NCBI RefSeq assembly: GCF_003416765.1
Contig: NZ_QSNG01000001.1
Location: forward strand, 1,948,742-2,012,741
DNA length: 64,000 bases
Source of the DNA: Paratractidigestivibacter faecalis
GTDB taxonomy: Bacteria > Actinomycetota > Coriobacteriia > Coriobacteriales > Atopobiaceae
Direction of reading: 5' to 3'
Below, piece after piece: positions 1 to 64,000 of the stretch. The translations under genes were made by a program, and so were the position numbers. The notes below the pieces were generated by a model. It saw only the letters and a program-made list of their open reading frames with translations. It was not told the DNA's origin and searched no databases. Position 1 is the first letter of the stretch; every line of letters starts with the position of its first letter.

Positions 1-184
1 CGGCCTCTTCGTCGACGGCCTGCGCTCCGACTACAGCCTCTACGATTACAACCTGGCCACCTACGACGAGGGCGACACCTTCGACCACACCGCCGCCCGC
101 GGCTTCATCGACCTTCACGGCCTGCAGTCCAAGACCTGGTCTCGCGTCCAGGGTCCCGGCTCCGGCCTCCAGCCGGTGGAGTAG
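1..184 (+). CDS. argG: Argininosuccinate synthase, C-terminal end (partial)
   Basis: The frame starting at base 2 reads without a stop to TAG at 182-184 and gives about 60 residues. The stretch [20 protein letters not shown] followed by a GFIDL segment matches the conserved C-terminal tail of argininosuccinate synthase, which joins citrulline and aspartate with ATP in arginine synthesis. The 5' part lies outside the window. The gene directly downstream is argH, the next enzyme of the same pathway, which supports the call. The tail ends in PGSGLQPVE, a slightly longer extension than I expect for the family. Confidence 0.85.
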
Positions 185-225
185 CTCCCGCAAGGAGTTG
201 CTGCAGGAGGCACTTCTGAACAGAT

Positions 226-257
226 GGGGCCGTCCGTTGCGCGCGGGCGGCCCCTTT
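226..257 (+). terminator. Hairpin between argG and argH
   Basis: GGGGCCG at 226-232 pairs with CGGCCCC at 248-254. The stem extends inward by four more pairs including one wobble, and a short T-run follows. It lies 42 bases after the argG stop and 56 bases before argH, so it probably terminates or attenuates readthrough. Confidence 0.6.
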
Positions 258-312
258 GCGAGCATGCGCTAATCTAGCTGGGACAACAATCACGAGAGGA
301 ACGGAGGGCCCG

Positions 313-1695
<1,383 letters not shown>

Positions 1696-1738
1696 CCACC
1701 AGACGCGGGGACGCTGTTAGTTACCTGGTAAAAGGGAC

Positions 1739-1774
1739 ACCCCTGGCGAGAAGTTCGCGCTTCTCGCCAGGGGT
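1739..1774. terminator. 15-bp perfect hairpin after argH
   Basis: ACCCCTGGCGAGAAG at 1739-1753 is a perfect inverted repeat of 1760-1774, with a 6-base loop. No T-run follows, so its role as a terminator is tentative. Both arms contain the recurrent 9-mer GGCGAGAAG discussed in the findings. The rest of the 1696-2000 gap holds only the palindromic repeat at 1903-1969; I see no gene in it. Confidence 0.6.
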
Positions 1775-1902
1775 GCGATGCTCGCGTAGTCGGCGGTGGC
1801 CTCAAAGCGCCCTTCGCTTTTGGTGGAGTCCGCCACGGCCGCCGGCCACGATGGCTGGCCTACTGCAGATGATGCGCCCGCCCGTCATGTTGCAGCTTCG
1901 CA

Positions 1903-1969
1903 GCAACTTAACACTTAACTTCGCACTTAACATCGCAGCTGCGAAGTTGCTGTTAAGTTAAGTGTTAAG
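1903..1969. repeat. 67-bp repeat, upstream copy, with nested palindromes
   Basis: This segment is repeated at 3483-3549 with one mismatch (T1958 against G3538). Its outer 13-bp arms, CTTAACACTTAAC at 1907-1919 and the complement at 1957-1969, flank a perfect 12-bp palindrome TCGCAGCTGCGA at 1933-1944. The hexamer CTTAAC occurs three times on each strand. It ends 31 bases before the start codon of the following regulator-like gene, so it may be an operator array or a recombination end. Confidence 0.9.
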
Positions 1970-2000
1970 CTGATGCGAAGTTGAGCCGAACGGAGGGGCA

Positions 2001-3473
2001 ATGAACGAGCAGTGGCTTGCGAACACCATCAATGAGCTGCGAAGAATCGGAAATGACTCTCAGCGCTTTGAGGTAAAGGAAGCAAAGCAGTCCTTGCCCA
2101 AGAGCCTTGTTGAGACCATGTCGGCCTTTTCCAACTCATCCGGCGGCTTCATCATTCTGGGAATTTCCGAAAAGAACGGATTTGCACCGGTTGAGGGCTT
2201 TGAAGCCCGGCGAATCCAAGACGCCCTTGCGAACGAGTGCGATAAGCTCACTCCGCCCGTGCGGCCACAGATCGAGGTGATTCCCTTCGAGGAGTCTCTT
2301 GTTGTATGCGCCCGGGTCAAGGAGATGCACCCGAGGGACAAGCCGTGCTACATCACCGCGCGTGGGATGTACGACTCCTCCTACGTGAGGACGGGCGACG
2401 GCGACAGGCGAATGACCTCCTATGAGGTCGACCGCTATATGGAGGAGCATCTCCAGCCCACCTACGATGACGACGCGGTCGAGGGCGCCGAGCTCGCCGA
2501 TCTGGATGCGGAGCTGCTCGCCGGCTTCGTCAGGCGGCAGAAGGAACTCCACCCTCGCATCCTGGGTTCTCGCAGCGACGAGGAGGTCCTTCTCGACCTG
2601 CACGTTGTAAAGCGGCAGGGAGATGCCCTTGTGCCGACGCTTGCCGGTTTGATGGCGACGGGCTCTTTTCCGCAGAAGTTCTTTCCGAGGCTCAACGTGA
2701 CGTTCACCGCATACCCTGGAACGTCAAGGACCGAGCGGGTGAACGATAGCCGGAGGTTTCTCGACAACCAGTCGATAGTTGGCTCCATCCCCGTGATGAT
2801 CGAGGACGCAATCGCCGCTGTGGTGCGGAACACCAGGACCGGCGCGGTGATTGAGGGGGCGTTTCGAAGGGACGTGCCTGACTATCCGGCCACGGCGGTG
2901 CGCGAGGCGATTGCAAACGCCCTCATGCACCGAGACTACTCTCCGGAATCGCGAGGGTCACAGGTGCAGGTGAACCTCTACGTTGACCGTCTGGAGATCA
3001 TCAACCCGGGTGGGCTGTATGGAGACGTGACCATAGAGTCACTCGGCACCAGTGGCGTCTCGTCTGCGCGAAACCAGTTCCTCTCCAACATTCTGGAGAC
3101 GACTCCCTATCCGGCCGGCGGCTACGTGGTCGAGAACAGGGGCACCGGATATCAGGAGATTGGTGAGCAGCTCAGGCGCGCTTTGATGCCTCCCGCCCGA
3201 CCTCACAACTCAACGGTTGCGTTCTCTCTGACGTTCGACCGGCGCCGAGTTGCCCCAAGCGAAAGGAAGAACGGCGCCGCCGGGGGAGTGGACGATGCGA
3301 TACTTGACTACCTTGCGAAGCACTCCTCTGCATCCATGGCCGAGCTGGTTTCGGAGTCCGGCCTGTCGAGGTCGAGCATCACGAGCCATGTGAGGTCTCT
3401 GATAGAGTCGGGCTCGGTCGAGCCAATGGAACCACCAAGGAGCCCCAAGCAGCGATACAGGCTCGTCAGATAG
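2001..3473 (+). CDS. Schlafen/AlbA_2-domain regulator with C-terminal winged helix
   Basis: Predicted 490-residue cytosolic protein. Residues about 15-130 form an AlbA_2 (Schlafen AAA-like) domain, with the typical SNSSGGFIILGI segment. Residues about 290-410 resemble the HATPase_c_4 module found in such proteins (REAIANALMHRDY, then EIINPGGL). Residues about 430-490 form a helix-turn-helix (MAELVSESGLSRSSITSHVR). Such proteins are usually annotated as putative transcriptional regulators; their ligand is not known. CGGAGGGG precedes ATG 2001. The gene sits alone between two 67-bp near-identical palindromic repeats, which suggests self-regulation, mobility as a cassette, or both. It interrupts an otherwise housekeeping stretch between argH and purB. 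Confidence 0.85.
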   Translation: MNEQWLANTINELRRIGNDSQRFEVKEAKQSLPKSLVETMSAFSNSSGGFIILGISEKNGFAPVEGFEARRIQDALANECDKLTPPVRPQIEVIPFEESLVVCARVKEMHPRDKPCYITARGMYDSSYVRTGDGDRRMTSYEVDRYMEEHLQPTYDDDAVEGAELADLDAELLAGFVRRQKELHPRILGSRSDEEVLLDLHVVKRQGDALVPTLAGLMATGSFPQKFFPRLNVTFTAYPGTSRTERVNDSRRFLDNQSIVGSIPVMIEDAIAAVVRNTRTGAVIEGAFRRDVPDYPATAVREAIANALMHRDYSPESRGSQVQVNLYVDRLEIINPGGLYGDVTIESLGTSGVSSARNQFLSNILETTPYPAGGYVVENRGTGYQEIGEQLRRALMPPARPHNSTVAFSLTFDRRRVAPSERKNGAAGGVDDAILDYLAKHSSASMAELVSESGLSRSSITSHVRSLIESGSVEPMEPPRSPKQRYRLVR

Positions 3474-3482
3474 AAACGGATG

Positions 3483-3549
3483 GCAACTTAACACTTAACT
3501 TCGCACTTAACATCGCAGCTGCGAAGTTGCTGTTAAGGTAAGTGTTAAG
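3483..3549. repeat. 67-bp repeat, downstream copy
   Basis: Matches 1903-1969 at 66 of 67 positions and in the same orientation. It begins 10 bases after the stop codon of the Schlafen-type gene. The single mismatch lies in the right outer arm. It is also about 100 bases upstream of purB and could influence that promoter. Confidence 0.9.
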
Positions 3550-3554
3550 AAGCC

Positions 3555-3576
3555 GGTGCCGCATGCGAGCGGCACC
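3555..3576 (+). terminator. Hairpin after the Schlafen-type gene
   Basis: GGTGCCGC at 3555-3562 pairs with GCGGCACC at 3569-3576 around a 6-base loop. No T-run follows. TAAAAT at 3591-3596 just downstream is a plausible -10 box for purB, though I find no good -35. Confidence 0.45.
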
Positions 3577-3650
3577 CCAGCCCGCCGCGCTAAAATCGAA
3601 AACGTTGTGCAAAGGCATGTTGGCAGCCGCGACCTCACAGGAGGACCCAC

Positions 3651-4997
<1,347 letters not shown>

Positions 4998-5010
4998 CAA
5001 TCGCACACCA

Positions 5011-5034
5011 GGCGAGAAGCGCACACTTCTTGCC
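5011..5034. terminator. Imperfect hairpin with GGCGAGAAG motif after purB
   Basis: GGCGAGAAG at 5011-5019 faces CTTCTTGCC at 5026-5034, pairing fully if one G-U wobble is allowed. It starts 13 bases after the purB stop. There is no clear T-run. Confidence 0.45.
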
Positions 5035-5129
5035 GCCCAACCCCAGAGCGTACGGCGCCCGTCGCGGGAGATTCCGGCGGCGGGCGCTGGGTATACTGTG
5101 ACGACACCGAAGAGAGGGGAAGCTCCACC

Positions 5130-5417
5130 ATGCAGCACGTTGACTTCAAGCCGCGCGGCGTCTGCTCGCGCATGATCCACATCGACCTTTCCGACGACGG
5201 CAAGACCATCGAGGACGTGAACTTTGACGGAGGCTGCTCCGGCAACCTGGCCGCCATCGGCAAGCTCGTCTCCGGCCGTCCCACCGAGGAGGTGGCCCAG
5301 ATTCTGAAGGGCAACACCTGCGGCCCCCGCAAGACCTCCTGCGCGGATCAGTTCTCGCAGGCGCTCCTGCAGGCCATGGAGCAGATCCAGGCCGCCGGCA
5401 CCGTCCAGGCGGAGTAG
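5130..5417 (+). CDS. TSCPD domain-containing small protein
   Basis: Predicted 95-residue protein. The segments FDGGCSGNLAAIGKLVSG and a C-terminal GPRKTSCADQ fit the TSCPD domain, a small cysteine-containing module also found at the C-terminus of some ribonucleotide reductases; stand-alone members (TIGR03905-like) have no established function. Cysteines at CSR, GCS, TCG and SCA could bind metal. GAGAGGGGAAG precedes the start and TATACT at about 5093 is a plausible -10 box. The Tat lipoprotein gene follows 9 bases after the stop and may be co-transcribed. Confidence 0.8.
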   Translation: MQHVDFKPRGVCSRMIHIDLSDDGKTIEDVNFDGGCSGNLAAIGKLVSGRPTEEVAQILKGNTCGPRKTSCADQFSQALLQAMEQIQAAGTVQAE

Positions 5418-5426
5418 GTCCGACCG

Positions 5427-6635
5427 GTGAGGGGCCCCAAGCTCTCAAGGCGCGGCTTCTTCAAGGCGGCGGCCACCACGGCCGCGGCCAGTGCCGCCGT
5501 GACCATTCTCTCCGGCTGCACCCATGGAGCGGAGAAGGGCGCGGACACCTCGTCGCCCGTCGTGGTGGACGAGGGCTCGGCGCCCAGCGTGACTGATGAC
5601 TACCAGTACGACGACTCGGCGATGGCCCCGGCCCACGAGTGGTCCCTGCCCCTGGGCAACGTGCTCCACGCCGCGGAGGGCACCTGGATCCCGGTGGCAA
5701 CCGCCGGCTCCTCCGCCACGCCCATGGTGGTGGCCTCCGCGCTCTCGCTTGAGTCCGGCAAGCTCCTCGAGGTGGTCTCCGCCCCCAAGGGACAGGCCAC
5801 CACGACGGTCATCTACGACGTCGCCTGCTCCGACTCCGTCTACGCCTGGGTGGAGCTGGACACCACCACGCGCTCCTGGACGCTCTACGGCTCGCGCTTC
5901 TCGGCTGGTGCGCTCACGGGCGACACCAAGACCCTGTGGCAGGCCACGTCCGACTATGACCCGGCGCCCATCGCCTGCTCAGGCGAGCGCGTGCTCTGGC
6001 AGGTCCAACCCTCGCTCTCGGGCACAAAGACGGCGGAGTCCAGCTACTGCTACCTGTGGCACGCCGGCAGCGGCGACGCCACCGCAGTCGTGGAGTCCCC
6101 CGGGCGCTTTGCCACCAAGCCCAACGTGTCTGGCGACTGCGCCATCCTCACGCCGCGCGTCCGCGCGAACGAGGGTACCTACTACGGCGTCACGGCCTAC
6201 TCGCTCTCCGACGACCTAGCCACCAAGATCGACCAGCTCGTCATGCCGGCCGGCGTGAAGCCCTTCCGCGCCACGCGCGTGGGGGAGCGCTTCCTGGTCT
6301 CGGTGGAGGCCAGCTACAGCACGGGAGGCCTTTTGGGCCAGATGGGCACCTACATGGGCACGGAGTCCGCGGGCTTCGTCAAGCTCAACCGAGAGCCGTC
6401 CGAGGTGGGATGCGGCAAGGGCGACAAGTTCGTCATCAAGAGCCGGTCCTCCTACTTTGTGGTAGACCTCGCCAACAAGACTTACGGCAGCCTTGACTCG
6501 GCCGACCGCTGCGTCGACTACGGCGAGTTTCCGGCCCGGGTGGGGGACTGCTCGACCTTCGTGACCTTCTCGACGGTCAAGAACGCGGACACCGGCTACC
6601 CCGATTCCGTGACGGTTCGCACCTTCCAGCTGTAA
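5427..6635 (+). CDS. Twin-arginine signal lipoprotein of unknown function
   Basis: Predicted 402 residues from GTG 5427. The N-terminus has SRRGFF (arginines 8-9) and then a hydrophobic run ending ILSGC (Cys31), a Tat signal with a lipobox, so the protein should be folded before export and lipid-anchored outside the membrane. The rest has repeated WxL/serine-rich segments and alternating short hydrophobic strands that could form a beta-propeller-like fold, but I recognise no domain. The ribosome site is weak; GGAG overlaps the end of the previous gene, suggesting translational coupling with the TSCPD gene. Confidence 0.7.
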   Translation: MRGPKLSRRGFFKAAATTAAASAAVTILSGCTHGAEKGADTSSPVVVDEGSAPSVTDDYQYDDSAMAPAHEWSLPLGNVLHAAEGTWIPVATAGSSATPMVVASALSLESGKLLEVVSAPKGQATTTVIYDVACSDSVYAWVELDTTTRSWTLYGSRFSAGALTGDTKTLWQATSDYDPAPIACSGERVLWQVQPSLSGTKTAESSYCYLWHAGSGDATAVVESPGRFATKPNVSGDCAILTPRVRANEGTYYGVTAYSLSDDLATKIDQLVMPAGVKPFRATRVGERFLVSVEASYSTGGLLGQMGTYMGTESAGFVKLNREPSEVGCGKGDKFVIKSRSSYFVVDLANKTYGSLDSADRCVDYGEFPARVGDCSTFVTFSTVKNADTGYPDSVTVRTFQL

Positions 6636-6733
6636 GGGTCGGACTACACCCCGCGGCTTGTGGGGTAAACTAGGGAACATCTACGGGCCTGGCCCGCCAG
6701 GCCGTGCAGTCGACATCACACAGGGAGGCCAAC

Positions 6734-7450
6734 ATGGCTTCGGATGAGAAGAAGATTCTGCTTGTTGAGGACGAGAAGGCAATCCGCGATGCCGTGGCTG
6801 CCTACCTCGAGCGCGAGGGCTACATCGTGCGCGGCGTCGGCGACGGCCAGAGCGCCGTCGAGGAGTTCGAGAAGCACTCCTTTGACCTCGTGATCCTTGA
6901 CCTCATGCTGCCCAAGCTCTCCGGCGAGCGCGTCTGTCGCACCATCCGCGAGACCTCCAACGTGCCCATCATCATGCTGACCGCAAAGGGCGAGGTCGAG
7001 GACCGCATCATCGGCCTGGAGCTGGGCGCCGACGACTACCTCATCAAGCCCTTCTCGCCGCGCGAGCTCGTTGCCCGCGTGCGCGCCCTGCTGCGCCGCG
7101 CCCACACCGAGGCCGAGCCGGCCCTCGAGGTGCTGGACTTCGGCGACCTGGTGATCGACATCTCCGGCCACAAGGTCATCGTCGAGGGCACCGAGGTTGA
7201 CCTCACCGCCTCCGAGTTCAAGCTCCTGACCACCCTCGCCCGCTACCCGGGCCGCGTCTACACCCGCATGGAGCTGGTGGAGAAGGTCCTGGGCTATGAC
7301 TTCGAGGGCTACGAGCGCACCATTGACTCCCACGTCAAGAACCTGCGTGCCAAGCTTGGCGACGACCCGCGCAACCCGCGCTGGCTCTACACCGTCCACG
7401 GCGTGGGATATCGCTTCGAGGCTCCCGAGAAGCCCGCTGACGCCAAGTAG
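6734..7450 (+). CDS. OmpR/PhoB-family response regulator
   Basis: Predicted 238 residues. The receiver domain (about 7-120) has the acidic pair in VEDEK, the phospho-acceptor Asp56 in LVILDLMLP and the conserved Lys in GADDYLIKPFSPREL. The C-terminal part (about 135-232) is a winged-helix DNA-binding domain ending with the usual LYTVHGVGYRF. ATG 6734 is chosen because AGGGAGG sits just upstream and the protein then begins MASDEKKILLVEDE; an in-frame start at 6704 is less likely. The cognate kinase gene begins 22 bases after the stop, so the two form a two-component operon. The target genes are unknown. Confidence 0.95.
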   Translation: MASDEKKILLVEDEKAIRDAVAAYLEREGYIVRGVGDGQSAVEEFEKHSFDLVILDLMLPKLSGERVCRTIRETSNVPIIMLTAKGEVEDRIIGLELGADDYLIKPFSPRELVARVRALLRRAHTEAEPALEVLDFGDLVIDISGHKVIVEGTEVDLTASEFKLLTTLARYPGRVYTRMELVEKVLGYDFEGYERTIDSHVKNLRAKLGDDPRNPRWLYTVHGVGYRFEAPEKPADAK

Positions 7451-7472
7451 AACGTAGCCGAGGAGGTCCGCC

Positions 7473-8999
7473 TTGGCGGCCAAGTTCGTAACAGGCAGGA
7501 ACGCACGCGCAGACGAGGGCTCCCAGCAGCCCTCGTCTCGCAATTCGTGGAACACCATCCAGCCGGACCCCAAGAGGTCCCAGCCCTACTCGACGAGCAT
7601 GACCCTGGCCTTTGCCCTGACGGCAATCATGACCGCGGCCGTGCTCGTTGCCGTTCTGGGCATTGTGTGGGAGGGCCAGTTCAAGGCGTACACGCGCCAG
7701 AACATGCAGGCCCTGGCCAACTCCGCGGCGGAGAGCATCTCCACCGTCTACAAGCGCGAGGGCTCCTGGGACGGCACCGTCCTTGCCGAGGCCAAGAACG
7801 CCAGTGCCATGTCCTCTGACGTGGGGATCCAGGTCATTGGTCCCGACGGCCAGGTGCTCTACGACGACACGTGGGAGCACACGCGCGAGTCCGCCGGCCA
7901 CGCAGACCCCGTCTCCAACGCCCCGACCGGGGCGGACTCCGCGGTGACGGCGCCCATCCTTGGCGCAAACGACAGCCAGGTGGGAACCCTGCGCCTGTGG
8001 GCCTTTGGCTCCGAGACGCTCCTCACCCGCGCGGACGCCGCCTTCCGCAGCAACTCCTACGGGGCCATTGCCGTGGCCGCCGCCATTGCGGTGGTCCTGG
8101 CCTGCGTGATCGGCTACTTCACGTCCAAGCGCCTCTCCACGCCCATCCAACGCATCACCAACACCGCGCGCCAGCTCAGGAACGGAGACCTCACCGCCCG
8201 CTCCGGCGTGCGCGGCTCCGACGAGATTGGCCAGCTGGGAGAAACCTTTGACGACATGGCCACCTCCCTTGAGCGCGACCTCAAGCTGGAGCACCGCCTG
8301 ACCGGCGACGTGGCCCACGAGCTGCGCACGCCCCTCATGGCCATGCAGGCCACCGTGGAGGCCATGCAGGACGGCGTGCTCCCCGCCGACGACGAGCACT
8401 TCGAGACCGTGGCCGCCGAGGTGAGACGCCTTTCTCGCCTGGTGGACGCCATGCTCAAGCTGTCCCGCCTGGAGAACGGATCAACCGAGCTCAAGACCGA
8501 GCGCACCGACGTGGTCTATCTCATCCGCAGCCTGGTGACCTCGCAGCACCAGCTCTTCCACGAGAAGGGCCTCCACCTGCGCTTTGTTGACGAGTCTCAG
8601 TACGGAGAGCTCAACGCGGACATTGACCCGGACCTCATCCGCGAGGCTGTGGTCAACCTCATGAGCAACGCCATGCGCTACACCGACGAGGACGGCTGGG
8701 TCACGGTCACCGTGCGCCAGGACAAGTCCGACGTGCTCATTGCTGTCCAGGATACCGGCATCGGCATTGCCAAGGAGGACATCCCCCAGACGTTCAGCCG
8801 CTTCTGGCGCTCCGACGTCAGCCGCGAGCGCGTCTCCGGCGGCCTTGGCGTGGGCCTCTCGCTTACCAAGGAGATCGTGGACAAGCACAACGGCACCATC
8901 CTCGTCGAGTCCGAGCTGGGCAAGGGCACCACGTTCACCCTGCGCATCCCCCAGAACCGCGGCCGTCGCAACCTTGCCCAGGCCATCCAGGAGGGCTAG
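7473..8999 (+). CDS. Sensor histidine kinase
   Basis: Predicted 508-residue membrane kinase starting at TTG 7473, supported by AGGAGG at 7461-7466. It has a cytoplasmic N-tail of about 45 residues, a transmembrane helix (about 48-70), an extracytoplasmic sensor segment (about 70-190), a second helix (about 193-215), a HAMP domain, then a HisKA domain with His282 in DVAHELRTPL and an ATPase domain with NLMSNAMRYT, DTGIGI and GGLGVGLSL. It partners the response regulator encoded directly upstream. A hairpin at 9016-9037 (AAGCCCA with TGGGCTT) follows the stop. The signal is unknown. Confidence 0.94.
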   Translation: MAAKFVTGRNARADEGSQQPSSRNSWNTIQPDPKRSQPYSTSMTLAFALTAIMTAAVLVAVLGIVWEGQFKAYTRQNMQALANSAAESISTVYKREGSWDGTVLAEAKNASAMSSDVGIQVIGPDGQVLYDDTWEHTRESAGHADPVSNAPTGADSAVTAPILGANDSQVGTLRLWAFGSETLLTRADAAFRSNSYGAIAVAAAIAVVLACVIGYFTSKRLSTPIQRITNTARQLRNGDLTARSGVRGSDEIGQLGETFDDMATSLERDLKLEHRLTGDVAHELRTPLMAMQATVEAMQDGVLPADDEHFETVAAEVRRLSRLVDAMLKLSRLENGSTELKTERTDVVYLIRSLVTSQHQLFHEKGLHLRFVDESQYGELNADIDPDLIREAVVNLMSNAMRYTDEDGWVTVTVRQDKSDVLIAVQDTGIGIAKEDIPQTFSRFWRSDVSRERVSGGLGVGLSLTKEIVDKHNGTILVESELGKGTTFTLRIPQNRGRRNLAQAIQEG

Positions 9000-9131
9000 C
9001 GCCCCAACAGGCGAGAAGCCCATCCTTCCGTGGGCTTGACTCGCTCAACGGTGTAAACTAAAACCTGTATGCTTCGGCATGGCCTCGCGTCAGAGAGGCA
9101 AATTACAACGTCTTGGAAGGTGGGCTCCAGC

Positions 9132-10028
9132 GTGGCACAGATTGAGATGCGTCCGGATTCGCACGGCAAGGTTCGTGACATCTACGATTGCGGCGACAAG
9201 CTGCTGATGGTCGCGAGCGACCGCATCAGCGCGTTCGACTTCATCCTGCCGGACGAGATTCCCCACAAGGGAGAGATCCTGACCCGCATCTCGGCCTTCT
9301 GGTTCAACCGCTTCAAGGACCTCATGCCCAACCACATGATCTCCTGCGACGTGGCTGACCTGCCCGAGGAGTTCCAGCAGTACTCCGACTACCTGGCCGG
9401 CCGCTCCATGCTGGTCAAGAAGGCCCAGACGGTGCCCATCGAGTGCATCGTGCGCGGCTACCTCACTGGCAGCGGCAAGAAGACCTACGACCAGGACGGC
9501 ACCGTGTGCGGCATCAAGCTGCCCGAGGGCCTGACCGAGGCCTCCAAGCTGCCCGAGCCCATCTTCACGCCTTCCACCAAGGCCGAGCTGGGCGACCATG
9601 ACGAGAACATCTCGTTCGAGCGCTGCTGCGAGATCGTGGGCACCGACGTGGCGACGCAGCTGCGCGACGCGTCACTGGCCATCTACAAGGCTGCGGCCGA
9701 GTACGCCGCCACCCGCGGCATCATCATCGCCGACACCAAGTTTGAGTTTGGCTTCATCGACGGCCAGCTCACGCTCATTGACGAGTGCCTCACGCCTGAC
9801 TCCAGCCGCTTCTGGCCGGCTGAGGGCTACCAGGAGGGTTCTGTCCAGCCGAGCTACGACAAGCAGTACGTCCGCGACTGGCTGCGTGCCAACTGGGACA
9901 TGCAGGGCGATGCCCCGCACCTGCCCGCGGACGTGCTCGAGGGAACCTCCAAACGTTACCAGGAGGCCTTCCAGATCATTACCGGTACCGAGTTCACGCC
10001 CATGAAGGAGTCAAATGTCTCTGCGTAG
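9132..10028 (+). CDS. purC: Phosphoribosylaminoimidazole-succinocarboxamide synthase
   Basis: Predicted 298 residues. The enzyme joins CAIR with aspartate using ATP to give SAICAR in purine synthesis. Segments GKVRDIYD, the SDRISAFD motif, the VRGYLTGSG segment and FGFIDGQLTLIDE are typical of SAICAR synthetase. GTG 9132 is preferred because GGAAGGTGGG lies at 9115-9124 and the product then begins close to the conserved GKVRDIYD; an upstream in-frame ATG at 9069 would add 21 unconserved residues. The next gene overlaps the end by 14 bases. Length fits the longer (~300-residue) form of the family. Confidence 0.95.
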   Translation: MAQIEMRPDSHGKVRDIYDCGDKLLMVASDRISAFDFILPDEIPHKGEILTRISAFWFNRFKDLMPNHMISCDVADLPEEFQQYSDYLAGRSMLVKKAQTVPIECIVRGYLTGSGKKTYDQDGTVCGIKLPEGLTEASKLPEPIFTPSTKAELGDHDENISFERCCEIVGTDVATQLRDASLAIYKAAAEYAATRGIIIADTKFEFGFIDGQLTLIDECLTPDSSRFWPAEGYQEGSVQPSYDKQYVRDWLRANWDMQGDAPHLPADVLEGTSKRYQEAFQIITGTEFTPMKESNVSA

Positions 10029-10674
10029 CACCATCGACGCCGCCCGCGAGGAGGCCAAGGAGGTCGCCGCCGACCGCAGCGTCTCCAAGGAGAAGCCCGA
10101 GGAGAAGAAGGCTGGCGACAAGCCCGCCTACGATCCCATGAACCTCGGCAAGCGCACCGCCGCAAACGCCAAGCCCGTGAGCGAGGCTGGCGCGTCCGTG
10201 CGCACCGGTTCGGGCAAGTCCAAGGCCAACATTGCCACCATGAGCAAGGAGCAGAAGAAGGCCGAGAAGCAGCGCCGCCGCGAGGAGGAGGACATCCGCA
10301 CCCGCGCGTACGACATCGCGCTGCGTTCCAACCCGGACTACAAGAGGACCGAGCGTGTCTGGTGGGTCCTTCTGGGCATCGGCTTTGCCATGACCATCCT
10401 GAGCCTCGTCATGGCCTACGCCTTCCCGGCCGAGGCCAGCAGCACCGACTCCATGCAGGGCATCCTCGCCATCGCGTCCCTTGTGCTCGCGTACGTCTTC
10501 ATCATCGGTGGCTTTGTCTATGACCTGGTCAAGCGTCGTCCGTACCGCAAGGCCGCGGAGCGCAAGATCCAGGGCATGACCGACAAGAAGCTCGCCGAGC
10601 TCTTTGAGGCCGACCGCCAGCGTCGCATTGCCGACGAGGAGGCCCGCGCCGCCAAGAAGGGCAAGAGCAAGTAG
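10015..10674 (+). CDS. Small membrane protein with charged N- and C-termini
   Basis: Predicted 219 residues, no recognised family. The first ~110 residues are rich in Lys, Glu and Ala and probably helical or disordered. Two transmembrane helices follow (about 116-138, VWWVLLGIGFAMTILSLV; and about 150-170), and then a basic, coiled-coil-like tail. The start overlaps the end of purC by 14 bases, so translation is probably coupled. The topology and charge suggest a membrane-bound scaffold or assembly factor, but no function can be assigned. Confidence 0.75.
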   Translation: MSLRSTIDAAREEAKEVAADRSVSKEKPEEKKAGDKPAYDPMNLGKRTAANAKPVSEAGASVRTGSGKSKANIATMSKEQKKAEKQRRREEEDIRTRAYDIALRSNPDYKRTERVWWVLLGIGFAMTILSLVMAYAFPAEASSTDSMQGILAIASLVLAYVFIIGGFVYDLVKRRPYRKAAERKIQGMTDKKLAELFEADRQRRIADEEARAAKKGKSK

Positions 10675-10724
10675 TCACTCGTTCTGCGCGGGCGGAGTGA
10701 GTCCGTGCTAGAATATGGTTTCAT

Positions 10725-10800
10725 GCCTTCGTAGCTCAGGGGATAGAGCACCGCTCTCCTAAAGCGGGTGTCGGCCGTTCGAATCGGCCCGGGGGCACCA
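10725..10800 (+). tRNA. tRNA-Arg (anticodon CCT), integration site
   Basis: 76-base cloverleaf with encoded CCA. The acceptor stem pairs GCCTTCG with CGGGGGC (two G-U pairs). The anticodon loop CTCCTAA is at 10756-10762 with CCT at 10758-10760, and the T loop TTCGAAT is intact. TAGAAT at 10709-10714 is a plausible -10 box. The 3' half, from the first anticodon-loop base onward, is duplicated at 14999, so an integrated element has rebuilt the tRNA. Confidence 0.97.
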
Positions 10801-10850
10801 GAAAGAACAGCAGGTCAGAGGGGTTGTCTCCTCTGGCCTGCTTTTGTTTT
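10756..10850 (+). repeat. attL: 95-bp direct repeat (tRNA 3' half plus terminator)
   Basis: Identical over 95 bases to 14999-15093, offset 4,243. It starts exactly at the 5' base of the anticodon loop of tRNA-Arg and runs through the CCA end and the terminator hairpin. The base before it differs (T10755 against A14998) and the base after it differs (G10851 against T15094). The crossover is probably within the 7-base anticodon loop, as for many tyrosine integrases. Confidence 0.96.
10809..10850 (+). terminator. Terminator of tRNA-Arg
   Basis: AGCAGGTCAGAGG pairs with CCTCTGGCCTGCT (one mismatch) around a short loop, and TTTTGTTTT follows. The same hairpin is present in the right-hand repeat at about 15052-15093. 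Confidence 0.85.
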
Positions 10851-10872
10851 GCGGGTTGATTCTGCCTAACAA

Positions 10873-10892
10873 TCCCAGAATCGTCCCAGAAT
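10873..10892. promoter_or_regulatory. Two arm-type repeats near attL
   Basis: TCCCAGAAT occurs at 10873-10881 and 10884-10892, an 11-bp period (one helical turn). The same motif recurs three times at the same period near attR. Tyrosine integrases bind such arm sites with their N-terminal domain, so these are probable integrase arm sites. Confidence 0.65.
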
Positions 10893-10908
10893 GCCTTCGG
10901 AGGGATGT

Positions 10909-12183
10909 TCACGACACGAGCTTGAAGCGCTTGCTGGCGACAATCTCGCCGAACAGCTCGCCCGCCTTCTTGTCCTCCTCGTCCAGGCTGTGGGAGTAGA
11001 AGTCGTACGTCGTGGACACCTTCGAGTGCCCAAGCCTCTTCGCGACCGTGGGGACGGGGACGCCGCTGGCTATGAGAATGCTGGTCTGAGTGTGCCTGAG
11101 CTCGTGGAACCTCAGGTCACCGCATCCCAGCTCGCCCCTGTGCCCTGCCCACCAACGCGAAAAGTTCGACGTGCCGATGTGACCGCCCGTCGAGGAGCAG
11201 ACAACGGGCGTCTCCGCCGTCTGCTCGATGGAAAGCCCGGCGAGGTATTGGGCTTGCCTCTCTTGCCATGTCCTCAAGTGGCCAATGGTGTCCCCGTCAA
11301 CGGGGATGGAGCGAACGCCCGCGCTCGTCTTCGGGGATTTGAGGTCACCGTCCACCGTAAGGCTCTTATCGACGAGGATACGCCGACCGTCGAAATCGAC
11401 CGATGCCCAGTCGAGCGCCAGAACCTCCCCACGGCGGCACCCGGTGGCGAAGGCGATGCGGACGGCGATGATTCGGGACACGCCGTCTATGCCGGCTATC
11501 CGCGTCCTCGCGTCGGTGCGGCCTCGCTCGTCCCTGCCGAGTTCCAGCGCCCCGATTCTCGCATACGCCTCCGCCTCGGCATCGTCGAGCCTCGCGGCGA
11601 GCTGCCCTGCCTCCTCGTACTCGAGGGTGTTGCGCTTGCGCTCCTCGCAGACGGGGGCGTCCACCTGCTCCATGGGGTTCCGAATCACGAGGTCGTACTT
11701 CAGGGCGAGCTTGAAGACCCCGTTCAGAACGACGTAGTACTTCTTTAGGCGCGAGCCGGTCAGAGGCTTGTCGCGCTCCTCGTTGAGCTTGTCGAACAGC
11801 TTGTCGATTGCGTAATGGTCGAGGCTCGTCAGGCGAGCATCGCCGATGTACTTGCACAGGCTCTCGAGAATCGACCGATTGTCGGACACGGTGGTCTTCG
11901 CCGGCCTGCCCGTCTCCTCGCACGCCTTCTCGCGGCGGGCCAGCCACACGCCTACGGCGAACTCCTCGAAGGTCATGCGCGAGCCGTCGTAGGAAAGCCC
12001 GCTGTTGTGCTGTTTCCTCAGCTCGTCGCGTACCTTGCGGGCGTCCGCCTTCGTGCCGTGCACCGTCCTGCTGACGCTTCGGTACCTGCCCGTCACGCTG
12101 TCCTTGCCGAACGCGACGCGAACCTCCCAGACGCCCTTGCCCTTGCTGCGAATGGAGCCGTCTCCCTTCGTCGCCCTTGCCAT
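10909..12183 (-). CDS. int: Tyrosine site-specific integrase
   Basis: Predicted 424 residues. The N-terminus (RATKGDGSIRSKGKGVWEV) is an arm-binding domain, followed by a core-binding SAM-like domain (about 65-165) and a catalytic domain with the Arg in ATGCRRGEVLAL, HELRHTQ and the tyrosine segment RLGHSKVSTTYDFYSH. It would catalyse insertion into and excision from the tRNA-Arg anticodon loop. The gene ends 58 bases inside attL, pointing toward it. The start at 12183 is chosen from GGAGTGGGG upstream; ATG 12186 and a longer form from 12210 are possible. All catalytic residues are visible, so it is probably active. Confidence 0.95.
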   Translation of the reverse strand: MARATKGDGSIRSKGKGVWEVRVAFGKDSVTGRYRSVSRTVHGTKADARKVRDELRKQHNSGLSYDGSRMTFEEFAVGVWLARREKACEETGRPAKTTVSDNRSILESLCKYIGDARLTSLDHYAIDKLFDKLNEERDKPLTGSRLKKYYVVLNGVFKLALKYDLVIRNPMEQVDAPVCEERKRNTLEYEEAGQLAARLDDAEAEAYARIGALELGRDERGRTDARTRIAGIDGVSRIIAVRIAFATGCRRGEVLALDWASVDFDGRRILVDKSLTVDGDLKSPKTSAGVRSIPVDGDTIGHLRTWQERQAQYLAGLSIEQTAETPVVCSSTGGHIGTSNFSRWWAGHRGELGCGDLRFHELRHTQTSILIASGVPVPTVAKRLGHSKVSTTYDFYSHSLDEEDKKAGELFGEIVASKRFKLVS

Positions 12184-12402
12184 CATCCCCACTCCTCTCC
12201 AGACGTTCAAGCTGCGAGATTACTTGCCGTAGTATGACTGCACTGTCTTGGCTTTGTCCACTTAACGCGTTTCTACATATGACTGGTTAATATAATACCA
12301 TATGGACAAATTAGATATATAGAAATACAGTTATACCAGCGGAAATAACCATTTTAAGGAGGAATAATATCATTCGATAACACATATAAGGAAGTCAATT
12401 TG
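12184..12402. promoter_or_regulatory. AT-rich divergent control region of the element
   Basis: About 200 bases of much lower GC than the surroundings separate the minus-strand integrase from the plus-strand genes. CATATG palindromes at 12276-12281 and 12299-12304 are spaced 23 bp apart and flank TATAAT at 12291-12296, a good -10 box for the plus strand, although I see no matching -35. AAGGAGG near 12356-12362 is a strong ribosome site with no obvious gene after it. This is the likely place for a helper-phage or host signal to act. Confidence 0.55.
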
Positions 12403-12621
12403 ATGCAAGGGGTGAATCTCGAGGCCAGCAAAAGCCTGTTCGGCGAATACGGCGACCTTCTGACGATGGAGGATTGCGCCGAGATTACCCACCAAACGAC
12501 CCAGACCGTAAGGGCGCTTTGTCGCGAGAAGGTGTTGCCCAGCGCCCGCATCGGGAGAAGGCTCTACGTGCCTAAGGCTCTGCTCATCGACTACATCCAG
12601 TCTCAGATTGCGGGCGAGTAG
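12403..12621 (+). CDS. Excisionase/AlpA-like helix-turn-helix protein
   Basis: Predicted 72 residues. MEDCAEITHQTTQTVRALCREKVLPSARIG with RRLYVPKALLIDYI is the pattern of the MerR-like excisionase-family HTH (HTH_17): recognition helix, then a wing with the conserved GRRLYVPK. In satellites and prophages such proteins act as excisionase or as activator of excision and replication genes. AAGGAAG lies 8 bases before ATG 12403; a TTG at 12400 is possible. The replication-type gene begins two bases after the stop, so the two are one transcription unit. Confidence 0.85.
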   Translation: MQGVNLEASKSLFGEYGDLLTMEDCAEITHQTTQTVRALCREKVLPSARIGRRLYVPKALLIDYIQSQIAGE

Positions 12622-12623
12622 CG

Positions 12624-13301
12624 ATGGGCAAGGCGATGTTCAGTTCGGACGTGGTGGGTACGGACTCTTTCCTCGACTTGCCGGAGGAGGCGCAGCTTCT
12701 TTATCACCGTCTAGGGTTCGAAGGCGCGTACGGCAAGATTGTGGGAATCCGCAGAATCGCACGAGGGTTCGGGGCGAGCACCGACGCGTTGGACGCCCTC
12801 TACAAATCGGGCTACCTGTTCGACTACGGCGACGCTTGCTGGGTGCGTCACTACTGGGTAAACAACACCTTCAAAAAGCCCAACAACAACCCCGCCAAGA
12901 ACATACCCGAGATAGCGTCAGGCGAAATCGGGTTCGCGGGGGAGGAGTTTAGGAGCGCATTTGTGTGCCCAAGCGTCGACAAACCTTCGAACGGCCTTAC
13001 GGCAGCCTACCGGGCAGCCTACCAGGCAGGCTACACAGTAACAGGAACAGTAACAGGCCCAGCCTCGGCTACAGGAGCGGAAACAGGTTCAACGACAGAG
13101 GCATTGGCAGACTCAATTTCAAACTCAGACACAGCCGCATCAACAGGAACAGGGGAAGAGGCACGCGGAGAGGGGGACGGTTCACACCCCTGCTGTTGCC
13201 AAAAATGCGGGAGCCAAAAGGCGACCTACCGCGAAGAGGGTGGAAAGATCTTCATTCGTTGCCCCGATTGCGGCGAGTCCGAGTTTTCCTATTCCCACTG
13301 A
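12624..13301 (+). CDS. Replisome-organizer-like protein with C-terminal zinc ribbon
   Basis: Predicted 225 residues. Residues 1-90 (AMFSSDVVGTDSFLDLPEEA, LYHRLGFEG, IARGFGAS, then HYWVNNTFKKPN) match the winged-helix N-terminal domain of phage replisome-organizer/DnaD-type proteins, which load helicase at an origin. A low-complexity Thr/Gly/Ala/Ser linker (about 130-185) follows. The end has CCCQKCG and IRCPDCGES, a zinc ribbon of the type seen in replication and recombination proteins. The DNA of the linker carries periodic ACAGTAACAGG repeats that could be iterons. Best read as the element's own replication initiator; direct evidence of origin binding is lacking. Confidence 0.75.
   Translation: MGKAMFSSDVVGTDSFLDLPEEAQLLYHRLGFEGAYGKIVGIRRIARGFGASTDALDALYKSGYLFDYGDACWVRHYWVNNTFKKPNNNPAKNIPEIASGEIGFAGEEFRSAFVCPSVDKPSNGLTAAYRAAYQAGYTVTGTVTGPASATGAETGSTTEALADSISNSDTAASTGTGEEARGEGDGSHPCCCQKCGSQKATYREEGGKIFIRCPDCGESEFSYSH
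13035..13088. repeat. Iteron-like ACAGG repeats inside the replication gene
   Basis: ACAGTAACAGG occurs at 13035-13045 and 13047-13057 (12-bp period), and ACAGG recurs at 13071, 13083, 13143 and 13149. The repeats also encode the low-complexity linker, so they could simply reflect its protein sequence. Origins inside rep genes are common in small replicons. Confidence 0.4.
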
Positions 13302-13315
13302 GAGAAAGAGGTTCA

Positions 13316-13708
13316 ATGACGGAAAGACAAACGATGAGTACCCCCGTCCCTGCCATGCTTGGCGGCGACGCAGGAGACGGGGGCGCCAGAGCCGGCGAGA
13401 ACGCCGACAACGCCAAGTATAAGGCGACGCTCTTGAGGGAGCGCGAGTGGAGGCGCCTGAACCCACGTCTCTGGTCTGAGATTGAGGCATGGGCGCTCGC
13501 AGAGGCCGCTGCCGGGCGCAAGTTCGCGATGCAGACCGCTCTCGAGCGCGTCCGCTGGAAAGACTACGCGAACGACGAGGGCAACCCTACCAAGGTGCCC
13601 AACGACTTCGGAGCCATTTGGGCGCGTCTTCTCGTCGCGACGCACCCCGAGGTCAGGCCGTTCGTTACCATGCGGCCTTCCGTCTACGACGGATTTGAGG
13701 TGCGCTAG
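13316..13708 (+). CDS. Small phage-type protein of unknown function
   Basis: Predicted 130 residues. The N-terminal ~35 residues are Gly/Ala/Pro-rich; the rest (REREWRRLNP, FAMQTALERVRWKDYAND, PNDFGAIWARLLVATHPEV) looks like small conserved proteins that occur near packaging or HNH genes of actinobacterial phages, but I cannot name the family. AGAGG precedes ATG 13316; an internal ATG at 13334 is possible. The reading frame is open further upstream into the replication gene, but that part is an Arg-rich frame shadow. The terS-like gene begins at the base after its stop. Confidence 0.7.
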   Translation: MTERQTMSTPVPAMLGGDAGDGGARAGENADNAKYKATLLREREWRRLNPRLWSEIEAWALAEAAAGRKFAMQTALERVRWKDYANDEGNPTKVPNDFGAIWARLLVATHPEVRPFVTMRPSVYDGFEVR

Positions 13709-14164
13709 GTGACCCCGAAGAGGCGGGCATTCGCCCGCGCCCTCATAGAGGGCAACAACCCGAGCGAGGCGTACCGAATGGCCTATTCGACCGCTGGCAT
13801 GAGCGCGAAGAGTGTCGCCAACGAGGCCAACAAGCTCAAGCAAGACCCTGAGATTGCCCGGATGGTATCGGACGGAGAGAAGAGGGCGATGGAGAACAGC
13901 GTTTGGAACAGGGCAAAGGCCATCGAGCGACTAGAGGACGTGAACCTCAAATGCTACCAGGCTCTGATGAGAGGCGTCGACAGGGATGCACTGAACGGGT
14001 TCATGGAGACCACCCGCGAGCTGGATTCCCTGTGCAACGTCTCGGCCGAGGTGGCCGAGGATTACCAGACACGCTTCCAGACCAAGGAGAAGCTGATAGA
14101 GGCGGCTCGCCGCAGCCAAATGGCCTCCGACGCCCAGTTCGAGGCGTTCGCAACATCGTTTTAG
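13709..14164 (+). CDS. Terminase small subunit-like protein
   Basis: Predicted 151 residues from GTG 13709, which follows the previous stop directly; GAGG at 13697-13700 serves as ribosome site. The N-terminus (KRRAFARALIEGNNPSEAYR, then SAKSVANEANKLKQDPEIARM) is the helix-turn-helix of Terminase_2-type small subunits, which recognise the pac/cos site and guide packaging. The C-terminal part is helical. There is no large-subunit gene in the element, so this protein would have to work with a helper phage's TerL, as in PICI-type satellites. Confidence in the family is good but not certain. Confidence 0.75.
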   Translation: MTPKRRAFARALIEGNNPSEAYRMAYSTAGMSAKSVANEANKLKQDPEIARMVSDGEKRAMENSVWNRAKAIERLEDVNLKCYQALMRGVDRDALNGFMETTRELDSLCNVSAEVAEDYQTRFQTKEKLIEAARRSQMASDAQFEAFATSF

Positions 14165-14192
14165 AGTAATTCGACATAAGGAGAATTGAGAC

Positions 14193-14741
14193 ATGGCATT
14201 TATCAACGACGTAGACGGCATCCTGCGGAGGTACGAGACCGACCGAAACGTCCTCCTGGAGAAGCGCGACAGAGTAGAGCCGAGCGGCTACCGCAGCCGC
14301 GCCGCTCTGGAGGCCATGAGGGCGGAGCACGCCGAGGAGGTGGACGCCGAGCTGGCAAGGCTCCTGGACACCACCAGGGAGAGGCTGGACGCCGCGCTTG
14401 ACGGCTACGTCTCCGGCCTCTCGTCCAGGTACACGAAGACGCCAGAGACCATTGACGCCGCCGACCTCGCCCTGCTCACCTCGGGCGTGAGCCTCAGCGC
14501 GCAGGACGTCCAGGCCATGTACGGCAGGTGCAAGAACGACGCCATGCGCGAGGTGGTCGCGGCCTACGAGGCCGAGCACCAGACGGGCGCGGGCGTGACG
14601 TTCTTCTCCCAGGAGCAGCGCGCCGAGGCGGCGAGGGAATACGCGGCAGCCGCCAGGGACGCCGTGGGCAAGCCGGACGGCCTCGCGTTCGCCATGCTGC
14701 TTGACGGCAAGGCCGTGCCCGACAGCCTGACCGGAGAGTAG
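14193..14741 (+). CDS. Coiled-coil phage-type protein, possible scaffold/minor structural protein
   Basis: Predicted 182 residues, acidic and mostly helical, with a long Ala/Glu/Arg heptad-like stretch from about residue 30 to 75. No family recognised. AAGGAG lies 9 bases before ATG 14193. As the last gene of the element, after the terS-like gene, it sits where capsid-morphogenesis or packaging helpers lie in satellites, but that is only positional inference. Codon use is GC-rich like the host, unlike the AT-rich control region. Confidence 0.65.
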   Translation: MAFINDVDGILRRYETDRNVLLEKRDRVEPSGYRSRAALEAMRAEHAEEVDAELARLLDTTRERLDAALDGYVSGLSSRYTKTPETIDAADLALLTSGVSLSAQDVQAMYGRCKNDAMREVVAAYEAEHQTGAGVTFFSQEQRAEAAREYAAAARDAVGKPDGLAFAMLLDGKAVPDSLTGE

Positions 14742-14871
14742 CCACCAGAGGCCACAAGAGGCCGCTAGGAGGCTTTTGCAATGAGGAGTGGGTAAGTGGC
14801 CGGGTCTGAGCAATCGAGCCTTCTGGCGGCTTCTGTGCCCTCCGGGAATGGTCGTGCTCAGGCTCCGTACA

Positions 14872-14920
14872 TCCCAGAACCATCCCATAATCAACCCAGA
14901 ATGCGAACGATTATGGGATG
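14872..14920. promoter_or_regulatory. Three arm-type repeats and an inverted repeat near attR
   Basis: TCCCAGAAC at 14872, TCCCATAAT at 14883 and ACCCAGAAT at 14894 have an 11-bp period, like the pair near attL. CATCCCATAATC at 14881-14892 is also a perfect 12-bp inverted repeat of 14909-14920, putting one copy in the opposite orientation. Probable integrase or excisionase binding sites. No gene is seen in the remaining 14742-14998 stretch. Confidence 0.65.
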
Positions 14921-14998
14921 TTCTAGTTATACGTAGATAATGACAAAACACAACGTAAACAGTGGTATTTCACTTTTGGTAATGTGACTCAGCCTTCA

Positions 14999-15093
14999 CT
15001 CCTAAAGCGGGTGTCGGCCGTTCGAATCGGCCCGGGGGCACCAGAAAGAACAGCAGGTCAGAGGGGTTGTCTCCTCTGGCCTGCTTTTGTTTT
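14999..15093 (+). repeat. attR: 95-bp direct repeat (tRNA-Arg 3' half remnant)
   Basis: Identical to 10756-10850. It holds the 3' half of tRNA-Arg with its terminator but no 5' half, so it is not a functional tRNA. It marks the right end of the integrated element. Confidence 0.96.
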
Positions 15094-15120
15094 TGCGGGC
15101 TTCTCGGCAGCGCTTCTCGG

Positions 15121-16209
15121 CTAGAAGAAGGCCAGGAGGGAGTTGTAGAGGTCGAGGGCCCAGCAGTCGTAGTCGTGGGTGCCGCCAGGGAAGCTCACCC
15201 AGCAGTAGTTCTGGCCGTCTGCAAAGCGGTCGCCCATCTGGCCCAGCACGTTGTCCCTGAACTCCTCGTGGTTCTGGAGCGAGAAGTCCTTGCTGCCGTT
15301 ACCGTTGTACCAGTAGCGCACGGGCAGCTCGGCGTACTTGCCCTCGAGGATGCCCCTGAACTCGTCAAAGTCCGCCCAGATGCCGGAGTAGGAGCCTATC
15401 CAGCCAAAGAGGTCCAGGCAGTGCATCATGGCGCTGTTCACGCTGGTCATGGATCCGCGAGAAAGGCCCGCAAAGGCCCTGTGGTCTCTGCTTGCCGCAA
15501 GGCTCGCGTCAGAGACGTCGCCGGCCGCGTGCGTGGGATAGGTGGACTCCACCAGCGGAATCACGCTCTCGCGCAGCTCCTTCCAGAAGAGGCGCGGCCA
15601 GTCATCAGCGTGAGGGTCTGCCTGGTGGTAGGCCAGGACGTCAGCGGGCTCCTCTCCGGCAGGGAAGGAGTAGTAGGACGGGCACGCCACAATGACGTCC
15701 TTGATGAGGCCGTCCTCAACCATGCCGTCCAGCAGGCCGCGCGTCTGGGTGCCGTGGCAGTCCTCCTCGTCCGTGAGCCAGTAGCCGGCGCCCTCGTGCC
15801 CGGTGCCGTGCATGAGGTACAGAACGTCGTAGGTGCAGCTGGCATCGTAGTCAGCCGGAAGCCACATGTTGATGACCTTGCTAACAAGAAACTCCTGGCC
15901 GGGATTTGCCTCCTCCCAGACGTAGGAGTGCGTCTGGTACGTGAGCTGCTCGACGCGGCCTTGGGCGCCTCGCGGCTGGCGGATGGTCTCGAAGCTGCCA
16001 AGCCCGGTGAGAAGTTCGCGTCCCTTTGCCTGGTAGGTCGTGCTGCGACCGGAGTCGTCCTTGGAATAGCCGTCGCCTGGCGCAAGGGGTGCCTGCGTCG
16101 TGACGTTGCCGGCCTGCGTGCCCTTCTTGCCAGACTCGCAGGCAGAGAGGGCAAGGCTTCCCGCTCCAAGTGCCGCTAGACCCAACAGGCCCCTACGCGT
16201 GAGATTCAT
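15121..16209 (-). CDS. Secreted esterase, alpha/beta-hydrolase fold (putative lipoprotein)
   Basis: Predicted 362 residues. The N-terminus NLTRRGLLGLAALGAG ending LSAC (Cys24) is a Tat-like signal with lipobox. The mature part is an esterase-D/feruloyl-esterase-like (PF00756) hydrolase: YDVLYLMHGTG strand-turn, the nucleophile Ser250 in GLSRGS, and a likely catalytic His345 in GGTHDYDCW. It should act outside the cell on esterified polysaccharides or similar substrates. GGAGGAGAACC precedes the start. It lies just outside attR and reads toward the element. Three 33-bp imperfect repeats lie in its upstream region. Confidence 0.85.
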   Translation of the reverse strand: MNLTRRGLLGLAALGAGSLALSACESGKKGTQAGNVTTQAPLAPGDGYSKDDSGRSTTYQAKGRELLTGLGSFETIRQPRGAQGRVEQLTYQTHSYVWEEANPGQEFLVSKVINMWLPADYDASCTYDVLYLMHGTGHEGAGYWLTDEEDCHGTQTRGLLDGMVEDGLIKDVIVACPSYYSFPAGEEPADVLAYHQADPHADDWPRLFWKELRESVIPLVESTYPTHAAGDVSDASLAASRDHRAFAGLSRGSMTSVNSAMMHCLDLFGWIGSYSGIWADFDEFRGILEGKYAELPVRYWYNGNGSKDFSLQNHEEFRDNVLGQMGDRFADGQNYCWVSFPGGTHDYDCWALDLYNSLLAFF

Positions 16210-16351
16210 GGTTCTCCTCCCTATCTGAGTACGGCAATTCTGCGCTTGATTCTTGGATGAGGGAGGTCAGCGGCAACAAGATGCCGCGAGGGAGTCACGA
16301 ACTGTCAGACATCACGCGGGCGGCGTCGGCCGGTCCTGTGGCGCCGATTCC

Positions 16352-16450
16352 CTCATAAAAATGCGCTGTAGAGCCAATAATTCGCTCATAAAAGTGTAGA
16401 GATGGGCCAAAAACTCGCTCATGAAATTGTAAATGCGCAGCTAGTTGCCC
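16352..16450. repeat. Three imperfect 33-bp direct repeats
   Basis: Units begin CTCATAAAA at 16352, CTCATAAAA at 16385 and CTCATGAAA at 16418, a strict 33-bp period. The first two also share GCCAA and TCG near the end of the unit. They are AT-rich compared with the flanks and lie about 150-240 bases upstream of the minus-strand esterase. The rest of the 16210-16521 gap holds only the terminator at 16459-16499. Confidence 0.75.
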
Positions 16451-16458
16451 TAAAGCAA

Positions 16459-16499
16459 AAGCCGGGACGCGCATCCTGGTGGAATGCGCGTCCCGGCTT
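16459..16499 (-). terminator. Terminator of the PknB operon
   Basis: A perfect 16-bp stem pairs 16459-16474 with 16484-16499 around a 9-base loop. On the minus strand it is followed by T-rich sequence, as expected for an intrinsic terminator 23 bases after the kinase stop codon. Confidence 0.85.
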
Positions 16500-16521
16500 G
16501 TCTGAGTCTTTGTCGCAGGCC

Positions 16522-18519
16522 CTACTGCTGCGTGCTGCCGCCCGTGCCGCCGTTGCTGCCGCCGGTGGTTCCGGTGCCGCTGCCGTTGCTGCCGGAGCCG
16601 CCGTTGCTGCTGGACTCCACCTTGGTGGTGAGGTAGATGGTGTCGCCCTTGGTGGCGGTGGTCTCGGACTGGTCCGTCACAATGCCGCTGCTGCTAGAGC
16701 CGCTGGCAAGGCCGGCGTAGAAGCCGTTGGCCTTGAGCTTGTCGGCGGCGTCGGAGTAGGTCATGCCGATGACGCTGGGCACGCTGACCTTGGAGGGCGC
16801 CTTGCCCACGGTGATGGTGACGGTGCTGCCCTTGGTCGCGGAGTTGCCGTTCTTGGGGCTGGTGCTGATGACCTTGCCCACGCTGTCGGAGCTCTCGCTG
16901 TACTGGACGCTCACCTCAAAGCCGGCGTTCTTGAGGGTGGTGGTGGCGCTGTCCTCGGAGTCACCCACCACGTTGGGAATGACGACCTGGCTCGTGCCCT
17001 TGGAGATGTGGTAGGTCACCTTGGTGCCCTTCTCCGCAGAGGAGTAGGCCTCCACGTCCTGCTTGGCAATGCGGCCCTCCTCGATGTTGTCGTCCTCGAC
17101 CTCGTCACCCGCGACGGCGGTCAGGCCCACCTCGGTGCAGGCCTCCTGGGCCTCCTTGGGCGTCATGTTGGTGAGGTTGGGCACGCTGACCTGCTCCTTG
17201 GGCTCCTCGCCCTTGGAGATGACGATGTTGATGGTGGTGCCCTCCGGCATCTGGCGAGAAGCGCGCGGGTCCTGGTCCATGACCTTGCCCTGCTCGACGC
17301 TGCTGGAGTAGCTCTCCTTGGTCTCGCCCATCTTGAAGTGCCCGTCCTGCGTGATGGCCGTCTGGGCCTGGTCCGCCGTCATACCGGCGAGGTTGGGCAC
17401 CGGGTAGGTCTTGGAGGCACTGCCCAGGACGTTGACCAGCGCGAAGACGATGGCCACTGCGGCAATGACGCCGCACACCGCGCCAATGACGATGTTGCGC
17501 TTGCGCTTGCGGTCGCGCTCTTCTTCCTGCTCCGCAGCCTCCTCGGTGGCGCGCTGCGGTCGGTACTGCCCGGTGCGAGAAACGCGCGGCATGGAGGCGG
17601 TGTTGCCGGGGGCCATGCCCTGGCCGGGCTCGAGCTTGGAGGTGGCGGCGACGGCCGCAGCGGAGCCGGGCAGAACGGCGGTGGCGCTGTTGACCTGCGC
17701 CATGCGTCCTGCGAGGTAGTCGCGCAGGACGTGGTAGAGCTCCTGGGCGGTCTGGAAGCGGTCGGCGGGGTTCTTCTGCATGCACTTGAGGATGATGGAC
17801 TCAAGCGAGGGGTCCACGGCGGGGTTGAGCTGCGAGGGCGGCTTGGGCTGCTCGTTGACCTGCTTCAGGGCGACGGAGATGGCGTCGTCGCCCTGGAAGG
17901 GCACCTGGCCCGTGGCGGCCTCGTACATGACGATGCCCAGGGAGTAGATGTCGGTGGTGGGGCCAAGCTCCTTGCCCTGCGTCTGCTCGGGGGAGACGTA
18001 GTGGGCGGTGCCCAGGACAGAGTTGTCCTGCGTGAGGTGGCTGTTCTTGGCGCGGGCGATGCCGAAGTCCATCACCTTGATGTTGCCGTCGGGCTGCACC
18101 ATGATGTTCTGCGGCTTGATGTCGCGGTGGATGATGTCGTGACGGTGGGCCACGGAGAGCGCCTGGGCAATCTGGGAGCCAATCTGGGCAACCTTCTTGC
18201 AGTCGAGGGCGCCGTGCTTCTTGATGCCGCTCTTGAGGTCGGTGCCGCGCAGGTACTCCATGATGATGTAGTACGTGTCGCCGTCCTTGCCCCAGTCATA
18301 GACCGAGACGATGTACGGGCTCTGCAGCGCTGCCGCGGCCTGGGCCTCCTGCTTGAAGCGCGCCGCAAACGAGGGGTCGTTGGCGTACTGCGGCAGCATC
18401 GTCTTGATGGCCACGGTGCGGCCCAGGACCTCGTCCTGTCCGCGGTAGACCGTGGCCATGCCGCCGGTGCCAATCCTGTCCTGAACCTGGTAGCGTCCGC
18501 CTAGAAGCCTGCCTGGCAT
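16522..18519 (-). CDS. pknB: Serine/threonine protein kinase with four PASTA domains
   Basis: Predicted 665 residues. The N-terminal kinase (about 8-270) has the IGTGGMATVYRG loop, AIK, HRDIKPQNI and DFGIA. A basic juxtamembrane linker leads to one transmembrane helix (about 344-366), then four extracellular PASTA repeats and a Gly/Ser-rich tail. PASTA kinases sense muropeptides or lipid II and control cell growth and division. The start at 18519 follows GGGAG and makes the protein begin MPGRLLGGRYQV; a longer upstream frame is not conserved. It is the last gene of the minus-strand operon with the SEDS-PBP fusion, phosphatase and FHA proteins, its usual partners in Actinobacteria. Confidence 0.95.
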   Translation of the reverse strand: MPGRLLGGRYQVQDRIGTGGMATVYRGQDEVLGRTVAIKTMLPQYANDPSFAARFKQEAQAAAALQSPYIVSVYDWGKDGDTYYIIMEYLRGTDLKSGIKKHGALDCKKVAQIGSQIAQALSVAHRHDIIHRDIKPQNIMVQPDGNIKVMDFGIARAKNSHLTQDNSVLGTAHYVSPEQTQGKELGPTTDIYSLGIVMYEAATGQVPFQGDDAISVALKQVNEQPKPPSQLNPAVDPSLESIILKCMQKNPADRFQTAQELYHVLRDYLAGRMAQVNSATAVLPGSAAAVAATSKLEPGQGMAPGNTASMPRVSRTGQYRPQRATEEAAEQEEERDRKRKRNIVIGAVCGVIAAVAIVFALVNVLGSASKTYPVPNLAGMTADQAQTAITQDGHFKMGETKESYSSSVEQGKVMDQDPRASRQMPEGTTINIVISKGEEPKEQVSVPNLTNMTPKEAQEACTEVGLTAVAGDEVEDDNIEEGRIAKQDVEAYSSAEKGTKVTYHISKGTSQVVIPNVVGDSEDSATTTLKNAGFEVSVQYSESSDSVGKVISTSPKNGNSATKGSTVTITVGKAPSKVSVPSVIGMTYSDAADKLKANGFYAGLASGSSSSGIVTDQSETTATKGDTIYLTTKVESSSNGGSGSNGSGTGTTGGSNGGTGGSTQQ

Positions 18520-18640
18520 GTGTTTCTCCCATCCCGCTCGCGGTGGTGCCGCGCGTGTCTTGCCGTGTCCTCGTGTCTGCTGCGTTTGCGGTGCGTTGTG
18601 GTGCGTCTGAAAACCTGGTGCCGGAAGTGCGGTGTCCTCA

Positions 18641-21622
18641 TCACTTGCCCGAGCCGTTTGACTGCGTGTTGAGCGCGGACGAGAGGACCTTGCCGGCAAC
18701 TGCCGCCGCGTATCCCTCGACGTCCGAGCCATCGTTGCCCTCGATGACCACCGAGATGGCCAGGGTGGGCGTGTCAAACGGGGCAAAGCCCATGAAGAAC
18801 GAGTTGATCTTGCCGCTCTCGATCTGAGCGGTGCCGGTCTTGCCCGCCACCTTCACGCCGCGAATCTGCGCGCGGGTGCCGGTGCCGTGGTCCACGACGT
18901 CGGCCATGGCGTCCTTGACCTTGGAGGCGGTGTCGGCGCTTATGGCCTGCCCCAGGGACTTTGCCTGGGTGGTGGAGGTGACGGTGCCCTCGGGGGAGAG
19001 CACGTGCTCAACCACGTAGGGGTTCATGACCACGCCGCCGTTGGCGATGGCGGCCGCGGTCACGGCGTTCTGCATGACGGTGAGCTGCGGGCCCGCGGGG
19101 CTGGCGTGCTGTCCGACGGGCTGGCCGCAGGCGGACCACGCGGTCTCCCAATCCGTCATCTCGGACGGGTCGGGCATGACGGAGGCCTTGCAGCTGAAGT
19201 CCTGGCCCAGCGTCTGGCCAAAGCCAAAGGCGTTGCAGTACTTGACCAGGTTCTTGGCACCCACCTCGACGCCCAGCTGGCCAAAGGCCGTGTTGGACGA
19301 GAGGGCGAAGGCCTCCTGCAGCGTGGGGCTGCCGTAGTCGTACTTGCCGTAGTTGTTGATGTCCGCGCCGCCGATTTCGACGGTGGGGCCCGCGTAGACG
19401 ATATCGTCCAGCTTGGCCGTCGCAGTGTCCAGTGCGGCGGAGAGCGTAATGGCCTTCATGGAGGAGCCCGGGGCGTAGAGGGCCTGCGTGGTGCGGTCCA
19501 GAAGCTGGCTGCCGCCGGAGCTCACGATGTCGTCGAGCTGGTCGTACTTGTACGTGGGGCTGGAGGCCTTGGCCAGGACGGCGCCCGTCTTGGGGTCAAG
19601 CACCACGATGGCGCCGGTGTAGCCGTCAAGTGCGTTCTCGGCCGCCTGCTGGATCTGCGAGTTGATGGTCAGCTGGACCGTGGAGCCCGCCTGCTGGAGG
19701 CCGGCCAGGGAGTATAGGGCGTTCTTCCAACTGGAGTAGTCGGCGTGGCCGGTCAGGGTCTCGTTCATGGTGGACTCTATGCCCGTGGTGCCGTACCTGG
19801 TGGAGATGTAGCCCACCGTGTGCGCCGCGAGGGAGCCCTGCGGATAGCTGCGCAGGTAGGTGCCGTCCTCCTGCTGGACGCTCTCGGCCAGGGTGACGCC
19901 GTCGGAGGTGATGATGGCGCCGCGCTGCACGTAGGCGCTCTTGGCGATGGTGTGGTTGTTGGACGGCATGCTCTGGATGGCCTCCGCGTCAACCTGCATG
20001 ACGTACGTCAGGTTGCCGATGAGCGCGGCAAACAGAAGCGAGAAGACCGTGATGAGCGTGGTCAGGCGCTTGCCCAAGGCCACGCGGCCCAGGACGCCGG
20101 ACTCGGCGGACTGCACGTTGAAGTGGCCGCGGGCGTGCTTGCCGTGGACCACCGCGTCGGCGTGGGCGCCCATGCGGGACTCGGCCCCGGCGGCGGCAAT
20201 GCGGCCGGCGGCAACGGAGAGCGGGTCGCGCGAGGAGTCCTGGGCGCCAGCGGTCTCTATGAGGGCCTCGCGGCCGGTGGCCTCGTCCCCGGCGCGAAGC
20301 AGCAGCGCCACGATGATGAAGCTGGCCAGAAGGGACGTTCCGCCCTGGCTCATGAAGGGCAGGGTGACGCCCGTGAGCGGCAGGAACTTGGTCACGCCGC
20401 CCACGATGAGAAACGCCTGGAAGCCCAGGGCGCTCGTGAGGCCCACGGCTGCGAAGGCGGAGGAGTCGGACTTGGCGCGGGCTGCGGTGGCAAAGCCGCG
20501 CACGCACAGGAGCAGGAACAGCACCAGCACGGCGGAGGAGCCCAGAAGGCCCATCTCCTCGCCGACGGCAGAGAAGATGAAGTCGGACTCAACCACGGGG
20601 ATGTAGGTGGGCAGGCCCTTGCCGATGCCCGTGCCCACCAGGCCGCCGTCGGCCAGGGAGTAGAGCGACTGGACGATCTGGTAGCCGCCTCCCTGGGCGT
20701 CTGACCACGGGTCAAGCCAGATGTTGATGCGCGTCTGGACGTGGCCGAAGAAGCGGTAGCAGAAGGCGCCGCCCACGGCCAGCAGCAGGAAGCTCACCAC
20801 GACGTAGCTCACGCGACCCGTGGACACAAACAGCATGATGACGAAGAAGACGAAGAACAGCAGGGCGCTGCCCAGGTCCCTCTCAAAGACGACGAGCAGC
20901 AGGCTGATGCCCCACATGATGAGCAGCGGCAGCAGCATGCGGATGCGCGGCACCTTGAAGGGGCCCACCTGGCGCATGGAGACAGAGAGCGCCTCCCTGT
21001 TGGCCGCCAGGTAGAAGGCCAGGAAGAGGACGATGAGGATCTTGGCGAACTCTCCCGGCTGGAAGCTGAAGCTGCCGATGCCAACCCACAGTTTGGAGCC
21101 GTACTTCTCGGTGCCCACGAGCATGGGGAGCAGCAGAAGCGCCACGCCCACGATGCCCAGCGTGTACTTGTACTCGGCGAGCTTGTCGAGGTTGCGCACC
21201 ACAAACAGCACGCCCACCATGGCCGCCACGGAGAGGAAGAGCCAGATGACCTGGTTGACCGCATAGGCCTCGTTCAGGCGCGTGAGCATGGTGATGCCCA
21301 CGCCCGAGAGGACGAAAACTATGGGCAGGATGGCGGGGTCGGCCCCGGGAGCCAGCCACCTGATGGAGATGTGCGCGGCAAGAAACGCCAGGCAGAGCGC
21401 TATGGGCACGCCCAGGGTGGAGAGGCTGACCTCAAGCCCCGCGTTCATGACGTACAGGGCGTAGAGGAGAAGGACCGGAACGGCTCCCAGCACCAGCAGA
21501 AAGAGCTCGGTGTTGCGGCGGTTGCTGCCGCGCTTCTCGTCCTGGGGCGCAATGGCGGCGCTGGCAGCGGTGAGGGCCGCCTCGGCCTCGGCGCGGCTCA
21601 GAACCCTGTGTCTTCTCTTCAT
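18641..21622 (-). CDS. Fused SEDS glycosyltransferase (RodA/FtsW) - class B penicillin-binding protein
   Basis: Predicted 993 residues in one uninterrupted frame. Residues about 40-450 form a RodA/FtsW-type SEDS polymerase with about ten membrane helices ([48 protein letters not shown]). After a ~60-residue linker another transmembrane helix begins near 515, followed by a class B PBP transpeptidase: nucleophile Ser720 in PGSSMK, SSN at 775-777 and KTGTAQ with Lys928. In most Actinobacteria the two are separate neighbouring genes (rodA and pbpA); here polymerase and crosslinker are one polypeptide. Start by GGAGAG three bases after the phosphatase stop. The whole fusion frame has no internal break. 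Confidence 0.95.
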
Positions 21623-21625
21623 GGT

Positions 21626-22906
21626 CTACTCTCCTCCCTTCTGGGTCTCTGCGGGGGCGCCCTCTGCAGGCGCGGCCTCGGCGTCGGCGGGGACGGGGTT
21701 GCCGTCCGAGCCCGCCTGGGCCTCCTCGGCCGTCTGCGCGGCTTTGCTCTTGTCGGCGTCAATCTGGTCGCGGTACTGCGAGATGGTCTCCATGGCCTGG
21801 TCCTCGTTGCGGACGCGGATGCCGCGGGCGAGCTGGTCCTGGACGGAGGAGGGCAGGTCCGAGACCTCGACGGAGCTTGTCCCCACGAGGGCGGAGAGGC
21901 TTATGCCCAGAAAGTCCCCGTTCATTCCCTGGTAGATGCCCACGGTGTCCCCGTCGGGCGCAAGGTACCACTCGGAGCGGATGAAGAACACGGCGGCAAC
22001 GGCCACCACGGCCACCAGGGCCGCGAGCACGCCGCCGATGATGGCCGCGCGCTTGCGCAGGTTGGCATGGTTTGCGGCGGCGACGCCGTCGTTTAGCACG
22101 TCCACCACGATGACGGTCACGTTGTCGGAGCCGCCCGCGGTGAGGGCGGAGGCAACGAGGTTGTCGGCCGCCTGCTGGGCGGACGCGGCGGAGACGGCCA
22201 CGGACTCAATGTCCGCGTCGGAGATCATGGACGAGAGGCCGTCGGAGCACACGATGATGCGGTCACCGTTTGCCACCTCGAGCGAGAAGTGGTCCGCGTA
22301 CATCTCTGGGTCTGAGCCCAGGGCGCGGGTGATGATGGAGCGCGAGGGGTGCACGCGCGCCTCGTCGGCCGTGATCTGGCCGGAGTCCACAAGCTCCTCG
22401 ACGTAGGAGTGGTCGTGCGTCACACGCACCAGGGTGCCGCGGCGCAGCAGGTAGACGCGGGAGTCTCCCACGTGGCCCACGGCCATCTTGTTGCCCTCGA
22501 CGAGCACGGCGGAGGCGGTGCAGCCCATGCCGGGCTTGCCGATGCCGTTCTCCGCGCCGTTGATGACGGCGAGGTTGGCGGCCTCGATGGCGGCGCCCAG
22601 CAGGGTGTCGTCCGCGGTGCCGGGGGCGTTTCTGCCAATGGTGTCTACGGCGATGGAGCTTGCGACCTCGCCGGCGGCGTGGCCGCCCATGCCGTCGCAG
22701 ACCGCAAAGAGCGGCGCGCGGAGAAGGAAGGAGTCCTCGTTGTGGCCGCGGACCAGGCCCACGTCGCTGCGGGAGCCCCAGGACAGGTACTGGTTGGATC
22801 CCTGGACGGCGTCCGCGCCGGCCCTTCCCTCGACGGGCATCTCGGCCCTGCCGGGGGCGTTGCCAGGCTCCTGGACGGGGGCCGACATGGTCTCGTCGGC
22901 CGTCAT
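21626..22906 (-). CDS. pstP: PP2C-family Ser/Thr phosphatase with transmembrane helix
   Basis: Predicted 426 residues. Residues about 40-290 form a PP2C domain with GLVRGHNEDS, FAVCDGMGGHAAGE, the VGDSRVY motif and GGSDNVTVIVV, giving the metal-binding aspartates. A membrane helix (about 310-335) leads to a ~90-residue outer part with an Ala/Glu/Pro-rich end. It would dephosphorylate proteins phosphorylated by the two kinases of the operon. Its ATG overlaps the stop of the preceding FHA gene (ATGA). The stop codon is three bases before the SEDS-PBP start. Family length is usual for PstP-type enzymes. Confidence 0.93.
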   Translation of the reverse strand: MTADETMSAPVQEPGNAPGRAEMPVEGRAGADAVQGSNQYLSWGSRSDVGLVRGHNEDSFLLRAPLFAVCDGMGGHAAGEVASSIAVDTIGRNAPGTADDTLLGAAIEAANLAVINGAENGIGKPGMGCTASAVLVEGNKMAVGHVGDSRVYLLRRGTLVRVTHDHSYVEELVDSGQITADEARVHPSRSIITRALGSDPEMYADHFSLEVANGDRIIVCSDGLSSMISDADIESVAVSAASAQQAADNLVASALTAGGSDNVTVIVVDVLNDGVAAANHANLRKRAAIIGGVLAALVAVVAVAAVFFIRSEWYLAPDGDTVGIYQGMNGDFLGISLSALVGTSSVEVSDLPSSVQDQLARGIRVRNEDQAMETISQYRDQIDADKSKAAQTAEEAQAGSDGNPVPADAEAAPAEGAPAETQKGGE

Positions 22907-23316
22907 CCGCGGCTCACCCTCATGATGGTGTCGCCCACCTGCACCTCGTCGTTCTCGCGCAGGGTGACGGGCTGGGCGATGGGGTGGCCGTTGACCATGG
23001 TCCCGTTGGTGGAGCCGAGGTCCTCGACGACCAGGGCCGGGCCCTGGATGGTGAAGCGTGCGTGCGTTGACGAGACGTACGGCTCGTCAACGACGATGTC
23101 GGAGTTGGGAGAGCGTCCCACCACGACGGGGCCGAGGATGTCCACGTGCAGGCCGCGCAGCTGCCTGGTGCCCTTCTCGACGTCAATGGCCCAGATGGCG
23201 GAGTCCCTGCGCTGGCCGCGCACCAGGCCCACGCCGGTGCGCATGACGGCAAACAGGAAGATGTAGAGGACGACGACGAGAAGGACGCGTCCTACAAAGA
23301 GGACGAGGTCGATCAT
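22903..23316 (-). CDS. fhaB: FHA-domain protein with N-terminal membrane anchor (FhaB-like)
   Basis: Predicted 137 residues. An N-terminal transmembrane helix (about 3-25) is followed by an FHA domain (about 60-135) with VVGRSPNSDIVV, STHARF and LGSTNGTMVNG, the residues that bind phosphothreonine. It probably docks phosphorylated kinase or cell-wall enzymes at the membrane, like FhaB/FipA of mycobacteria. AGGGAGA precedes ATG 23316, which overlaps the stop of the preceding gene by four bases; the stop overlaps the phosphatase start by four bases. The tight overlaps indicate coupled translation. Confidence 0.92.
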   Translation of the reverse strand: MIDLVLFVGRVLLVVVLYIFLFAVMRTGVGLVRGQRRDSAIWAIDVEKGTRQLRGLHVDILGPVVVGRSPNSDIVVDEPYVSSTHARFTIQGPALVVEDLGSTNGTMVNGHPIAQPVTLRENDEVQVGDTIMRVSRG

Positions 23317-24473
23317 CGGTTCTCCCTGAACTCGAGGTTGACGAGGCCGACGGTGATGAGGTCGCCGTCGCGCAGGACGCACTCCTTGACGTCGACGTCG
23401 TTGACCAGGGTGCCGTTGGTGGAGTTGAGGTCGGCGATGCGCCAGTCGCGCCCGTCGAAGCGCAGCTCCGCGTGGCGGCGCGAGACGTTGGGGTCGCGCA
23501 GGACGATCTGCGCCTGGCTGCGCTCGCGGCCGATGACGGCGGTGGGGGCGCTGCCGGTGAAGGTGCGGCCGGTCTGGCGGTCGATGAGCAGGCAGGACGC
23601 CACCTGCTGCTGGGCGGGGCGGGGCTGCGGCATGGGCGCGGCGAGCGGGTCTGCCGCGGGCTGCGGGGCGGCCTGGGCGGCGGCCATGCTGGCGGCGCCG
23701 ATGGCGGCACCCACGCCGACGCCGCGGTTGGGGTCGACGAGGGGGACGTTCCTGCGCTGGGTCACGGGCACGGGGACGGCCACGGGCTGGGCCGCGGGGC
23801 TCACCAGGGGAGCGGCCACGCCGGCGACGGGCATGGGCGTGGACTCGCTGGCGGACGCCACGGGCACGGGCTCGGGCATGGGCGTGTCAAAGTCGAAGGG
23901 CATGACGTCCAGGCCGGCGTCGGTGCCAGAGAGGGGCGCCGAGGGGGCCGGAGCGGCGGAGGCAAGCGGCGTGGGGTCGATGCTGCCGGGGCGATAGGCG
24001 CCCTTGGGCTGGCCCGCGCGGGGCTGGACCATGGCGGCCGCGCCGCCGACGCTGGAGTTGCCGCCCAGGAAGACGCGCTCCTCCTCGCGCAGGCGCACGA
24101 GGGTGCGGGAGTCCACGTTCTCGGCGAAGACGGCGAACTTGCCGGACTTGAGGGACGGGTCGACCATGAAGCGCACCAGCGGCTCTCCCACGAAGGCGTA
24201 GCCCTTCTTCTGGGCCTGGGCCGTCACGAAGGCGCTGGTCTCGTAGGTGATCTGCTCGTAGAGCGGGCGCATGAGGGAATCGTCGGACGGGGAGACCAGC
24301 ACGGTGTAGAGGGCCGGCGCGGTGTCCACGCCGTCGATCTCGTAGGTCTCGTTCTCCATCTCGCGAGCGGCCCGCTTGGCCAGCTTCTTAAACGAGAAGG
24401 GCTCGGTGTAGCCCTGGGGGGCCGCACCAAAGACGGAGCTGATGCGCCCCTCGAAGTCATTCAGAAAGCTCAT
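23313..24473 (-). CDS. fhaA: FhaA-like protein, DUF3662 plus FHA domain
   Basis: Predicted 386 residues, soluble. Residues about 1-120 (MSFLNDFEGRISSVFG and the following EMENETY segment) form the DUF3662 domain typical of FhaA. A long Ala/Pro/Val-rich disordered linker follows, and residues about 300-385 form an FHA domain with VIGRERSQAQIVL, SRRHAEL and NSTNGTLVND. FhaA proteins link PASTA-kinase signalling to peptidoglycan precursor flipping in mycobacteria. ATG 24473 overlaps the stop of the kinase gene upstream (ATGA). The much longer open frame upstream is a shadow of that kinase gene. Confidence 0.93.
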   Translation of the reverse strand: MSFLNDFEGRISSVFGAAPQGYTEPFSFKKLAKRAAREMENETYEIDGVDTAPALYTVLVSPSDDSLMRPLYEQITYETSAFVTAQAQKKGYAFVGEPLVRFMVDPSLKSGKFAVFAENVDSRTLVRLREEERVFLGGNSSVGGAAAMVQPRAGQPKGAYRPGSIDPTPLASAAPAPSAPLSGTDAGLDVMPFDFDTPMPEPVPVASASESTPMPVAGVAAPLVSPAAQPVAVPVPVTQRRNVPLVDPNRGVGVGAAIGAASMAAAQAAPQPAADPLAAPMPQPRPAQQQVASCLLIDRQTGRTFTGSAPTAVIGRERSQAQIVLRDPNVSRRHAELRFDGRDWRIADLNSTNGTLVNDVDVKECVLRDGDLITVGLVNLEFRENR

Positions 24474-26233
24474 AGTGAGTCCTCGCCTTCCTGGCCCCCG
24501 AACAGCGGGCCTCTCAGGACAGTCGCAATGCACAGAAACGCATACAAGAGTAACGCAAGCCCCACGTGGACCCAGTTGGGCGGGGCCCATATACCGCCAT
24601 TCTCCACTCCGGCAGCCAGGCACTCGGCGGCCAGGAGGACCGCCAGGCCAACGCCCTGGCCAATGATTCCCGAGGTCACGGAGCCCCTCATTGCGATGGC
24701 GGAAGAGGCCGCGGCGGCAAGGGCCGCCCCGGCGAGAAGCGCCCAGGAGCCCGGGGACTCGGCCAGCGCCAGGAGCTCCGGGACGGCCTGCTGGGCATAG
24801 AAGCCCGTGGCGGCCAGCGTGGGAAACGCCAGCCCGAGCGCGCAGCTCACGGCTCCGGTAACCGCGGCGGGCGCCGGGTCCAGGGCAAAGCCGGCCATGG
24901 TGGCGCCGGCCCCGGGGAAGGGCAGACAGCAGGGGAGAAGCGTCGCCGCGCCCGCGAGCTTCTCGCCGTGCCCGGCGTAGAGCCACCAGGCGGCCGCGAC
25001 GGCGCCGAGGAGCAGCGCCAGCGGGAACGACGCGCTGGTGGCGTGGGACGTTGCCGCCGCAAAGACCGCCGCGGAGAGGGTCAGCGCGCTGCCGACGGGC
25101 GGCCAGGCAAGGGCCGCAGCCGTGGCCACGAGGGTTCCCAACAGGACGAAGTCGGACGTGGCTCCCGGAAAGCACGGCAGCGCCAGGCGGATGGCCAGCA
25201 GCGTGGCCGCCGCGCTGGTCACGCGCTCGAGCGCCGGGTAGAGCCAGGGGTAGCGCGTCCTCCAGGGGAGGTGGCGCTCGCGCCAGGTGGTCTGCTCGGC
25301 CTCGTCGTCCTTCTCGCTTTGGTTGACCAGGTGCTCCAGGGACTCCTGCCCGGCTGCCGGGTCACCCAGGTCGGGGAGAAGCGCGTCCACGAGGTCGTCC
25401 ACGCAGGCGGTGCGCTCCGAGGCCTGGGGCGCCAGGGCCCGCATGAGGGCGTCCTGGGTGGTGAGGTCTGCCGTGGGGTCGAGCTTGACGAGCGGGTCCT
25501 TGGGGCCGTGGAAGATCTTGGTGAGCGAGTCCGCGGCGCGGACGGCCGCAAAGGGGTCCGTGCCGCAGAGCGCCTGCCAGGTCACCACGGCCAGCGAGAA
25601 GACGTCGGCGCGCTCGTCCACTAGCATGCCCTGAATCTGCTCGGGAGGCATGTAGCCCACGGTGCCGCCGCGCGCGTCTCCGTAGCCGGCGGCCGAGGCC
25701 AGGGTGGCCATGCCAAAGTCGGCGAGCTTAACCGTGCCGCGCCGGTCGACCATTATGTTGGTGGGCTTGATGTCCAGGTGGAGGACGCCGTTCTCATGGG
25801 CAAACGCGAGGGCTCGGCCGACAGATGCCACCATGTGGGCGCACTCGTCGTGGCTGAGGGTTCCGCCCTCCACGCGCGAGAGGAGCTCGGCCAGGTTGAG
25901 GCCGTCCACGTACTCCATGATGAGGTAGGCGTAGGCCCCCTCCATCTCAAAGTCCAGGACGCTCACTATGTTGGGGTGGGCCAGAAGGCAGGCGGTGCGG
26001 GCCTCGCCCAGGGCCTCCTCGGCCGTGGACGCGCTGATGCCGTCGTCCATGTCCAGGACGGGGATGCGCTTGATGGCCACGCGACGCTGCAGGCGGGTGT
26101 CCCAGCAGGTGCACACCGTCCCGAAGCCGCCCGTGCCCCTGCGGGCCAGCACGCGGTAGCGGTTGAGGAGCACCTCCTCGGAGGGCTTCTCGGCGGCGCC
26201 CAAGGACACCGGCTCTGGCTGTTGGTCTCTCAC
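24470..26233 (-). CDS. Multi-spanning membrane Ser/Thr protein kinase
   Basis: Predicted 587 residues from GTG 26233, with AAGGAGG five bases upstream. The N-terminal kinase (about 25-285) has RGTGGFGTVCT, AIKRI, HLDIKPTNIMV and DFGMA. The catalytic-loop Arg of HRD is Leu, so it is a non-RD kinase. An acidic linker is followed by a hydrophobic C-terminal half (about 345-575) with roughly eight to ten membrane helices and no PASTA repeats. First gene of the operon, in the place where PknA usually lies. The membrane part resembles no domain I recognise. It may sense the membrane state. Confidence 0.88.
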   Translation of the reverse strand: MRDQQPEPVSLGAAEKPSEEVLLNRYRVLARRGTGGFGTVCTCWDTRLQRRVAIKRIPVLDMDDGISASTAEEALGEARTACLLAHPNIVSVLDFEMEGAYAYLIMEYVDGLNLAELLSRVEGGTLSHDECAHMVASVGRALAFAHENGVLHLDIKPTNIMVDRRGTVKLADFGMATLASAAGYGDARGGTVGYMPPEQIQGMLVDERADVFSLAVVTWQALCGTDPFAAVRAADSLTKIFHGPKDPLVKLDPTADLTTQDALMRALAPQASERTACVDDLVDALLPDLGDPAAGQESLEHLVNQSEKDDEAEQTTWRERHLPWRTRYPWLYPALERVTSAAATLLAIRLALPCFPGATSDFVLLGTLVATAAALAWPPVGSALTLSAAVFAAATSHATSASFPLALLLGAVAAAWWLYAGHGEKLAGAATLLPCCLPFPGAGATMAGFALDPAPAAVTGAVSCALGLAFPTLAATGFYAQQAVPELLALAESPGSWALLAGAALAAAASSAIAMRGSVTSGIIGQGVGLAVLLAAECLAAGVENGGIWAPPNWVHVGLALLLYAFLCIATVLRGPLFGGQEGEDSL

Positions 26234-26314
26234 GGCGCCTCCTTTGTTTGAGCTGCGTTGCGGCCGTGACGGTGGGGACATTCTACCCCAGGTTCCCCAT
26301 GTCAGAAAAAAGTC

Positions 26315-26344
26315 TTGCACCGCGTGGGAAGTTTGCGGTATGCT
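26315..26344 (+). promoter_or_regulatory. Promoter of tRNA-Leu
   Basis: TTGCAC at 26315-26320 and TATGCT at 26339-26344 with an 18-base spacer, 11 bases before the tRNA. This is one of the few near-consensus promoters in the window. Confidence 0.75.
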
Positions 26345-26354
26345 AGCAAAGCAC

Positions 26355-26441
26355 GCGGGCGTGGCGGAATTGGCAGACGCGTACGGTTCAGGTCCGTATG
26401 AGAGCAATCTCATGAAGGTTCAAGTCCTTTCGCCCGCACCA
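26355..26441 (+). tRNA. tRNA-Leu (anticodon CAG)
   Basis: 87-base class II tRNA. The acceptor stem pairs GCGGGCG with CGCCCGC, the anticodon loop is TTCAGGT with CAG, the variable arm is long (GAGAGCAATCTC region), the T loop is TTCAAGT, and the CCA end is encoded at 26439-26441. Confidence 0.97.
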
Positions 26442-26451
26442 TGAATTTGAG

Positions 26452-26482
26452 AGGCCCCCGTCTCCGGTCGGGGGCCTTTTTC
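26452..26482 (+). terminator. Terminator of tRNA-Leu
   Basis: AGGCCCCCG at 26452-26460 pairs with CGGGGGCCT at 26469-26477 and a T-run follows. Confidence 0.9.
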
Positions 26483-26522
26483 TGTGTGGTGGACAAGACC
26501 GACAAAGGCCGACGCCCAAGAC

Positions 26523-26579
26523 AAACTCCGTCGCCCGGGGACGTTTCGTTGGCCAAAACGTCCCCGGGCGACGGAGTTT
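26523..26579. repeat. 24-bp perfect inverted repeat
   Basis: Bases 26523-26546 are a perfect inverted repeat of 26556-26579 around a 9-base loop. Each arm ends in AAACT/AGTTT outside and GTTT/AAAC inside, so the hairpin has A- and T-rich ends in both directions. It is much longer than needed for a terminator and lies between tRNA-Leu and a small minus-strand gene. It may be a copy of a dispersed palindromic element. Confidence 0.8.
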
Positions 26580-26620
26580 TGCCTCTAAGCCCGGCTGGCC
26601 CGCGCCCCGCCCAACGAAAG

Positions 26621-26656
26621 GCGCCCGGCGAGAAGTGCGTTCTTCTCGCCGGGCGC
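26621..26656. terminator. 15-bp hairpin containing GGCGAGAAG on both arms
   Basis: GCGCCCGGCGAGAAG at 26621-26635 is a perfect inverted repeat of 26642-26656, loop TGCGTT. It lies 31 bases beyond the stop of the minus-strand small membrane protein and may terminate that gene. Confidence 0.6.
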
Positions 26657-26686
26657 TTCTGTGTGCTTGGGTGAGCCGCGTGGTGG

Positions 26687-26881
26687 CTACTTGTCCGAGT
26701 CCTCGTCGTCGAAGAGGGACCAGTCGTTGTCGGTCTTCTCGTGCTCGAAGTAGGTCTGCTTGGTCTTGCGCTCCATGACGACGGCGATGACCAGGCAGAG
26801 CAGGATGCCTCCGATGACCAGGAAGATGACCCCCGTCTTGTTGGTGAAGAGCCACGTGAAGAAGTCGGAGATAGCCTGCAT
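26687..26881 (-). CDS. Small single-pass membrane protein
   Basis: Predicted 64 residues. One transmembrane helix (about 17-37, VIFLVIGGILLCLVIAVVM) is followed by a basic turn and an acidic tail ending DDEDSDK. GGGAGG lies 7 bases before ATG 26881. It is divergent from serS, with a short shared promoter region. No family recognised; size and topology are those of small regulatory or complex-stabilising membrane proteins. Confidence 0.65.
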   Translation of the reverse strand: MQAISDFFTWLFTNKTGVIFLVIGGILLCLVIAVVMERKTKQTYFEHEKTDNDWSLFDDEDSDK

Positions 26882-27003
26882 GAACAGCCTCCCTGGGAGA
26901 TGGGTGTCTAACGTGCGCATCTAACAAGTATATACTGTATCCCAGCTGTGCCGCTCCGGCGCACGGCGCCAGAAGCAAGTACCCAGAGCTGAGGAGAGTC
27001 AAG

Positions 27004-28290
27004 ATGCTCGACATCAAGTTCGTTCGCGAGAACCCCGACCTTGTGGACAAGGCCTGCGAGTCCCGCCAGAACGCTCACTGGGACCGCGAGAAGTTCTTTG
27101 AGCTTGACGAGGAGCGCCGCTCCGTCATCGCCGAGGTCGAGGCGCTCCAGGCGGCCCGCAACAGCGCCTCCAAGGAGATTGGCCAGCTGATGCGCGAGGG
27201 CAAGAAGGAGGAGGCCGAGGCCAAGAAGGCCGAGGTCGCCGCCAACAAGGAGCGCATCGCCACGCTGGACGACCGTCGCGACGCCGTGGAGAAGGAGCTC
27301 TTTGACCTCGTCGCCGCCATCCCCAACATCCCGCACGAGGACGTCCCTTACGGCAAGGACGACTCCGACAACCCCGAGGTGCGCCGCTGGGGTACCCCGC
27401 GCGAGTTTGACTTTGAGCCCAAGGCCCACTGGGACCTTGGTCCCGAGCTGGGCATCATTGACTTCGACCGCGGCGTGAAGCTTGCCGGCACCCGCTTCTA
27501 CCTGCTGGGCGGCATGGGCGCCCGCATGGAGCGCGCGCTCATCAACTTCTTCATCGACATGCACAACAAGGCCGGCTTCAAGGAGTGGTGGCCCCCCGTC
27601 ATCACCAACCACGACAGCCTGTTTGGCACCGGCCAGCTGCCCAAGTTCGACGAGGACCTCTACCACGTGCAGCCTGACCTCTACCTCATCCCCACGGCCG
27701 AGGTCCAGCTGACCAACATCCACCGGGACGAGGTGCTCGACGGCTCCAAGCTGCCGCTCATGTACACCGCCTTCACCCCGTGCTTCCGCGAGGAGGCTGG
27801 CTCTGCCGGCCGCGACACCCGTGGCATCATCCGCGTCCACGAGTTCGACAAGGTCGAGATGGTCAAGTTCGCCAAGCCCGAGGACTCCATGAACCAGCTC
27901 GAGTCCATGGTGGCCGAGGCCGAGCTGTGCCTGCAGACCCTGGGCCTTCCGTACCACGTGGTTACCCTCTGCACCGGCGACATTGGCTTCAGTGCCACCA
28001 AGTGCTACGACATCGAGGTCTGGCTGCCCAGCTACAACAACTACAAGGAGATCTCCAGCTGCTCCAACTGCTGGGACTTCCAGGCCCGTCGCGCCAACAT
28101 CAAGTACCGCGACCCGTCCGAGTTCAAGGGTACCCGCTACGTGCACACCCTCAACGGCTCTGGCCTGGCCGTCGGCCGCACCATGGCTGCCATCATCGAG
28201 AACTACCAGAACGAGGACGGCACCATCACCGTGCCGGAGGCCCTGCGCCCCTACATGGGCGGCATCGAGGTCATCACCCCCGAGGAGTAG
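27004..28290 (+). CDS. serS: Serine-tRNA ligase
   Basis: Predicted 428 residues. The N-terminal coiled coil (about 1-105) begins MLDIKFVRENPDLV as in most SerRS. The class II catalytic core has the motif 2 segment TPCFREEAGSAGRDTRGIIR and a motif 3 region near NGSGLAVGRTMAAIIEN. It charges tRNA-Ser with serine in the cytosol. GAGGAG precedes the start. TATACT at 26931-26936 is a plausible -10 box; the leader of about 60 bases is too short for a T-box, so no T-box is claimed. Length is normal. Confidence 0.97.
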   Translation: MLDIKFVRENPDLVDKACESRQNAHWDREKFFELDEERRSVIAEVEALQAARNSASKEIGQLMREGKKEEAEAKKAEVAANKERIATLDDRRDAVEKELFDLVAAIPNIPHEDVPYGKDDSDNPEVRRWGTPREFDFEPKAHWDLGPELGIIDFDRGVKLAGTRFYLLGGMGARMERALINFFIDMHNKAGFKEWWPPVITNHDSLFGTGQLPKFDEDLYHVQPDLYLIPTAEVQLTNIHRDEVLDGSKLPLMYTAFTPCFREEAGSAGRDTRGIIRVHEFDKVEMVKFAKPEDSMNQLESMVAEAELCLQTLGLPYHVVTLCTGDIGFSATKCYDIEVWLPSYNNYKEISSCSNCWDFQARRANIKYRDPSEFKGTRYVHTLNGSGLAVGRTMAAIIENYQNEDGTITVPEALRPYMGGIEVITPEE

Positions 28291-28311
28291 CTCTTCTCGC
28301 CTGATTTGAAC

Positions 28312-28345
28312 GGAAGCCGGCGGCCCGTTGCGGCGGCCGGCTTCC
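28312..28345 (+). terminator. Hairpin after serS
   Basis: GGAAGCCGGC pairs with GCCGGCTTCC at 28336-28345; the tail TTGTGT is only partly T-rich. A copy of CTTCTCGCC lies at 28293-28301, two bases after the serS stop. Confidence 0.6.
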
Positions 28346-28413
28346 TTGTGTATGGGGGCGCGTCGCCGGAGACACGGCGCCGGAACCGCCCGAGAGCACC
28401 GCAAAGGAGCAAC

Positions 28414-30180
28414 ATGCAACGCACTTCTCGCCAGCTGATGGGGAAGTTCCTCTCTTACTACAAGGGCCAGGTGGGCCTGTTTGTGGCGGACATAGCCTGC
28501 TCGCTGGCCGTGGCCGGCATTGACCTGGCCTTCCCGCAGATCCTGCGTACCTGCACCCGAGGCATCTTTGGCGAGGGCGCCGACGCCATCATGGGCGCCC
28601 TCGTCTACCTGGCCGTTGGCCTGGTGCTCATGTACCTGGTGCGCTTTGGCTGCCGCTACTTTGTGTGCTTCTGGGGCCACGTCATGGGCGCTCGCATGGA
28701 GAGCCGCATGCGCGAGGACCTCTTTGACGCCTACGAGCGCATGAGCTTCTCGTTCTTTGACCGCAACAAGTCGGGCGACCTCATGAGCCGTCTGGTCTCG
28801 GACCTCTTTGACATCGCCGAGACGGCCCACCACGGCCCGGAGTTCCTCATCATTGGCGTGGTGGAGATCGTGGGCTCCTTTGTGATCCTGGGCTCCATCA
28901 ACGCCACGCTCACGCTGGTGCTGGTCGTCATCTGCGCCGTGCTCATTGCCTACAACGCGTGGGCCAACCTGCGCATGAAGGCCGTCTTTGCCGAGAACCG
29001 CATCAAGATCTCCGGCGTGAACTCCCGCCTGGAGGACTCGCTGGCCGGCTCTCGTGTGGTCAAGAGCTTTGCGGCCGAAGACCTGGAGCGCCGCAAGTTC
29101 CGTGACTCCAACGACGCCTACCTGGACTCCAAGACGCGCATGTACCGGGCCATGGGCCAGTACCAGGCCGCGATCTCGGCCATGATGGGCGGGCTCAACA
29201 CGGTCATCCTGGTCATGGGTGGCTGGCTCATTGCCAAGGGGCAGATGGAGGCCTCCGACCTGGCTACCTACGCGCTCTACATCAGCATGTTCACCACCCC
29301 CATCACCAACATCCTCAACTTCACCGAGACCTTCCAGAAGGCCATCGCCGGCTTCCGCCGCTTCTGCGACGTGCTGGACACTCGCCCCGACATCGAGGAC
29401 AAGCCGGGTGCGCCGGACCTTGCCGTGAGCGAGGGCGCCATCTGCTACCAGAACGTGCGCTTTGCCTACGCCGGTGGCGAGGGAGACGTCATCCGTGGGC
29501 TTGACCTGGACATTCGCCCTGGCGAGACCATCGCTTTGGTGGGCCCCTCGGGTGGCGGCAAGTCCACCACCTGCAGCCTGCTGCCGCGCTTCTACGACGT
29601 GCGCGAGGGCTCCATCACCATCGACGGCCAGGACGTGCGCGACGTCACGCAGAAGAGCCTGCGCCAGAGCATTGGCCTGGTGCAGCAGGACGTCTACCTG
29701 TTTGACGGCACCATTGCCGAGAACATTGCCTACGGACGGCCGGACGCCAGTGCCCAGGAGATTCGCGACGCGGCCAGGAGGGCCAACATCGCCGACTTCA
29801 TCGAGGGGCTGCCCGACGGCTACGAGACCCGCGTGGGCGAGCGCGGCGCCCGTCTCTCCGGCGGTCAGAAGCAGCGCATCGCCATCGCGCGCGTCTTCCT
29901 CAAGAACCCGCCGATCCTGATCTTTGACGAGGCCACCTCTGCCCTGGACAACGAGTCCGAGCGCGCGGTGCAGGCGTCTTTATCCGAGCTTGCGCAGGGC
30001 AGGACGACGCTGGTCATCGCGCACCGCCTCTCCACCATCAAGAACGCCGACGAGATTGTGACCATGGAGAACGGCCGGGTCTCCGAGCGTGGCACGCACG
30101 AGGAGCTTCTCGCCAAGAACGGGACGTACGCGCGCTACTACCGTATGCAGTTCGCGGAGGGGGAGACCGAGGCCCGCTAG
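28414..30180 (+). CDS. ABC exporter, membrane and ATPase domains in one chain
   Basis: Predicted 588 residues. Six membrane helices (about 15-310) form a type IV (MsbA-like) exporter domain. The ATPase domain (about 340-580) has Walker A GPSGGGKST, signature LSGGQKQR, Walker B ILIFDEATSALD and the H-loop IAHRLST. Works as a homodimer, or as a heterodimer with a partner not seen here, to export lipids, drugs or peptides. ATG 28414 follows AAAGGAGC; an upstream in-frame start at 28306 overlaps the serS terminator and is unlikely. No dedicated substrate gene lies beside it. Confidence 0.93.
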   Translation: MQRTSRQLMGKFLSYYKGQVGLFVADIACSLAVAGIDLAFPQILRTCTRGIFGEGADAIMGALVYLAVGLVLMYLVRFGCRYFVCFWGHVMGARMESRMREDLFDAYERMSFSFFDRNKSGDLMSRLVSDLFDIAETAHHGPEFLIIGVVEIVGSFVILGSINATLTLVLVVICAVLIAYNAWANLRMKAVFAENRIKISGVNSRLEDSLAGSRVVKSFAAEDLERRKFRDSNDAYLDSKTRMYRAMGQYQAAISAMMGGLNTVILVMGGWLIAKGQMEASDLATYALYISMFTTPITNILNFTETFQKAIAGFRRFCDVLDTRPDIEDKPGAPDLAVSEGAICYQNVRFAYAGGEGDVIRGLDLDIRPGETIALVGPSGGGKSTTCSLLPRFYDVREGSITIDGQDVRDVTQKSLRQSIGLVQQDVYLFDGTIAENIAYGRPDASAQEIRDAARRANIADFIEGLPDGYETRVGERGARLSGGQKQRIAIARVFLKNPPILIFDEATSALDNESERAVQASLSELAQGRTTLVIAHRLSTIKNADEIVTMENGRVSERGTHEELLAKNGTYARYYRMQFAEGETEAR

Positions 30181-30279
30181 CCGGTCTCGCTTGCGTATAC
30201 TTGCAGCATGTCCGTTGAGGGCCGCCACAGGCAAGGGCGGTCCCGCAGTGCCCCAGGGCGCCTGACGGGAAGAGAGCAC

Positions 30280-31080
30280 ATGGCCAAGAAGTATGAGATA
30301 GCACGCATCCAGAAGGGCGCCCTTAACGCCGACGAGGCTGAGGCGCTGTTTGCAAAGGTAGACGAGACGGGCCACACCGACGAGGAGCGCGCCCGCCGCG
30401 AGCGTCGCCACCGCAAGGAGAAGGGCACGTCCGTCGACGTGGACCCGCTTGCCGGCGACGACCCGTCCGGTTCCAACGTCGAGAAGGTCATTGCCCGCAC
30501 GGCCGTGGGCTTTGTGCTGCTGTTCCTGGTTGGTGTCGTTGTCTTCCAGGTGGGCTTTGGCGTCATCCGTCGCGCCAACACGGCAAACCTCTCCGAGAAC
30601 GCCAATGTCCGCACCGTGGCCTCCGCGCTGCGAGGCGGCGTGGAGTGGGGCAACGGCTTCACGCAGTTCCCCGAGGACTTCTCCGTTCAGGAGGCTGACG
30701 AGAATACGGGCCGCATCGAGGTCACCGTCACGGACACCAGCTCTGAGAAGGCCCTCGAGTGCTTTGCCGGCTCTCAGGTGCAGGCCACGGCCTTTGCCGT
30801 GAACGCCCTGCTCAACCCCAAGATCAACACCGTTGTCTACCACGTCAACGTGCACATGAGCGCTGATGGCGAGATCGAGCGCACGCGCCTCTTTGGCTTC
30901 CTCAAGCCTACGGGTGACGTCACGTCCTACATGACGTTCGTGTGGACCAAGACGCAGTCCGCCAACGGCGGCGTCAACTTTGGCTGCACTATCACGGGCA
31001 TCAACGACGCCATCCAGGACGAGATTCGCGACCAGATCACGACGTCCTTCACGCCGGTCCAGATTCTGACAGGCAAGTAG
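30280..31080 (+). CDS. Single-pass membrane protein of unknown function
   Basis: Predicted 266 residues. A charged cytoplasmic part (about 1-70) with many Arg/Glu/Lys is followed by one membrane helix (about 72-94, AVGFVLLFLVGVVVFQVGFGVI) and a ~170-residue outer domain of mixed beta character. No domain recognised. ATG 30280 is chosen from GGGAAGAGAG upstream and the natural MAKKYEIARIQKGAL beginning; TATACT at 30196-30201 may be its -10 box, which would place an earlier in-frame ATG at 30208 too near the transcription start. Confidence 0.75.
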   Translation: MAKKYEIARIQKGALNADEAEALFAKVDETGHTDEERARRERRHRKEKGTSVDVDPLAGDDPSGSNVEKVIARTAVGFVLLFLVGVVVFQVGFGVIRRANTANLSENANVRTVASALRGGVEWGNGFTQFPEDFSVQEADENTGRIEVTVTDTSSEKALECFAGSQVQATAFAVNALLNPKINTVVYHVNVHMSADGEIERTRLFGFLKPTGDVTSYMTFVWTKTQSANGGVNFGCTITGINDAIQDEIRDQITTSFTPVQILTGK

Positions 31081-31109
31081 GCCAACCTCACATATATGTA
31101 GGGTCACGA

Positions 31110-31142
31110 GGGGCGCGGAGCTTCGGCTTTGCGCCCCTTTTT
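31110..31142 (+). terminator. Intrinsic terminator
   Basis: GGGGCGC at 31110-31116 pairs with GCGCCCC at 31131-31137; an inner stem closes on a TTCG tetraloop, and five T residues follow. Confidence 0.9.
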
Positions 31143-31278
31143 GCGTCGTGAGAAGTTTCGGTTGGTAAATGTTAATGAAAACGGGCTTGGCCGTCCGTCT
31201 GCGCCTGCTGAACTTCGCCCTCCGTGGGGTTTCAAGTATGATGGGGAGCAACTGGCACGAGGGGGCAGGAGGGCCGCT

Positions 31279-32943
31279 GTGAAGTGCAACAACTGTGGGG
31301 CAGAAATCTCTGACGAGGCGCGCTTCTGCGAGAAGTGCGGTGCGCCGGTGAGTTCCGATGCCGCGCCGGACCCTGCCGCCGGCGAGGCCATTCCCGCGCC
31401 CAAGCCGCTTGAGCAGCCGCTCTCTGCCGGTGCCGTTCCCTTTGTGCCCATGGCTCCCGCGCCGCGCGCAATGCCTCGCTCCATGAGGGCGCCGAGGCCC
31501 TACGAGCCGCGCCCGGGCTTCTCGCCCGCGCAGCCGGGGACGAGCAAGCCCAAGCGGGCCTCTTCGCTGGCAGACCTTGCGGCGCAGGTTCCTCCCGCAC
31601 CCGACCCGGAGCTTCCGCGCGAGCAGCGCGAGGATGAGGCGGCTCTCGCGACGGATCAGGCAACCTGGGACAAGTATCCCGCAGCCAATGCCGGGACCGA
31701 CCTTTCTTCCGAGGAGGAGGCGCGCGACGCCCGCCGCCGCGAGCGCGAGGAGGAGCAGCGCCGTCGCAAGGAGGCCAGGGAGCAGCGCGCCCAGGCCAAG
31801 CGCGAGGAGCGGGAGCGTCGCGAGGCCGAGCGTGCGGCGGCCGCAGCCGAGCGAGCTGCCGCTGTGGAAGCCGACCGCCTTGCGGCCGAGCAGGCCCTTG
31901 CGCCCGAAGCCGAGGAGCCGGCCGCGCCTGTCGACCCCAATGCAACCGCGCAGCTCAGGATGCCCGCTGCCCAGAGCGCGTCCGTTGCCGCCCCTGCCAG
32001 GCCGGGGGTTTCTCGCCGCACGATTGCCGCCATTGCGGCGGTTGTGGTCATTGCCATAGTTGGCGTGGTGGCCGTTGGCGCCATGAACCGTCCGGCCCAG
32101 GCGCCCACGGAGGCTCCGGGCCAGACCACCCCCAAGGGCGAAGCTGGCGATGCTAGCTCCGACCCCACCGACGGCGGAAACGACGCGACGGACTCCGTGG
32201 TCGTGAAGTCCTCCGTGGAGGACTACAGCTGGGACGAGCTCTCCGAGCTCTCCGCCCAGATTGCCTCTGCAGACAGCGACTCCGCTGCCATGGAGATTGC
32301 CAAGAAGCACAACCTGTGCACCGCCTCGGGCAAGCTCGACGGCAAGCAGACCAAGAAGCTGCAGTTCAGCGATGGCAAGACCGTGACCATGCGCATCGTA
32401 GGCTTCCGTCAGGACGATTGCGCGGACGGCTCCGGCAAGGCCGGCATCACCATGATCTCGGAGGACGCCGCGGCAACGCACTATGTCTCTCAGACGGGGA
32501 CCTACTCCGGCTGGGAGGGCAGCGAGCTTCGCGCCTGGATGAACGACACCCTGCTGTCCGAGCTGCCCGACGAGGTCTCCTCCAAGGTTGTCGAGGTCTC
32601 CAAGAAGACAGTTGGCTACGAGTCCGCGACTGCCACGTCCGTGAGCGACAAGCTGTGGGTGCCCTCGTTCTCCGAAGTGGTGGGCAAGCTGACCGCAGGC
32701 ATGAAGCGCTCTGACTCCTACGTTGCCGAGGGCGACCAGTACCAGCTCTTCTCGGACGAGGGCGTCCAGTGGGGTGGCGCCTACTCCATCCTGGGTACCA
32801 AGGGCTCGGACGCCTATTGGTGGCTGCGCTCCATCGACCCGCTCAACGCCCAGTACTACCTCTGCGTGAGCGAGTCCGGCGAGCCCTGGTACTCTCACCT
32901 GCCTGCCACCGAGCACGCCATCCTCATGGGCTTCTGTCTCTAG
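31279..32943 (+). CDS. Zinc-ribbon, single-pass membrane protein with C-terminal DUF6273-like domain
   Basis: Predicted 554 residues from GTG 31279, which follows GGAGG by six bases. Residues 1-25 form a zinc ribbon (CNNCGAEISD, RFCEKCG). A long Pro-rich then Arg/Glu/Ala-rich helical segment follows (about 40-235), then one membrane helix (about 250-275) and an outer domain. The C-terminal ~170 residues (WEGSELRAWMNDTLL, LWVPSFSEV, YWWLRS) match the DUF6273 pattern found in many secreted proteins of Coriobacteria and Firmicutes. Function unknown; a cytosolic zinc ribbon joined to an extracellular domain suggests sensing or anchoring. The stop overlaps a GGCGAGAAG hairpin. Confidence 0.85.
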   Translation: MKCNNCGAEISDEARFCEKCGAPVSSDAAPDPAAGEAIPAPKPLEQPLSAGAVPFVPMAPAPRAMPRSMRAPRPYEPRPGFSPAQPGTSKPKRASSLADLAAQVPPAPDPELPREQREDEAALATDQATWDKYPAANAGTDLSSEEEARDARRREREEEQRRRKEAREQRAQAKREERERREAERAAAAAERAAAVEADRLAAEQALAPEAEEPAAPVDPNATAQLRMPAAQSASVAAPARPGVSRRTIAAIAAVVVIAIVGVVAVGAMNRPAQAPTEAPGQTTPKGEAGDASSDPTDGGNDATDSVVVKSSVEDYSWDELSELSAQIASADSDSAAMEIAKKHNLCTASGKLDGKQTKKLQFSDGKTVTMRIVGFRQDDCADGSGKAGITMISEDAAATHYVSQTGTYSGWEGSELRAWMNDTLLSELPDEVSSKVVEVSKKTVGYESATATSVSDKLWVPSFSEVVGKLTAGMKRSDSYVAEGDQYQLFSDEGVQWGGAYSILGTKGSDAYWWLRSIDPLNAQYYLCVSESGEPWYSHLPATEHAILMGFCL

Positions 32944-33145
32944 GCGAGAAGCGCCTCTCGCCGGCGGCTCCCCGCCTCGCCACGCGCTAACAAAAGGTCA
33001 ACCTCGCAGACAAAAGACGAGGTTAACGGTACTGTGACGAGTTCCCAAGCCGTCTGGCCGGAAGCCTTGCCTCGCGTATACTGAAGACCGAATGGCGATA
33101 AACGCGCGTCACGCAAAAGCGTCGCGCAAACGGGAGGAGCGTCTT

Positions 33146-33607
33146 ATGGCAGACCAGCCGCTGGTTGGCATCATCATGGGTTCCAAGTCCGACCTGCCCA
33201 CCATGGAGGCGTGCACCAAGCAGCTCGAGGAGCTGGGCGTGCCGTACGAGCTGGTCATTGCCAGCGCCCACCGCAACCCTGCGAAGGTCCACGAGTGGGC
33301 CTCCACCGCTGCGGACCGCGGCCTCAAGGTCATCATCGCTGCAGCCGGCAAGGCTGCCCACTTGGGCGGAGTCGTTGCCGCCTATACTCCGCTGCCCATC
33401 ATCGGCGTGCCCATGAAGACCTCTGACCTGGGCGGCCTTGACTCCCTGCTTTCCATGGTCCAGATGCCCTCCGGCGTCCCGGTGGCCTGCGTGGCCATCA
33501 ACGGTGCAAAGAATGCGGCCATCTACGCCACCCAGATCTTGGGCGCCACGCTGCCCGAGTACCGCCAGAAGATGGTGGACTTCAAGCAGCAGATGGCTGA
33601 GGCCTAG
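33146..33607 (+). CDS. purE: 5-(carboxyamino)imidazole ribonucleotide mutase
   Basis: Predicted 153 residues. Class I PurE, converting N5-CAIR to CAIR in purine synthesis. GIIMGSKSDLPTM, the SAHRNP motif and AAAGKAAHLGGVVAA are the active-site segments. GGGAGGAG precedes ATG 33146; an in-frame ATG at 33092 gives an unconserved extension. First gene of the purE-srtB-purF-purM-purN run; TATACT at 33077-33082 is a plausible -10 box. No purK is seen next to it, which is unusual for class I PurE and suggests purK lies elsewhere. Confidence 0.96.
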   Translation: MADQPLVGIIMGSKSDLPTMEACTKQLEELGVPYELVIASAHRNPAKVHEWASTAADRGLKVIIAAAGKAAHLGGVVAAYTPLPIIGVPMKTSDLGGLDSLLSMVQMPSGVPVACVAINGAKNAAIYATQILGATLPEYRQKMVDFKQQMAEA

Positions 33608-33610
33608 CCC

Positions 33611-34657
33611 ATGGCGTCCCACTTCAAGGAGCCCGAGGAGAGGCCCCGCCGCGGTCGGGACGCTGCGGCCGGCGCCCACACGCCGGTGAGCACGCCTGCG
33701 CATCGCGGCGGCGACGAGTCCTACCACGCTCCGGTCGGAAACCCCCACGCGGCCGCCAACGCCGGGCGCGCGGCCCAGGGCTTTGTGCCGGTGACCTCGG
33801 CCAACGCCGACGCGGGCTCTTCTCGTCATGGAAGGCGCACGGACCCGTACGACCTCTCTGGCCGGCGCGAGAACAACCCCAAGCGTCGTCGCAACCGCAT
33901 CATCTCCGGCGTCCTGTTTGCGCTGGGCGTCATCCTCATCCTTGTGGCGGCCGGCATGTGGGGCTACAACCAGTGGCAGTACCACGAGCAGGACCAGATC
34001 AACGAGAAGCTCGCCGCGTACGCCACCATCGACCCCAAGGGCAGCGAGGCGCCCGTGGTTGACTGGGCGTCCCTCAAGGCGGTCAACCAGGATGTGGTCG
34101 GCTGGGTCCAGATTCCCAACACGGTGGTCAACTTCCCTGTCTACCAGGGCGCGGACAACGACGAGTACCTCCACACCAACGCGGAGGGCAGTTACTCGCT
34201 GGGCGGCCAGATCTTCCTTGACGCAGAGAACGCCGCGCCGGGCATGCAGGACGCCCAGTCCATCATCTACGGCCACCACCTGCGCAACGGTGCCATGTTC
34301 AAGCCCATCGCCGACATGGAGAACCAGGAGTACTTTGACTCCGTGAGCACCGTCTGGTACGTCACGGAGGACGCAAACTACGAGCTGGAGCCCCTCATGC
34401 TCTACAAAACGGACGAGAACGACGCCAACGTCCGCCAGTTCTCCTTTGCCTCTGACGACGACTTCCATACCTACCTGGCGGGCCTTCTGGGCAAGGCCGT
34501 GGCCAAGCGCTCCGACGCCGACGCGCTCATAGCCGGCGCGGACAAGGTTCTCACGCTCTGCACCTGCAACTACACCAACAACGAGACGGGCCGCACCATC
34601 CTGGTCTGCGTGCCCAAGGCCTCCGCCGCCGCGGACGCCGCCGCAACGTCCAACTAG
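33611..34657 (+). CDS. Class B-type sortase
   Basis: Predicted 348 residues. A ~95-residue polar, proline/histidine-rich cytoplasmic segment precedes a membrane helix (about 97-118), then the sortase domain: NFPVYQGADNDEYL, catalytic His in SIIYGHHLRNG, catalytic Cys in LTLCTC and Arg in GRTILVCV. Sortases cleave LPXTG-like signals and attach proteins to peptidoglycan or to pilins. The gene begins three bases after the purE stop and ends 23 bases before purF, so it is co-transcribed with purine genes, an unexpected partner. No substrate with a sorting signal is visible in the window. The long N-terminal tail is unusual. Confidence 0.9.
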   Translation: MASHFKEPEERPRRGRDAAAGAHTPVSTPAHRGGDESYHAPVGNPHAAANAGRAAQGFVPVTSANADAGSSRHGRRTDPYDLSGRRENNPKRRRNRIISGVLFALGVILILVAAGMWGYNQWQYHEQDQINEKLAAYATIDPKGSEAPVVDWASLKAVNQDVVGWVQIPNTVVNFPVYQGADNDEYLHTNAEGSYSLGGQIFLDAENAAPGMQDAQSIIYGHHLRNGAMFKPIADMENQEYFDSVSTVWYVTEDANYELEPLMLYKTDENDANVRQFSFASDDDFHTYLAGLLGKAVAKRSDADALIAGADKVLTLCTCNYTNNETGRTILVCVPKASAAADAAATSN

Positions 34658-34680
34658 CCCCCAAGAGAGGAACGAGCTTC

Positions 34681-36234
34681 GTGACAAGCAACGTCGAGAA
34701 GTACGTCCGCCCGTCGGCCCCAGCCGCCCAGGACGCTCCCGAGCCCGACGACAAGCTCCATGAGGAGTGCGGCGTCTTTGGCGTCTGGGCACCCGGCCGC
34801 GACGTGGCCCGCATCACCTACTTTGGCCTGCGGGCCCTGCAGCACCGCGGCCAGGACTCCGCCGGCATCGCCGTGGGCGACGGCAAGACCGTCCTCGTCC
34901 GCAAGGACCTGGGCCTGGTTACGCAGGTCTTCACCGACGCGGATCTCTCCGCCATGCCTGGCAAGGTGGCCTGCGGCCACTGCCGCTACGGCACGGCGGG
35001 CGCCAAGGGCTGGGAGTCCGCGCAGCCACACCTCTCCATGATCAACGACGTGATCATTGCCCTGGCCCACAACGGCACGCTGGTCAACTTTGACTCCCTG
35101 CGCCACGAGCTCATCGAGATGGGTATTCCCTTCAGGTCAAACACCGACTCCGAGGTGGCCGCCAAGCTCATCGGCTACTTCACCCAGCGCGGGCACCGCC
35201 TGCGCACGGGCATCGCGCACACGATGCGCATGCTCGAGGGCGGCTACGCCATGGTCCTGGTGCGCGAGAACGCCCTCTACGCTTTCCGCGACCCGCACGG
35301 CATCCGCCCGCTGGTCCTGGGCAAGCTGGACGACGGCGCCGGCTGGGTCGTGGCCAGCGAGACGTGCGCGCTGGACATTGCCGGCGCCACCTACGTGCGT
35401 GAGGTTGCCCCCGGGGAGATCATCCGCATCTCCGACGATGGCTTTCGCTCCGAGATGGGCTGCCGCCCGCGCACCCCGGCCAACTGCATCTTTGAGCACG
35501 TCTACTTCTCGCGTCCTGACTCCGTCAAGGATGGCAGCTCCATCTACCTGGTGCGTCACAACATGGGCCGCCGCCTTGCGCAGGAGACTCCCGTCGACGC
35601 CGACCTGGTCATCTCCGTGCCCGACTCCGGCACGCCGGCGGCCGAGGGATTTGCGGAGGAGTCCGGCATTCCCTACGGCACGGGCCTCATCAAGAACCGC
35701 TACGTGGCCCGCACCTTCATTGCCCCCACGCAGGAGCTGCGCGAGATGGGCGTGCGCCTCAAGCTCAACGCGCTGGCAGACGTCGTGCGCGGCAAGCGCC
35801 TGGTCATGGTGGACGACTCCATCGTCCGCGGCACCACGTCCGCGCAGATCGTGCGCCTGCTCAAGGAGGCCGGCGCCACGGAGGTCCACGTGCGCAGCGC
35901 CAGTCCCATGGTCACCTGGCCGTGCTTCTACGGCATCGACACGGCTGACCAGGACCAGCTCATTGCCGCAAACATGACGCTGGAGGAGATCCGCGACCAC
36001 ATTGGCGCGGATTCCGTGGGCTTCCTCTCGCTGGAGGGCCTCATGGCCTGCGTGCCTGAGGGGGTGGGCTACTGCAAGGCCTGCTTCAACGGCGAGTACC
36101 CCGTCGCCATCCCGCGCACGTTCTACGAGGAGAAGTTCCTCCCCGGCTACGAGCCCAACAACCTGAACCCGGTGAGCGCCGAGTCCAAGATGAACCTCGA
36201 AGACGTCCTCAACCTTGAAGAGAAGGAGAACTAG
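34681..36234 (+). CDS. purF: Amidophosphoribosyltransferase
   Basis: Predicted 517 residues from GTG 34681, with GAGAGGAAC upstream. Catalyses the first step of purine synthesis, PRPP plus glutamine to phosphoribosylamine. A ~29-residue propeptide precedes the catalytic Cys in EECGVFGVW, as in Bacillus-type enzymes that mature by cleavage. The PRPP loop is VMVDDSIVRGTT, and the class II glutaminase part has RYGTAG. Cysteines in WPCFYGID and GYCKACFNGEY could ligate the Fe-S cluster seen in this subtype. The purM start lies directly after the stop. Confidence 0.97.
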   Translation: MTSNVEKYVRPSAPAAQDAPEPDDKLHEECGVFGVWAPGRDVARITYFGLRALQHRGQDSAGIAVGDGKTVLVRKDLGLVTQVFTDADLSAMPGKVACGHCRYGTAGAKGWESAQPHLSMINDVIIALAHNGTLVNFDSLRHELIEMGIPFRSNTDSEVAAKLIGYFTQRGHRLRTGIAHTMRMLEGGYAMVLVRENALYAFRDPHGIRPLVLGKLDDGAGWVVASETCALDIAGATYVREVAPGEIIRISDDGFRSEMGCRPRTPANCIFEHVYFSRPDSVKDGSSIYLVRHNMGRRLAQETPVDADLVISVPDSGTPAAEGFAEESGIPYGTGLIKNRYVARTFIAPTQELREMGVRLKLNALADVVRGKRLVMVDDSIVRGTTSAQIVRLLKEAGATEVHVRSASPMVTWPCFYGIDTADQDQLIAANMTLEEIRDHIGADSVGFLSLEGLMACVPEGVGYCKACFNGEYPVAIPRTFYEEKFLPGYEPNNLNPVSAESKMNLEDVLNLEEKEN

Positions 36235-36235
36235 C

Positions 36236-37306
36236 ATGGCTGACCAGCCCAAGCACGTGACCTACGCCGACGCCGGCGTTGATGTGGACGAGGGTGCCCG
36301 CGCTGTCGACTGCATCAAGGACGCAGTCAAGGCCACCAACCGCCCCGAGGTCATCGGCGGCCTCGGCGGATTCGGAAGCTGCTTCTCCATGAAGGGCTTC
36401 AAGGACATGGAGGACCCGGTGCTGGTCTCTGGCACCGACGGCGTGGGCACCAAGCTGGCCATTGCCCAGCTGCTCGACCGCCACGACACGGTGGGCGAGG
36501 ACCTCGTGGCCATGTGCGTGGACGACGTGGTGCCCATCGGCGCCGAGCCCCTCTTCTTCCTGGACTACGTGGCCATCGGCAAGCTGCGCGCGGAGCACGT
36601 GGCCCAGATCGTGGCGGGCATTGCCGAGGGCTGCAAGAAGTCCGGCTGCGCCCTGGTGGGCGGAGAGATGGCCGAGCATCCCGGCGTCATGAATCCCGAT
36701 GACTACGACCTGGCCGGCTTTGTGGTGGGCGTCGTCGACCGCCCCAAGATGATCGGGCCCGAGAAGGTCAAGGTGGGTGACGTCATCCTCGGCCTGCCCA
36801 GCTCCGGCATCCACTCCAACGGCTACTCCCTGGTGCGTAAGGTCGCCATCGAGGGCAAGACCGTCGAGGAGCTCAACGAGCCCCTGGCAGAGCTGGGCGG
36901 AGAGAGCCTGGCCGACGCCGTCCTGCGCCCCACGACCATCTACGCGGGCGGTCTTGTTCGCGCGCTCAAGGCCGGCGCCCCCATTCACGCCATGGCCCAC
37001 ATCACCGGCGGCGGCATCACCGAGAACCTCAACCGCGCCCTGCCGGCTGACGTTGACGCCGTGGTCTACCGCGGCGGCGAGGACGGTCCCGCCTGGGACA
37101 TGCCGCCCGTCATCCCGTACATGGTCAAGGCCGCCGGCCTCACCTCGGACGAGGCCTACAAGACCTTCAACATGGGCGTCGGCATGAGCATCATCTGCTC
37201 TCCGGAGGACAAGGACGAGGTCGTGGCCAAGCTCGAGGCCGAGGGCTTCAAGCCGTTCGTGATGGGCGAGTGCGTGCCGGGCGAGGGCAAGGTGACCTAT
37301 CGATGA
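36236..37306 (+). CDS. purM: Phosphoribosylformylglycinamidine cyclo-ligase
   Basis: Predicted 356 residues. Forms AIR from FGAM with ATP. It begins with YADAGVDVDEG, a conserved PurM opening, and has the GTDGVGTKL and the GGGITENL segments. AAGGAG lies in the last codons of purF, and ATG 36236 is one base after the purF stop, so translation is coupled. The purN start overlaps the stop by four bases. Confidence 0.97.
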   Translation: MADQPKHVTYADAGVDVDEGARAVDCIKDAVKATNRPEVIGGLGGFGSCFSMKGFKDMEDPVLVSGTDGVGTKLAIAQLLDRHDTVGEDLVAMCVDDVVPIGAEPLFFLDYVAIGKLRAEHVAQIVAGIAEGCKKSGCALVGGEMAEHPGVMNPDDYDLAGFVVGVVDRPKMIGPEKVKVGDVILGLPSSGIHSNGYSLVRKVAIEGKTVEELNEPLAELGGESLADAVLRPTTIYAGGLVRALKAGAPIHAMAHITGGGITENLNRALPADVDAVVYRGGEDGPAWDMPPVIPYMVKAAGLTSDEAYKTFNMGVGMSIICSPEDKDEVVAKLEAEGFKPFVMGECVPGEGKVTYR

Positions 37307-38001
37307 GCCACTGGAGCTGCGAGGGCGGCGTCTGTCGCCTTGTTGAGGATGACGAGAAGCCCGTGGAGGCTGCTGCGTCCCAGGCGGAGCCTCTGACCAT
37401 CGGCGTCCTCATCAGCGGAAGCGGCACCAACCTCCAGGCGCTTATCGACCGCATTTCCGACGGCAGCCTGAACGCGCGCATTGGCCTGGTGGTGAGCTCG
37501 CGCCCGAGCGCCTACGGCCTCAAGCGCGCCGAGGCCGCCGGCATCCAGACGCTGACCCTCAGCAAGGAGATCTACGCCGACCCCATTGCCGCCGACGAGG
37601 TCATTGCCGCCGAGCTCAAAGCCCATGGCTGTCAGTATGTCATCATGGCCGGCTACATGCGCATGGTGCACGAGCCTCTGCTGGCGAGCTTTCCCAACCG
37701 CGTGGTCAACATCCACCCGGCGCTGCTGCCCAGCTTCAAGGGCGCGCACGCCATCCAGGACGCCTTTGACTACGGCGTCAAGGTGACGGGCGTGACCGTC
37801 CACTTTGCCGACGACAAGTACGACTGCGGCCCCATCATCGCCCAGCGCGCGCTGACGGTGGAGGAGGGCTGGGACGTGGACGAGCTCGAGGCCCACATCC
37901 ACCAGATCGAGCACGAGCTCTACCCCGAGGTGGTGGGTCTTCTCGCCGCCGGACGCGTTCACGTAGGGGAGAACGGCAAGGTCTCGGTAGACCCGCGGTA
38001 G
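37303..38001 (+). CDS. purN: Phosphoribosylglycinamide formyltransferase
   Basis: Predicted 232 residues. Transfers a formyl group from 10-formyl-THF to GAR. The core begins near residue 35 with GVLISGSGTNLQALID and includes MRMVHEPLL, NIHPALLPSFKG and GVTVHFAD. The first ~33 residues (including CEGGVCRLVEDD) are an extension that most PurN proteins lack and that contains two cysteines. ATG 37303 overlaps the purM stop (ATGA). It is the last gene of the purine run. Confidence 0.94.
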   Translation: MSHWSCEGGVCRLVEDDEKPVEAAASQAEPLTIGVLISGSGTNLQALIDRISDGSLNARIGLVVSSRPSAYGLKRAEAAGIQTLTLSKEIYADPIAADEVIAAELKAHGCQYVIMAGYMRMVHEPLLASFPNRVVNIHPALLPSFKGAHAIQDAFDYGVKVTGVTVHFADDKYDCGPIIAQRALTVEEGWDVDELEAHIHQIEHELYPEVVGLLAAGRVHVGENGKVSVDPR

Positions 38002-38027
38002 GGACACTCCAATTCATCTTGTGCGCA

Positions 38028-38063
38028 ACACCGGCCCAGGCCATTCTTGGGCCGGTGTTTTTG
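38028..38063 (+). terminator. Terminator of the purE-purN operon
   Basis: ACACCGGCCCA at 38028-38038 pairs with TGGGCCGGTGT at 38048-38058, and five T residues follow. Confidence 0.92.
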
Positions 38064-38129
38064 CCGTCCACCGCACAGTCCGTATGGAGTGCGGAATTGA
38101 TGGCGCCGACTTGTCTATGGACATGTACA

Positions 38130-38147
38130 GTACAACTTATGTTGTAC
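38130..38147. promoter_or_regulatory. Dyad, candidate GntR operator
   Basis: GTACAAC and GTTGTAC are separated by TTAT, giving a perfect 7-4-7 dyad; a further TGTACA lies just upstream. GntR/HutC regulators bind such GT-N-AC dyads, and this one is just upstream of the regulator gene, so it is probably autoregulatory. Confidence 0.6.
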
Positions 38148-38174
38148 AAGACCCGCGCGAGTGAGAAGAACGAC

Positions 38175-39002
38175 ATGTGCCCCCCTTCCGAGGACGTCAC
38201 AAAGATTGCGACAAGCGAAAGTTCCGTGCGTCAGCCCTTTGCCCCGACGGCGGCTGACCTCCTCATGCCGGGACTCAGCATGTCGAGCGCAACCCCAAAG
38301 CACGTCCAGCTCGCCGACCTTCTCCGCGAGAAGATTTACTCAAAGCAGTGGGCGGTCTCCAGTCGTATTCCGTCAGAGCATGACCTGATGTCACTGTTTG
38401 GCGTATCGCGCGGAACCGTTCGCCGGGCAATCAAGTCGCTTGTTGACGAGGGCCTTCTGGTGCAAAGGCACGGGCGGGGGACCTTTGTCGCCAAGCCCGA
38501 GATAACGCATCCTGCGGGGATGAGACCGCTCTCCTTTGCGGAGTCGCTCAGGCAGCAGGGAAAGGACTACGTCACGCACGTCATAGAGAGGCGCGTGACC
38601 AAGGCGCCCGCCGACGTTGCCCGCGAGCTTGGCCTTGAGACCACCGACAACGTCCTTCTGCTCCGTCGCCTTCGAACGGTGGACGGTGAGCCCGTCCTTT
38701 GTCAGGAGAGCTGGTCCAACCTCAGGGCCTGTCCCGGCCTTGACGAGGTCGACTATGCTACTACATCAATGTTTGATGCCGTAGAGATGTGCTCTGGCAA
38801 GAAGATCAGGTACTCTGACATGCGCTATCGTGCACGCGTGGCAGGCAAGGAGCACGGCCGCATGCTGGGGTGCGAAGAGTCTGCCGCAGTGCTGGTGCTC
38901 GAGCAGAACATCCACCTGGAGAACGGCGTCGCCATCGAGTGGAGCAGCACCTGGCTCACGCCGGGGCAGGCCATCGTGAGCAAGGCCTACCAGCCGGAGT
39001 AG
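38175..39002 (+). CDS. GntR-family (HutC type, UTRA domain) transcriptional regulator
   Basis: Predicted 275 residues from ATG 38175. The winged-helix domain (about 40-105) has RIPSEHDLMSLFGVSRGTVR and the wing GLLVQRHGRGTFV. Residues about 125-270 form a UTRA ligand domain (LSFAESLRQQGKDY, LLLRRLRTVDGEPV). HutC-type regulators usually sense a sugar phosphate or similar intermediate. The start is uncertain: ATGs at 38139, 38175 and 38280 are all in frame and none has a strong ribosome site. It precedes the PTS cluster and probably controls it from the dyads at 38130-38147 and 39092-39143. Confidence 0.88.
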   Translation: MCPPSEDVTKIATSESSVRQPFAPTAADLLMPGLSMSSATPKHVQLADLLREKIYSKQWAVSSRIPSEHDLMSLFGVSRGTVRRAIKSLVDEGLLVQRHGRGTFVAKPEITHPAGMRPLSFAESLRQQGKDYVTHVIERRVTKAPADVARELGLETTDNVLLLRRLRTVDGEPVLCQESWSNLRACPGLDEVDYATTSMFDAVEMCSGKKIRYSDMRYRARVAGKEHGRMLGCEESAAVLVLEQNIHLENGVAIEWSSTWLTPGQAIVSKAYQPE

Positions 39003-39091
39003 CCGTCTGATTGGGTACACCAATGAACGATGGGCTCCCGTTTATGGATGGTTTGATACCGTTCGCCGCTTGTCTTCACGTTTCCAGCAAA

Positions 39092-39143
39092 AACTTGTCC
39101 ACTGACCGCTATACAAGTTCTTGTTCACACTGAACTGAACAAG
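39092..39143. promoter_or_regulatory. Two dyads upstream of the PTS cluster
   Basis: AACTTGT at 39092-39098 pairs with ACAAGTT at 39113-39119 (14-base spacer), and CTTGTTCA at 39120-39127 pairs with TGAACAAG at 39136-39143 (8-base spacer). TATACA at 39110-39115 could be a -10 box inside the first dyad. These are candidate operators for the GntR regulator, but the half-site differs from that at 38130. Confidence 0.5.
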
Positions 39144-39202
39144 TTGGTGTGCAGATTTGCCGGGAAGCTGGCCGAAAGGCCGCACAAGACAAGAGGTGCC
39201 AT

Positions 39203-39907
39203 ATGGAGAAGTTCAAGCTCAGGAAGCCGTTCTTTGTCGTCAACCCCAAGTCCTATCTGTATGGCGAGGAGATCTACAAGCTTGCCAAGAAGACGGACGA
39301 GCTCTGCGAGAAGTACGACTTTGACTGCCTGTTCACCGCGCAGCTCATCGACCTTCCCAAGATCATCGCCGACTGCCCGCATCTCGTTCCCTGCGCGCAG
39401 TTCATGGAGAGCCTGAAGCCGGGCCGTGGCATGGGCCACGTCCTGCCCGAGGCTCTGGCCGCCGCCGGCGTCAAGGCCACCTTCCTCAACCACGCCGAGA
39501 ACCCCATGACCGTTCACGAGCTGGCTGCCACCATCGCCCGCGCCAACGAGGTCGGCATCCTGACCGTCGTCTGCGCTGACTCCGTCGAGGAGGGCAAGGC
39601 CATCGCCGAGCTTCACCCCGACGTAATGGTCTGCGAGCTCACCAGCCTCATCGGCACCGGCCAGGTCGCCGGCGAGGACTACATGCGCGGCTCCACCGAG
39701 GCCGTCAAGGCCGTCTCCCCCGAGACCCAGGTCCTGCAGGCCGCTGGCATCCACAACGGCGCCAACGTCTACGACGCCATCAAGTACGGCGCCGACGGCA
39801 CGGGCGGCACCTCCGGCATCGTTGCCGCCGAGGACCCCTTCGCCACGCTGGACGAGATGTTCGAGGCCCTGGACCGTGCCCGCACCGACTTCTGCAAGGA
39901 GGACTAG
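39203..39907 (+). CDS. Triosephosphate isomerase-family protein, archaeal-like
   Basis: Predicted 234 residues. Short TIM-barrel isomerase with the likely catalytic Lys in FFVVNPKSY, His in FLNHAEN and Glu in VCELTSLIGTG, followed by the phosphate loop in AAGIHNGANV and DGTGGTSGIV. The NHAEN form and the short length resemble archaeal TIMs. Its place in a PTS cluster suggests a role on a cluster-specific triose or tetrulose phosphate, similar in principle to the TIM-like LerI/EryH tetrulose enzymes. Start by AAGAGG ten bases before ATG 39203. The substrate is inference. Confidence 0.82.
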   Translation: MEKFKLRKPFFVVNPKSYLYGEEIYKLAKKTDELCEKYDFDCLFTAQLIDLPKIIADCPHLVPCAQFMESLKPGRGMGHVLPEALAAAGVKATFLNHAENPMTVHELAATIARANEVGILTVVCADSVEEGKAIAELHPDVMVCELTSLIGTGQVAGEDYMRGSTEAVKAVSPETQVLQAAGIHNGANVYDAIKYGADGTGGTSGIVAAEDPFATLDEMFEALDRARTDFCKED

Positions 39908-39910
39908 CAG

Positions 39911-40432
39911 ATGACTGTCTACAAGGGTCAGATTACCGTTGACACCCTCGCCGGCAAGCCCACCTACATCGACGTGACCAAGGGCGTTGCCGACATCGTC
40001 GCCGAGTCCGGCGTCAAGGAGGGCATCGTTACCGTCATCTCCGCTCACACCACCTGTGCGGTCTTCTCCGAAGAGTATGACCACGACACCACCCCGACGG
40101 GTGACACCTTCCTGCAGGCCGACCTCTCTGACGGCCTGAACAAGATCTTCCCCGAGCAGCACGACTGGAGCACCTACCGCTACCCGGGCCTGGATCACTT
40201 CGAGGAGGTCGAGTCCTGGCCGAGCGCGGCGTCCTACCTGCCTGGTGGCGACCGCACCATGCTCTGGAACGGCGACGCCCACCTGCGCTCCACCATCGTC
40301 GGTGGCAACCAGACCTTCGAGGTTGCCGACGGCAAGCTCCAGATGAACGGCCTGGCCAGCATCTTTTTCGTTGACTACGACCGCACTCGCGAGCGCACCC
40401 GCAAGGTTCGCGTTATCGTTGTTGGAGAGTAG
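39911..40432 (+). CDS. YjbQ family (UPF0047) protein
   Basis: Predicted 173 residues, longer than the ~135 typical of the family. VISAHTTCAVF and LNGLASIFFVDYD-type segments fit the YjbQ/UPF0047 fold. E. coli YjbQ has weak thiamine-phosphate synthase activity, but the true role of the family is uncertain. The start lies three bases after the stop of the TIM-like gene, so the two are coupled and the protein is probably part of this sugar pathway. A CTTCTCGCC copy lies at 40435-40443, immediately after the stop. Confidence 0.85.
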   Translation: MTVYKGQITVDTLAGKPTYIDVTKGVADIVAESGVKEGIVTVISAHTTCAVFSEEYDHDTTPTGDTFLQADLSDGLNKIFPEQHDWSTYRYPGLDHFEEVESWPSAASYLPGGDRTMLWNGDAHLRSTIVGGNQTFEVADGKLQMNGLASIFFVDYDRTRERTRKVRVIVVGE

Positions 40433-40503
40433 ACCTTCTCGCCAATGAGCAAGGTCCCAAATCAAGGCGCGGCTCGTCCGCGCGACTAGGAGGAATGATT
40501 CAA

Positions 40504-40803
40504 ATGGCAAACGGTAAGAAGCGCATCATGTTCGCTTGCGGCTCTGGCATCTGCACCTCCACCGCCGTCCGCAAGAAGGTCGAGGCCATGCTCGACGAGA
40601 ACGGCTACAAGGGCCAGTACGAGATCACCCAGTACAAGATCTCCGAGTGCCCCGCTCAGTCCGTGAACTACGACTTCCTGGTGGCCACCACCATGGCTCC
40701 CGCCGGCCTCAAGTGCCCCTACGTCAACGGCATCCCCTACCTCACCGGTCGCGGCACCGATGTCCCCAACAAGGCCATCCTGGAGCTCATGGCTGCCGAG
40801 TAG
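40504..40803 (+). CDS. PTS system IIB component, galactitol type
   Basis: Predicted 99 residues. The phosphorylated cysteine is Cys12 in MFACGSGICTST, the signature of galactitol/GatB-type IIB. It passes phosphate from IIA to the incoming sugar. ATG 40504 is preferred to ATG 40495 because AGGAGGA ends just before 40495, leaving the later start at the normal distance. IIC follows 124 bases later; IIA is encoded at 44726. Confidence 0.93.
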   Translation: MANGKKRIMFACGSGICTSTAVRKKVEAMLDENGYKGQYEITQYKISECPAQSVNYDFLVATTMAPAGLKCPYVNGIPYLTGRGTDVPNKAILELMAAE

Positions 40804-40927
40804 GCATCCAACCTCAGCGGATTCTCGGCGAGCTGAAAGCTAGCCGTCGAGTCAAAAAGTGTCTTTAGCTGTTCAGAGTTTCGTAACGTACACAAGGAGA
40901 GCAAGGAAAGAAAGGAAGTAAGGTCAC

Positions 40928-42313
40928 ATGGACGCAATCCTTAGTGTCTTCTCCTTCATTCAGGGCCTGGGCGTCTCCGTTATGATGCCGATCCTCCTGA
41001 CTATTCTTGGCTGCTGCTTTGGTGCGGGCTTCGGCAAGAGCCTTCGTGCTGGCCTCACGGTCGGCATCGGCTTCATCGGCCTGAACCTCGTCATCAACAG
41101 CCTTCTGGGAACCACGCTTGCCCCGGCAGCCTCCGACATGGTCGCTCGCTTCGGCCTGTCCCTGACCACGGTTGACGTCGGCTGGCCCGCCGCTGCCGCC
41201 ATCGCCATGGGCTCCAACGTCGGCATGCTCATCATCCCGCTCGGCCTCGTCGTCAACATCGTGATGCTGCTCACCAACACCACGCAGACCGTCGACGTCG
41301 ACATCTGGGACTACTGGCACTTCGCCTTCACCGGTGCCCTCGTTGCCATCGTCACCGACAACATCATGATGGGCTTCGCTGCCGCCATCATCAACATGAT
41401 CATCATCATGGTCCTCGGCGACTACACCGCTCCGCTGGTTGAGGAGTCCCTCTCCATGCCCGGCGTGTCCCTGCCTCACGGCTTCACCACCGCTTACGCT
41501 CCTATCGCCATGCTCTTCAACTGGATCTTCGACAAGATCCCCGGCATCCGCGACATCGATGTCAACACCGACATGCTTCAGGAGAAGTTCGGCGTCTTCG
41601 GTGAGCCCATGATCATCGGCACCGTCATCGGCCTCGTCATCGGCGTCCTCGCCGGCTACGACGTCACCGGTGTCCTCCAGCTCGCCGTCTCCCTGGGCGC
41701 CGTCCTGGTCCTCATCCCGCGTATGGCCTCCCTGCTCATGGAGGGCCTGCTGCCCGTCTCCGACGCTGCCTCTGACTTCGTCGAGAAGCGCTTCTCCAAC
41801 CGCGGCAAGATCTACATCGGTCTTGACTCCGCCGTCGGCGTTGGCCACCCCGTTACGCTGGCCATCTCCTTCGTCCTGGTCCCGCTGTGCATCTTCCTGG
41901 CCGTCCTGCTTCCTGGCAACACGGTCCTGCCCTTCGCTGACCTCGCCGTCATCCCCTGGATGTTCGTCCTGATCACCCCGTGCGTGCACAACAACGGCTT
42001 CCGCGGCATCATCATCGGCATCATTGTCCTGGCCATCGGCCTCTACATTGCTACCGACCTTGCTCCGCTCATCACCACCGCTGCTGCCAACGTGCAGTTC
42101 GACATGGGCGGTGCTGCTCAGATTTCCTCCATCTGCGACGGTGCTAACCCGCTGACCTGGGTCATCGTCCGTGCTTCCAGCTTCCTGGGTATCGCTGGCC
42201 TTGGCATCACCGGTGTCATCGCCATCATCCTGGCCCTCTGGAACCGCAAGCGCATCCTCAAGGAGGCCGCTGAGCTCCACGAGGCTGAGGCTGCTGAGGA
42301 GAGCGCCAACTAG
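40928..42313 (+). CDS. PTS system IIC component, galactitol type
   Basis: Predicted 461-residue permease with about ten to twelve membrane helices. It begins FSFIQGLGVSVMMPILLTIL, and contains the GVGHPVTLA and TPCVHNNGFRG loops and the conserved long N-terminal hydrophobic segments of the GatC/SgcC family. Takes up and phosphorylates a hexitol, pentitol or related sugar. A/G-rich sequence with GGAAG lies before ATG 40928. No dehydrogenase is encoded nearby, which argues against a simple alditol. Substrate not determined. Confidence 0.93.
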   Translation: MDAILSVFSFIQGLGVSVMMPILLTILGCCFGAGFGKSLRAGLTVGIGFIGLNLVINSLLGTTLAPAASDMVARFGLSLTTVDVGWPAAAAIAMGSNVGMLIIPLGLVVNIVMLLTNTTQTVDVDIWDYWHFAFTGALVAIVTDNIMMGFAAAIINMIIIMVLGDYTAPLVEESLSMPGVSLPHGFTTAYAPIAMLFNWIFDKIPGIRDIDVNTDMLQEKFGVFGEPMIIGTVIGLVIGVLAGYDVTGVLQLAVSLGAVLVLIPRMASLLMEGLLPVSDAASDFVEKRFSNRGKIYIGLDSAVGVGHPVTLAISFVLVPLCIFLAVLLPGNTVLPFADLAVIPWMFVLITPCVHNNGFRGIIIGIIVLAIGLYIATDLAPLITTAAANVQFDMGGAAQISSICDGANPLTWVIVRASSFLGIAGLGITGVIAIILALWNRKRILKEAAELHEAEAAEESAN

Positions 42314-42331
42314 GCACAGCCTCCCCATGCT

Positions 42332-42396
42332 CTGACAGATAGACACTACTTGCTATAACCGCATGGGGTCCGTATCAGTCTTGGTGCGGACCCCAT
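42332..42396 (+). promoter_or_regulatory. Internal promoter followed by a 10-bp hairpin
   Basis: CTGACA at 42332-42337 and TATAAC at 42354-42359 with a 16-base spacer form a plausible promoter. ATGGGGTCCG at 42363-42372 pairs with CGGACCCCAT at 42387-42396, right at the predicted transcript start. The hairpin may terminate the IIC transcript, stabilise the new 5' end, or both. Confidence 0.55.
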
Positions 42397-42411
42397 TTAT
42401 GAGAGGCAACA

Positions 42412-43011
42412 ATGGAGTCGAAGACCTACACGTACCAGGAGCCGTACTTCACCATGGAAGTGAAGGCCGAGGGAGCCTTCTGCGTTCTGATCTTCTTCGC
42501 ATGCGCCTGGCTGATCTACACCAACGCATACAACATGTGGGGCCTGTACGTCGTCTTCGCCGTTGCTGCGCTCTACCAGGTGTGGAACACCTTTGTGGCA
42601 CGCTGCTATGCGCACTCGGTCACCCTTTCCGACGACCAGATCAGCTTCGAGCTCTTTGGAAAAGCCCAGAGCTACAAGCTCTCTGATCTCCACGAGTTCC
42701 GCGTCCGCGAGTATCCCTCGTCGGGAAAGATGTACCTGCGCGTTGGCGACCACAACGCACTGCATGGCCGCTTCTGGCTCTCCACCAAGACCTTCACCGA
42801 TGGCCAGGAGCTCTTCGGTCGCCTTCGCGACCTCGAGTACGAGATTCACCCGGACACCCTCAAGGCACGCGCGCGCCGTACCAACGAGGAGTACGTGAAG
42901 ACGTTCGGCTACGGACGTCATAAGCAGAAGTCCCAGAACAGGAGCCGCGTGCTCAAGGCGGTCCTTACGGGCAAAGGCGATACGCTCACAAGAAAGTCGA
43001 GGGAGAAGTAG
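42412..43011 (+). CDS. Membrane protein with PH-like domain, unknown function
   Basis: Predicted 199 residues. Two membrane helices close together (about 22-38 and 43-62), then a ~90-residue domain with alternating strands (CYAHSVTLSDDQISFELFG, YLRVGDHNALHGRF) like bacterial PH-type domains, and a strongly basic tail. Not a known PTS component. The next gene, an aldolase, begins at the base after its stop, so it is part of the cluster. Its role is unknown. Confidence 0.75.
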   Translation: MESKTYTYQEPYFTMEVKAEGAFCVLIFFACAWLIYTNAYNMWGLYVVFAVAALYQVWNTFVARCYAHSVTLSDDQISFELFGKAQSYKLSDLHEFRVREYPSSGKMYLRVGDHNALHGRFWLSTKTFTDGQELFGRLRDLEYEIHPDTLKARARRTNEEYVKTFGYGRHKQKSQNRSRVLKAVLTGKGDTLTRKSREK

Positions 43012-43695
43012 ATGTTCGAGAAGGAAAAGCAGCAGATGCTGGACTATGCGCTCAAGATGGACCGCTATGGTCTCATCGCGCTGTCCGGCGGCAACCTGAG
43101 CTGGCGCATGCCCTCCGGCGAGGTTATCGTCACCCCGTCCGGCATGATTTACGACGAGATGGTCGCTGACGACATGCTCGTCGTCGACCTCGACGGCAAC
43201 ATCATCGAGGGCACGCGCAAGGCGTCCGTCGACACCGAGGCCCTGCTCTACATCTACAAGAACATGCCCAAGGTCAACGCCGTCATCCACACCCACCAGC
43301 CCTACGCCACCGGTCTTGGCCTGGTCATGGACGAGATTCCCTGCAACCTCTCCACGCTTGCCAATGCCACCGAGGGCCCGGTCAACGTGGCTGCCTACGG
43401 CGACCCTGGCAACCTCGCCATGGGCGTCGAGGCCGTCAAGGCAATCGGCGACCGTCTCGCCGTCGTCCTCAAGCACCACGGCGTCATCGCCGTCGGCCGC
43501 GACCTACGCCAGGCGCTCTTTGCCTGCGTCTACCTCGAGGAGGCCTGCAAGACCATCCAGGTTGCCCTTTCCACTGGCCTGCCGATGGCAACCATGACGC
43601 AGGAGCAGATCGACGAGGCCGTTGCCGTCTTCCACCGCTATGGCCAGGTCACCCTCAACGAGCGCGACGCCGCCGAGGCCGCAAAGAACAACTAA
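43012..43695 (+). CDS. Class II aldolase/adducin family protein (fuculose-phosphate-aldolase-like)
   Basis: Predicted 227 residues. Zinc-dependent aldolase/epimerase fold: LIALSGGNLSWR, the substrate loop VTPSGMIYDEM, HTHQPY for metal binding and a third His in LKHHGVIAVG. Members split ketose-1-phosphates such as L-fuculose-1-P to DHAP and an aldehyde, or act as 4-epimerases. Lacks an exact match to AraD, unlike the second family member at 45298. ATG 43012 follows the previous stop directly. A G-rich hairpin follows at 43703-43743. Confidence 0.87.
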   Translation: MFEKEKQQMLDYALKMDRYGLIALSGGNLSWRMPSGEVIVTPSGMIYDEMVADDMLVVDLDGNIIEGTRKASVDTEALLYIYKNMPKVNAVIHTHQPYATGLGLVMDEIPCNLSTLANATEGPVNVAAYGDPGNLAMGVEAVKAIGDRLAVVLKHHGVIAVGRDLRQALFACVYLEEACKTIQVALSTGLPMATMTQEQIDEAVAVFHRYGQVTLNERDAAEAAKNN

Positions 43696-43702
43696 CAGGC
43701 GG

Positions 43703-43743
43703 CGGTCCGGCCCGCACCTGCGGTGGCACGGCGGGCCGGGCCG
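43703..43743 (+). terminator. Hairpin after the class II aldolase gene
   Basis: CGGTCCGGCCCGC pairs with GCGGGCCGGGCCG at 43731-43743 with one wobble; TTTGCTCTT follows. May be a partial terminator that lowers expression of the genes downstream. Confidence 0.6.
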
Positions 43744-43784
43744 TTTGCTCTTATCGCCAGCAAGGACATGAGAAGGGAAACCAA

Positions 43785-44666
43785 ATGATCGTCAACCTCC
43801 GAGACATCTGCGCCATCGCCGAGCAGAAGAACATGGCCATCGCCTCGTTCAACGTGCCGAGCCTCGAGGCCACCCGCGCCGCCCTGGACGCTGCCGAGGA
43901 GACCGGCTATCCGGTCATTCTCTCCCACGCCGAGGGTCACGACGCCTTTACGCCGCTCGATGCCATGGGCCCGACCATGGTTGCCCTGGCCGAGCGCTCC
44001 AGCGCCATGGTCTGCGTGCACCTCGACCACTGCGAGAACCTCTCCTACATGCGTCGTGCCCTCGAGATGGGCTTCACCGGTGCCATGTACGACGGCTCCA
44101 TGGAGCCCTATGAGGTCAACATTGAGAACTCCCAGCGTGCCGCCGACATGTGCGCCAGCTTTGACTGCGGCCTTGAGTGCGAGCTCGGCAGCATGGGCAC
44201 CCGCGAGAATGGCGTCGGTCACGAGAACGACCACGTCTCCGAGGCCGTCTACACCGACCCCGAGCAGGCCGACGAGTTCATCAAGGAGACTGGCCTTGAC
44301 ATCCTGGCCTGCTCCTTCGGCACCGTCCACGGCATCTACAAGGGCGAGCCGCACCTCAACTTCGACGTCCTGACCGAGATCCGCAAGCGCAACAACGTGC
44401 CCCTGGTCATGCACGGCGGCTCCGGCGTCTCCGACGACGACTACCGCAAGGCCATCGACGCCGGCATCCGCAAGATCAACTACTACACCTACGGCGTGAA
44501 GTACGCCGGCGAGGCCGTCCAGCAGGTCATTGCCGACTTCAAGTCCAAGAACGCCGACGCCAACGTCTACTGGCACGACATGACCATGGCAGCCTACCAG
44601 CGCCTCTACGAGGACTTCACCTCCGTCATCAAGGTCTTCGCCAACGGCGCCGACCCCGTGGCTTAG
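43785..44666 (+). CDS. Class II fructose-bisphosphate/tagatose-bisphosphate-type aldolase
   Basis: Predicted 293 residues. Zinc aldolase with the metal His in VCVHLDHCENL, LGSMGTREN, GTVHGIYKG and VMHGGSGVSDDD. Family members cleave fructose-1,6-bisphosphate or tagatose-1,6-bisphosphate to DHAP and glyceraldehyde-3-phosphate; the length and the galactitol-type PTS context favour a GatY/KbaY-like or FBP-like role. GAGAAGGG precedes the start. Together with the TIM-like isomerase it could feed trioses into glycolysis. Confidence 0.92.
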   Translation: MIVNLRDICAIAEQKNMAIASFNVPSLEATRAALDAAEETGYPVILSHAEGHDAFTPLDAMGPTMVALAERSSAMVCVHLDHCENLSYMRRALEMGFTGAMYDGSMEPYEVNIENSQRAADMCASFDCGLECELGSMGTRENGVGHENDHVSEAVYTDPEQADEFIKETGLDILACSFGTVHGIYKGEPHLNFDVLTEIRKRNNVPLVMHGGSGVSDDDYRKAIDAGIRKINYYTYGVKYAGEAVQQVIADFKSKNADANVYWHDMTMAAYQRLYEDFTSVIKVFANGADPVA

Positions 44667-44725
44667 CGATTCTGCCACCTGCCAGCACAAGGCCTTTGCC
44701 CACCAAAACCCGAAGGGACTGACGC

Positions 44726-45199
44726 ATGTCTGCCATTGAGACCGATCTTCTGAAGCCCGAGCTCGTCTTCTTTGACTTTGAGGCCACCGACCGCATCGAC
44801 TTCTTCACCAAGCTTGGCGAGAAGCTCAAGGAGGGCGGCTACGTCAAGGACTCCTGGCTTGACGCCATTCTTGAGCGCGAGAAGAACTACCCCACCGGCC
44901 TTGAGTGCACCTCGATCTCCGTTGCCCTGCCGCACGTGGACCCGCAGCACCTCAACAAGCCCTACATTGCCATCATCAAGCCGAAGAACCCCATCGAGTT
45001 TGACGGCATGGCTGATACCGGCCTTGTGAACGCCCAGCTCATCGTCAACCTCGGCCTGCTGGCTCACGAGGAGGGCCAGGTCGCCGTTCTCCAGGCTTTC
45101 CTGGGCATCTTCATCGATGACGCCGCCTCTGCGGACATCATGGCCCAGACCACGCCTCAGGGCATGGTTGACACCGTCATCAAGTACTGCGCGGAGTAG
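44726..45199 (+). CDS. PTS system IIA component, galactitol/fructose type
   Basis: Predicted 157 residues. Phosphorylated His70 in SVALPHVDP within a PTS_EIIA_2 domain. Takes phosphate from HPr and passes it to the IIB at 40504. Encoded far from IIB and IIC but within the same cluster. The start follows an AAGGGAC ribosome site. Length normal for GatA-type IIA. Confidence 0.92.
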   Translation: MSAIETDLLKPELVFFDFEATDRIDFFTKLGEKLKEGGYVKDSWLDAILEREKNYPTGLECTSISVALPHVDPQHLNKPYIAIIKPKNPIEFDGMADTGLVNAQLIVNLGLLAHEEGQVAVLQAFLGIFIDDAASADIMAQTTPQGMVDTVIKYCAE

Positions 45200-45297
45200 G
45201 CAAGTCCGCGTCGTCCTGATACAACGCGAGGACCCGTTCGCTTCGGCCCGTGCCGTTGCGGGCGGGTTCTTGCATTTCTCGAGAAAGGGGAGTCCAA

Positions 45298-46002
45298 ATG
45301 ATGCTCAAGGAGCTGCGCGAGAAGGTCTACGAGGCAAACATGCAGTTGCCTCACTTGGGGCTTGTCATCTTCACGTGGGGCAATGCCTCGGAGTTTGATC
45401 CCGAGACGGGACTGTTTGTGATTAAGCCCTCCGGAGTTGCCTATGACGAGCTGACGCCAGAGAAGTTGGTTGTCTGCGACCTTGACGGAAAGCGCGTTGA
45501 GGGTGATCTGAACCCCTCGAGTGACACGGACACGCATGCATGGATCTATCGCTCCTGGGCAGACAGGGGCATCCATGGCGTGGTTCACACGCACTCCTCT
45601 GCCGCCACCGCATGGGCGCAGGCGGGGCGTGACCTTCCCGCCTACGGCACGACGCACGCCGACTACTTCTATGGACCCGTCCCTTGCATGAGGGGACTGA
45701 CGAAAGAGGAGATCGGGGAGGCCTACGAGCTCAACACGGGTAAGGTCATTGCTACCGGCTTTGAGGAGCGCGACATTGACCCCGTTGCCGTGCCCGCGGT
45801 TCTCGTGCGCAACCACGGCCCGTTTAGCTGGGGAAAGGACGCCAAGAAGGCCGTCTACCATGCGGCGGTTCTTGAGGAGTGTGCCAAGATTGCCCGCGAT
45901 ACAGAGATCCTTGCCCCGCACTGTGGCCCGGCGCCTCAGTATCTTCAGGATAAGCACTACCTGCGGAAGCACGGTCCCAACGCGACGTACGGACAGCAGT
46001 AG
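45298..46002 (+). CDS. L-ribulose-5-phosphate 4-epimerase-like protein
   Basis: Predicted 234 residues. Class II aldolase fold closely like AraD/UlaF: FTWGNASEFDPETGLFVIKP, DTDTHAWIYR, THSSAATAWAQAG, GTTHADYFYGPVPC and NHGPFSWGK. These enzymes interconvert L-ribulose-5-P and D-xylulose-5-P. Presence of this enzyme suggests that a pentulose phosphate, or a branched route through one, is made in the pathway. Start 45298 follows AAAGGGGAG by seven bases; 45301 is an alternative. A terminator follows at 46131. Confidence 0.9.
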   Translation: MMLKELREKVYEANMQLPHLGLVIFTWGNASEFDPETGLFVIKPSGVAYDELTPEKLVVCDLDGKRVEGDLNPSSDTDTHAWIYRSWADRGIHGVVHTHSSAATAWAQAGRDLPAYGTTHADYFYGPVPCMRGLTKEEIGEAYELNTGKVIATGFEERDIDPVAVPAVLVRNHGPFSWGKDAKKAVYHAAVLEECAKIARDTEILAPHCGPAPQYLQDKHYLRKHGPNATYGQQ

Positions 46003-46130
46003 CCTGACAATCTACGCCCTACCAAAGAACGTGGTTGGTAACGACGCGGAGCGGTTGAGGGGCCTCTTCGCGGAGGAGCTCGGGAGGAGCTTCCACGTTC
46101 GGGCGTAGTGCGCAGAGCGACGAGTCTTAT

Positions 46131-46162
46131 GCGGCCAGGTCAGATAACCTGGCCGCTTTTTT
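46131..46162 (+). terminator. Terminator of the sugar cluster
   Basis: GCGGCCAGGT at 46131-46140 pairs with ACCTGGCCGC at 46147-46156, followed by seven T residues. The 46003-46130 stretch before it has an open tail that reads VVGNDAERLRGLFAEELGR and ends at TAG 46106-46108 but has no start of its own; it could be the remnant of a lost gene. I see nothing else in 46163-46290. Confidence 0.92.
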
Positions 46163-46290
46163 GCGTTGGCGTTCCGGCTCCGACACACGCTGCAACATGT
46201 CATATGGGTGTCTTGTTGCCACGTCCCGCGCGAGGCAGGGAGAATGGCGCGGCTGCTACGGTGCTTACTTGCATCGGCAACTCTGTCGGA

Positions 46291-46354
46291 TTGGAAAGCT
46301 AACTAGTTACCATGCTATACTCCCAAAAAACAAATCTGATTTAAGTTTTGGGAG
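46291..46354 (+). promoter_or_regulatory. Promoter and dyad of the AAA/DUF4143 ATPase gene
   Basis: TTGGAA at 46291-46296 and TATACT at 46316-46321 (19-base spacer) form a plausible promoter. CTCCCAAAA at 46320-46328 is a perfect inverted repeat of TTTTGGGAG at 46346-46354. The dyad runs from the -10 box to the ribosome site, a good place for repression or for a translation-blocking hairpin. Confidence 0.65.
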
Positions 46355-46359
46355 CAGAT

Positions 46360-47634
46360 ATGGCGAAGCCTCGTCTTGTGAGCCGCGCAACTTACTTGGA
46401 CCGTGCGCTCATGTTCCGCGATACGGATCTCATCAAGGTGATTACGGGCGTTCGTCGTTGCGGCAAATCGAGCCTGCTGGCCCTTGTGCGAGGAAAAATC
46501 GAGTCGGAAGATGTGGAAGGCCGAGCTTTCGTTTCACTCAATCTCGAGAGCATGGCGTGTCCCGTCGCAACCAAGGAGGACTTGTATGCCTACTTTCGAG
46601 AGAGGCTATCTCCCAACGGTAAAACGTACATCTTCCTTGACGAGCCCCAGCGTATAGATGGCTGGCAGCTCGCCGTAAATGCCATGAGGGTTGATTTCGA
46701 CTGTGATATTTACCTTACAGGATCAAATGCGTATCTACTTTCGAGCGAGCTTTCAACCTATTTGTCGGGAAGATACGTTGAGATTAAGATGCTGCCCCTC
46801 ATGCTGGGCGAGTACCTTGAGTTTTGTGGCTTGTCGTTAGGTGCATCTTCTGCGGCCATAGCTCCAGATGGAAGCGTTGTCCTGTTCGACGATATTCTCG
46901 AGCGCTATCTGACTTATGGCGGCATGCCCGCGATTGCCTCTTTGGACCTAACGCAAGAGGCCCACTCCATCTACACCGCAGGTCTCTATGACGCCGTGGT
47001 GACGAGGGACGTGCTTAACAGGGAGAGGAGCCTTGGGCAAAGCAAGGTGATGGATGCCGCGCTTCTCGAAAAGGTGGCTGCGTTTCTCGGTGACAATATC
47101 GGAAACTGTCTTTCTATGAAGCGGATAGCCGATTCGCTGACGTCAGCAGGGTCGAAGACAACGAACAAGACCGTCGACTCCTATGTTAGGGCGCTCAATG
47201 AGGCATATCTGTATTACAAGGCGGACCGCTATGACCTTCACGGCAAGGAAATACTGAGAACAAATCCCAAGGAATACATCGTTGACCTTGGCATCAGGTC
47301 TTATTTGGGCGGATACAGATCAACCGACATGGGACGGCTATTTGAGAACGCGGTCTATTTGCAGCTGCTCTATATGGGGTGGCGAGTTCATGTTGGCAAG
47401 CTCTACGACAAAGAGGTTGACTTTGTTGCGGTTAAGGATGGGAGGACCGTTTACCTTCAGGTCACGGACGAGATGATGTCGGACAAGACGCGGGAGCGAG
47501 AGCTTGGGCCGCTGCGTTCAATTCGAGACGCGTACGAGAAGTGCGTTATCGTACGCCAGGGAAGGTACGAAGCGGATGCGGAAGGCATCAGAATCATCCA
47601 AGCGAAAGACTTTTTCCTTGACGGTTCGTTCTGA
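46360..47634 (+). CDS. AAA-family ATPase with DUF4143 nuclease-like C-terminus
   Basis: Predicted 424 residues. Residues about 15-150 form an AAA_14 domain with Walker A TGVRRCGKSSLL and Walker B IFLDEPQ. Residues about 185-410 form a DUF4143 region whose end (LFENAVYLQLLYMGWRVHVG, KEVDFVAV, VYLQVTDEM) has the E-xD-xQ pattern of PD-(D/E)XK nuclease-like folds. The function of this large family is not established. Base composition is clearly lower in GC than neighbours, suggesting transfer. GGGAG lies in the dyad just before ATG 46360. It lies between a terminator and a gene-poor stretch. Confidence 0.88.
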   Translation: MAKPRLVSRATYLDRALMFRDTDLIKVITGVRRCGKSSLLALVRGKIESEDVEGRAFVSLNLESMACPVATKEDLYAYFRERLSPNGKTYIFLDEPQRIDGWQLAVNAMRVDFDCDIYLTGSNAYLLSSELSTYLSGRYVEIKMLPLMLGEYLEFCGLSLGASSAAIAPDGSVVLFDDILERYLTYGGMPAIASLDLTQEAHSIYTAGLYDAVVTRDVLNRERSLGQSKVMDAALLEKVAAFLGDNIGNCLSMKRIADSLTSAGSKTTNKTVDSYVRALNEAYLYYKADRYDLHGKEILRTNPKEYIVDLGIRSYLGGYRSTDMGRLFENAVYLQLLYMGWRVHVGKLYDKEVDFVAVKDGRTVYLQVTDEMMSDKTRERELGPLRSIRDAYEKCVIVRQGRYEADAEGIRIIQAKDFFLDGSF

Positions 47635-48381
47635 GGGATGAAGCCGATTGTGTTGGCTCGTGGCTGTCGGGTAGAGGCAGTTTCAATGCGGGCCAAAAGT
47701 GAACCGGCTGAGGCGGGAAGCAGCCTTAGGCTGCTCCTTCCATGCAGTGCTGGCGAGTATAAAGAGCTCAACGTCGCTCCGTATGCAACGGAAGGACGGT
47801 CCGGATAGCTTGAGGACTCTGAGTCCTTTTCGCAGGTTTGCCTGCTTCCCGATGGGTTGGGACCCGAATGATCCGACGGTCAAGAAAATGTCCCTCTTCC
47901 TTCTTATCCCATAGTTGAAATTGGGTAATAGCGCGACGATTCCGCTGAGTCATCCGCTCGATCGGACCATGCCGTCGTTTCTCGGCATAGAACTGCCTTT
48001 AGTGCGAGTCGAAACGGAAAGTGTGCGCAGAACCCCGCTTAGTGCGAATCCTGTTTTGGCGATTGGAGACAATATAAGAAATGTAATGTATATTTTTCGT
48101 ATGAAAGGCCTGTTGACGACGGCTGCCATTGCATAAAGTTGCTGCCCGCCTTGCGGAAGGGCCGAAAGGCCACTCGCACTAAGCGGGGTTCGGCGCAGCC
48201 GGCGCCACAAGACTCGCACTAAGGCGAGTTTTATGCAGCGTTTGCAGAGCCTGGGCGGCAAACAGCTCGCCAGGGGTCTGCAGGTTAAGGTGCGAGGGCC
48301 CGCGTGCGACCTAGTCGGCCAGAATCATGTCCACGAGGGCTCGGATGTGATCCCGCATTATGTCAATGTGGGCTAGGGCTC
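47635..48381. other. Gene-poor stretch of about 750 bases
   Basis: No convincing coding frame on either strand; the longest open frames are 60-100 codons, lack ribosome sites and resemble nothing I know. Composition is mixed, with an AT-rich core at 48066-48110. It contains the nested inverted repeat at 47999-48222 and could be the scar of past insertions around the lower-GC ATPase gene. Confidence 0.6.
47999..48222. repeat. Nested inverted repeat with four TTAGTGCGA sites
   Basis: TTAGTGCGAGTC at 47999-48010 is a perfect inverted repeat of 48211-48222. Inside it, 48030-48047 (GAACCCCGCTTAGTGCGA) is a perfect 18-bp inverted repeat of 48174-48191. The core sequence TTAGTGCGA thus occurs four times, twice in each orientation, about a 126-base centre. 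This could be a miniature mobile element, a structured RNA gene, or an operator array; no target duplication is obvious. Confidence 0.7.
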
Positions 48382-49563
48382 CTACCTGCGCACGCGGCGC
48401 AGCGTTGCCACGCACTCGACGTGCTTGGTGTGGGGGAACATGTCCACGGGCGTCACGCTGCGCAGCGTGTAGCCGCGGCCAAGAAGAACCTCGAGGTCGC
48501 GTGCCTGCGTCTGAACGTTGCAGCTGACGTAGACCACGCGCTCGGGGGCCAGGTCAGCCACTCCGTGGAGAAACTCGGGCGTGCTGCCTGCGCGAGGCGG
48601 ATCCATGAGAACCACGTCAAAGTGCCTCTCGCCGGCCTTTTTCGACATCCACTCGGTGGCGTCGGCGGCCACAAAGTCACAGCGCTCGGCAACGCCGTTT
48701 GCCCGCGCGTTTCGCTCGGCGCACCTGACGGCGCTGGCTACGCGCTCGACGCCCGTGACCTCGACGCCGCTGTTTGCGGCAGCGGCGCAGATTCCGATGG
48801 TGCCCGTTCCGCAGTAGGCATCCAGCACGCTCATGCCACCCTCGAGGTCCGCTGCGTCAAGGGCCAGCTGGTAGAGGACCTCGGTCTGCTCGGGGTTGGT
48901 CTGGTAGAAGCTCGAGGGGCCAATCTCAAAGGTGCAGCCAAGCAGCTTGTCGTGCATGACGCCGGTGCCCCACAGGGTCCGGTTCTGCTTGCCGAGGATG
49001 GCGTTGGTCCTGCGCGGGTTGACGTTCTGGACGATGCTCGTGACCTCGGGGCACTCCTCGCGCAAGGCGGCCACCACGCGGTCGGGTCCGCGCAGCTCGG
49101 GAACGTTGGTCACCAGCGTGAGCAGCACGTCGTCGGTGGCATAGCCGCAGCGCACCACCGCGTGGCGAAGGACGCCGATGCTGCGGTCCTCCTCATAGGC
49201 GGGAATGTGCAGGCACTCGGCAACGCGTGCCACGCCGTTGAGGATCTTGCGGGCGCGGGGGTCCTCGACCAGGCACTTCTCGCAGGGAATGATGCGGTGG
49301 GTGCCTGCGGCGTAGAAGCCGCAGCGGATGCGTCCGTGGCCGGCGGGGGCAAAGGGCGTGGCAGCCTTGTGGCGGTAGGCCAGGGGCTCGCCGGCGACGC
49401 CGCAGATCTTGTCGATGCGCGCGCCGCAGCTGGCGGCCATGTCGCCCAGAAGGGATTCGACCTGCTCCTGCTTGCGTCGCAGCTGGATGGGGTAGGGCAC
49501 GCTCAGCCACTCGCAGCCTCCGCAGTTGCGCGCGATCTTGCATGTGTAGGTGCGAAAGCCCAT
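48382..49563 (-). CDS. RNA m5U methyltransferase of the TrmA/RlmCD family
   Basis: Predicted 393 residues. S-adenosylmethionine-dependent uracil-5 methyltransferase acting on 23S rRNA or tRNA. Cys8, Cys14 and Cys17 (CKIARNCGGC) with a later Cys in IIPCEKC can hold a 4Fe-4S cluster. SAM-binding DAYCGTGTIGI, the MDPPRAG motif and the catalytic Cys in VYVSCN are present. The N-terminal TRAM domain of many RlmD proteins is absent, as in shorter family members. GAGGGG precedes the start. Which RNA is modified cannot be told from the sequence. Confidence 0.92.
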   Translation of the reverse strand: MGFRTYTCKIARNCGGCEWLSVPYPIQLRRKQEQVESLLGDMAASCGARIDKICGVAGEPLAYRHKAATPFAPAGHGRIRCGFYAAGTHRIIPCEKCLVEDPRARKILNGVARVAECLHIPAYEEDRSIGVLRHAVVRCGYATDDVLLTLVTNVPELRGPDRVVAALREECPEVTSIVQNVNPRRTNAILGKQNRTLWGTGVMHDKLLGCTFEIGPSSFYQTNPEQTEVLYQLALDAADLEGGMSVLDAYCGTGTIGICAAAANSGVEVTGVERVASAVRCAERNARANGVAERCDFVAADATEWMSKKAGERHFDVVLMDPPRAGSTPEFLHGVADLAPERVVYVSCNVQTQARDLEVLLGRGYTLRSVTPVDMFPHTKHVECVATLRRVRR

Positions 49564-49798
49564 GTGAATCCCCTCGTTGACGTCGTGCGTTCAAGCATAC
49601 ACGGACACGAGCGCCTCCGGGCTCCATCGGAGCGCGGTCGTACAAGATCAACTATTTGCTGCGGCGTCGGAAATTTTGACTCCAAGACAAAAATAATTGT
49701 TGAAAAAGGGAATAAGGAATAACATCGTGCCGTTATTGAAACGGGTTCAAAAATGCCGAACCTGACGGCAGGGGACCTGTGATTGGAGAGGAACGCAC

Positions 49799-51268
49799 AT
49801 GCAGTCCAAGATTGCCCACAAGGCGGAGCGCGCGGCGTTTGGCCTGGCGCTTGACCAGATCATCAAGGCGGCCAGCGGCCCCGACCGCGAGAAGAACCTC
49901 GACAAGCTCCTGGACATGGCCGGCAACCTGCTGAAGGACACCGCCCCCGGCGCCATTCGCGGCGTTCGCAACGGCCTGTACCCGGGCTCCAAGTGGGAGC
50001 AGTTCCTCTGGGACGTCATCGACAACACCGATCACCACGTGCTCAAGACGTCCATCCTGAACGGTGCCTACGAGGCCGCCTTCCGTGGTCTGCGCAACAC
50101 CACCGCCAGCGCCGAGAAGTACCAGTGCAACGTGCCCTGGATCATCCTGTTTGACCCGACGAGCGCCTGCAACAAGCACTGCGTGGGCTGTTGGGCCGCC
50201 GACTACGGCAACAAGCTCAACCTCACCTACGAGGAGATGGACCGCCTGGTGACCGAGGGCTCCGAGCTGGGCTGCCACCTCTACATGCTCACCGGCGGCG
50301 AGCCCCTCGTCCGCAAGAAGGACGTCGTGCGCCTGGCCGAGGCCCACAACGACTGCCTCTTCAACATCTTCACCAACGCCTCCCTCATTGACCAGGCGTT
50401 CTGCGACGATGTCAAGCGCGTGGGCAACATCGTCTTCAGCGTCTCGCTCGAGGGCACCGAGGACTCCAACGACGGCCGCCGCGGCGACGGCTCCTACAAG
50501 GAGGTCATGGCCGCCTTCGACCTCATGCGCGAGAACGGTCTGCTCTTCGGCACCTCCACGGCATACACCCGTGCCAACACCGAGATGGTCAGCTCCGACG
50601 AGTACTTTGACACCATCATCTCCAAGGGCTGCCGCTGGGCCTGGTACTTCCACTACATGCCCGTCGGCGAGGGCGCCACGGTCGACCTCTGCCCCAGCGT
50701 CGAGCAGCGCGAGTACATGCTGCGCCGCATCCGCGAGGTCCGTGGCGTGACCGGCGGCAAGCCCATCTTTGCCATGGACTTCCAGAACGACGGCGAGTAC
50801 GTGGGTGGCTGCATCGCCGGCGGCCGCGTGTTCTGCCACATCAACGCCCGCGGCGACGTGGAGCCCTGCGTCTTCATCCACTACTCCAACGCCAACATCA
50901 AGGAGAAGTCCCTGCTGGAGTGCCTGCAGCAGCCCATCTTCCAGGCCTACCGCAAGCACTACCCCTGGAACGACAACATGCTGCGCCCCTGCCCCATGCT
51001 GGAGAACCCGGAGATCCTGCCCGAGATCGTCCACGAGTCCGACGCCCAGTGCACCGAGTACGTCACGCCCGAGGACGTCGACCACCTCTGCGCCCGCACC
51101 TCGGTCTACGCCAAGAGCTGGGAGCAGCGCGCCGAGGAGCTCTGGCTCGAGCAGCACCCCACCGGCAAGAAGATCTACGCCGACGAGCTCTCTGACGGCA
51201 CCATCGCCGAGAAGGCCAAGCTCATCGCCGAGCACGACGCCGAGGCCGACAAGGCCCTCCAGGAGTAG
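49799..51268 (+). CDS. Radical SAM protein
   Basis: Predicted 489 residues. The cluster motif CNKHCVGC puts cysteines at 124, 128 and 131. MLTGGEPL and the strand-helix pattern that follows fit a radical SAM barrel (about 115-330). A C-terminal set of cysteines (GGCIAGGRVFCHINARGDV, PCVFIHY, RPCPML) looks like a SPASM or similar auxiliary-cluster domain. A ~100-residue helical N-terminus is unusual. Such proteins modify peptides, lipids or small molecules; no substrate gene is nearby. GGAGAGGAAC precedes the start. A terminator and a GGCGAGAAG copy follow the stop. Confidence 0.9.
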   Translation: MQSKIAHKAERAAFGLALDQIIKAASGPDREKNLDKLLDMAGNLLKDTAPGAIRGVRNGLYPGSKWEQFLWDVIDNTDHHVLKTSILNGAYEAAFRGLRNTTASAEKYQCNVPWIILFDPTSACNKHCVGCWAADYGNKLNLTYEEMDRLVTEGSELGCHLYMLTGGEPLVRKKDVVRLAEAHNDCLFNIFTNASLIDQAFCDDVKRVGNIVFSVSLEGTEDSNDGRRGDGSYKEVMAAFDLMRENGLLFGTSTAYTRANTEMVSSDEYFDTIISKGCRWAWYFHYMPVGEGATVDLCPSVEQREYMLRRIREVRGVTGGKPIFAMDFQNDGEYVGGCIAGGRVFCHINARGDVEPCVFIHYSNANIKEKSLLECLQQPIFQAYRKHYPWNDNMLRPCPMLENPEILPEIVHESDAQCTEYVTPEDVDHLCARTSVYAKSWEQRAEELWLEQHPTGKKIYADELSDGTIAEKAKLIAEHDAEADKALQE

Positions 51269-51308
51269 CTCCTCCACCAGGCGAGAAGCGCCTCGCACCA
51301 GCGACTCT

Positions 51309-51341
51309 GGCCGCGAGCCCATCCGGGCCCGCGGCCTTTTT
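51309..51341 (+). terminator. Terminator after the radical SAM gene
   Basis: GGCCGCG at 51309-51315 pairs with CGCGGCC at 51330-51336, with an inner GCCC/GGGC stem, and five T residues follow. Confidence 0.88.
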
Positions 51342-51497
51342 CGTGGCGCGAAGTCCGCCGCTGCACTGCCGCGCGCGCCGGGGGTCTTACCGTCCGCACG
51401 CACTTCTCCCGCGCTGCCCGATGCGTGCGCAACCGTTGGCCCGCGCGTGGGTATGGTTGCTGCAACGCTTCATAGAGACTCCGACGAGGGAGGCATC

Positions 51498-53573
51498 ATG
51501 GCAGCAAAGGGTACCGAGAAGGTCAAGAACGTGGTCCTTGTGGGCCAAGGCGGCGTGGGCAAGACCATGCTGGCCGAGGCCATGCTTCACCTGACGGGCC
51601 GCACCACCCGCCTGGGAGGCCACGCCGGCACAAAGCCCACGCTGGACTACGACGGCGAGGAGGGGGAGCGCGGCTTCTCCATCTCAACGGCAATAGCCCC
51701 CGTCGAGTGGGAGGGCACCCGCATCAACGTCCTGGACGCCCCGTGCTACCCGGACTTTGTCGGCGACGCCTACGCAGCCATGAGCGCCTGCGAGACCGCC
51801 CTCTTCGTGGTCGACGCGGCCAGCGGCCCGGGCACCATCACCACGCGTCTGTGGTACGCCGCCGAGGACCTCTCGCTGTCTCGCGCGCTGTTCATCAACC
51901 GCGTGGACCGCGCCGACGCAGACTATGACCTGGCCTTCGCCACGCTCCAGGAGCGCTTTGGCACCAAGCTCGGTGCCGTGACCATCCCCATGGGCTCCGG
52001 CGATGCCTTCTCCGGCATCATCGACGTCGTCCACATGAAGGCCCGCCACCTCGAGGGCGGCAAGCCCGTGGTGACGGACATCCCCGACGAGTTCCGCGCC
52101 GCCGCCGACGACGCCCGTGCCCAGCTCACCGACCTTGTGGCCGAGGCTGACGACGAGATCATGATGAAGTACCTGGAGGGCGAGGAGATCACCCAGGACG
52201 AGCTCGAGGGGCTTCTCGCCAAGGCCATTGCCGGGCGCATCTTTGTGCCGGTCTTTGCCGGCTCCTGCGTGCGCGAGGAAGGCGTCATCTCCTTCATGGA
52301 CGCCGTCGTGGCGTGGTTCCCCGCCATGGCCGACTTCGGTCGCATTCCGCTGGTCAACGGCGAGCAGCTTGACATCTCTCCCGATGACGACCGCCCCGTC
52401 GCCTTTGCCTTCAAGTCCCTCAACGACCCGCAGAACGGCCGCCTGTCCTTCCTCAAGGTGCTGGCCGGCACGCTGACCCCGGGCCTGGAGCTCACCAACG
52501 CCCGTACGCGCAAGTCCGAGCGCCTGGGCCACCTCTACCTCATGTGCGGCAAGGAGACCACCGACGTCCAGTCCGCCGCTGCGGGCGACATCGTCGTGGT
52601 TCCCAAGCTTGAGGCCCAGACGGGCGACACCCTCTCCGTCACGGGCAAGGTCGAGGCCGCGGCCTTCCGCTTCCCCAACTCGCTCTACCGCATTGCCATC
52701 GAGCCCGACGCCCGCGGCACCGAGGGCAAGCTCTACGCCTTCCTCGAGAAGAGCGCGGACGCCGACCCCACCCTCAAGGTGGAGCGCGACGAGGACACCG
52801 GCCAGACCGTGGTCTCCGCCATCGGCGAGGCGCAGGTCAGCGTGCTGCTTGACCGCCTTGAGGCCCGTGCCGGCGTGACGGCCCACACCGTGGCGCTCAA
52901 GATTCCGTACCGCGAGACCATCCGCCGCGTGGCCTCTGCCCAGGGCCGTCACAAGAAGCAGACCGGCGGCGCCGGCCAGTACGGAGACTGCTGGCTGCGC
53001 GTGGAGCCCAACCCGGGCGCTGGCTACGAGTTTGTTGACGAGGTCGTGGGTGGCCACATCCCGCGCGGCTTCATCCCCGCCATCGACAAGGGCGTCCAGG
53101 AGACCATGCGCGATGGCGTCCTGGCCGGCTTCCCCATGATTGACGTGAAGGTCGCCGTCTACGAAGGCTCCTATCACCCCGTCGACTCCAACGAGATGGC
53201 CTTCAAGACCGCCGCTCGCATTGGCTTCCAGAAGGCCATCGACCAGGCCGAGCCCGTGCTGCTTGAGCCCATGGCCCACCTCAAGATCACCGTGCCCGAC
53301 AGCTACGCCGGCTCCGTAATGGGCGATGTCTCCGCCAGTCGCGGCCGCGTCGAGGGCATGTCCGCCGGCTCCGGCGTCACCGCCGGCCAGACCACCGTCG
53401 AGGCTACCATCCCGTATGCCGAGGTCACGGACTATGCCACGCGCCTGCGTTCGCTCTCGCGCGGTACGGGCGAGTTCGAGCTCGAGCTCTCTGGCTACGA
53501 GCAGGTTCCTCACGACATTCAGCAGAGGCTCGCGGCCGACTACGCCGCCCGCCGCGCTGCCGGCGAGAAATAG
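51498..53573 (+). CDS. EF-G-like GTPase (EF-G2/FusA2 type) with altered switch II
   Basis: Predicted 691 residues in the five-domain EF-G layout: P-loop GQGGVGKT (about 18-25), G4 NRVD, domain IV with TGGAGQYGDCW and a domain V ending near AADYAARRA. The G3 motif, DxPGH in canonical EF-G, reads DAPCY at residues 80-84, so the Gly and the catalytic His are replaced by Cys and Tyr. Actinobacterial EF-G2 paralogues differ from the housekeeping EF-G and some lack normal translocase or ribosome-dependent GTPase activity. GAGGGAGG precedes ATG 51498; the open frame upstream is a shadow of the radical SAM gene. No rpsL/rpsG/tuf genes are near, supporting paralogue status. Confidence 0.9.
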   Translation: MAAKGTEKVKNVVLVGQGGVGKTMLAEAMLHLTGRTTRLGGHAGTKPTLDYDGEEGERGFSISTAIAPVEWEGTRINVLDAPCYPDFVGDAYAAMSACETALFVVDAASGPGTITTRLWYAAEDLSLSRALFINRVDRADADYDLAFATLQERFGTKLGAVTIPMGSGDAFSGIIDVVHMKARHLEGGKPVVTDIPDEFRAAADDARAQLTDLVAEADDEIMMKYLEGEEITQDELEGLLAKAIAGRIFVPVFAGSCVREEGVISFMDAVVAWFPAMADFGRIPLVNGEQLDISPDDDRPVAFAFKSLNDPQNGRLSFLKVLAGTLTPGLELTNARTRKSERLGHLYLMCGKETTDVQSAAAGDIVVVPKLEAQTGDTLSVTGKVEAAAFRFPNSLYRIAIEPDARGTEGKLYAFLEKSADADPTLKVERDEDTGQTVVSAIGEAQVSVLLDRLEARAGVTAHTVALKIPYRETIRRVASAQGRHKKQTGGAGQYGDCWLRVEPNPGAGYEFVDEVVGGHIPRGFIPAIDKGVQETMRDGVLAGFPMIDVKVAVYEGSYHPVDSNEMAFKTAARIGFQKAIDQAEPVLLEPMAHLKITVPDSYAGSVMGDVSASRGRVEGMSAGSGVTAGQTTVEATIPYAEVTDYATRLRSLSRGTGEFELELSGYEQVPHDIQQRLAADYAARRAAGEK

Positions 53574-53610
53574 CGTCCCCGCCGCATAGCCAACGCGGTG
53601 CGCATTGATG

Positions 53611-53643
53611 GAGCGCCGGTGGTCCCTGGGGCCGCCGGCGCTC
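53611..53643 (+). terminator. Hairpin after the EF-G-like gene
   Basis: GAGCGCCGG at 53611-53619 pairs with CCGGCGCTC at 53635-53643; TTCTCGCC follows, so the hairpin runs straight into a CTTCTCGCC copy (53643-53651) instead of a T-run. Confidence 0.6.
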
Positions 53644-53993
53644 TTCTCGCCTGGCGTCTTGTTTGGGCCACCTGCCGATATTGGTCGGTTCGACATATGA
53701 GAGTCTGCTAGTTGCCTGTAAGGTCTCCCCACTGTCTGCGGGAGGGGGTCTGTCTTGGGCAACGAAGCGCTTGTCATGGGATATGAAACGGCTCTGGACT
53801 TCTGCACAGGGCCGCCGCGCCCGGGGTCGTCTTGCCCGGGCCTTCCGCCCCCAGCGCCTGTCCGTGCGCGCAACGCGGGAGAAACGAAGAAACCGCAGAT
53901 GGCTGCTAGAATGAATATTTACGCCTGCGGTCCCACGCGTCCCGACCGCGGGCGCGTATAGGAAACCCGACCAAGGAGGTCGCGCATTCGCGC
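53644..53993. other. Intergenic stretch, possible gene remnant
   Basis: No intact gene. A short frame near 53755-53800 reads MGNEALVMGYETALDF and then turns into proline-rich sequence; the opening recalls AbiEi-like antitoxin proteins common in Coriobacteria, so this may be a decayed 5' end, but that is a weak guess. TAGAAT at 53907-53912 may be the -10 box for the downstream gene. AAGGAGGT at 53973-53980 is its ribosome site, with a rather long 13-base gap to the ATG. Confidence 0.4.
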
Positions 53994-55358
53994 ATGGACG
54001 TAGCAATTAGCATTGTCGTCACATTTCTGCTCACCCTCGTCAACGGCTACTTCTCTGCCTCGGAGATGGCCGTGGTCAACGCCAAGAGGGCCGTACTAGA
54101 ACCCGAGGCAGACGAGGGGGACAAGCGCGCCAAGAGCGCCCTGGACCTCTCCTCCGACTCCGGCCAGTTCCTGGCCACCATCCAGGTTGCCATCACGCTC
54201 GTGGGCTTTGCCTCCTCGGCCTTTGCCGCAACGAGCCTGTCCGACCCGCTCGGCTCCTGGTTCGTGAGCCTTGGCATGCCCGCGGGCATTGCCGCTACGC
54301 TCGCGCCCGTCATCATCACGCTCGTCGTGGCCTACTTCTCCACGGTGGTGGGCGAGCTGGTTCCCAAGCGCATCGCCCTCTCCGACGCCGAGCGCGTCTC
54401 CAAGTCCGTCGCCGGTCCCATCCGCGCGTTCATGCACGTCGCGGCCCCGCTGGTCTGGCTCACCTCAAAGTCTGCCGATGGCCTCTCCAAGGTCATGGGC
54501 ATCAAGTCCGCCGACGAGCGTCAGAACGTCTCCGAGGAGGAGCTCAAGTACATGGTCACGGACGCCGAGGAGCTGTCCGACCAAGAGAAGTCCATGATCC
54601 ACGAGGTCATTGATCTGGGCGACACCATCGCCCGCGAGGTCATGGTCCCCCGCGTTGACATGACCGCCATGGAGGACGCCTCGACGCTCTCCGAGGTCCT
54701 GGCCACCATGCGCCGCACCGGCTACAGTCGCATCCCCATCTACCGCGGCTCCGTTGACCGCATCGTGGGCATTGCGCACATCAAGGACATCATCTCTCCC
54801 ATCCTTGACGACGGCGAGGGCGCCGCGGCCATCTCGGGTCACATGCGCACGCCCGACTACGTGCCCGACACCAAGGACATCATCCCGCTGCTCTCCGAGA
54901 TGCAGACCAGCCACGACCAGATGGTCATCGTGGTGGACGAGTACGGCGGCACCGCCGGCGTCATCACCATCGAGGACATCGTGGAGGAAGTCGTCGGAGA
55001 GATCGAGGATGAGTTTGACCCCGACAACAAGTACATCACGCAGCTCTCAGACCGCGAGTGGCTCGTCGACGGGCGCTTCCCCCTGGACGACGCCATTGAC
55101 CTTGGCTGGCCCATCGAGGACAACGAGGAGTACGAGACCGTCGCCGGCTTCGTCATCGAGCGCGCCGACAAGCTCCCGCGTCCCGGCGACGTCGTGGAGA
55201 AGGACGGGTACCGCTTCCTCGTCCAGTCCATGCGCGGTCGCCGCATCGCCATGCTGCGCGTGACCGCCCCCGAGCCGCCTACGGACTCCGACCAGACCGC
55301 TCCCGGCCAAGCACCATCCGCTGGGGGCGAGAAGGACGTGGAGCCTGCGAGCAATTAG
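53994..55358 (+). CDS. CNNM/CorC-family CBS-domain membrane protein
   Basis: Predicted 454 residues. Residues about 1-190 form a DUF21/CNNM membrane domain (NGYFSASEMAVVNAKR, ELVPKRIALS). Two CBS domains follow (about 205-330; REVMVPRVDM, VVDEYGGTAGVITIEDIVEE), then a CorC_HlyC domain (about 345-430). Often annotated as hemolysin; the family is better linked to magnesium efflux or ion homeostasis. The MgtE/NRMT pair lies 2.5 kb downstream, so several magnesium-related genes cluster loosely. Start ATG 53994 is the first in frame after AAGGAGGT. Confidence 0.92.
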   Translation: MDVAISIVVTFLLTLVNGYFSASEMAVVNAKRAVLEPEADEGDKRAKSALDLSSDSGQFLATIQVAITLVGFASSAFAATSLSDPLGSWFVSLGMPAGIAATLAPVIITLVVAYFSTVVGELVPKRIALSDAERVSKSVAGPIRAFMHVAAPLVWLTSKSADGLSKVMGIKSADERQNVSEEELKYMVTDAEELSDQEKSMIHEVIDLGDTIAREVMVPRVDMTAMEDASTLSEVLATMRRTGYSRIPIYRGSVDRIVGIAHIKDIISPILDDGEGAAAISGHMRTPDYVPDTKDIIPLLSEMQTSHDQMVIVVDEYGGTAGVITIEDIVEEVVGEIEDEFDPDNKYITQLSDREWLVDGRFPLDDAIDLGWPIEDNEEYETVAGFVIERADKLPRPGDVVEKDGYRFLVQSMRGRRIAMLRVTAPEPPTDSDQTAPGQAPSAGGEKDVEPASN

Positions 55359-55440
55359 CGCCCCTCGCCGCCGGGTCGCTACAATGGTTTGAACGAAACG
55401 AATGCCCGCAATACGGGCCAGAAGGAAAGGCAGCCGCCGC

Positions 55441-56169
55441 ATGGCTCAGCTGTTTGACATCAAGAAAGTCACCGTCGGCCCGCGCACCCTTGCGGCTGAG
55501 GTCGAGGTGGCGCCCAATGCGCCGCTGCTCACGAGCGATGACCCCGAGGGCACGCGCCTCATGGTCGAGCTCATGCCCCAGATTGCGGACCACGTCTGCC
55601 TGGGCGACGCCGGTCCCCACTTTGGCGAGGTCGTCGAGCAGACCGAGCTCGCCCACCTGCTCGAGCACGTGACCGTGGAGCTTCTCGCCCGCACGGACAT
55701 TGCCGGCGACATCTCCACGGGGCGCACGGTCCAGACCGGCGAGCGCAGCTTTGAGGTCGAGCTCTCCTGCCCGGACGACGTGCTGGTGGCGGGCGCCCTC
55801 TCCAGTGCCGTCTGGATTATGCAGTGGGCCTACTCCGGCGGCGGCGACCCCAAGCCCGACGTGGACGCCATCGCAAGCGGCCTCGTGGACCTTGTAGCAA
55901 GCGTGAGCGAGCAGGAGCCTGCGGCGGACGAGCCGTCTGCCGAGGAGGAGCCCGCTGGGCAGCCCGTCTCGCCGGAGGCTGCTCCTGTCTCTGAGGAGGA
56001 GCCTGCCGCCGAGCCCGCCCCCGTCGAGGAGCAACCGGCGCCCGCGCCGGAGCCCGTGCCCGCGCAGGCCGAGCAGCCCGCGCCGGAGCCCGCTCCCGCG
56101 CCAGAGCCGGCCCAGGTCCAGGACGGCTGGGGTGCCTACAGCGGCCCTCGCCCCAAGTCAGTCAGGTAA
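55441..56169 (+). CDS. Free-standing domain resembling the N-terminus of cyanophycin synthetase
   Basis: Predicted 242 residues. Residues about 1-150 contain TELAHLLEHVTVELLA and GRTVQTGERSFEVELSC, which resemble the TWPAHVLEHVALELQ and following strand region of cyanophycin-synthetase N-terminal domains. There is no ATP-grasp or Mur-ligase part. The C-terminal ~90 residues are a Pro/Glu/Ala-rich disordered tail. GAAGGAAAGG lies upstream of ATG 55441, and TACAAT at about 55380 may be its -10 box. The similarity is by eye and needs a profile search; function unknown. Confidence 0.65.
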   Translation: MAQLFDIKKVTVGPRTLAAEVEVAPNAPLLTSDDPEGTRLMVELMPQIADHVCLGDAGPHFGEVVEQTELAHLLEHVTVELLARTDIAGDISTGRTVQTGERSFEVELSCPDDVLVAGALSSAVWIMQWAYSGGGDPKPDVDAIASGLVDLVASVSEQEPAADEPSAEEEPAGQPVSPEAAPVSEEEPAAEPAPVEEQPAPAPEPVPAQAEQPAPEPAPAPEPAQVQDGWGAYSGPRPKSVR

Positions 56170-56252
56170 CACTCGCGGCCCTGCGGGGCCGCGTGGAGTT
56201 TGAACCACCGCGCACGGCGCAGCATACGTAGGACCAAAACAAGGAGGAACTC

Positions 56253-56708
56253 ATGAGCAAGAAGGCACTCTACTTCACCCTCGGCACGCTCTTTGGCACC
56301 GCATCTGGCATCCTTGCCGGCATGCTGCTGGCTCCGCGCTCCGGCGCCGAGAGCCGCGCCATGGCCGCCGACGCCATGAACGACGCCTGGGACTCCGCCG
56401 TGGACACCTACGAGCGCGGCGCCCAGACCGCTGCCGACAAGTTCAGCGGCGTCCGTCCCGTCGTCGACGCCAAGACCGACGAGCTGCGCGCCAAGGTCGA
56501 CCTCGCCCGCGAGCGCATGGACCAGCTGCGCGACTCCCTCTCCGACGTGGTGACCACCACCTCCGCCCAGGTCCAGGACGCCGTCAACGCCGTTGCCGAC
56601 CAGGTGGCCGCTGCTGCCGAGGCCGCTCCCGCCGCCGAGACTCCCGCCGAGGCCGTCCGCGTCGAGGTCGTCGACGCCGAGGCTCCCGAGACTGGCGCCG
56701 AGGCCTAG
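56253..56708 (+). CDS. YtxH-domain small protein
   Basis: Predicted 151 residues. An N-terminal hydrophobic helix with small residues (LGTLFGTASGILAGMLLAP) followed by RSGAESR is the YtxH (gas-vesicle-like) pattern. The rest is an amphipathic, Ala/Glu/Val-rich coiled coil. YtxH proteins are envelope-stress-associated in Firmicutes, but their role is not known. AAGGAGGAAC precedes the start. The PRC-barrel gene begins three bases after the stop. Confidence 0.85.
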   Translation: MSKKALYFTLGTLFGTASGILAGMLLAPRSGAESRAMAADAMNDAWDSAVDTYERGAQTAADKFSGVRPVVDAKTDELRAKVDLARERMDQLRDSLSDVVTTTSAQVQDAVNAVADQVAAAAEAAPAAETPAEAVRVEVVDAEAPETGAEA

Positions 56709-56711
56709 CCC

Positions 56712-57785
56712 GTGGCCAAGATCGACGCCTACCAGGGCGTAAGGGTCTTTCTGACCAAGAAGGCCCGCAAGGACAAGAAGAACCCGGACGCCCCCACCGA
56801 GAAGCTCAGCAAGCTGGGCAAGATCCACATGGCGGTCTTTGCGCCCAACGGCCACCAGCTGGTGGGCTTCCTCGTGGCGCGTCCGGACGTCGTGGGCATG
56901 GTCAAGCGCGAGGATGCCTTCCTGGCGTGGGACTCGTTTGAGCCCTGCGAGCGCGGCGTTGTGGTGACCCGTCCTGACGACGGCCTTGACGATGCCGCTC
57001 GCAAGCGCCTTGGTCTTGACTGGGACAAGTGCATCATGTGGGCGGGTATGGACGCTCGCACCCGCTCCGGCAAGGTCCTGGGCTACGTCAACGACGTGGA
57101 GTTCGACCTCAAGACCGGTCGCGCCAAGACCTTCTATATCGGTGACGGCGGCATGGCCCGCGCCCTGGTGGGCAGCTTTGAGATTCCCGCCGAGATGGTC
57201 ATTGGCTACTCGGCCGCAGACCAGTTCATGGTGGTCTCCGATGACGCCGAGAACCTCGCCGTGGACGGCGGCGTTGCCGCCAAGGCGGGCGAGGCCTGGG
57301 CAAGCGCCAAGGTCAAGGGCGCCGAGGTCGGCCACAAGGCTGGCGCCGCCGCGTCCGAGGCCGTGGACAAGGGCTCCTTCCAGGTGGGGCGCCTCATTGG
57401 CAAGGCAAAGCGGGCCATCGCCGACGCCACCGCCGAGGAGCCCCAGCCGACAGACCCGGCCGAGATTCCCGCGGCCGACGTGAGCGTCTCTGCCCCCATG
57501 GGGACCCTGCGGGCCTCCGAGGGGGAGCGCGCCGCCAGCGGCGAGCCCGTGACCTACGTCCCGGCGCCCCAGACGGCCGCGCCCCGGACGGCCGATGCCG
57601 CCCCCAAGGCGGACGCGGCCGCCAAGCCCAAGGTCAAGAAGCCGACGGAGGCCCAGAAGGCCGCTGCCAAGAAGAAGGCCGCCCAGGCCAGCACCGATGC
57701 AGCCCGCATGGTCGGCAAGGGCCTCGGCCGCATGGGCAAGATGTTCGGCTCCTTCAAGGAGGAGTTTGACAAGGCCAGCAAGTAG
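56712..57785 (+). CDS. PRC-barrel domain protein
   Basis: Predicted 357 residues from GTG 56712. Residues about 30-180 look like two PRC-barrel-like segments (KIHMAVFAPNGHQLVGFLV; GKVLGYVNDVEFDLKTGRAK). A basic Ala/Lys/Pro-rich tail follows with a helical end (ARMVGKGLGRMGKMFGSFKE). PRC barrels bind RNA or protein partners in ribosome maturation and photosynthesis; the role here is unknown. Coupled to the YtxH gene upstream. The MgtE-like protein on the other strand also starts with a PRC-type barrel. Confidence 0.78.
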   Translation: MAKIDAYQGVRVFLTKKARKDKKNPDAPTEKLSKLGKIHMAVFAPNGHQLVGFLVARPDVVGMVKREDAFLAWDSFEPCERGVVVTRPDDGLDDAARKRLGLDWDKCIMWAGMDARTRSGKVLGYVNDVEFDLKTGRAKTFYIGDGGMARALVGSFEIPAEMVIGYSAADQFMVVSDDAENLAVDGGVAAKAGEAWASAKVKGAEVGHKAGAAASEAVDKGSFQVGRLIGKAKRAIADATAEEPQPTDPAEIPAADVSVSAPMGTLRASEGERAASGEPVTYVPAPQTAAPRTADAAPKADAAAKPKVKKPTEAQKAAAKKKAAQASTDAARMVGKGLGRMGKMFGSFKEEFDKASK

Positions 57786-57820
57786 CGGCGCAAGTCCCGC
57801 GGCAACCCATCAAACATAAA

Positions 57821-57856
57821 AGCGGCCCGGACCTTCACGTGGAAGTCCGGGCCGCT
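57821..57856. terminator. Bidirectional terminator between convergent genes
   Basis: AGCGGCCCGGAC at 57821-57832 pairs with GTCCGGGCCGCT at 57845-57856. AAAA lies before the stem and TTGCTTT after it, so it can work for both strands. Confidence 0.88.
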
Positions 57857-57886
57857 TGCTTTGGCGCGAGGGCGGCTGCCTGCCGG

Positions 57887-59194
57887 CTACATCCCCATGG
57901 CCTGCAGCACGAACATCACGATGGTCAGGATGACCACGGCGATGATGGTGAACCACGTGAGGCCGTTCCAGATGCGGCCGTTGGCAAACCTGCCCATGAC
58001 GTGGCGGTCCCCGGCGATGAGCACCATGAAGACCAGAAGCACCGGTAGCAGCACGCCGTTGATGACCTGGGCCAGCATCATGATGCCAAAGAGGTTGACG
58101 TTGGGCACGATGACGATGACCGCGGACAGGAAGATGATTGCGGTGATGATGCCTCGGTAGACCGGGGCCTCCTGCCAGCTGCGGTCTGCGCCGCGCTCCC
58201 AGCCAAAGGCCTCGCAGATGGCGCTGGACGTGATGCCCGGCAGCACGCAGGCGGCCAGGAAGCTCGCGCCCACCAGGCCGGCGCCAAAGAGCGCCTCGGC
58301 GTAGGGGCCCACGAGCGGCGCCAGAGCGCTGGCCGCGTCCTCGGCGCCGTTGACCGCAATGCCGGCGGGGAAGAGCACGGCGCCGGTGGTGAGGATGATG
58401 AACCAGGAGATGGCGCTGGCCACAACGGAGCCGGTTACGGTGTCAATGCGCTGGTAGGGAAGGTCCTCTGCGTGCGCGTTCTTCTCGACGACGTTGCTTT
58501 GGGCCAGGAAGATCATCCAAGGCGCGATGGTGGTGCCGACGTTTGCCACCAGCACGCTGAAGTACTGCGGGTCGGTGGAGAAGCGCGGGATAAGCGTGGC
58601 GTTGAGGGCGTCTCCCCAGTCGGGACCCACCATGACGCCGGCGACCACGTAGGTCACGAAGGCGCAGCTGATGAGAAGCAAGATCTTCTCGATGCGGTGG
58701 TAGGAGCCGCTCATGGTGAGCGCCCAGATGGCCACCGCCGCAATGGGCACGCTGACGTAGGCGGGGATGCCAAAGAGGGCAAAGCCCGAGGCAATGCCCG
58801 CGAACTCAGAGAGCGTGACCGTGGTGTTGGAGATAAGAAGCGCAAGCATTGCCAGCGTGCTCATGCGCACGCCGAACTGCTCGCGGATGAGCGAGGCAAA
58901 GCCCTTGCCGGTGACGCAGCCCATGCGGGCGGCGGTCTCCTGCGCCACGATGAGCAGAAGGCACATGACCGGCACGGTCCAGAGCTGGCCGTAGCCAAAG
59001 AGGGCGCCGGCGCTCGAGTAGGTCGCCACGCCGCCGGCGTCCGCGCCGGCAAGGGCCGCCACCATGCCCGGGCCCATGGCCGCGAGCACACGCTTGGGGT
59101 CAAGGTGCCTGCGCTCCGGCTTCTGCGTGTCGGCCGCGGCCGCCTGCGTCTTTGGCGCCTGGCCCTGCGGCTCCATCTGGTCTTGGTGCGCCAC
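57887..59194 (-). CDS. NRAMP-family transporter, probable magnesium (NRMT) subtype
   Basis: Predicted 435 residues with about eleven membrane helices and an NRAMP layout. The metal site of classical NRAMPs is DPGN in helix 1 and MPH in helix 6; here these read DAGG (GADAGGVATYSS) and APW (GTTIAPWMIFLAQS). Loss of the Asn and Met ligands with the Asp kept is the mark of NRAMP-related magnesium transporters, which have been described from Eggerthella and Clostridium. GTG 59194 overlaps the stop of the MgtE-like gene (TAGTG), so translation is coupled; ATG 59176 is an alternative. The MgtE-like partner supports a Mg2+ role. Confidence 0.85.
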   Translation of the reverse strand: MAHQDQMEPQGQAPKTQAAAADTQKPERRHLDPKRVLAAMGPGMVAALAGADAGGVATYSSAGALFGYGQLWTVPVMCLLLIVAQETAARMGCVTGKGFASLIREQFGVRMSTLAMLALLISNTTVTLSEFAGIASGFALFGIPAYVSVPIAAVAIWALTMSGSYHRIEKILLLISCAFVTYVVAGVMVGPDWGDALNATLIPRFSTDPQYFSVLVANVGTTIAPWMIFLAQSNVVEKNAHAEDLPYQRIDTVTGSVVASAISWFIILTTGAVLFPAGIAVNGAEDAASALAPLVGPYAEALFGAGLVGASFLAACVLPGITSSAICEAFGWERGADRSWQEAPVYRGIITAIIFLSAVIVIVPNVNLFGIMMLAQVINGVLLPVLLVFMVLIAGDRHVMGRFANGRIWNGLTWFTIIAVVILTIVMFVLQAMGM

Positions 59195-61059
59195 TACGCA
59201 AACACCCCAAGGATGCCCATGACGTTGGCAAGCTGGCCCACGGCAAAGCAGAAGACCAGGCAGGCAATGACCATGGCCGCCACAGAGAGGGCAAAGCCGG
59301 AGGTGTCCTCGTTCTTCTCGTCGCGCTTGCGCAGGACGAGAAGCCAGACGGGGCAGAGCACGAAGGCAACCAGCACCGCAATGGCCGCGGCAATGAAGCC
59401 GGCGTGGAGCGGCTTGGGCATTGAGGCGCCCGCGGCCGCCGTGACGACGCTGTCCAGTGCCATCTCGACCAGGACCACCAGCGTGGCAAAGGCAATGCCC
59501 AGGGCAAGGCTCTTGATGGTGAAGCCCAGCATGGAGGGGGAGTCCTCGTCGTCTGGGTCGTTCTCGAGGAAGAAGTTGGTGACGTAGCTCACCGAGTCGT
59601 CCGCCAGTACCAGCGCGATGGGCAGTGCCGAGCAGACCAGAAGGACCTCGTGCAGCGGCGCCTGGAAGGCCGGCGTCAGGTGAGAGAGGGCCACGAAGAG
59701 GCCCGCGCCCACCATCCAGATGAAGAACCAGGCGTTGCGGCGCAGGAGCCACAGCAGGTCTCCGCCGTGGGCGCTCTCGTCGTCGGAGGCAATGCCGCCC
59801 GCAATCTGCAGGTCCTCGGCGTGCTCCTCCTCCAGGACGTCAAGCGCGTCGTCGACGGTGACGATGCCCAGCAGGTGGCCGTCGTCGGCCACGACGGGCA
59901 TGGCGAGCAGGTTGTACTTGGCGATGTCCTCGGCCACGTCCTCCTGGTCGTCCTCGGGGCTGGCGGTGATGACCTCGCGCGTGCAGATGTCTGCCAGCGG
60001 GGTCTGCGGCTCGGACACGATGAGGCTGTTGAGCGTGACCACGCCGGAAAGCTTGTTGTCCTCGTCGGAGAGGTACACGTAGCGGACGCTCTCGAAGTCC
60101 TCGTCCAGGCCGCGCAGTAGCTCCACGGCGTCGGCGACGGTCTTGCCCTCGGGGAGGGCGGCAAACTCGGAGGTCATGATGCGGCCTGCGGTGTCCTCGC
60201 GGTACCCCAGCAGCTGGCGGATGGCGCGCTGCTCCTGGACGCCCATGAGGCGCAGAAGCTTCTCGGCCTTGTCGTAGTCCAGCTCGCTCACGAGCTCGGC
60301 GGCGTCGTCCGGGTCCATCTCGGACAGCATGCGGGAGGCCTCGCGCTCGTTCATGCCGCCCATGAGCTCGGCGGCCATGGCGTCGTCGTCGAACTCGGCC
60401 ATGGCGCCGGCGCGCTGCTCGTCGTCAAGCTGCGCAAAGACCTGGCCGCGCAGGCGCGGGTCAAGGCGCTCGATGATGTCGGCGATGTCGGCCGGGTGCA
60501 TGTCGTCGAGCGTCTTGTGCGAGACGGAGAGCTTGACGTTGGAGAGGTCGCGCTCGACCAGGTCCATGTAGCTCCAGGCAATGATGCGCTCGGGGATGGG
60601 GTGGCCGAAGGTGCGGGCCACCTTGAGGGCAACGTGCTCCAGGGCGGGGGAGAGCGAGCGCAGGATGCCGCGCGCGCCCACCTCGGCGCCGAGCAGGCGC
60701 AGCTGGGTGGAGCTGGTGTCGGAGAGCTTGAGGTCGTTCACGCGGACGACGCGCATGCCGCGGGTGTCCACGATCTGCTTGTTGAGGATGTCCCGGGCAA
60801 TGAGGACCTCGTCGGGCTGCAGGTACGAGAAGCGAATCTCGACGGCGGGCACCTTGAGGTGGATTTCCTTCTCGTCGTACGTGTCCACGTACTTGCGCCA
60901 GGAGATCATGAAGGGCGTGCGGCCCGGGCCCTTGAAGGCAAGGCTCGTGACGCGCGGGAAGACCTCGCCCGTGGCAATGCCGAGGTCAGAGACGGTGCCG
61001 ATCTTCTCGCCGTCTGCGGCGTAGACCGGGTTTCCCATGAGCTGGGAGAGATAGATCAT
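59194..61059 (-). CDS. MgtE-like protein: PRC barrel, MgtE_N, paired CBS and divergent membrane domain
   Basis: Predicted 621 residues. Residues about 1-75 form a PRC-type barrel. Residues about 175-290 form the MgtE N-terminal superhelix (LDDMHPADIADIIERLD, MDPDDAAELVSELD), and about 300-430 hold two CBS domains, the Mg2+-sensing parts of MgtE. The C-terminal ~170 residues have about five membrane helices but not the usual MgtE pore motifs. It may therefore be a regulator or an altered channel rather than a classical MgtE. AGGAGCAC precedes the start. It is transcribed with the NRMT-type transporter and has a long leader. Confidence 0.85.
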   Translation of the reverse strand: MIYLSQLMGNPVYAADGEKIGTVSDLGIATGEVFPRVTSLAFKGPGRTPFMISWRKYVDTYDEKEIHLKVPAVEIRFSYLQPDEVLIARDILNKQIVDTRGMRVVRVNDLKLSDTSSTQLRLLGAEVGARGILRSLSPALEHVALKVARTFGHPIPERIIAWSYMDLVERDLSNVKLSVSHKTLDDMHPADIADIIERLDPRLRGQVFAQLDDEQRAGAMAEFDDDAMAAELMGGMNEREASRMLSEMDPDDAAELVSELDYDKAEKLLRLMGVQEQRAIRQLLGYREDTAGRIMTSEFAALPEGKTVADAVELLRGLDEDFESVRYVYLSDEDNKLSGVVTLNSLIVSEPQTPLADICTREVITASPEDDQEDVAEDIAKYNLLAMPVVADDGHLLGIVTVDDALDVLEEEHAEDLQIAGGIASDDESAHGGDLLWLLRRNAWFFIWMVGAGLFVALSHLTPAFQAPLHEVLLVCSALPIALVLADDSVSYVTNFFLENDPDDEDSPSMLGFTIKSLALGIAFATLVVLVEMALDSVVTAAAGASMPKPLHAGFIAAAIAVLVAFVLCPVWLLVLRKRDEKNEDTSGFALSVAAMVIACLVFCFAVGQLANVMGILGVFA

Positions 61060-61270
61060 CTGTGCTCCTAACGGTTTCCCGGCATGGAGCCGGGTCGTTG
61101 GCGTCTTGCGTCCTGGGCACGCCCGTTGACGCAGAAAATCACACCCTCACGGCGTGACCTCGGGGGAGCACACCGCTTGGGTCATCGACTGGCAGGTCGA
61201 GGTTTCATGCGGACCCTTCTCTTTGCAGGCTTGACGGCGGCGCACGGTGCGCCGACCGCCCGCTATTTTA
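61060..61270 (-). promoter_or_regulatory. Long leader and promoter of the MgtE-like/NRMT operon
   Basis: On the minus strand TAAAAT at 61270-61265 is a plausible -10 box, which would give a ~200-base leader with no coding frame. It contains a hairpin CCCGGC/GCCGGG near 61078-61094 and other GC-rich stems. No match to the M-box core is visible, so no known riboswitch is claimed. The gap 61060-61391 is shared with the divergent GH3 gene; I see no gene in it. Confidence 0.45.
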
Positions 61271-61391
61271 CACGAGCCACGCCGCGCCCGTCCCACGTCA
61301 ACATGCCTTTACAGAGTCAATACGCGCGGCTGTCGGGGGCGCTGACGTGGGTACTATCATTACTTCACGGTTGTTGTCAGGAGGTCGTGGT

Positions 61392-64000
61392 TTGCTTGGG
61401 AGCAAGAGGAACGCCAAGAAGGACGCGGGCCAGAGGGACGCTGGTCAGGAGGGCCAGAAGCGCGTGAGGCGCCGGGCCCTCGGGCGGCGCGTGGTGCGCG
61501 TTGGGTCTCGCGTGCTGGCGGTGGCGGCCGTTGTCGGCGTGGTGGCCGCAAACGTGGCCATGGCCCTCATGGGAGACACCGTCGAGTCCTACCTGGGCGG
61601 CGACAAGATCGAGGTCACCTCGGAGGAGAAGGACGCCACCATGCAGGCCGGCGCCCAGCTTGCCCAGCGCATAGAGGGCGAGGGTCTGGTCCTTCTCAAG
61701 AACGACGACGAGGCCCTGCCCCTTCCCGAGGGCTGCACCCAGGTCAACGTCTTTGGCTGGGCCTCCACGCAGTGGGTGGCCTCCGGCTCCGGCTCCGGCC
61801 AGGTCTCGGGCCAGACCACGGACCTGCTGGACGCCCTCAGCGAGGCGGGCGTCTCGTACAACACGCAGCTTGCGGACATGTACCGTAGCTTCTGCGGCGA
61901 GCGCCCGTACAAGAGCGCGGGCGCCCTCTCAAGCCGCGCTTCGGAGTTCTGCCGCCTGTACGAGCCCTCCATCTACGACAAGAGCTGCTACTCCGACGAC
62001 CTCCTGTCCAACGCGCGGAAGTACTCCGACACGGCGCTGGTGGTCATCTCGCGCACGGCGGGCGAGAGCATCGACTGCCCGCGCGCCCAGTACAAGGTGG
62101 ACGCCCGCGGCGGCGTGGTGGACATCGACGTCACCCGCAGCTACCTGGAGCTCTCCCAGGAGGAAGAGGACCTGCTGCGCTACGTGGGCAAGAACTACGA
62201 GCACGTGGTGGTCCTGGTCAACTCGACAAACGCCATGGAGCTGGGCGAGCTCGAGACCACGCCCGGCGTTGACGCCGCGCTCCTGGTGGGCTGCACGGGT
62301 GGCGAGGGCACGCGGGCCGTGGTGGACGCGCTCTGGGGGCGCACCAATCCCTCCGGTCGCACGACCGACACGTACGCATACGACCTCTCCACGGCCGCGA
62401 GCTGGGCAAACTCCGGCGCCATGGGCGAGGGCATCTACACCAACGGCCAGGGCCTCTACCCCGCCGACGGCACCATGAACGCCAACGTGGGCGTCTCGGA
62501 GCCCTATGACGCCGTGCGCTTCTGCGACTACGCCGAGGGCATCTACGTGGGCTACCGCTGGTACGAGACAGCCGACGCCGAGGGATTCTGGGATGGTGTG
62601 AGCAACCAGTACGGCCAGGGCTACGACGGCGTGGTCCAGTACCCGTTTGGCTACGGCCTGAGCTACACCAGCTTCAAGTGGGAGGTCACGGGCCGCTCCC
62701 CTGGGCAGGGAACCACCGTCGGCCGCAAGACCGACTTCAGCATCCGCGTGAAGGTCACCAACACCGGTGACGCGGCCGGTCGCGACGTGGTCCAGCTCTA
62801 CTGCACCCCTCCCTACAGCAAGGGCGGCATCGAGAAGAGCGCGGCGGTCCTGGTGGCCTACGAGAAGACCCGCCTGCTCAAGCCCGGCGAGACCCAGGAG
62901 ATCTCGCTCTCGTTCTCCATGGACGACGTGGCCTCCTATGACTTCGACGACGCCGATGGGGACGGCTTCACCGGCTACGAGCTGGAGCGCGGCGAGTACA
63001 TGGTGGAGCTTCGCAGGGACGCGCACACGGTTGCCGACTGCGAGTTTGCCAGCACCATGCTGTGGATTCCGCGCACCATCCAGTGCCCCGACGACATCAA
63101 GACCGGCGCCGCGGTGCAGAACCGCTTCACGGGAGACTCCGCCTGGGACGGCGTCTCCATCGACGGCTCCAACTCCGGCGCGGGCATCACGTGGCTCAGC
63201 CGCACGGACTTTGCGGGCACCTTCCCGCGCCGTGGTGACGCGGACCGCGAGATGGCGGGCAACGTCGCGGCGCTCAACCTCTACGCGGACGGCCAGGCCC
63301 TTGTCGAGGCGCTCTCCGCGGAGCCGGACGCCTCGGTCAAGACCGAGTACCCGCTGACCACCACGTCCAGCGAGAGCCACCTGCTCTCCGACGACGGCGA
63401 GCTCACGGAGCTTGGCCGCCAGCTGGGCCTGAGCTACTCCGACGAGGCTTGGGACGACCTTCTCGACCAGGTCTCCATTGCCGACATGGAGCGCATCGTG
63501 CTCCACGGCTACATCTCCACGGGAAAGATCGACGGCATTGGCAAGCCGCGCACCAAGGAGGTGGACGGTCCCTCGCAGGTGGGCTCGTTCAACCAGCTGA
63601 GCACCGGCGTGGCCTACCCGGGCGCCACTGTTCTGGCGCAGACCTGGAGCAAGGAGCTGGCGCGCGAGTACGGCCGCCAGGTGGGCCTTGAGTGCGCGAC
63701 CATCGGCGTGGACGGCTGGTACGCGCCGAGCGTGAACGTCCACCGCACGCCGCTGGGCGGCCGCAACTACGAGTATTACTCCGAGGACCCGCTGGTCTCC
63801 GGCGCCATGGCGTCGCAGGTGGTGGCGGGCTCTAAGGAGGCCGGCACCTATTGCTTCGTCAAGCACCTCGTGGCAAACAGCCAGGACACCTACCGTGACT
63901 CCCTCTACGAGTGGATGACCGAGCAGACCCTGCGCGAGGTCTACCTGCCTGCCTTCCGCATGCTGGCCCGCAGCGGGGCCACGGGCATCATGACCTCGTA
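61392..64000 (+). CDS. Membrane-anchored GH3 glycosidase with permuted domain order (partial)
   Basis: The frame from TTG 61392 stays open to the window end (869 residues). AGGAGG at 61379-61384 supports the start. A basic cytoplasmic N-tail precedes a membrane helix (about 40-60). Next comes what is usually the C-terminal GH3 domain (GEGLVLLKNDDEALPLP, VFGW), then a fibronectin-like region (VGYRWYET, PFGYGLSYT). Only after that comes the catalytic barrel (NVHRTPLGGRNYEYYSEDP, KHLVANSQDTYRD). Domain order is thus reversed relative to standard GH3. Probably a cell-surface beta-glucosidase-like enzyme; its 3' end is outside the window. Confidence 0.93.
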   Translation, partial: MLGSKRNAKKDAGQRDAGQEGQKRVRRRALGRRVVRVGSRVLAVAAVVGVVAANVAMALMGDTVESYLGGDKIEVTSEEKDATMQAGAQLAQRIEGEGLVLLKNDDEALPLPEGCTQVNVFGWASTQWVASGSGSGQVSGQTTDLLDALSEAGVSYNTQLADMYRSFCGERPYKSAGALSSRASEFCRLYEPSIYDKSCYSDDLLSNARKYSDTALVVISRTAGESIDCPRAQYKVDARGGVVDIDVTRSYLELSQEEEDLLRYVGKNYEHVVVLVNSTNAMELGELETTPGVDAALLVGCTGGEGTRAVVDALWGRTNPSGRTTDTYAYDLSTAASWANSGAMGEGIYTNGQGLYPADGTMNANVGVSEPYDAVRFCDYAEGIYVGYRWYETADAEGFWDGVSNQYGQGYDGVVQYPFGYGLSYTSFKWEVTGRSPGQGTTVGRKTDFSIRVKVTNTGDAAGRDVVQLYCTPPYSKGGIEKSAAVLVAYEKTRLLKPGETQEISLSFSMDDVASYDFDDADGDGFTGYELERGEYMVELRRDAHTVADCEFASTMLWIPRTIQCPDDIKTGAAVQNRFTGDSAWDGVSIDGSNSGAGITWLSRTDFAGTFPRRGDADREMAGNVAALNLYADGQALVEALSAEPDASVKTEYPLTTTSSESHLLSDDGELTELGRQLGLSYSDEAWDDLLDQVSIADMERIVLHGYISTGKIDGIGKPRTKEVDGPSQVGSFNQLSTGVAYPGATVLAQTWSKELAREYGRQVGLECATIGVDGWYAPSVNVHRTPLGGRNYEYYSEDPLVSGAMASQVVAGSKEAGTYCFVKHLVANSQDTYRDSLYEWMTEQTLREVYLPAFRMLARSGATGIMTS

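Follow-up and report, generated by a model that had tools for sequence, protein, structure and literature searches.

Among described phage satellites, the PICIs (SaPI, EcCI and the Javan Streptococcus satellite phages) are att-bounded and carry an integrase, an excisionase or AlpA, a replication gene of their own and a terminase small subunit (TerS) without TerL or structural genes. Gram-positive PICIs have a Stl-type master repressor, and Gram-negative ones an AlpA activator. The PICMIs of the Vibrionaceae are built on a minimal set with int and AlpA, have no capsid genes and require no repressor; they lie at fis, carry a primase, have no identifiable packaging genes and measure about 6–7 kb, and one of them, PICMI115 (6.11 kb), was in 2024 called the smallest satellite with characterized activity (PMC10803314). 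From the Actinomycetota, the phylum of the host considered here, MiniFlayer and MulchRoom of Streptomyces have capsid, portal and large-terminase genes (PMC10690885), and the candidate Mycobacterium PICIs are defined by a capsid gene (PMC10654092).

The stretch of DNA that we analyzed (64,000 nucleotides, referred to as the window) contains an att-bounded element with integrase and replication genes and without a complete structural gene set, features that satellites share in general. Its gene content supports the original prediction of a minimal satellite, and we think it quite likely that we are dealing with a minimal phage satellite, intact and of the type that redirects packaging by TerS. 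Like PICIs, it is att-bounded and has an integrase, an AlpA/Xis-type protein, its own replication gene and a TerS without TerL or structural genes; unlike PICIs, it has no pri-rep primase, no Stl-type repressor and no recognized capsid-morphogenesis gene, and its host belongs to the Coriobacteriia. A primase is present in most satellites, and its absence here counts against the satellite reading; no pri-rep primase/initiator module was found in the element with Pfam or PHROG, and a DnaD-like helicase loader is encoded instead. We would expect it to work like a TerS-bearing PICI, but, as it lacks the pri-rep module and its induction is a prediction from its genes, we do not class it as a PICI. 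Nor do we class it as a PICMI, because it lies in tRNA-Arg(CCT) and not beside fis, has int and an alpA-like gene with a DnaD-like protein in place of the primase, and carries a TerS. Of the capsid, portal and two terminase subunits of the cf-PICIs, it matches TerS only, and it differs from the Actinomycetota satellites in belonging to a Coriobacteriia family without capsid, portal or large terminase.

At 4.24 kb the element, if active, would be smaller than PICMI115 and than any characterized satellite that we found described. Satellites have been defined by a size of 7–20 kb (PMC13376191), against 4.2 kb here; the element is indeed below the usual size, as the original prediction had stressed, but very small satellites have a precedent in the PICMIs of about 6 kb (PMC10803314). 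The same prediction had named no satellite family from the Coriobacteriia, and we likewise found no open-access paper linking satellites with this class; the family of compact elements described below is apparently unreported so far. If the satellite reading is true, phage satellites extend to a class from which the searched literature describes no example, and the packaging-redirecting satellite gene set is lowered to six genes in 4.2 kb.

Ends, integration site and gene complement

A tRNA-Arg(CCT) gene at 10725–10800 (plus strand), found intact by ARAGORN, is the integration target. From its anticodon loop onwards, the 3' part of the tRNA together with the tRNA terminator (hairpin at 10809–10842) forms the attL-side copy of a 95-nt direct repeat (10756–10850), and the attR-side copy, also on the plus strand and 100% identical, lies at 14999–15093, a spacing of 4243 bp. 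The complete tRNA-Arg element with identical 95-bp ends that had been claimed was thereby confirmed. These are the only full copies of the repeat in the host genome (2.1 Mb, 99% complete), where a third, partial match reaches 80% over 60 nt. A pattern scan revealed two tandem ATCCCAGAAT-like sites, 11 bp apart, at the left end (10872 and 10883; 10872–10892, plus strand, also evident as repeats), and three with the same spacing (14871, 14882 and 14893) plus an inverted one (14910) at the right end (14871–14919). Lying inside both ends and in phase, they are likely to be arm-type sites of the integrase.

The identity between the repeats covers 28–50 bp in most relatives versus 95 bp in the window element. 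Because this 95-bp identity extends through the tRNA terminator of the host, which is different in the sister species, it suggests a recent acquisition, the donor strain being conspecific or of a very closely related species. Empty tRNA-Arg sites had been proposed as a check, and the left-hand gene, tRNA-Arg(CCT) and its terminator are present without an integrase in relatives, the sister species included, but none of the relatives examined showed an empty site in the strict sense, with the two flanks joined, since the right flank is not conserved in them.

The 4,243-bp unit is filled by six ORFs without long gaps, all of them open, with the integrase on the minus strand and the other five genes on the plus strand; the element is real and intact. 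Matches to Pfam and PHROG bore out the predicted inventory of an intact integrase, an AlpA/Xis-type HTH protein, a replisome-organizer-like protein, a TerS-like protein and two small proteins. The predicted lack of structural, lysis and large-terminase genes also held, in that searches of Pfam and PHROG with the six ORFs gave no match to a structural, lysis, TerL, relaxase or repressor family. The tyrosine integrase (10909–12186, 425 aa), supported by its gene model, matches Pfam Phage_integrase (2e-20) and phrog_1 (1e-61) and has all of the catalytic motifs R, K, HxxR (HELRH), GH (LGH) and Y. It is followed by an AT-rich divergent regulatory region of 216 bp (12187–12402), with a GC of about 0.48 in its low-GC part and weak promoter-like matches, and then by a 72-aa protein of the AlpA/Xis type (12403–12621; Pfam HTH_17, 8e-10), probably an excisionase and/or activator.

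No repressor ORF is present in the interval between int and xis of the window element. Three relatives encode regulators there that are S24-like (L010), HTH_26 (L011) and HTH_3 (L035). The original prediction had noted the lack of a repressor gene and had asked how the element stays quiet; the lack is borne out, but AlpA alone serves as the switch in PICMI115 (PMC10803314), so that a missing repressor is no objection to the satellite reading.

The next gene (12624–13301) encodes a 225-aa DnaD-like helicase loader or replisome organizer, whose match to phrog_5708 (1e-11) covers the N-terminal 89 aa only and whose C terminus is a 4-Cys zinc-ribbon-like tail. A relative with 53–57% identity occurs in a satellite-like element of a record named uncultured Coriobacteriaceae, which shares its family with the window's genome, and further relatives come from records named Coriobacteriia; the host was placed in this class on the strength of these named relatives. 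A ACAGGAACAG-like series within the replication gene was considered as iterons and rejected, its repetitiveness being no higher than that of shuffles. A conserved 130-aa protein (13316–13708; phrog_13625, 6e-8, function unknown in PHROG) is the best marker of the family, its profile matching 50 places in 45 of 398 genomes of the class; its structural model matches only small uncharacterized phage proteins (best E 1.6e-3). The stop codon of this gene is abutted by the GTG start of the TerS gene (13709–14164), and a 182-aa protein (14193–14741) is encoded last.

Compact relatives and their packaging genes

From the DNA around matches to the 130-aa profile and the replication protein, and by means of exact direct repeats starting in a tRNA gene, 17 further att-bounded elements were located in three families of Coriobacteriia. 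The original prediction had proposed a search for the same gene order at tRNA genes of other Coriobacteriia, and these elements, equally compact, answer to it. They measure 4.47, 4.84, 5.04, 5.13, 5.14, 5.22, 5.28, 5.46, 5.95, 5.96, 6.19, 6.25, 6.55, 6.70, 7.16, 7.35 and 9.65 kb, and reside in genes for tRNA-Arg(TCT), Phe, Leu(CAG), Val(TAC), Val(GAC), Pro, Ala, Thr(CGT), Thr(TGT), Lys(CTT) and Lys(TTT), which with that of the window makes 12 tRNA genes in all. Their common order is int, a variable regulator/cargo zone, xis (HTH), a 130-aa-type protein, a replication gene and often TerS, with a helical protein of 205–230 aa frequently last or nearly last. Exceptions are L115, with a split integrase and another arrangement, and L038, which is longer and has extra cargo; L114 carries a Prim-Pol/D5 primase. 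The family is mosaic, since the nearest relatives of the window element's modules are scattered over L106–L108 (for int, xis and the 130-aa protein), L035 (for replication) and L010 (for TerS).

In close pairs of relatives (L011/L012; L110/L117/L118), dN/dS is 0.03–0.32 for the integrase, TerS and last protein, and these genes are kept by purifying selection. The 130-aa gene gave 0.60 in one pair, with very few changes, and 0.23 in another. The only other genome available from the genus contained no homologue of TerS or of the 182-aa protein. Pattern scans of IMG/VR with the replication and 130-aa proteins (as alignment and alone), TerS and the last protein (in two versions) revealed no compact relative, which we counted against the satellite reading; they yielded a TerS from an unrelated phage and a chance match of 16 residues.

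The TerS of the window element, which has relatives in the compact elements, matches phrog_1595 (2e-11) and phrog_51 (2e-7), with Pfam Terminase_2 just under the cut-off (1e-4). As a packaging-redirection gene unaccompanied by any TerL match, it recalls the PICIs. The AlpA/Xis-type HTH_17 protein, present without a repressor ORF, may be an activator as in Gram-negative PICIs. Some PICIs have capsid-morphogenesis genes; the last gene of the element matches no known family. TerS candidates occur in 10 of the 18 elements, are of three unrelated kinds and never have TerL alongside. The phrog_1595/51 kind is found in the window element, L010, L011 and L012, the phrog_2538/7344 kind in L037, L039 (at E 3e-4 only), L110 and L118, and the phrog_2412 kind in L035 and L113. 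The function of phrog_2412 is unknown in PHROGs, and we read it as TerS by position because the gene for its homologue in Streptococcus phage Javan311 overlaps the beginning of terL. For the L118 TerS, 13 of the 15 matching records of the phage collection are from Streptococcus (all 8 of those among the matches listed are Streptococcus satellite phages), and the other two are faecal scaffolds of 6.3 and 11.5 kb. A recognizable TerS was not found in about eight of the 18 elements, so that TerS is common but not universal in the family; this and the split integrase of L115 count against the satellite reading.

Satellite reading and rival explanations

The element has exact ends and intact genes, its TerS stands without TerL and its layout is conserved in relatives. 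Induction by a helper, the steps of excision, replication and packaging, and what the last protein does are inferred from its genes. In its quiescent state, the element would reside in tRNA-Arg(CCT). On infection by, or induction of, a tailed helper, the HTH_17 (AlpA/Xis) protein would be made and, with the integrase, would excise the element as a circle. The DnaD-like protein may then load the helicase for replication, probably into concatemers. The element's TerS would bind its own packaging site and recruit the TerL of the helper, and satellite DNA would enter the particles of the helper, where concatemers might take up an entire head or the DNA might be housed in heads of reduced size; the helical protein of about 200 aa beside TerS probably aids packaging or capsid assembly.

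The same genome holds a separate tailed prophage near C1:0.92 Mb (about 0.905–0.935 Mb), which encodes TerL (phrog_9), a portal and a tape-measure protein, and so tailed phages infect this host. This resident prophage is a possible candidate helper and is put no higher because it shares DNA with the element at chance level only, which we counted against the satellite reading, and because a different kind of protein is encoded ahead of its TerL.

Could the element be what remains of a prophage after loss of its structural half and its mobility? Every module is phage-like, and the 130-aa protein has distant relatives near TerL in true prophages. We regard such decay as very unlikely, given that the six genes are intact, the identical ends retain arm sites, purifying selection is seen, and the 17 att-bounded relatives have a common order and similar size, with three unrelated kinds of TerS in the same zone. 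Longer homologous loci with capsid or tail genes had been named as the pattern that would speak for decay. In 46 genomes searched with one TerL profile, some of their contigs being short, TerL was detected within 60 kb of 6 of the 50 marker loci, each a weak hit to the marker, and of none of the 27 strong loci, which confines it to the neighborhood of distant relatives; the conditions that the original prediction had set for its own refutation thus came out in its favor.

Two further explanations keep the element mobile. The recurrence of three TerS kinds beside the replication gene, and the retention of int, xis and replication genes, suit self-packaging better than a satellite-like element that uses its TerS and last protein mainly to block competing phages and is transferred by generalized transduction or other means; this version is unlikely, even though TerS could poison the helper terminase and interference functions are common among satellites (PMC6092414). 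The element might also be a small conjugative, integrative plasmid-like element of the IME/AICE type, its TerS-like protein being a DNA-binding regulator. An integrase, an excisionase and a replication gene form the core of such elements too. We find this very unlikely: the six ORFs match no relaxase or FtsK-like transfer gene family (Pfam), the replication protein has no relative among 72,556 plasmids, and the TerS of the related element L118 is closest, among the matches listed, to known satellite phages.

The minimal satellite reading predicts that helper phages exist in these bacteria with terminases that accept these TerS proteins. On the same reading, the 12 tRNA sites, three TerS kinds and several replication modules would be natural variants on the minimal requirements for phage hijacking.

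The last protein and the proposed lineage

The 182-aa protein gave no significant match in Pfam or PHROG (best 0.57). It aligns with proteins encoded at or near the end of L010, L011, L012, L035 and L113, and a profile built from these proteins picks up L106 and L108 as well (hhalign probability 95%); in L110, L118, L105 and L117 the layout is similar and sequence support weak. Nothing trustworthy was found for the group in PHROGs, Pfam or the PDB. Within the class, the protein occurs in 14 places in 13 genomes, and most of the strong ones adjoin the 130-aa marker. A low-confidence model shows a long helical hairpin (residues 2–26 and 36–81, block pLDDT mostly 73–92), the rest being uncertain. 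A structure search gave generic helical matches only (best Z 8.3), and we therefore claim no fold.

A packaging or capsid role for this protein is a guess from its position, and the uncharacterized family is flagged as a candidate packaging or capsid factor. We tentatively suggest, at somewhat less than even confidence, that the window element belongs to an undescribed lineage of ultra-small, modular Coriobacteriia TerS satellites whose last protein would be a new packaging- or capsid-redirecting factor absent from tailed phages. The frequent helical protein of about 200 aa after TerS would be the hallmark of that proposed lineage. In the phage collection, distant relatives of the helical protein are confined to three faecal scaffolds of 6–11 kb (MT837714, MT836267 and MT837364), in which a protein of the same kind follows TerS. 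These three proteins are interrelated and are linked to that of the window by position and layout; the scaffolds may stem from a study of virus particles from Mexican children (PMC8361208).

Replication modules and terminase candidates

In two family members, L114 and L116, the DnaD-like protein is replaced by a primase/helicase of 690-730 amino acids, which is a Prim-Pol protein with D5_N in L114 (7616-9814) and an AAA_25 protein with an NrS-1-like domain in L116 (10359-12434). L116 also encodes a 61-residue protein (12681-12866) that is 64% identical over 56 residues to an ORF in the window's own genome, G000 (C1 927151-927636). This ORF, near locus L127, lies within the tailed-prophage region; the host of L116 belongs to another genus.

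Two tRNA-Thr elements, L106 and L108, each encode near the element end a protein of 185-188 residues (7883-8449 and 11773-12330, respectively). These proteins are related to each other and have an HTH-like start; they are possibly a fourth kind of TerS in the family, an assignment that profiles do not support. By eye, this start resembles the protein that the G000 prophage encodes immediately ahead of TerL.

Partial att copies beside elements

Additional partial copies of the att repeat (22-24 bp) sit beyond the outer end of three related elements, at 4949 and 5121 in L012, 7382 and 7553 in L037, and 7624 in L113, as if earlier elements had left remnants at the same tRNA.

Related genes on faecal phage scaffolds

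The 11.5-kb scaffold L131 (MT836267) has a terminal repeat of 124 bp, from which it is likely to be circular. Its genes include those for TerS, TerL and a helical protein of the family's kind, and it is possibly a larger cousin of the family.

On scaffold L146 (MT837364), TerS, a 105-residue protein and a helical protein are followed by putative tail genes (1921-6736). The helical protein is of the same kind as the family's last protein, and the genes directly after it, identified by eye, are tail-chaperone-like and tape-measure-like. This stretch may represent a satellite embedded among the late genes of its helper, the arrangement of HE-PICIs (PMC10111431).
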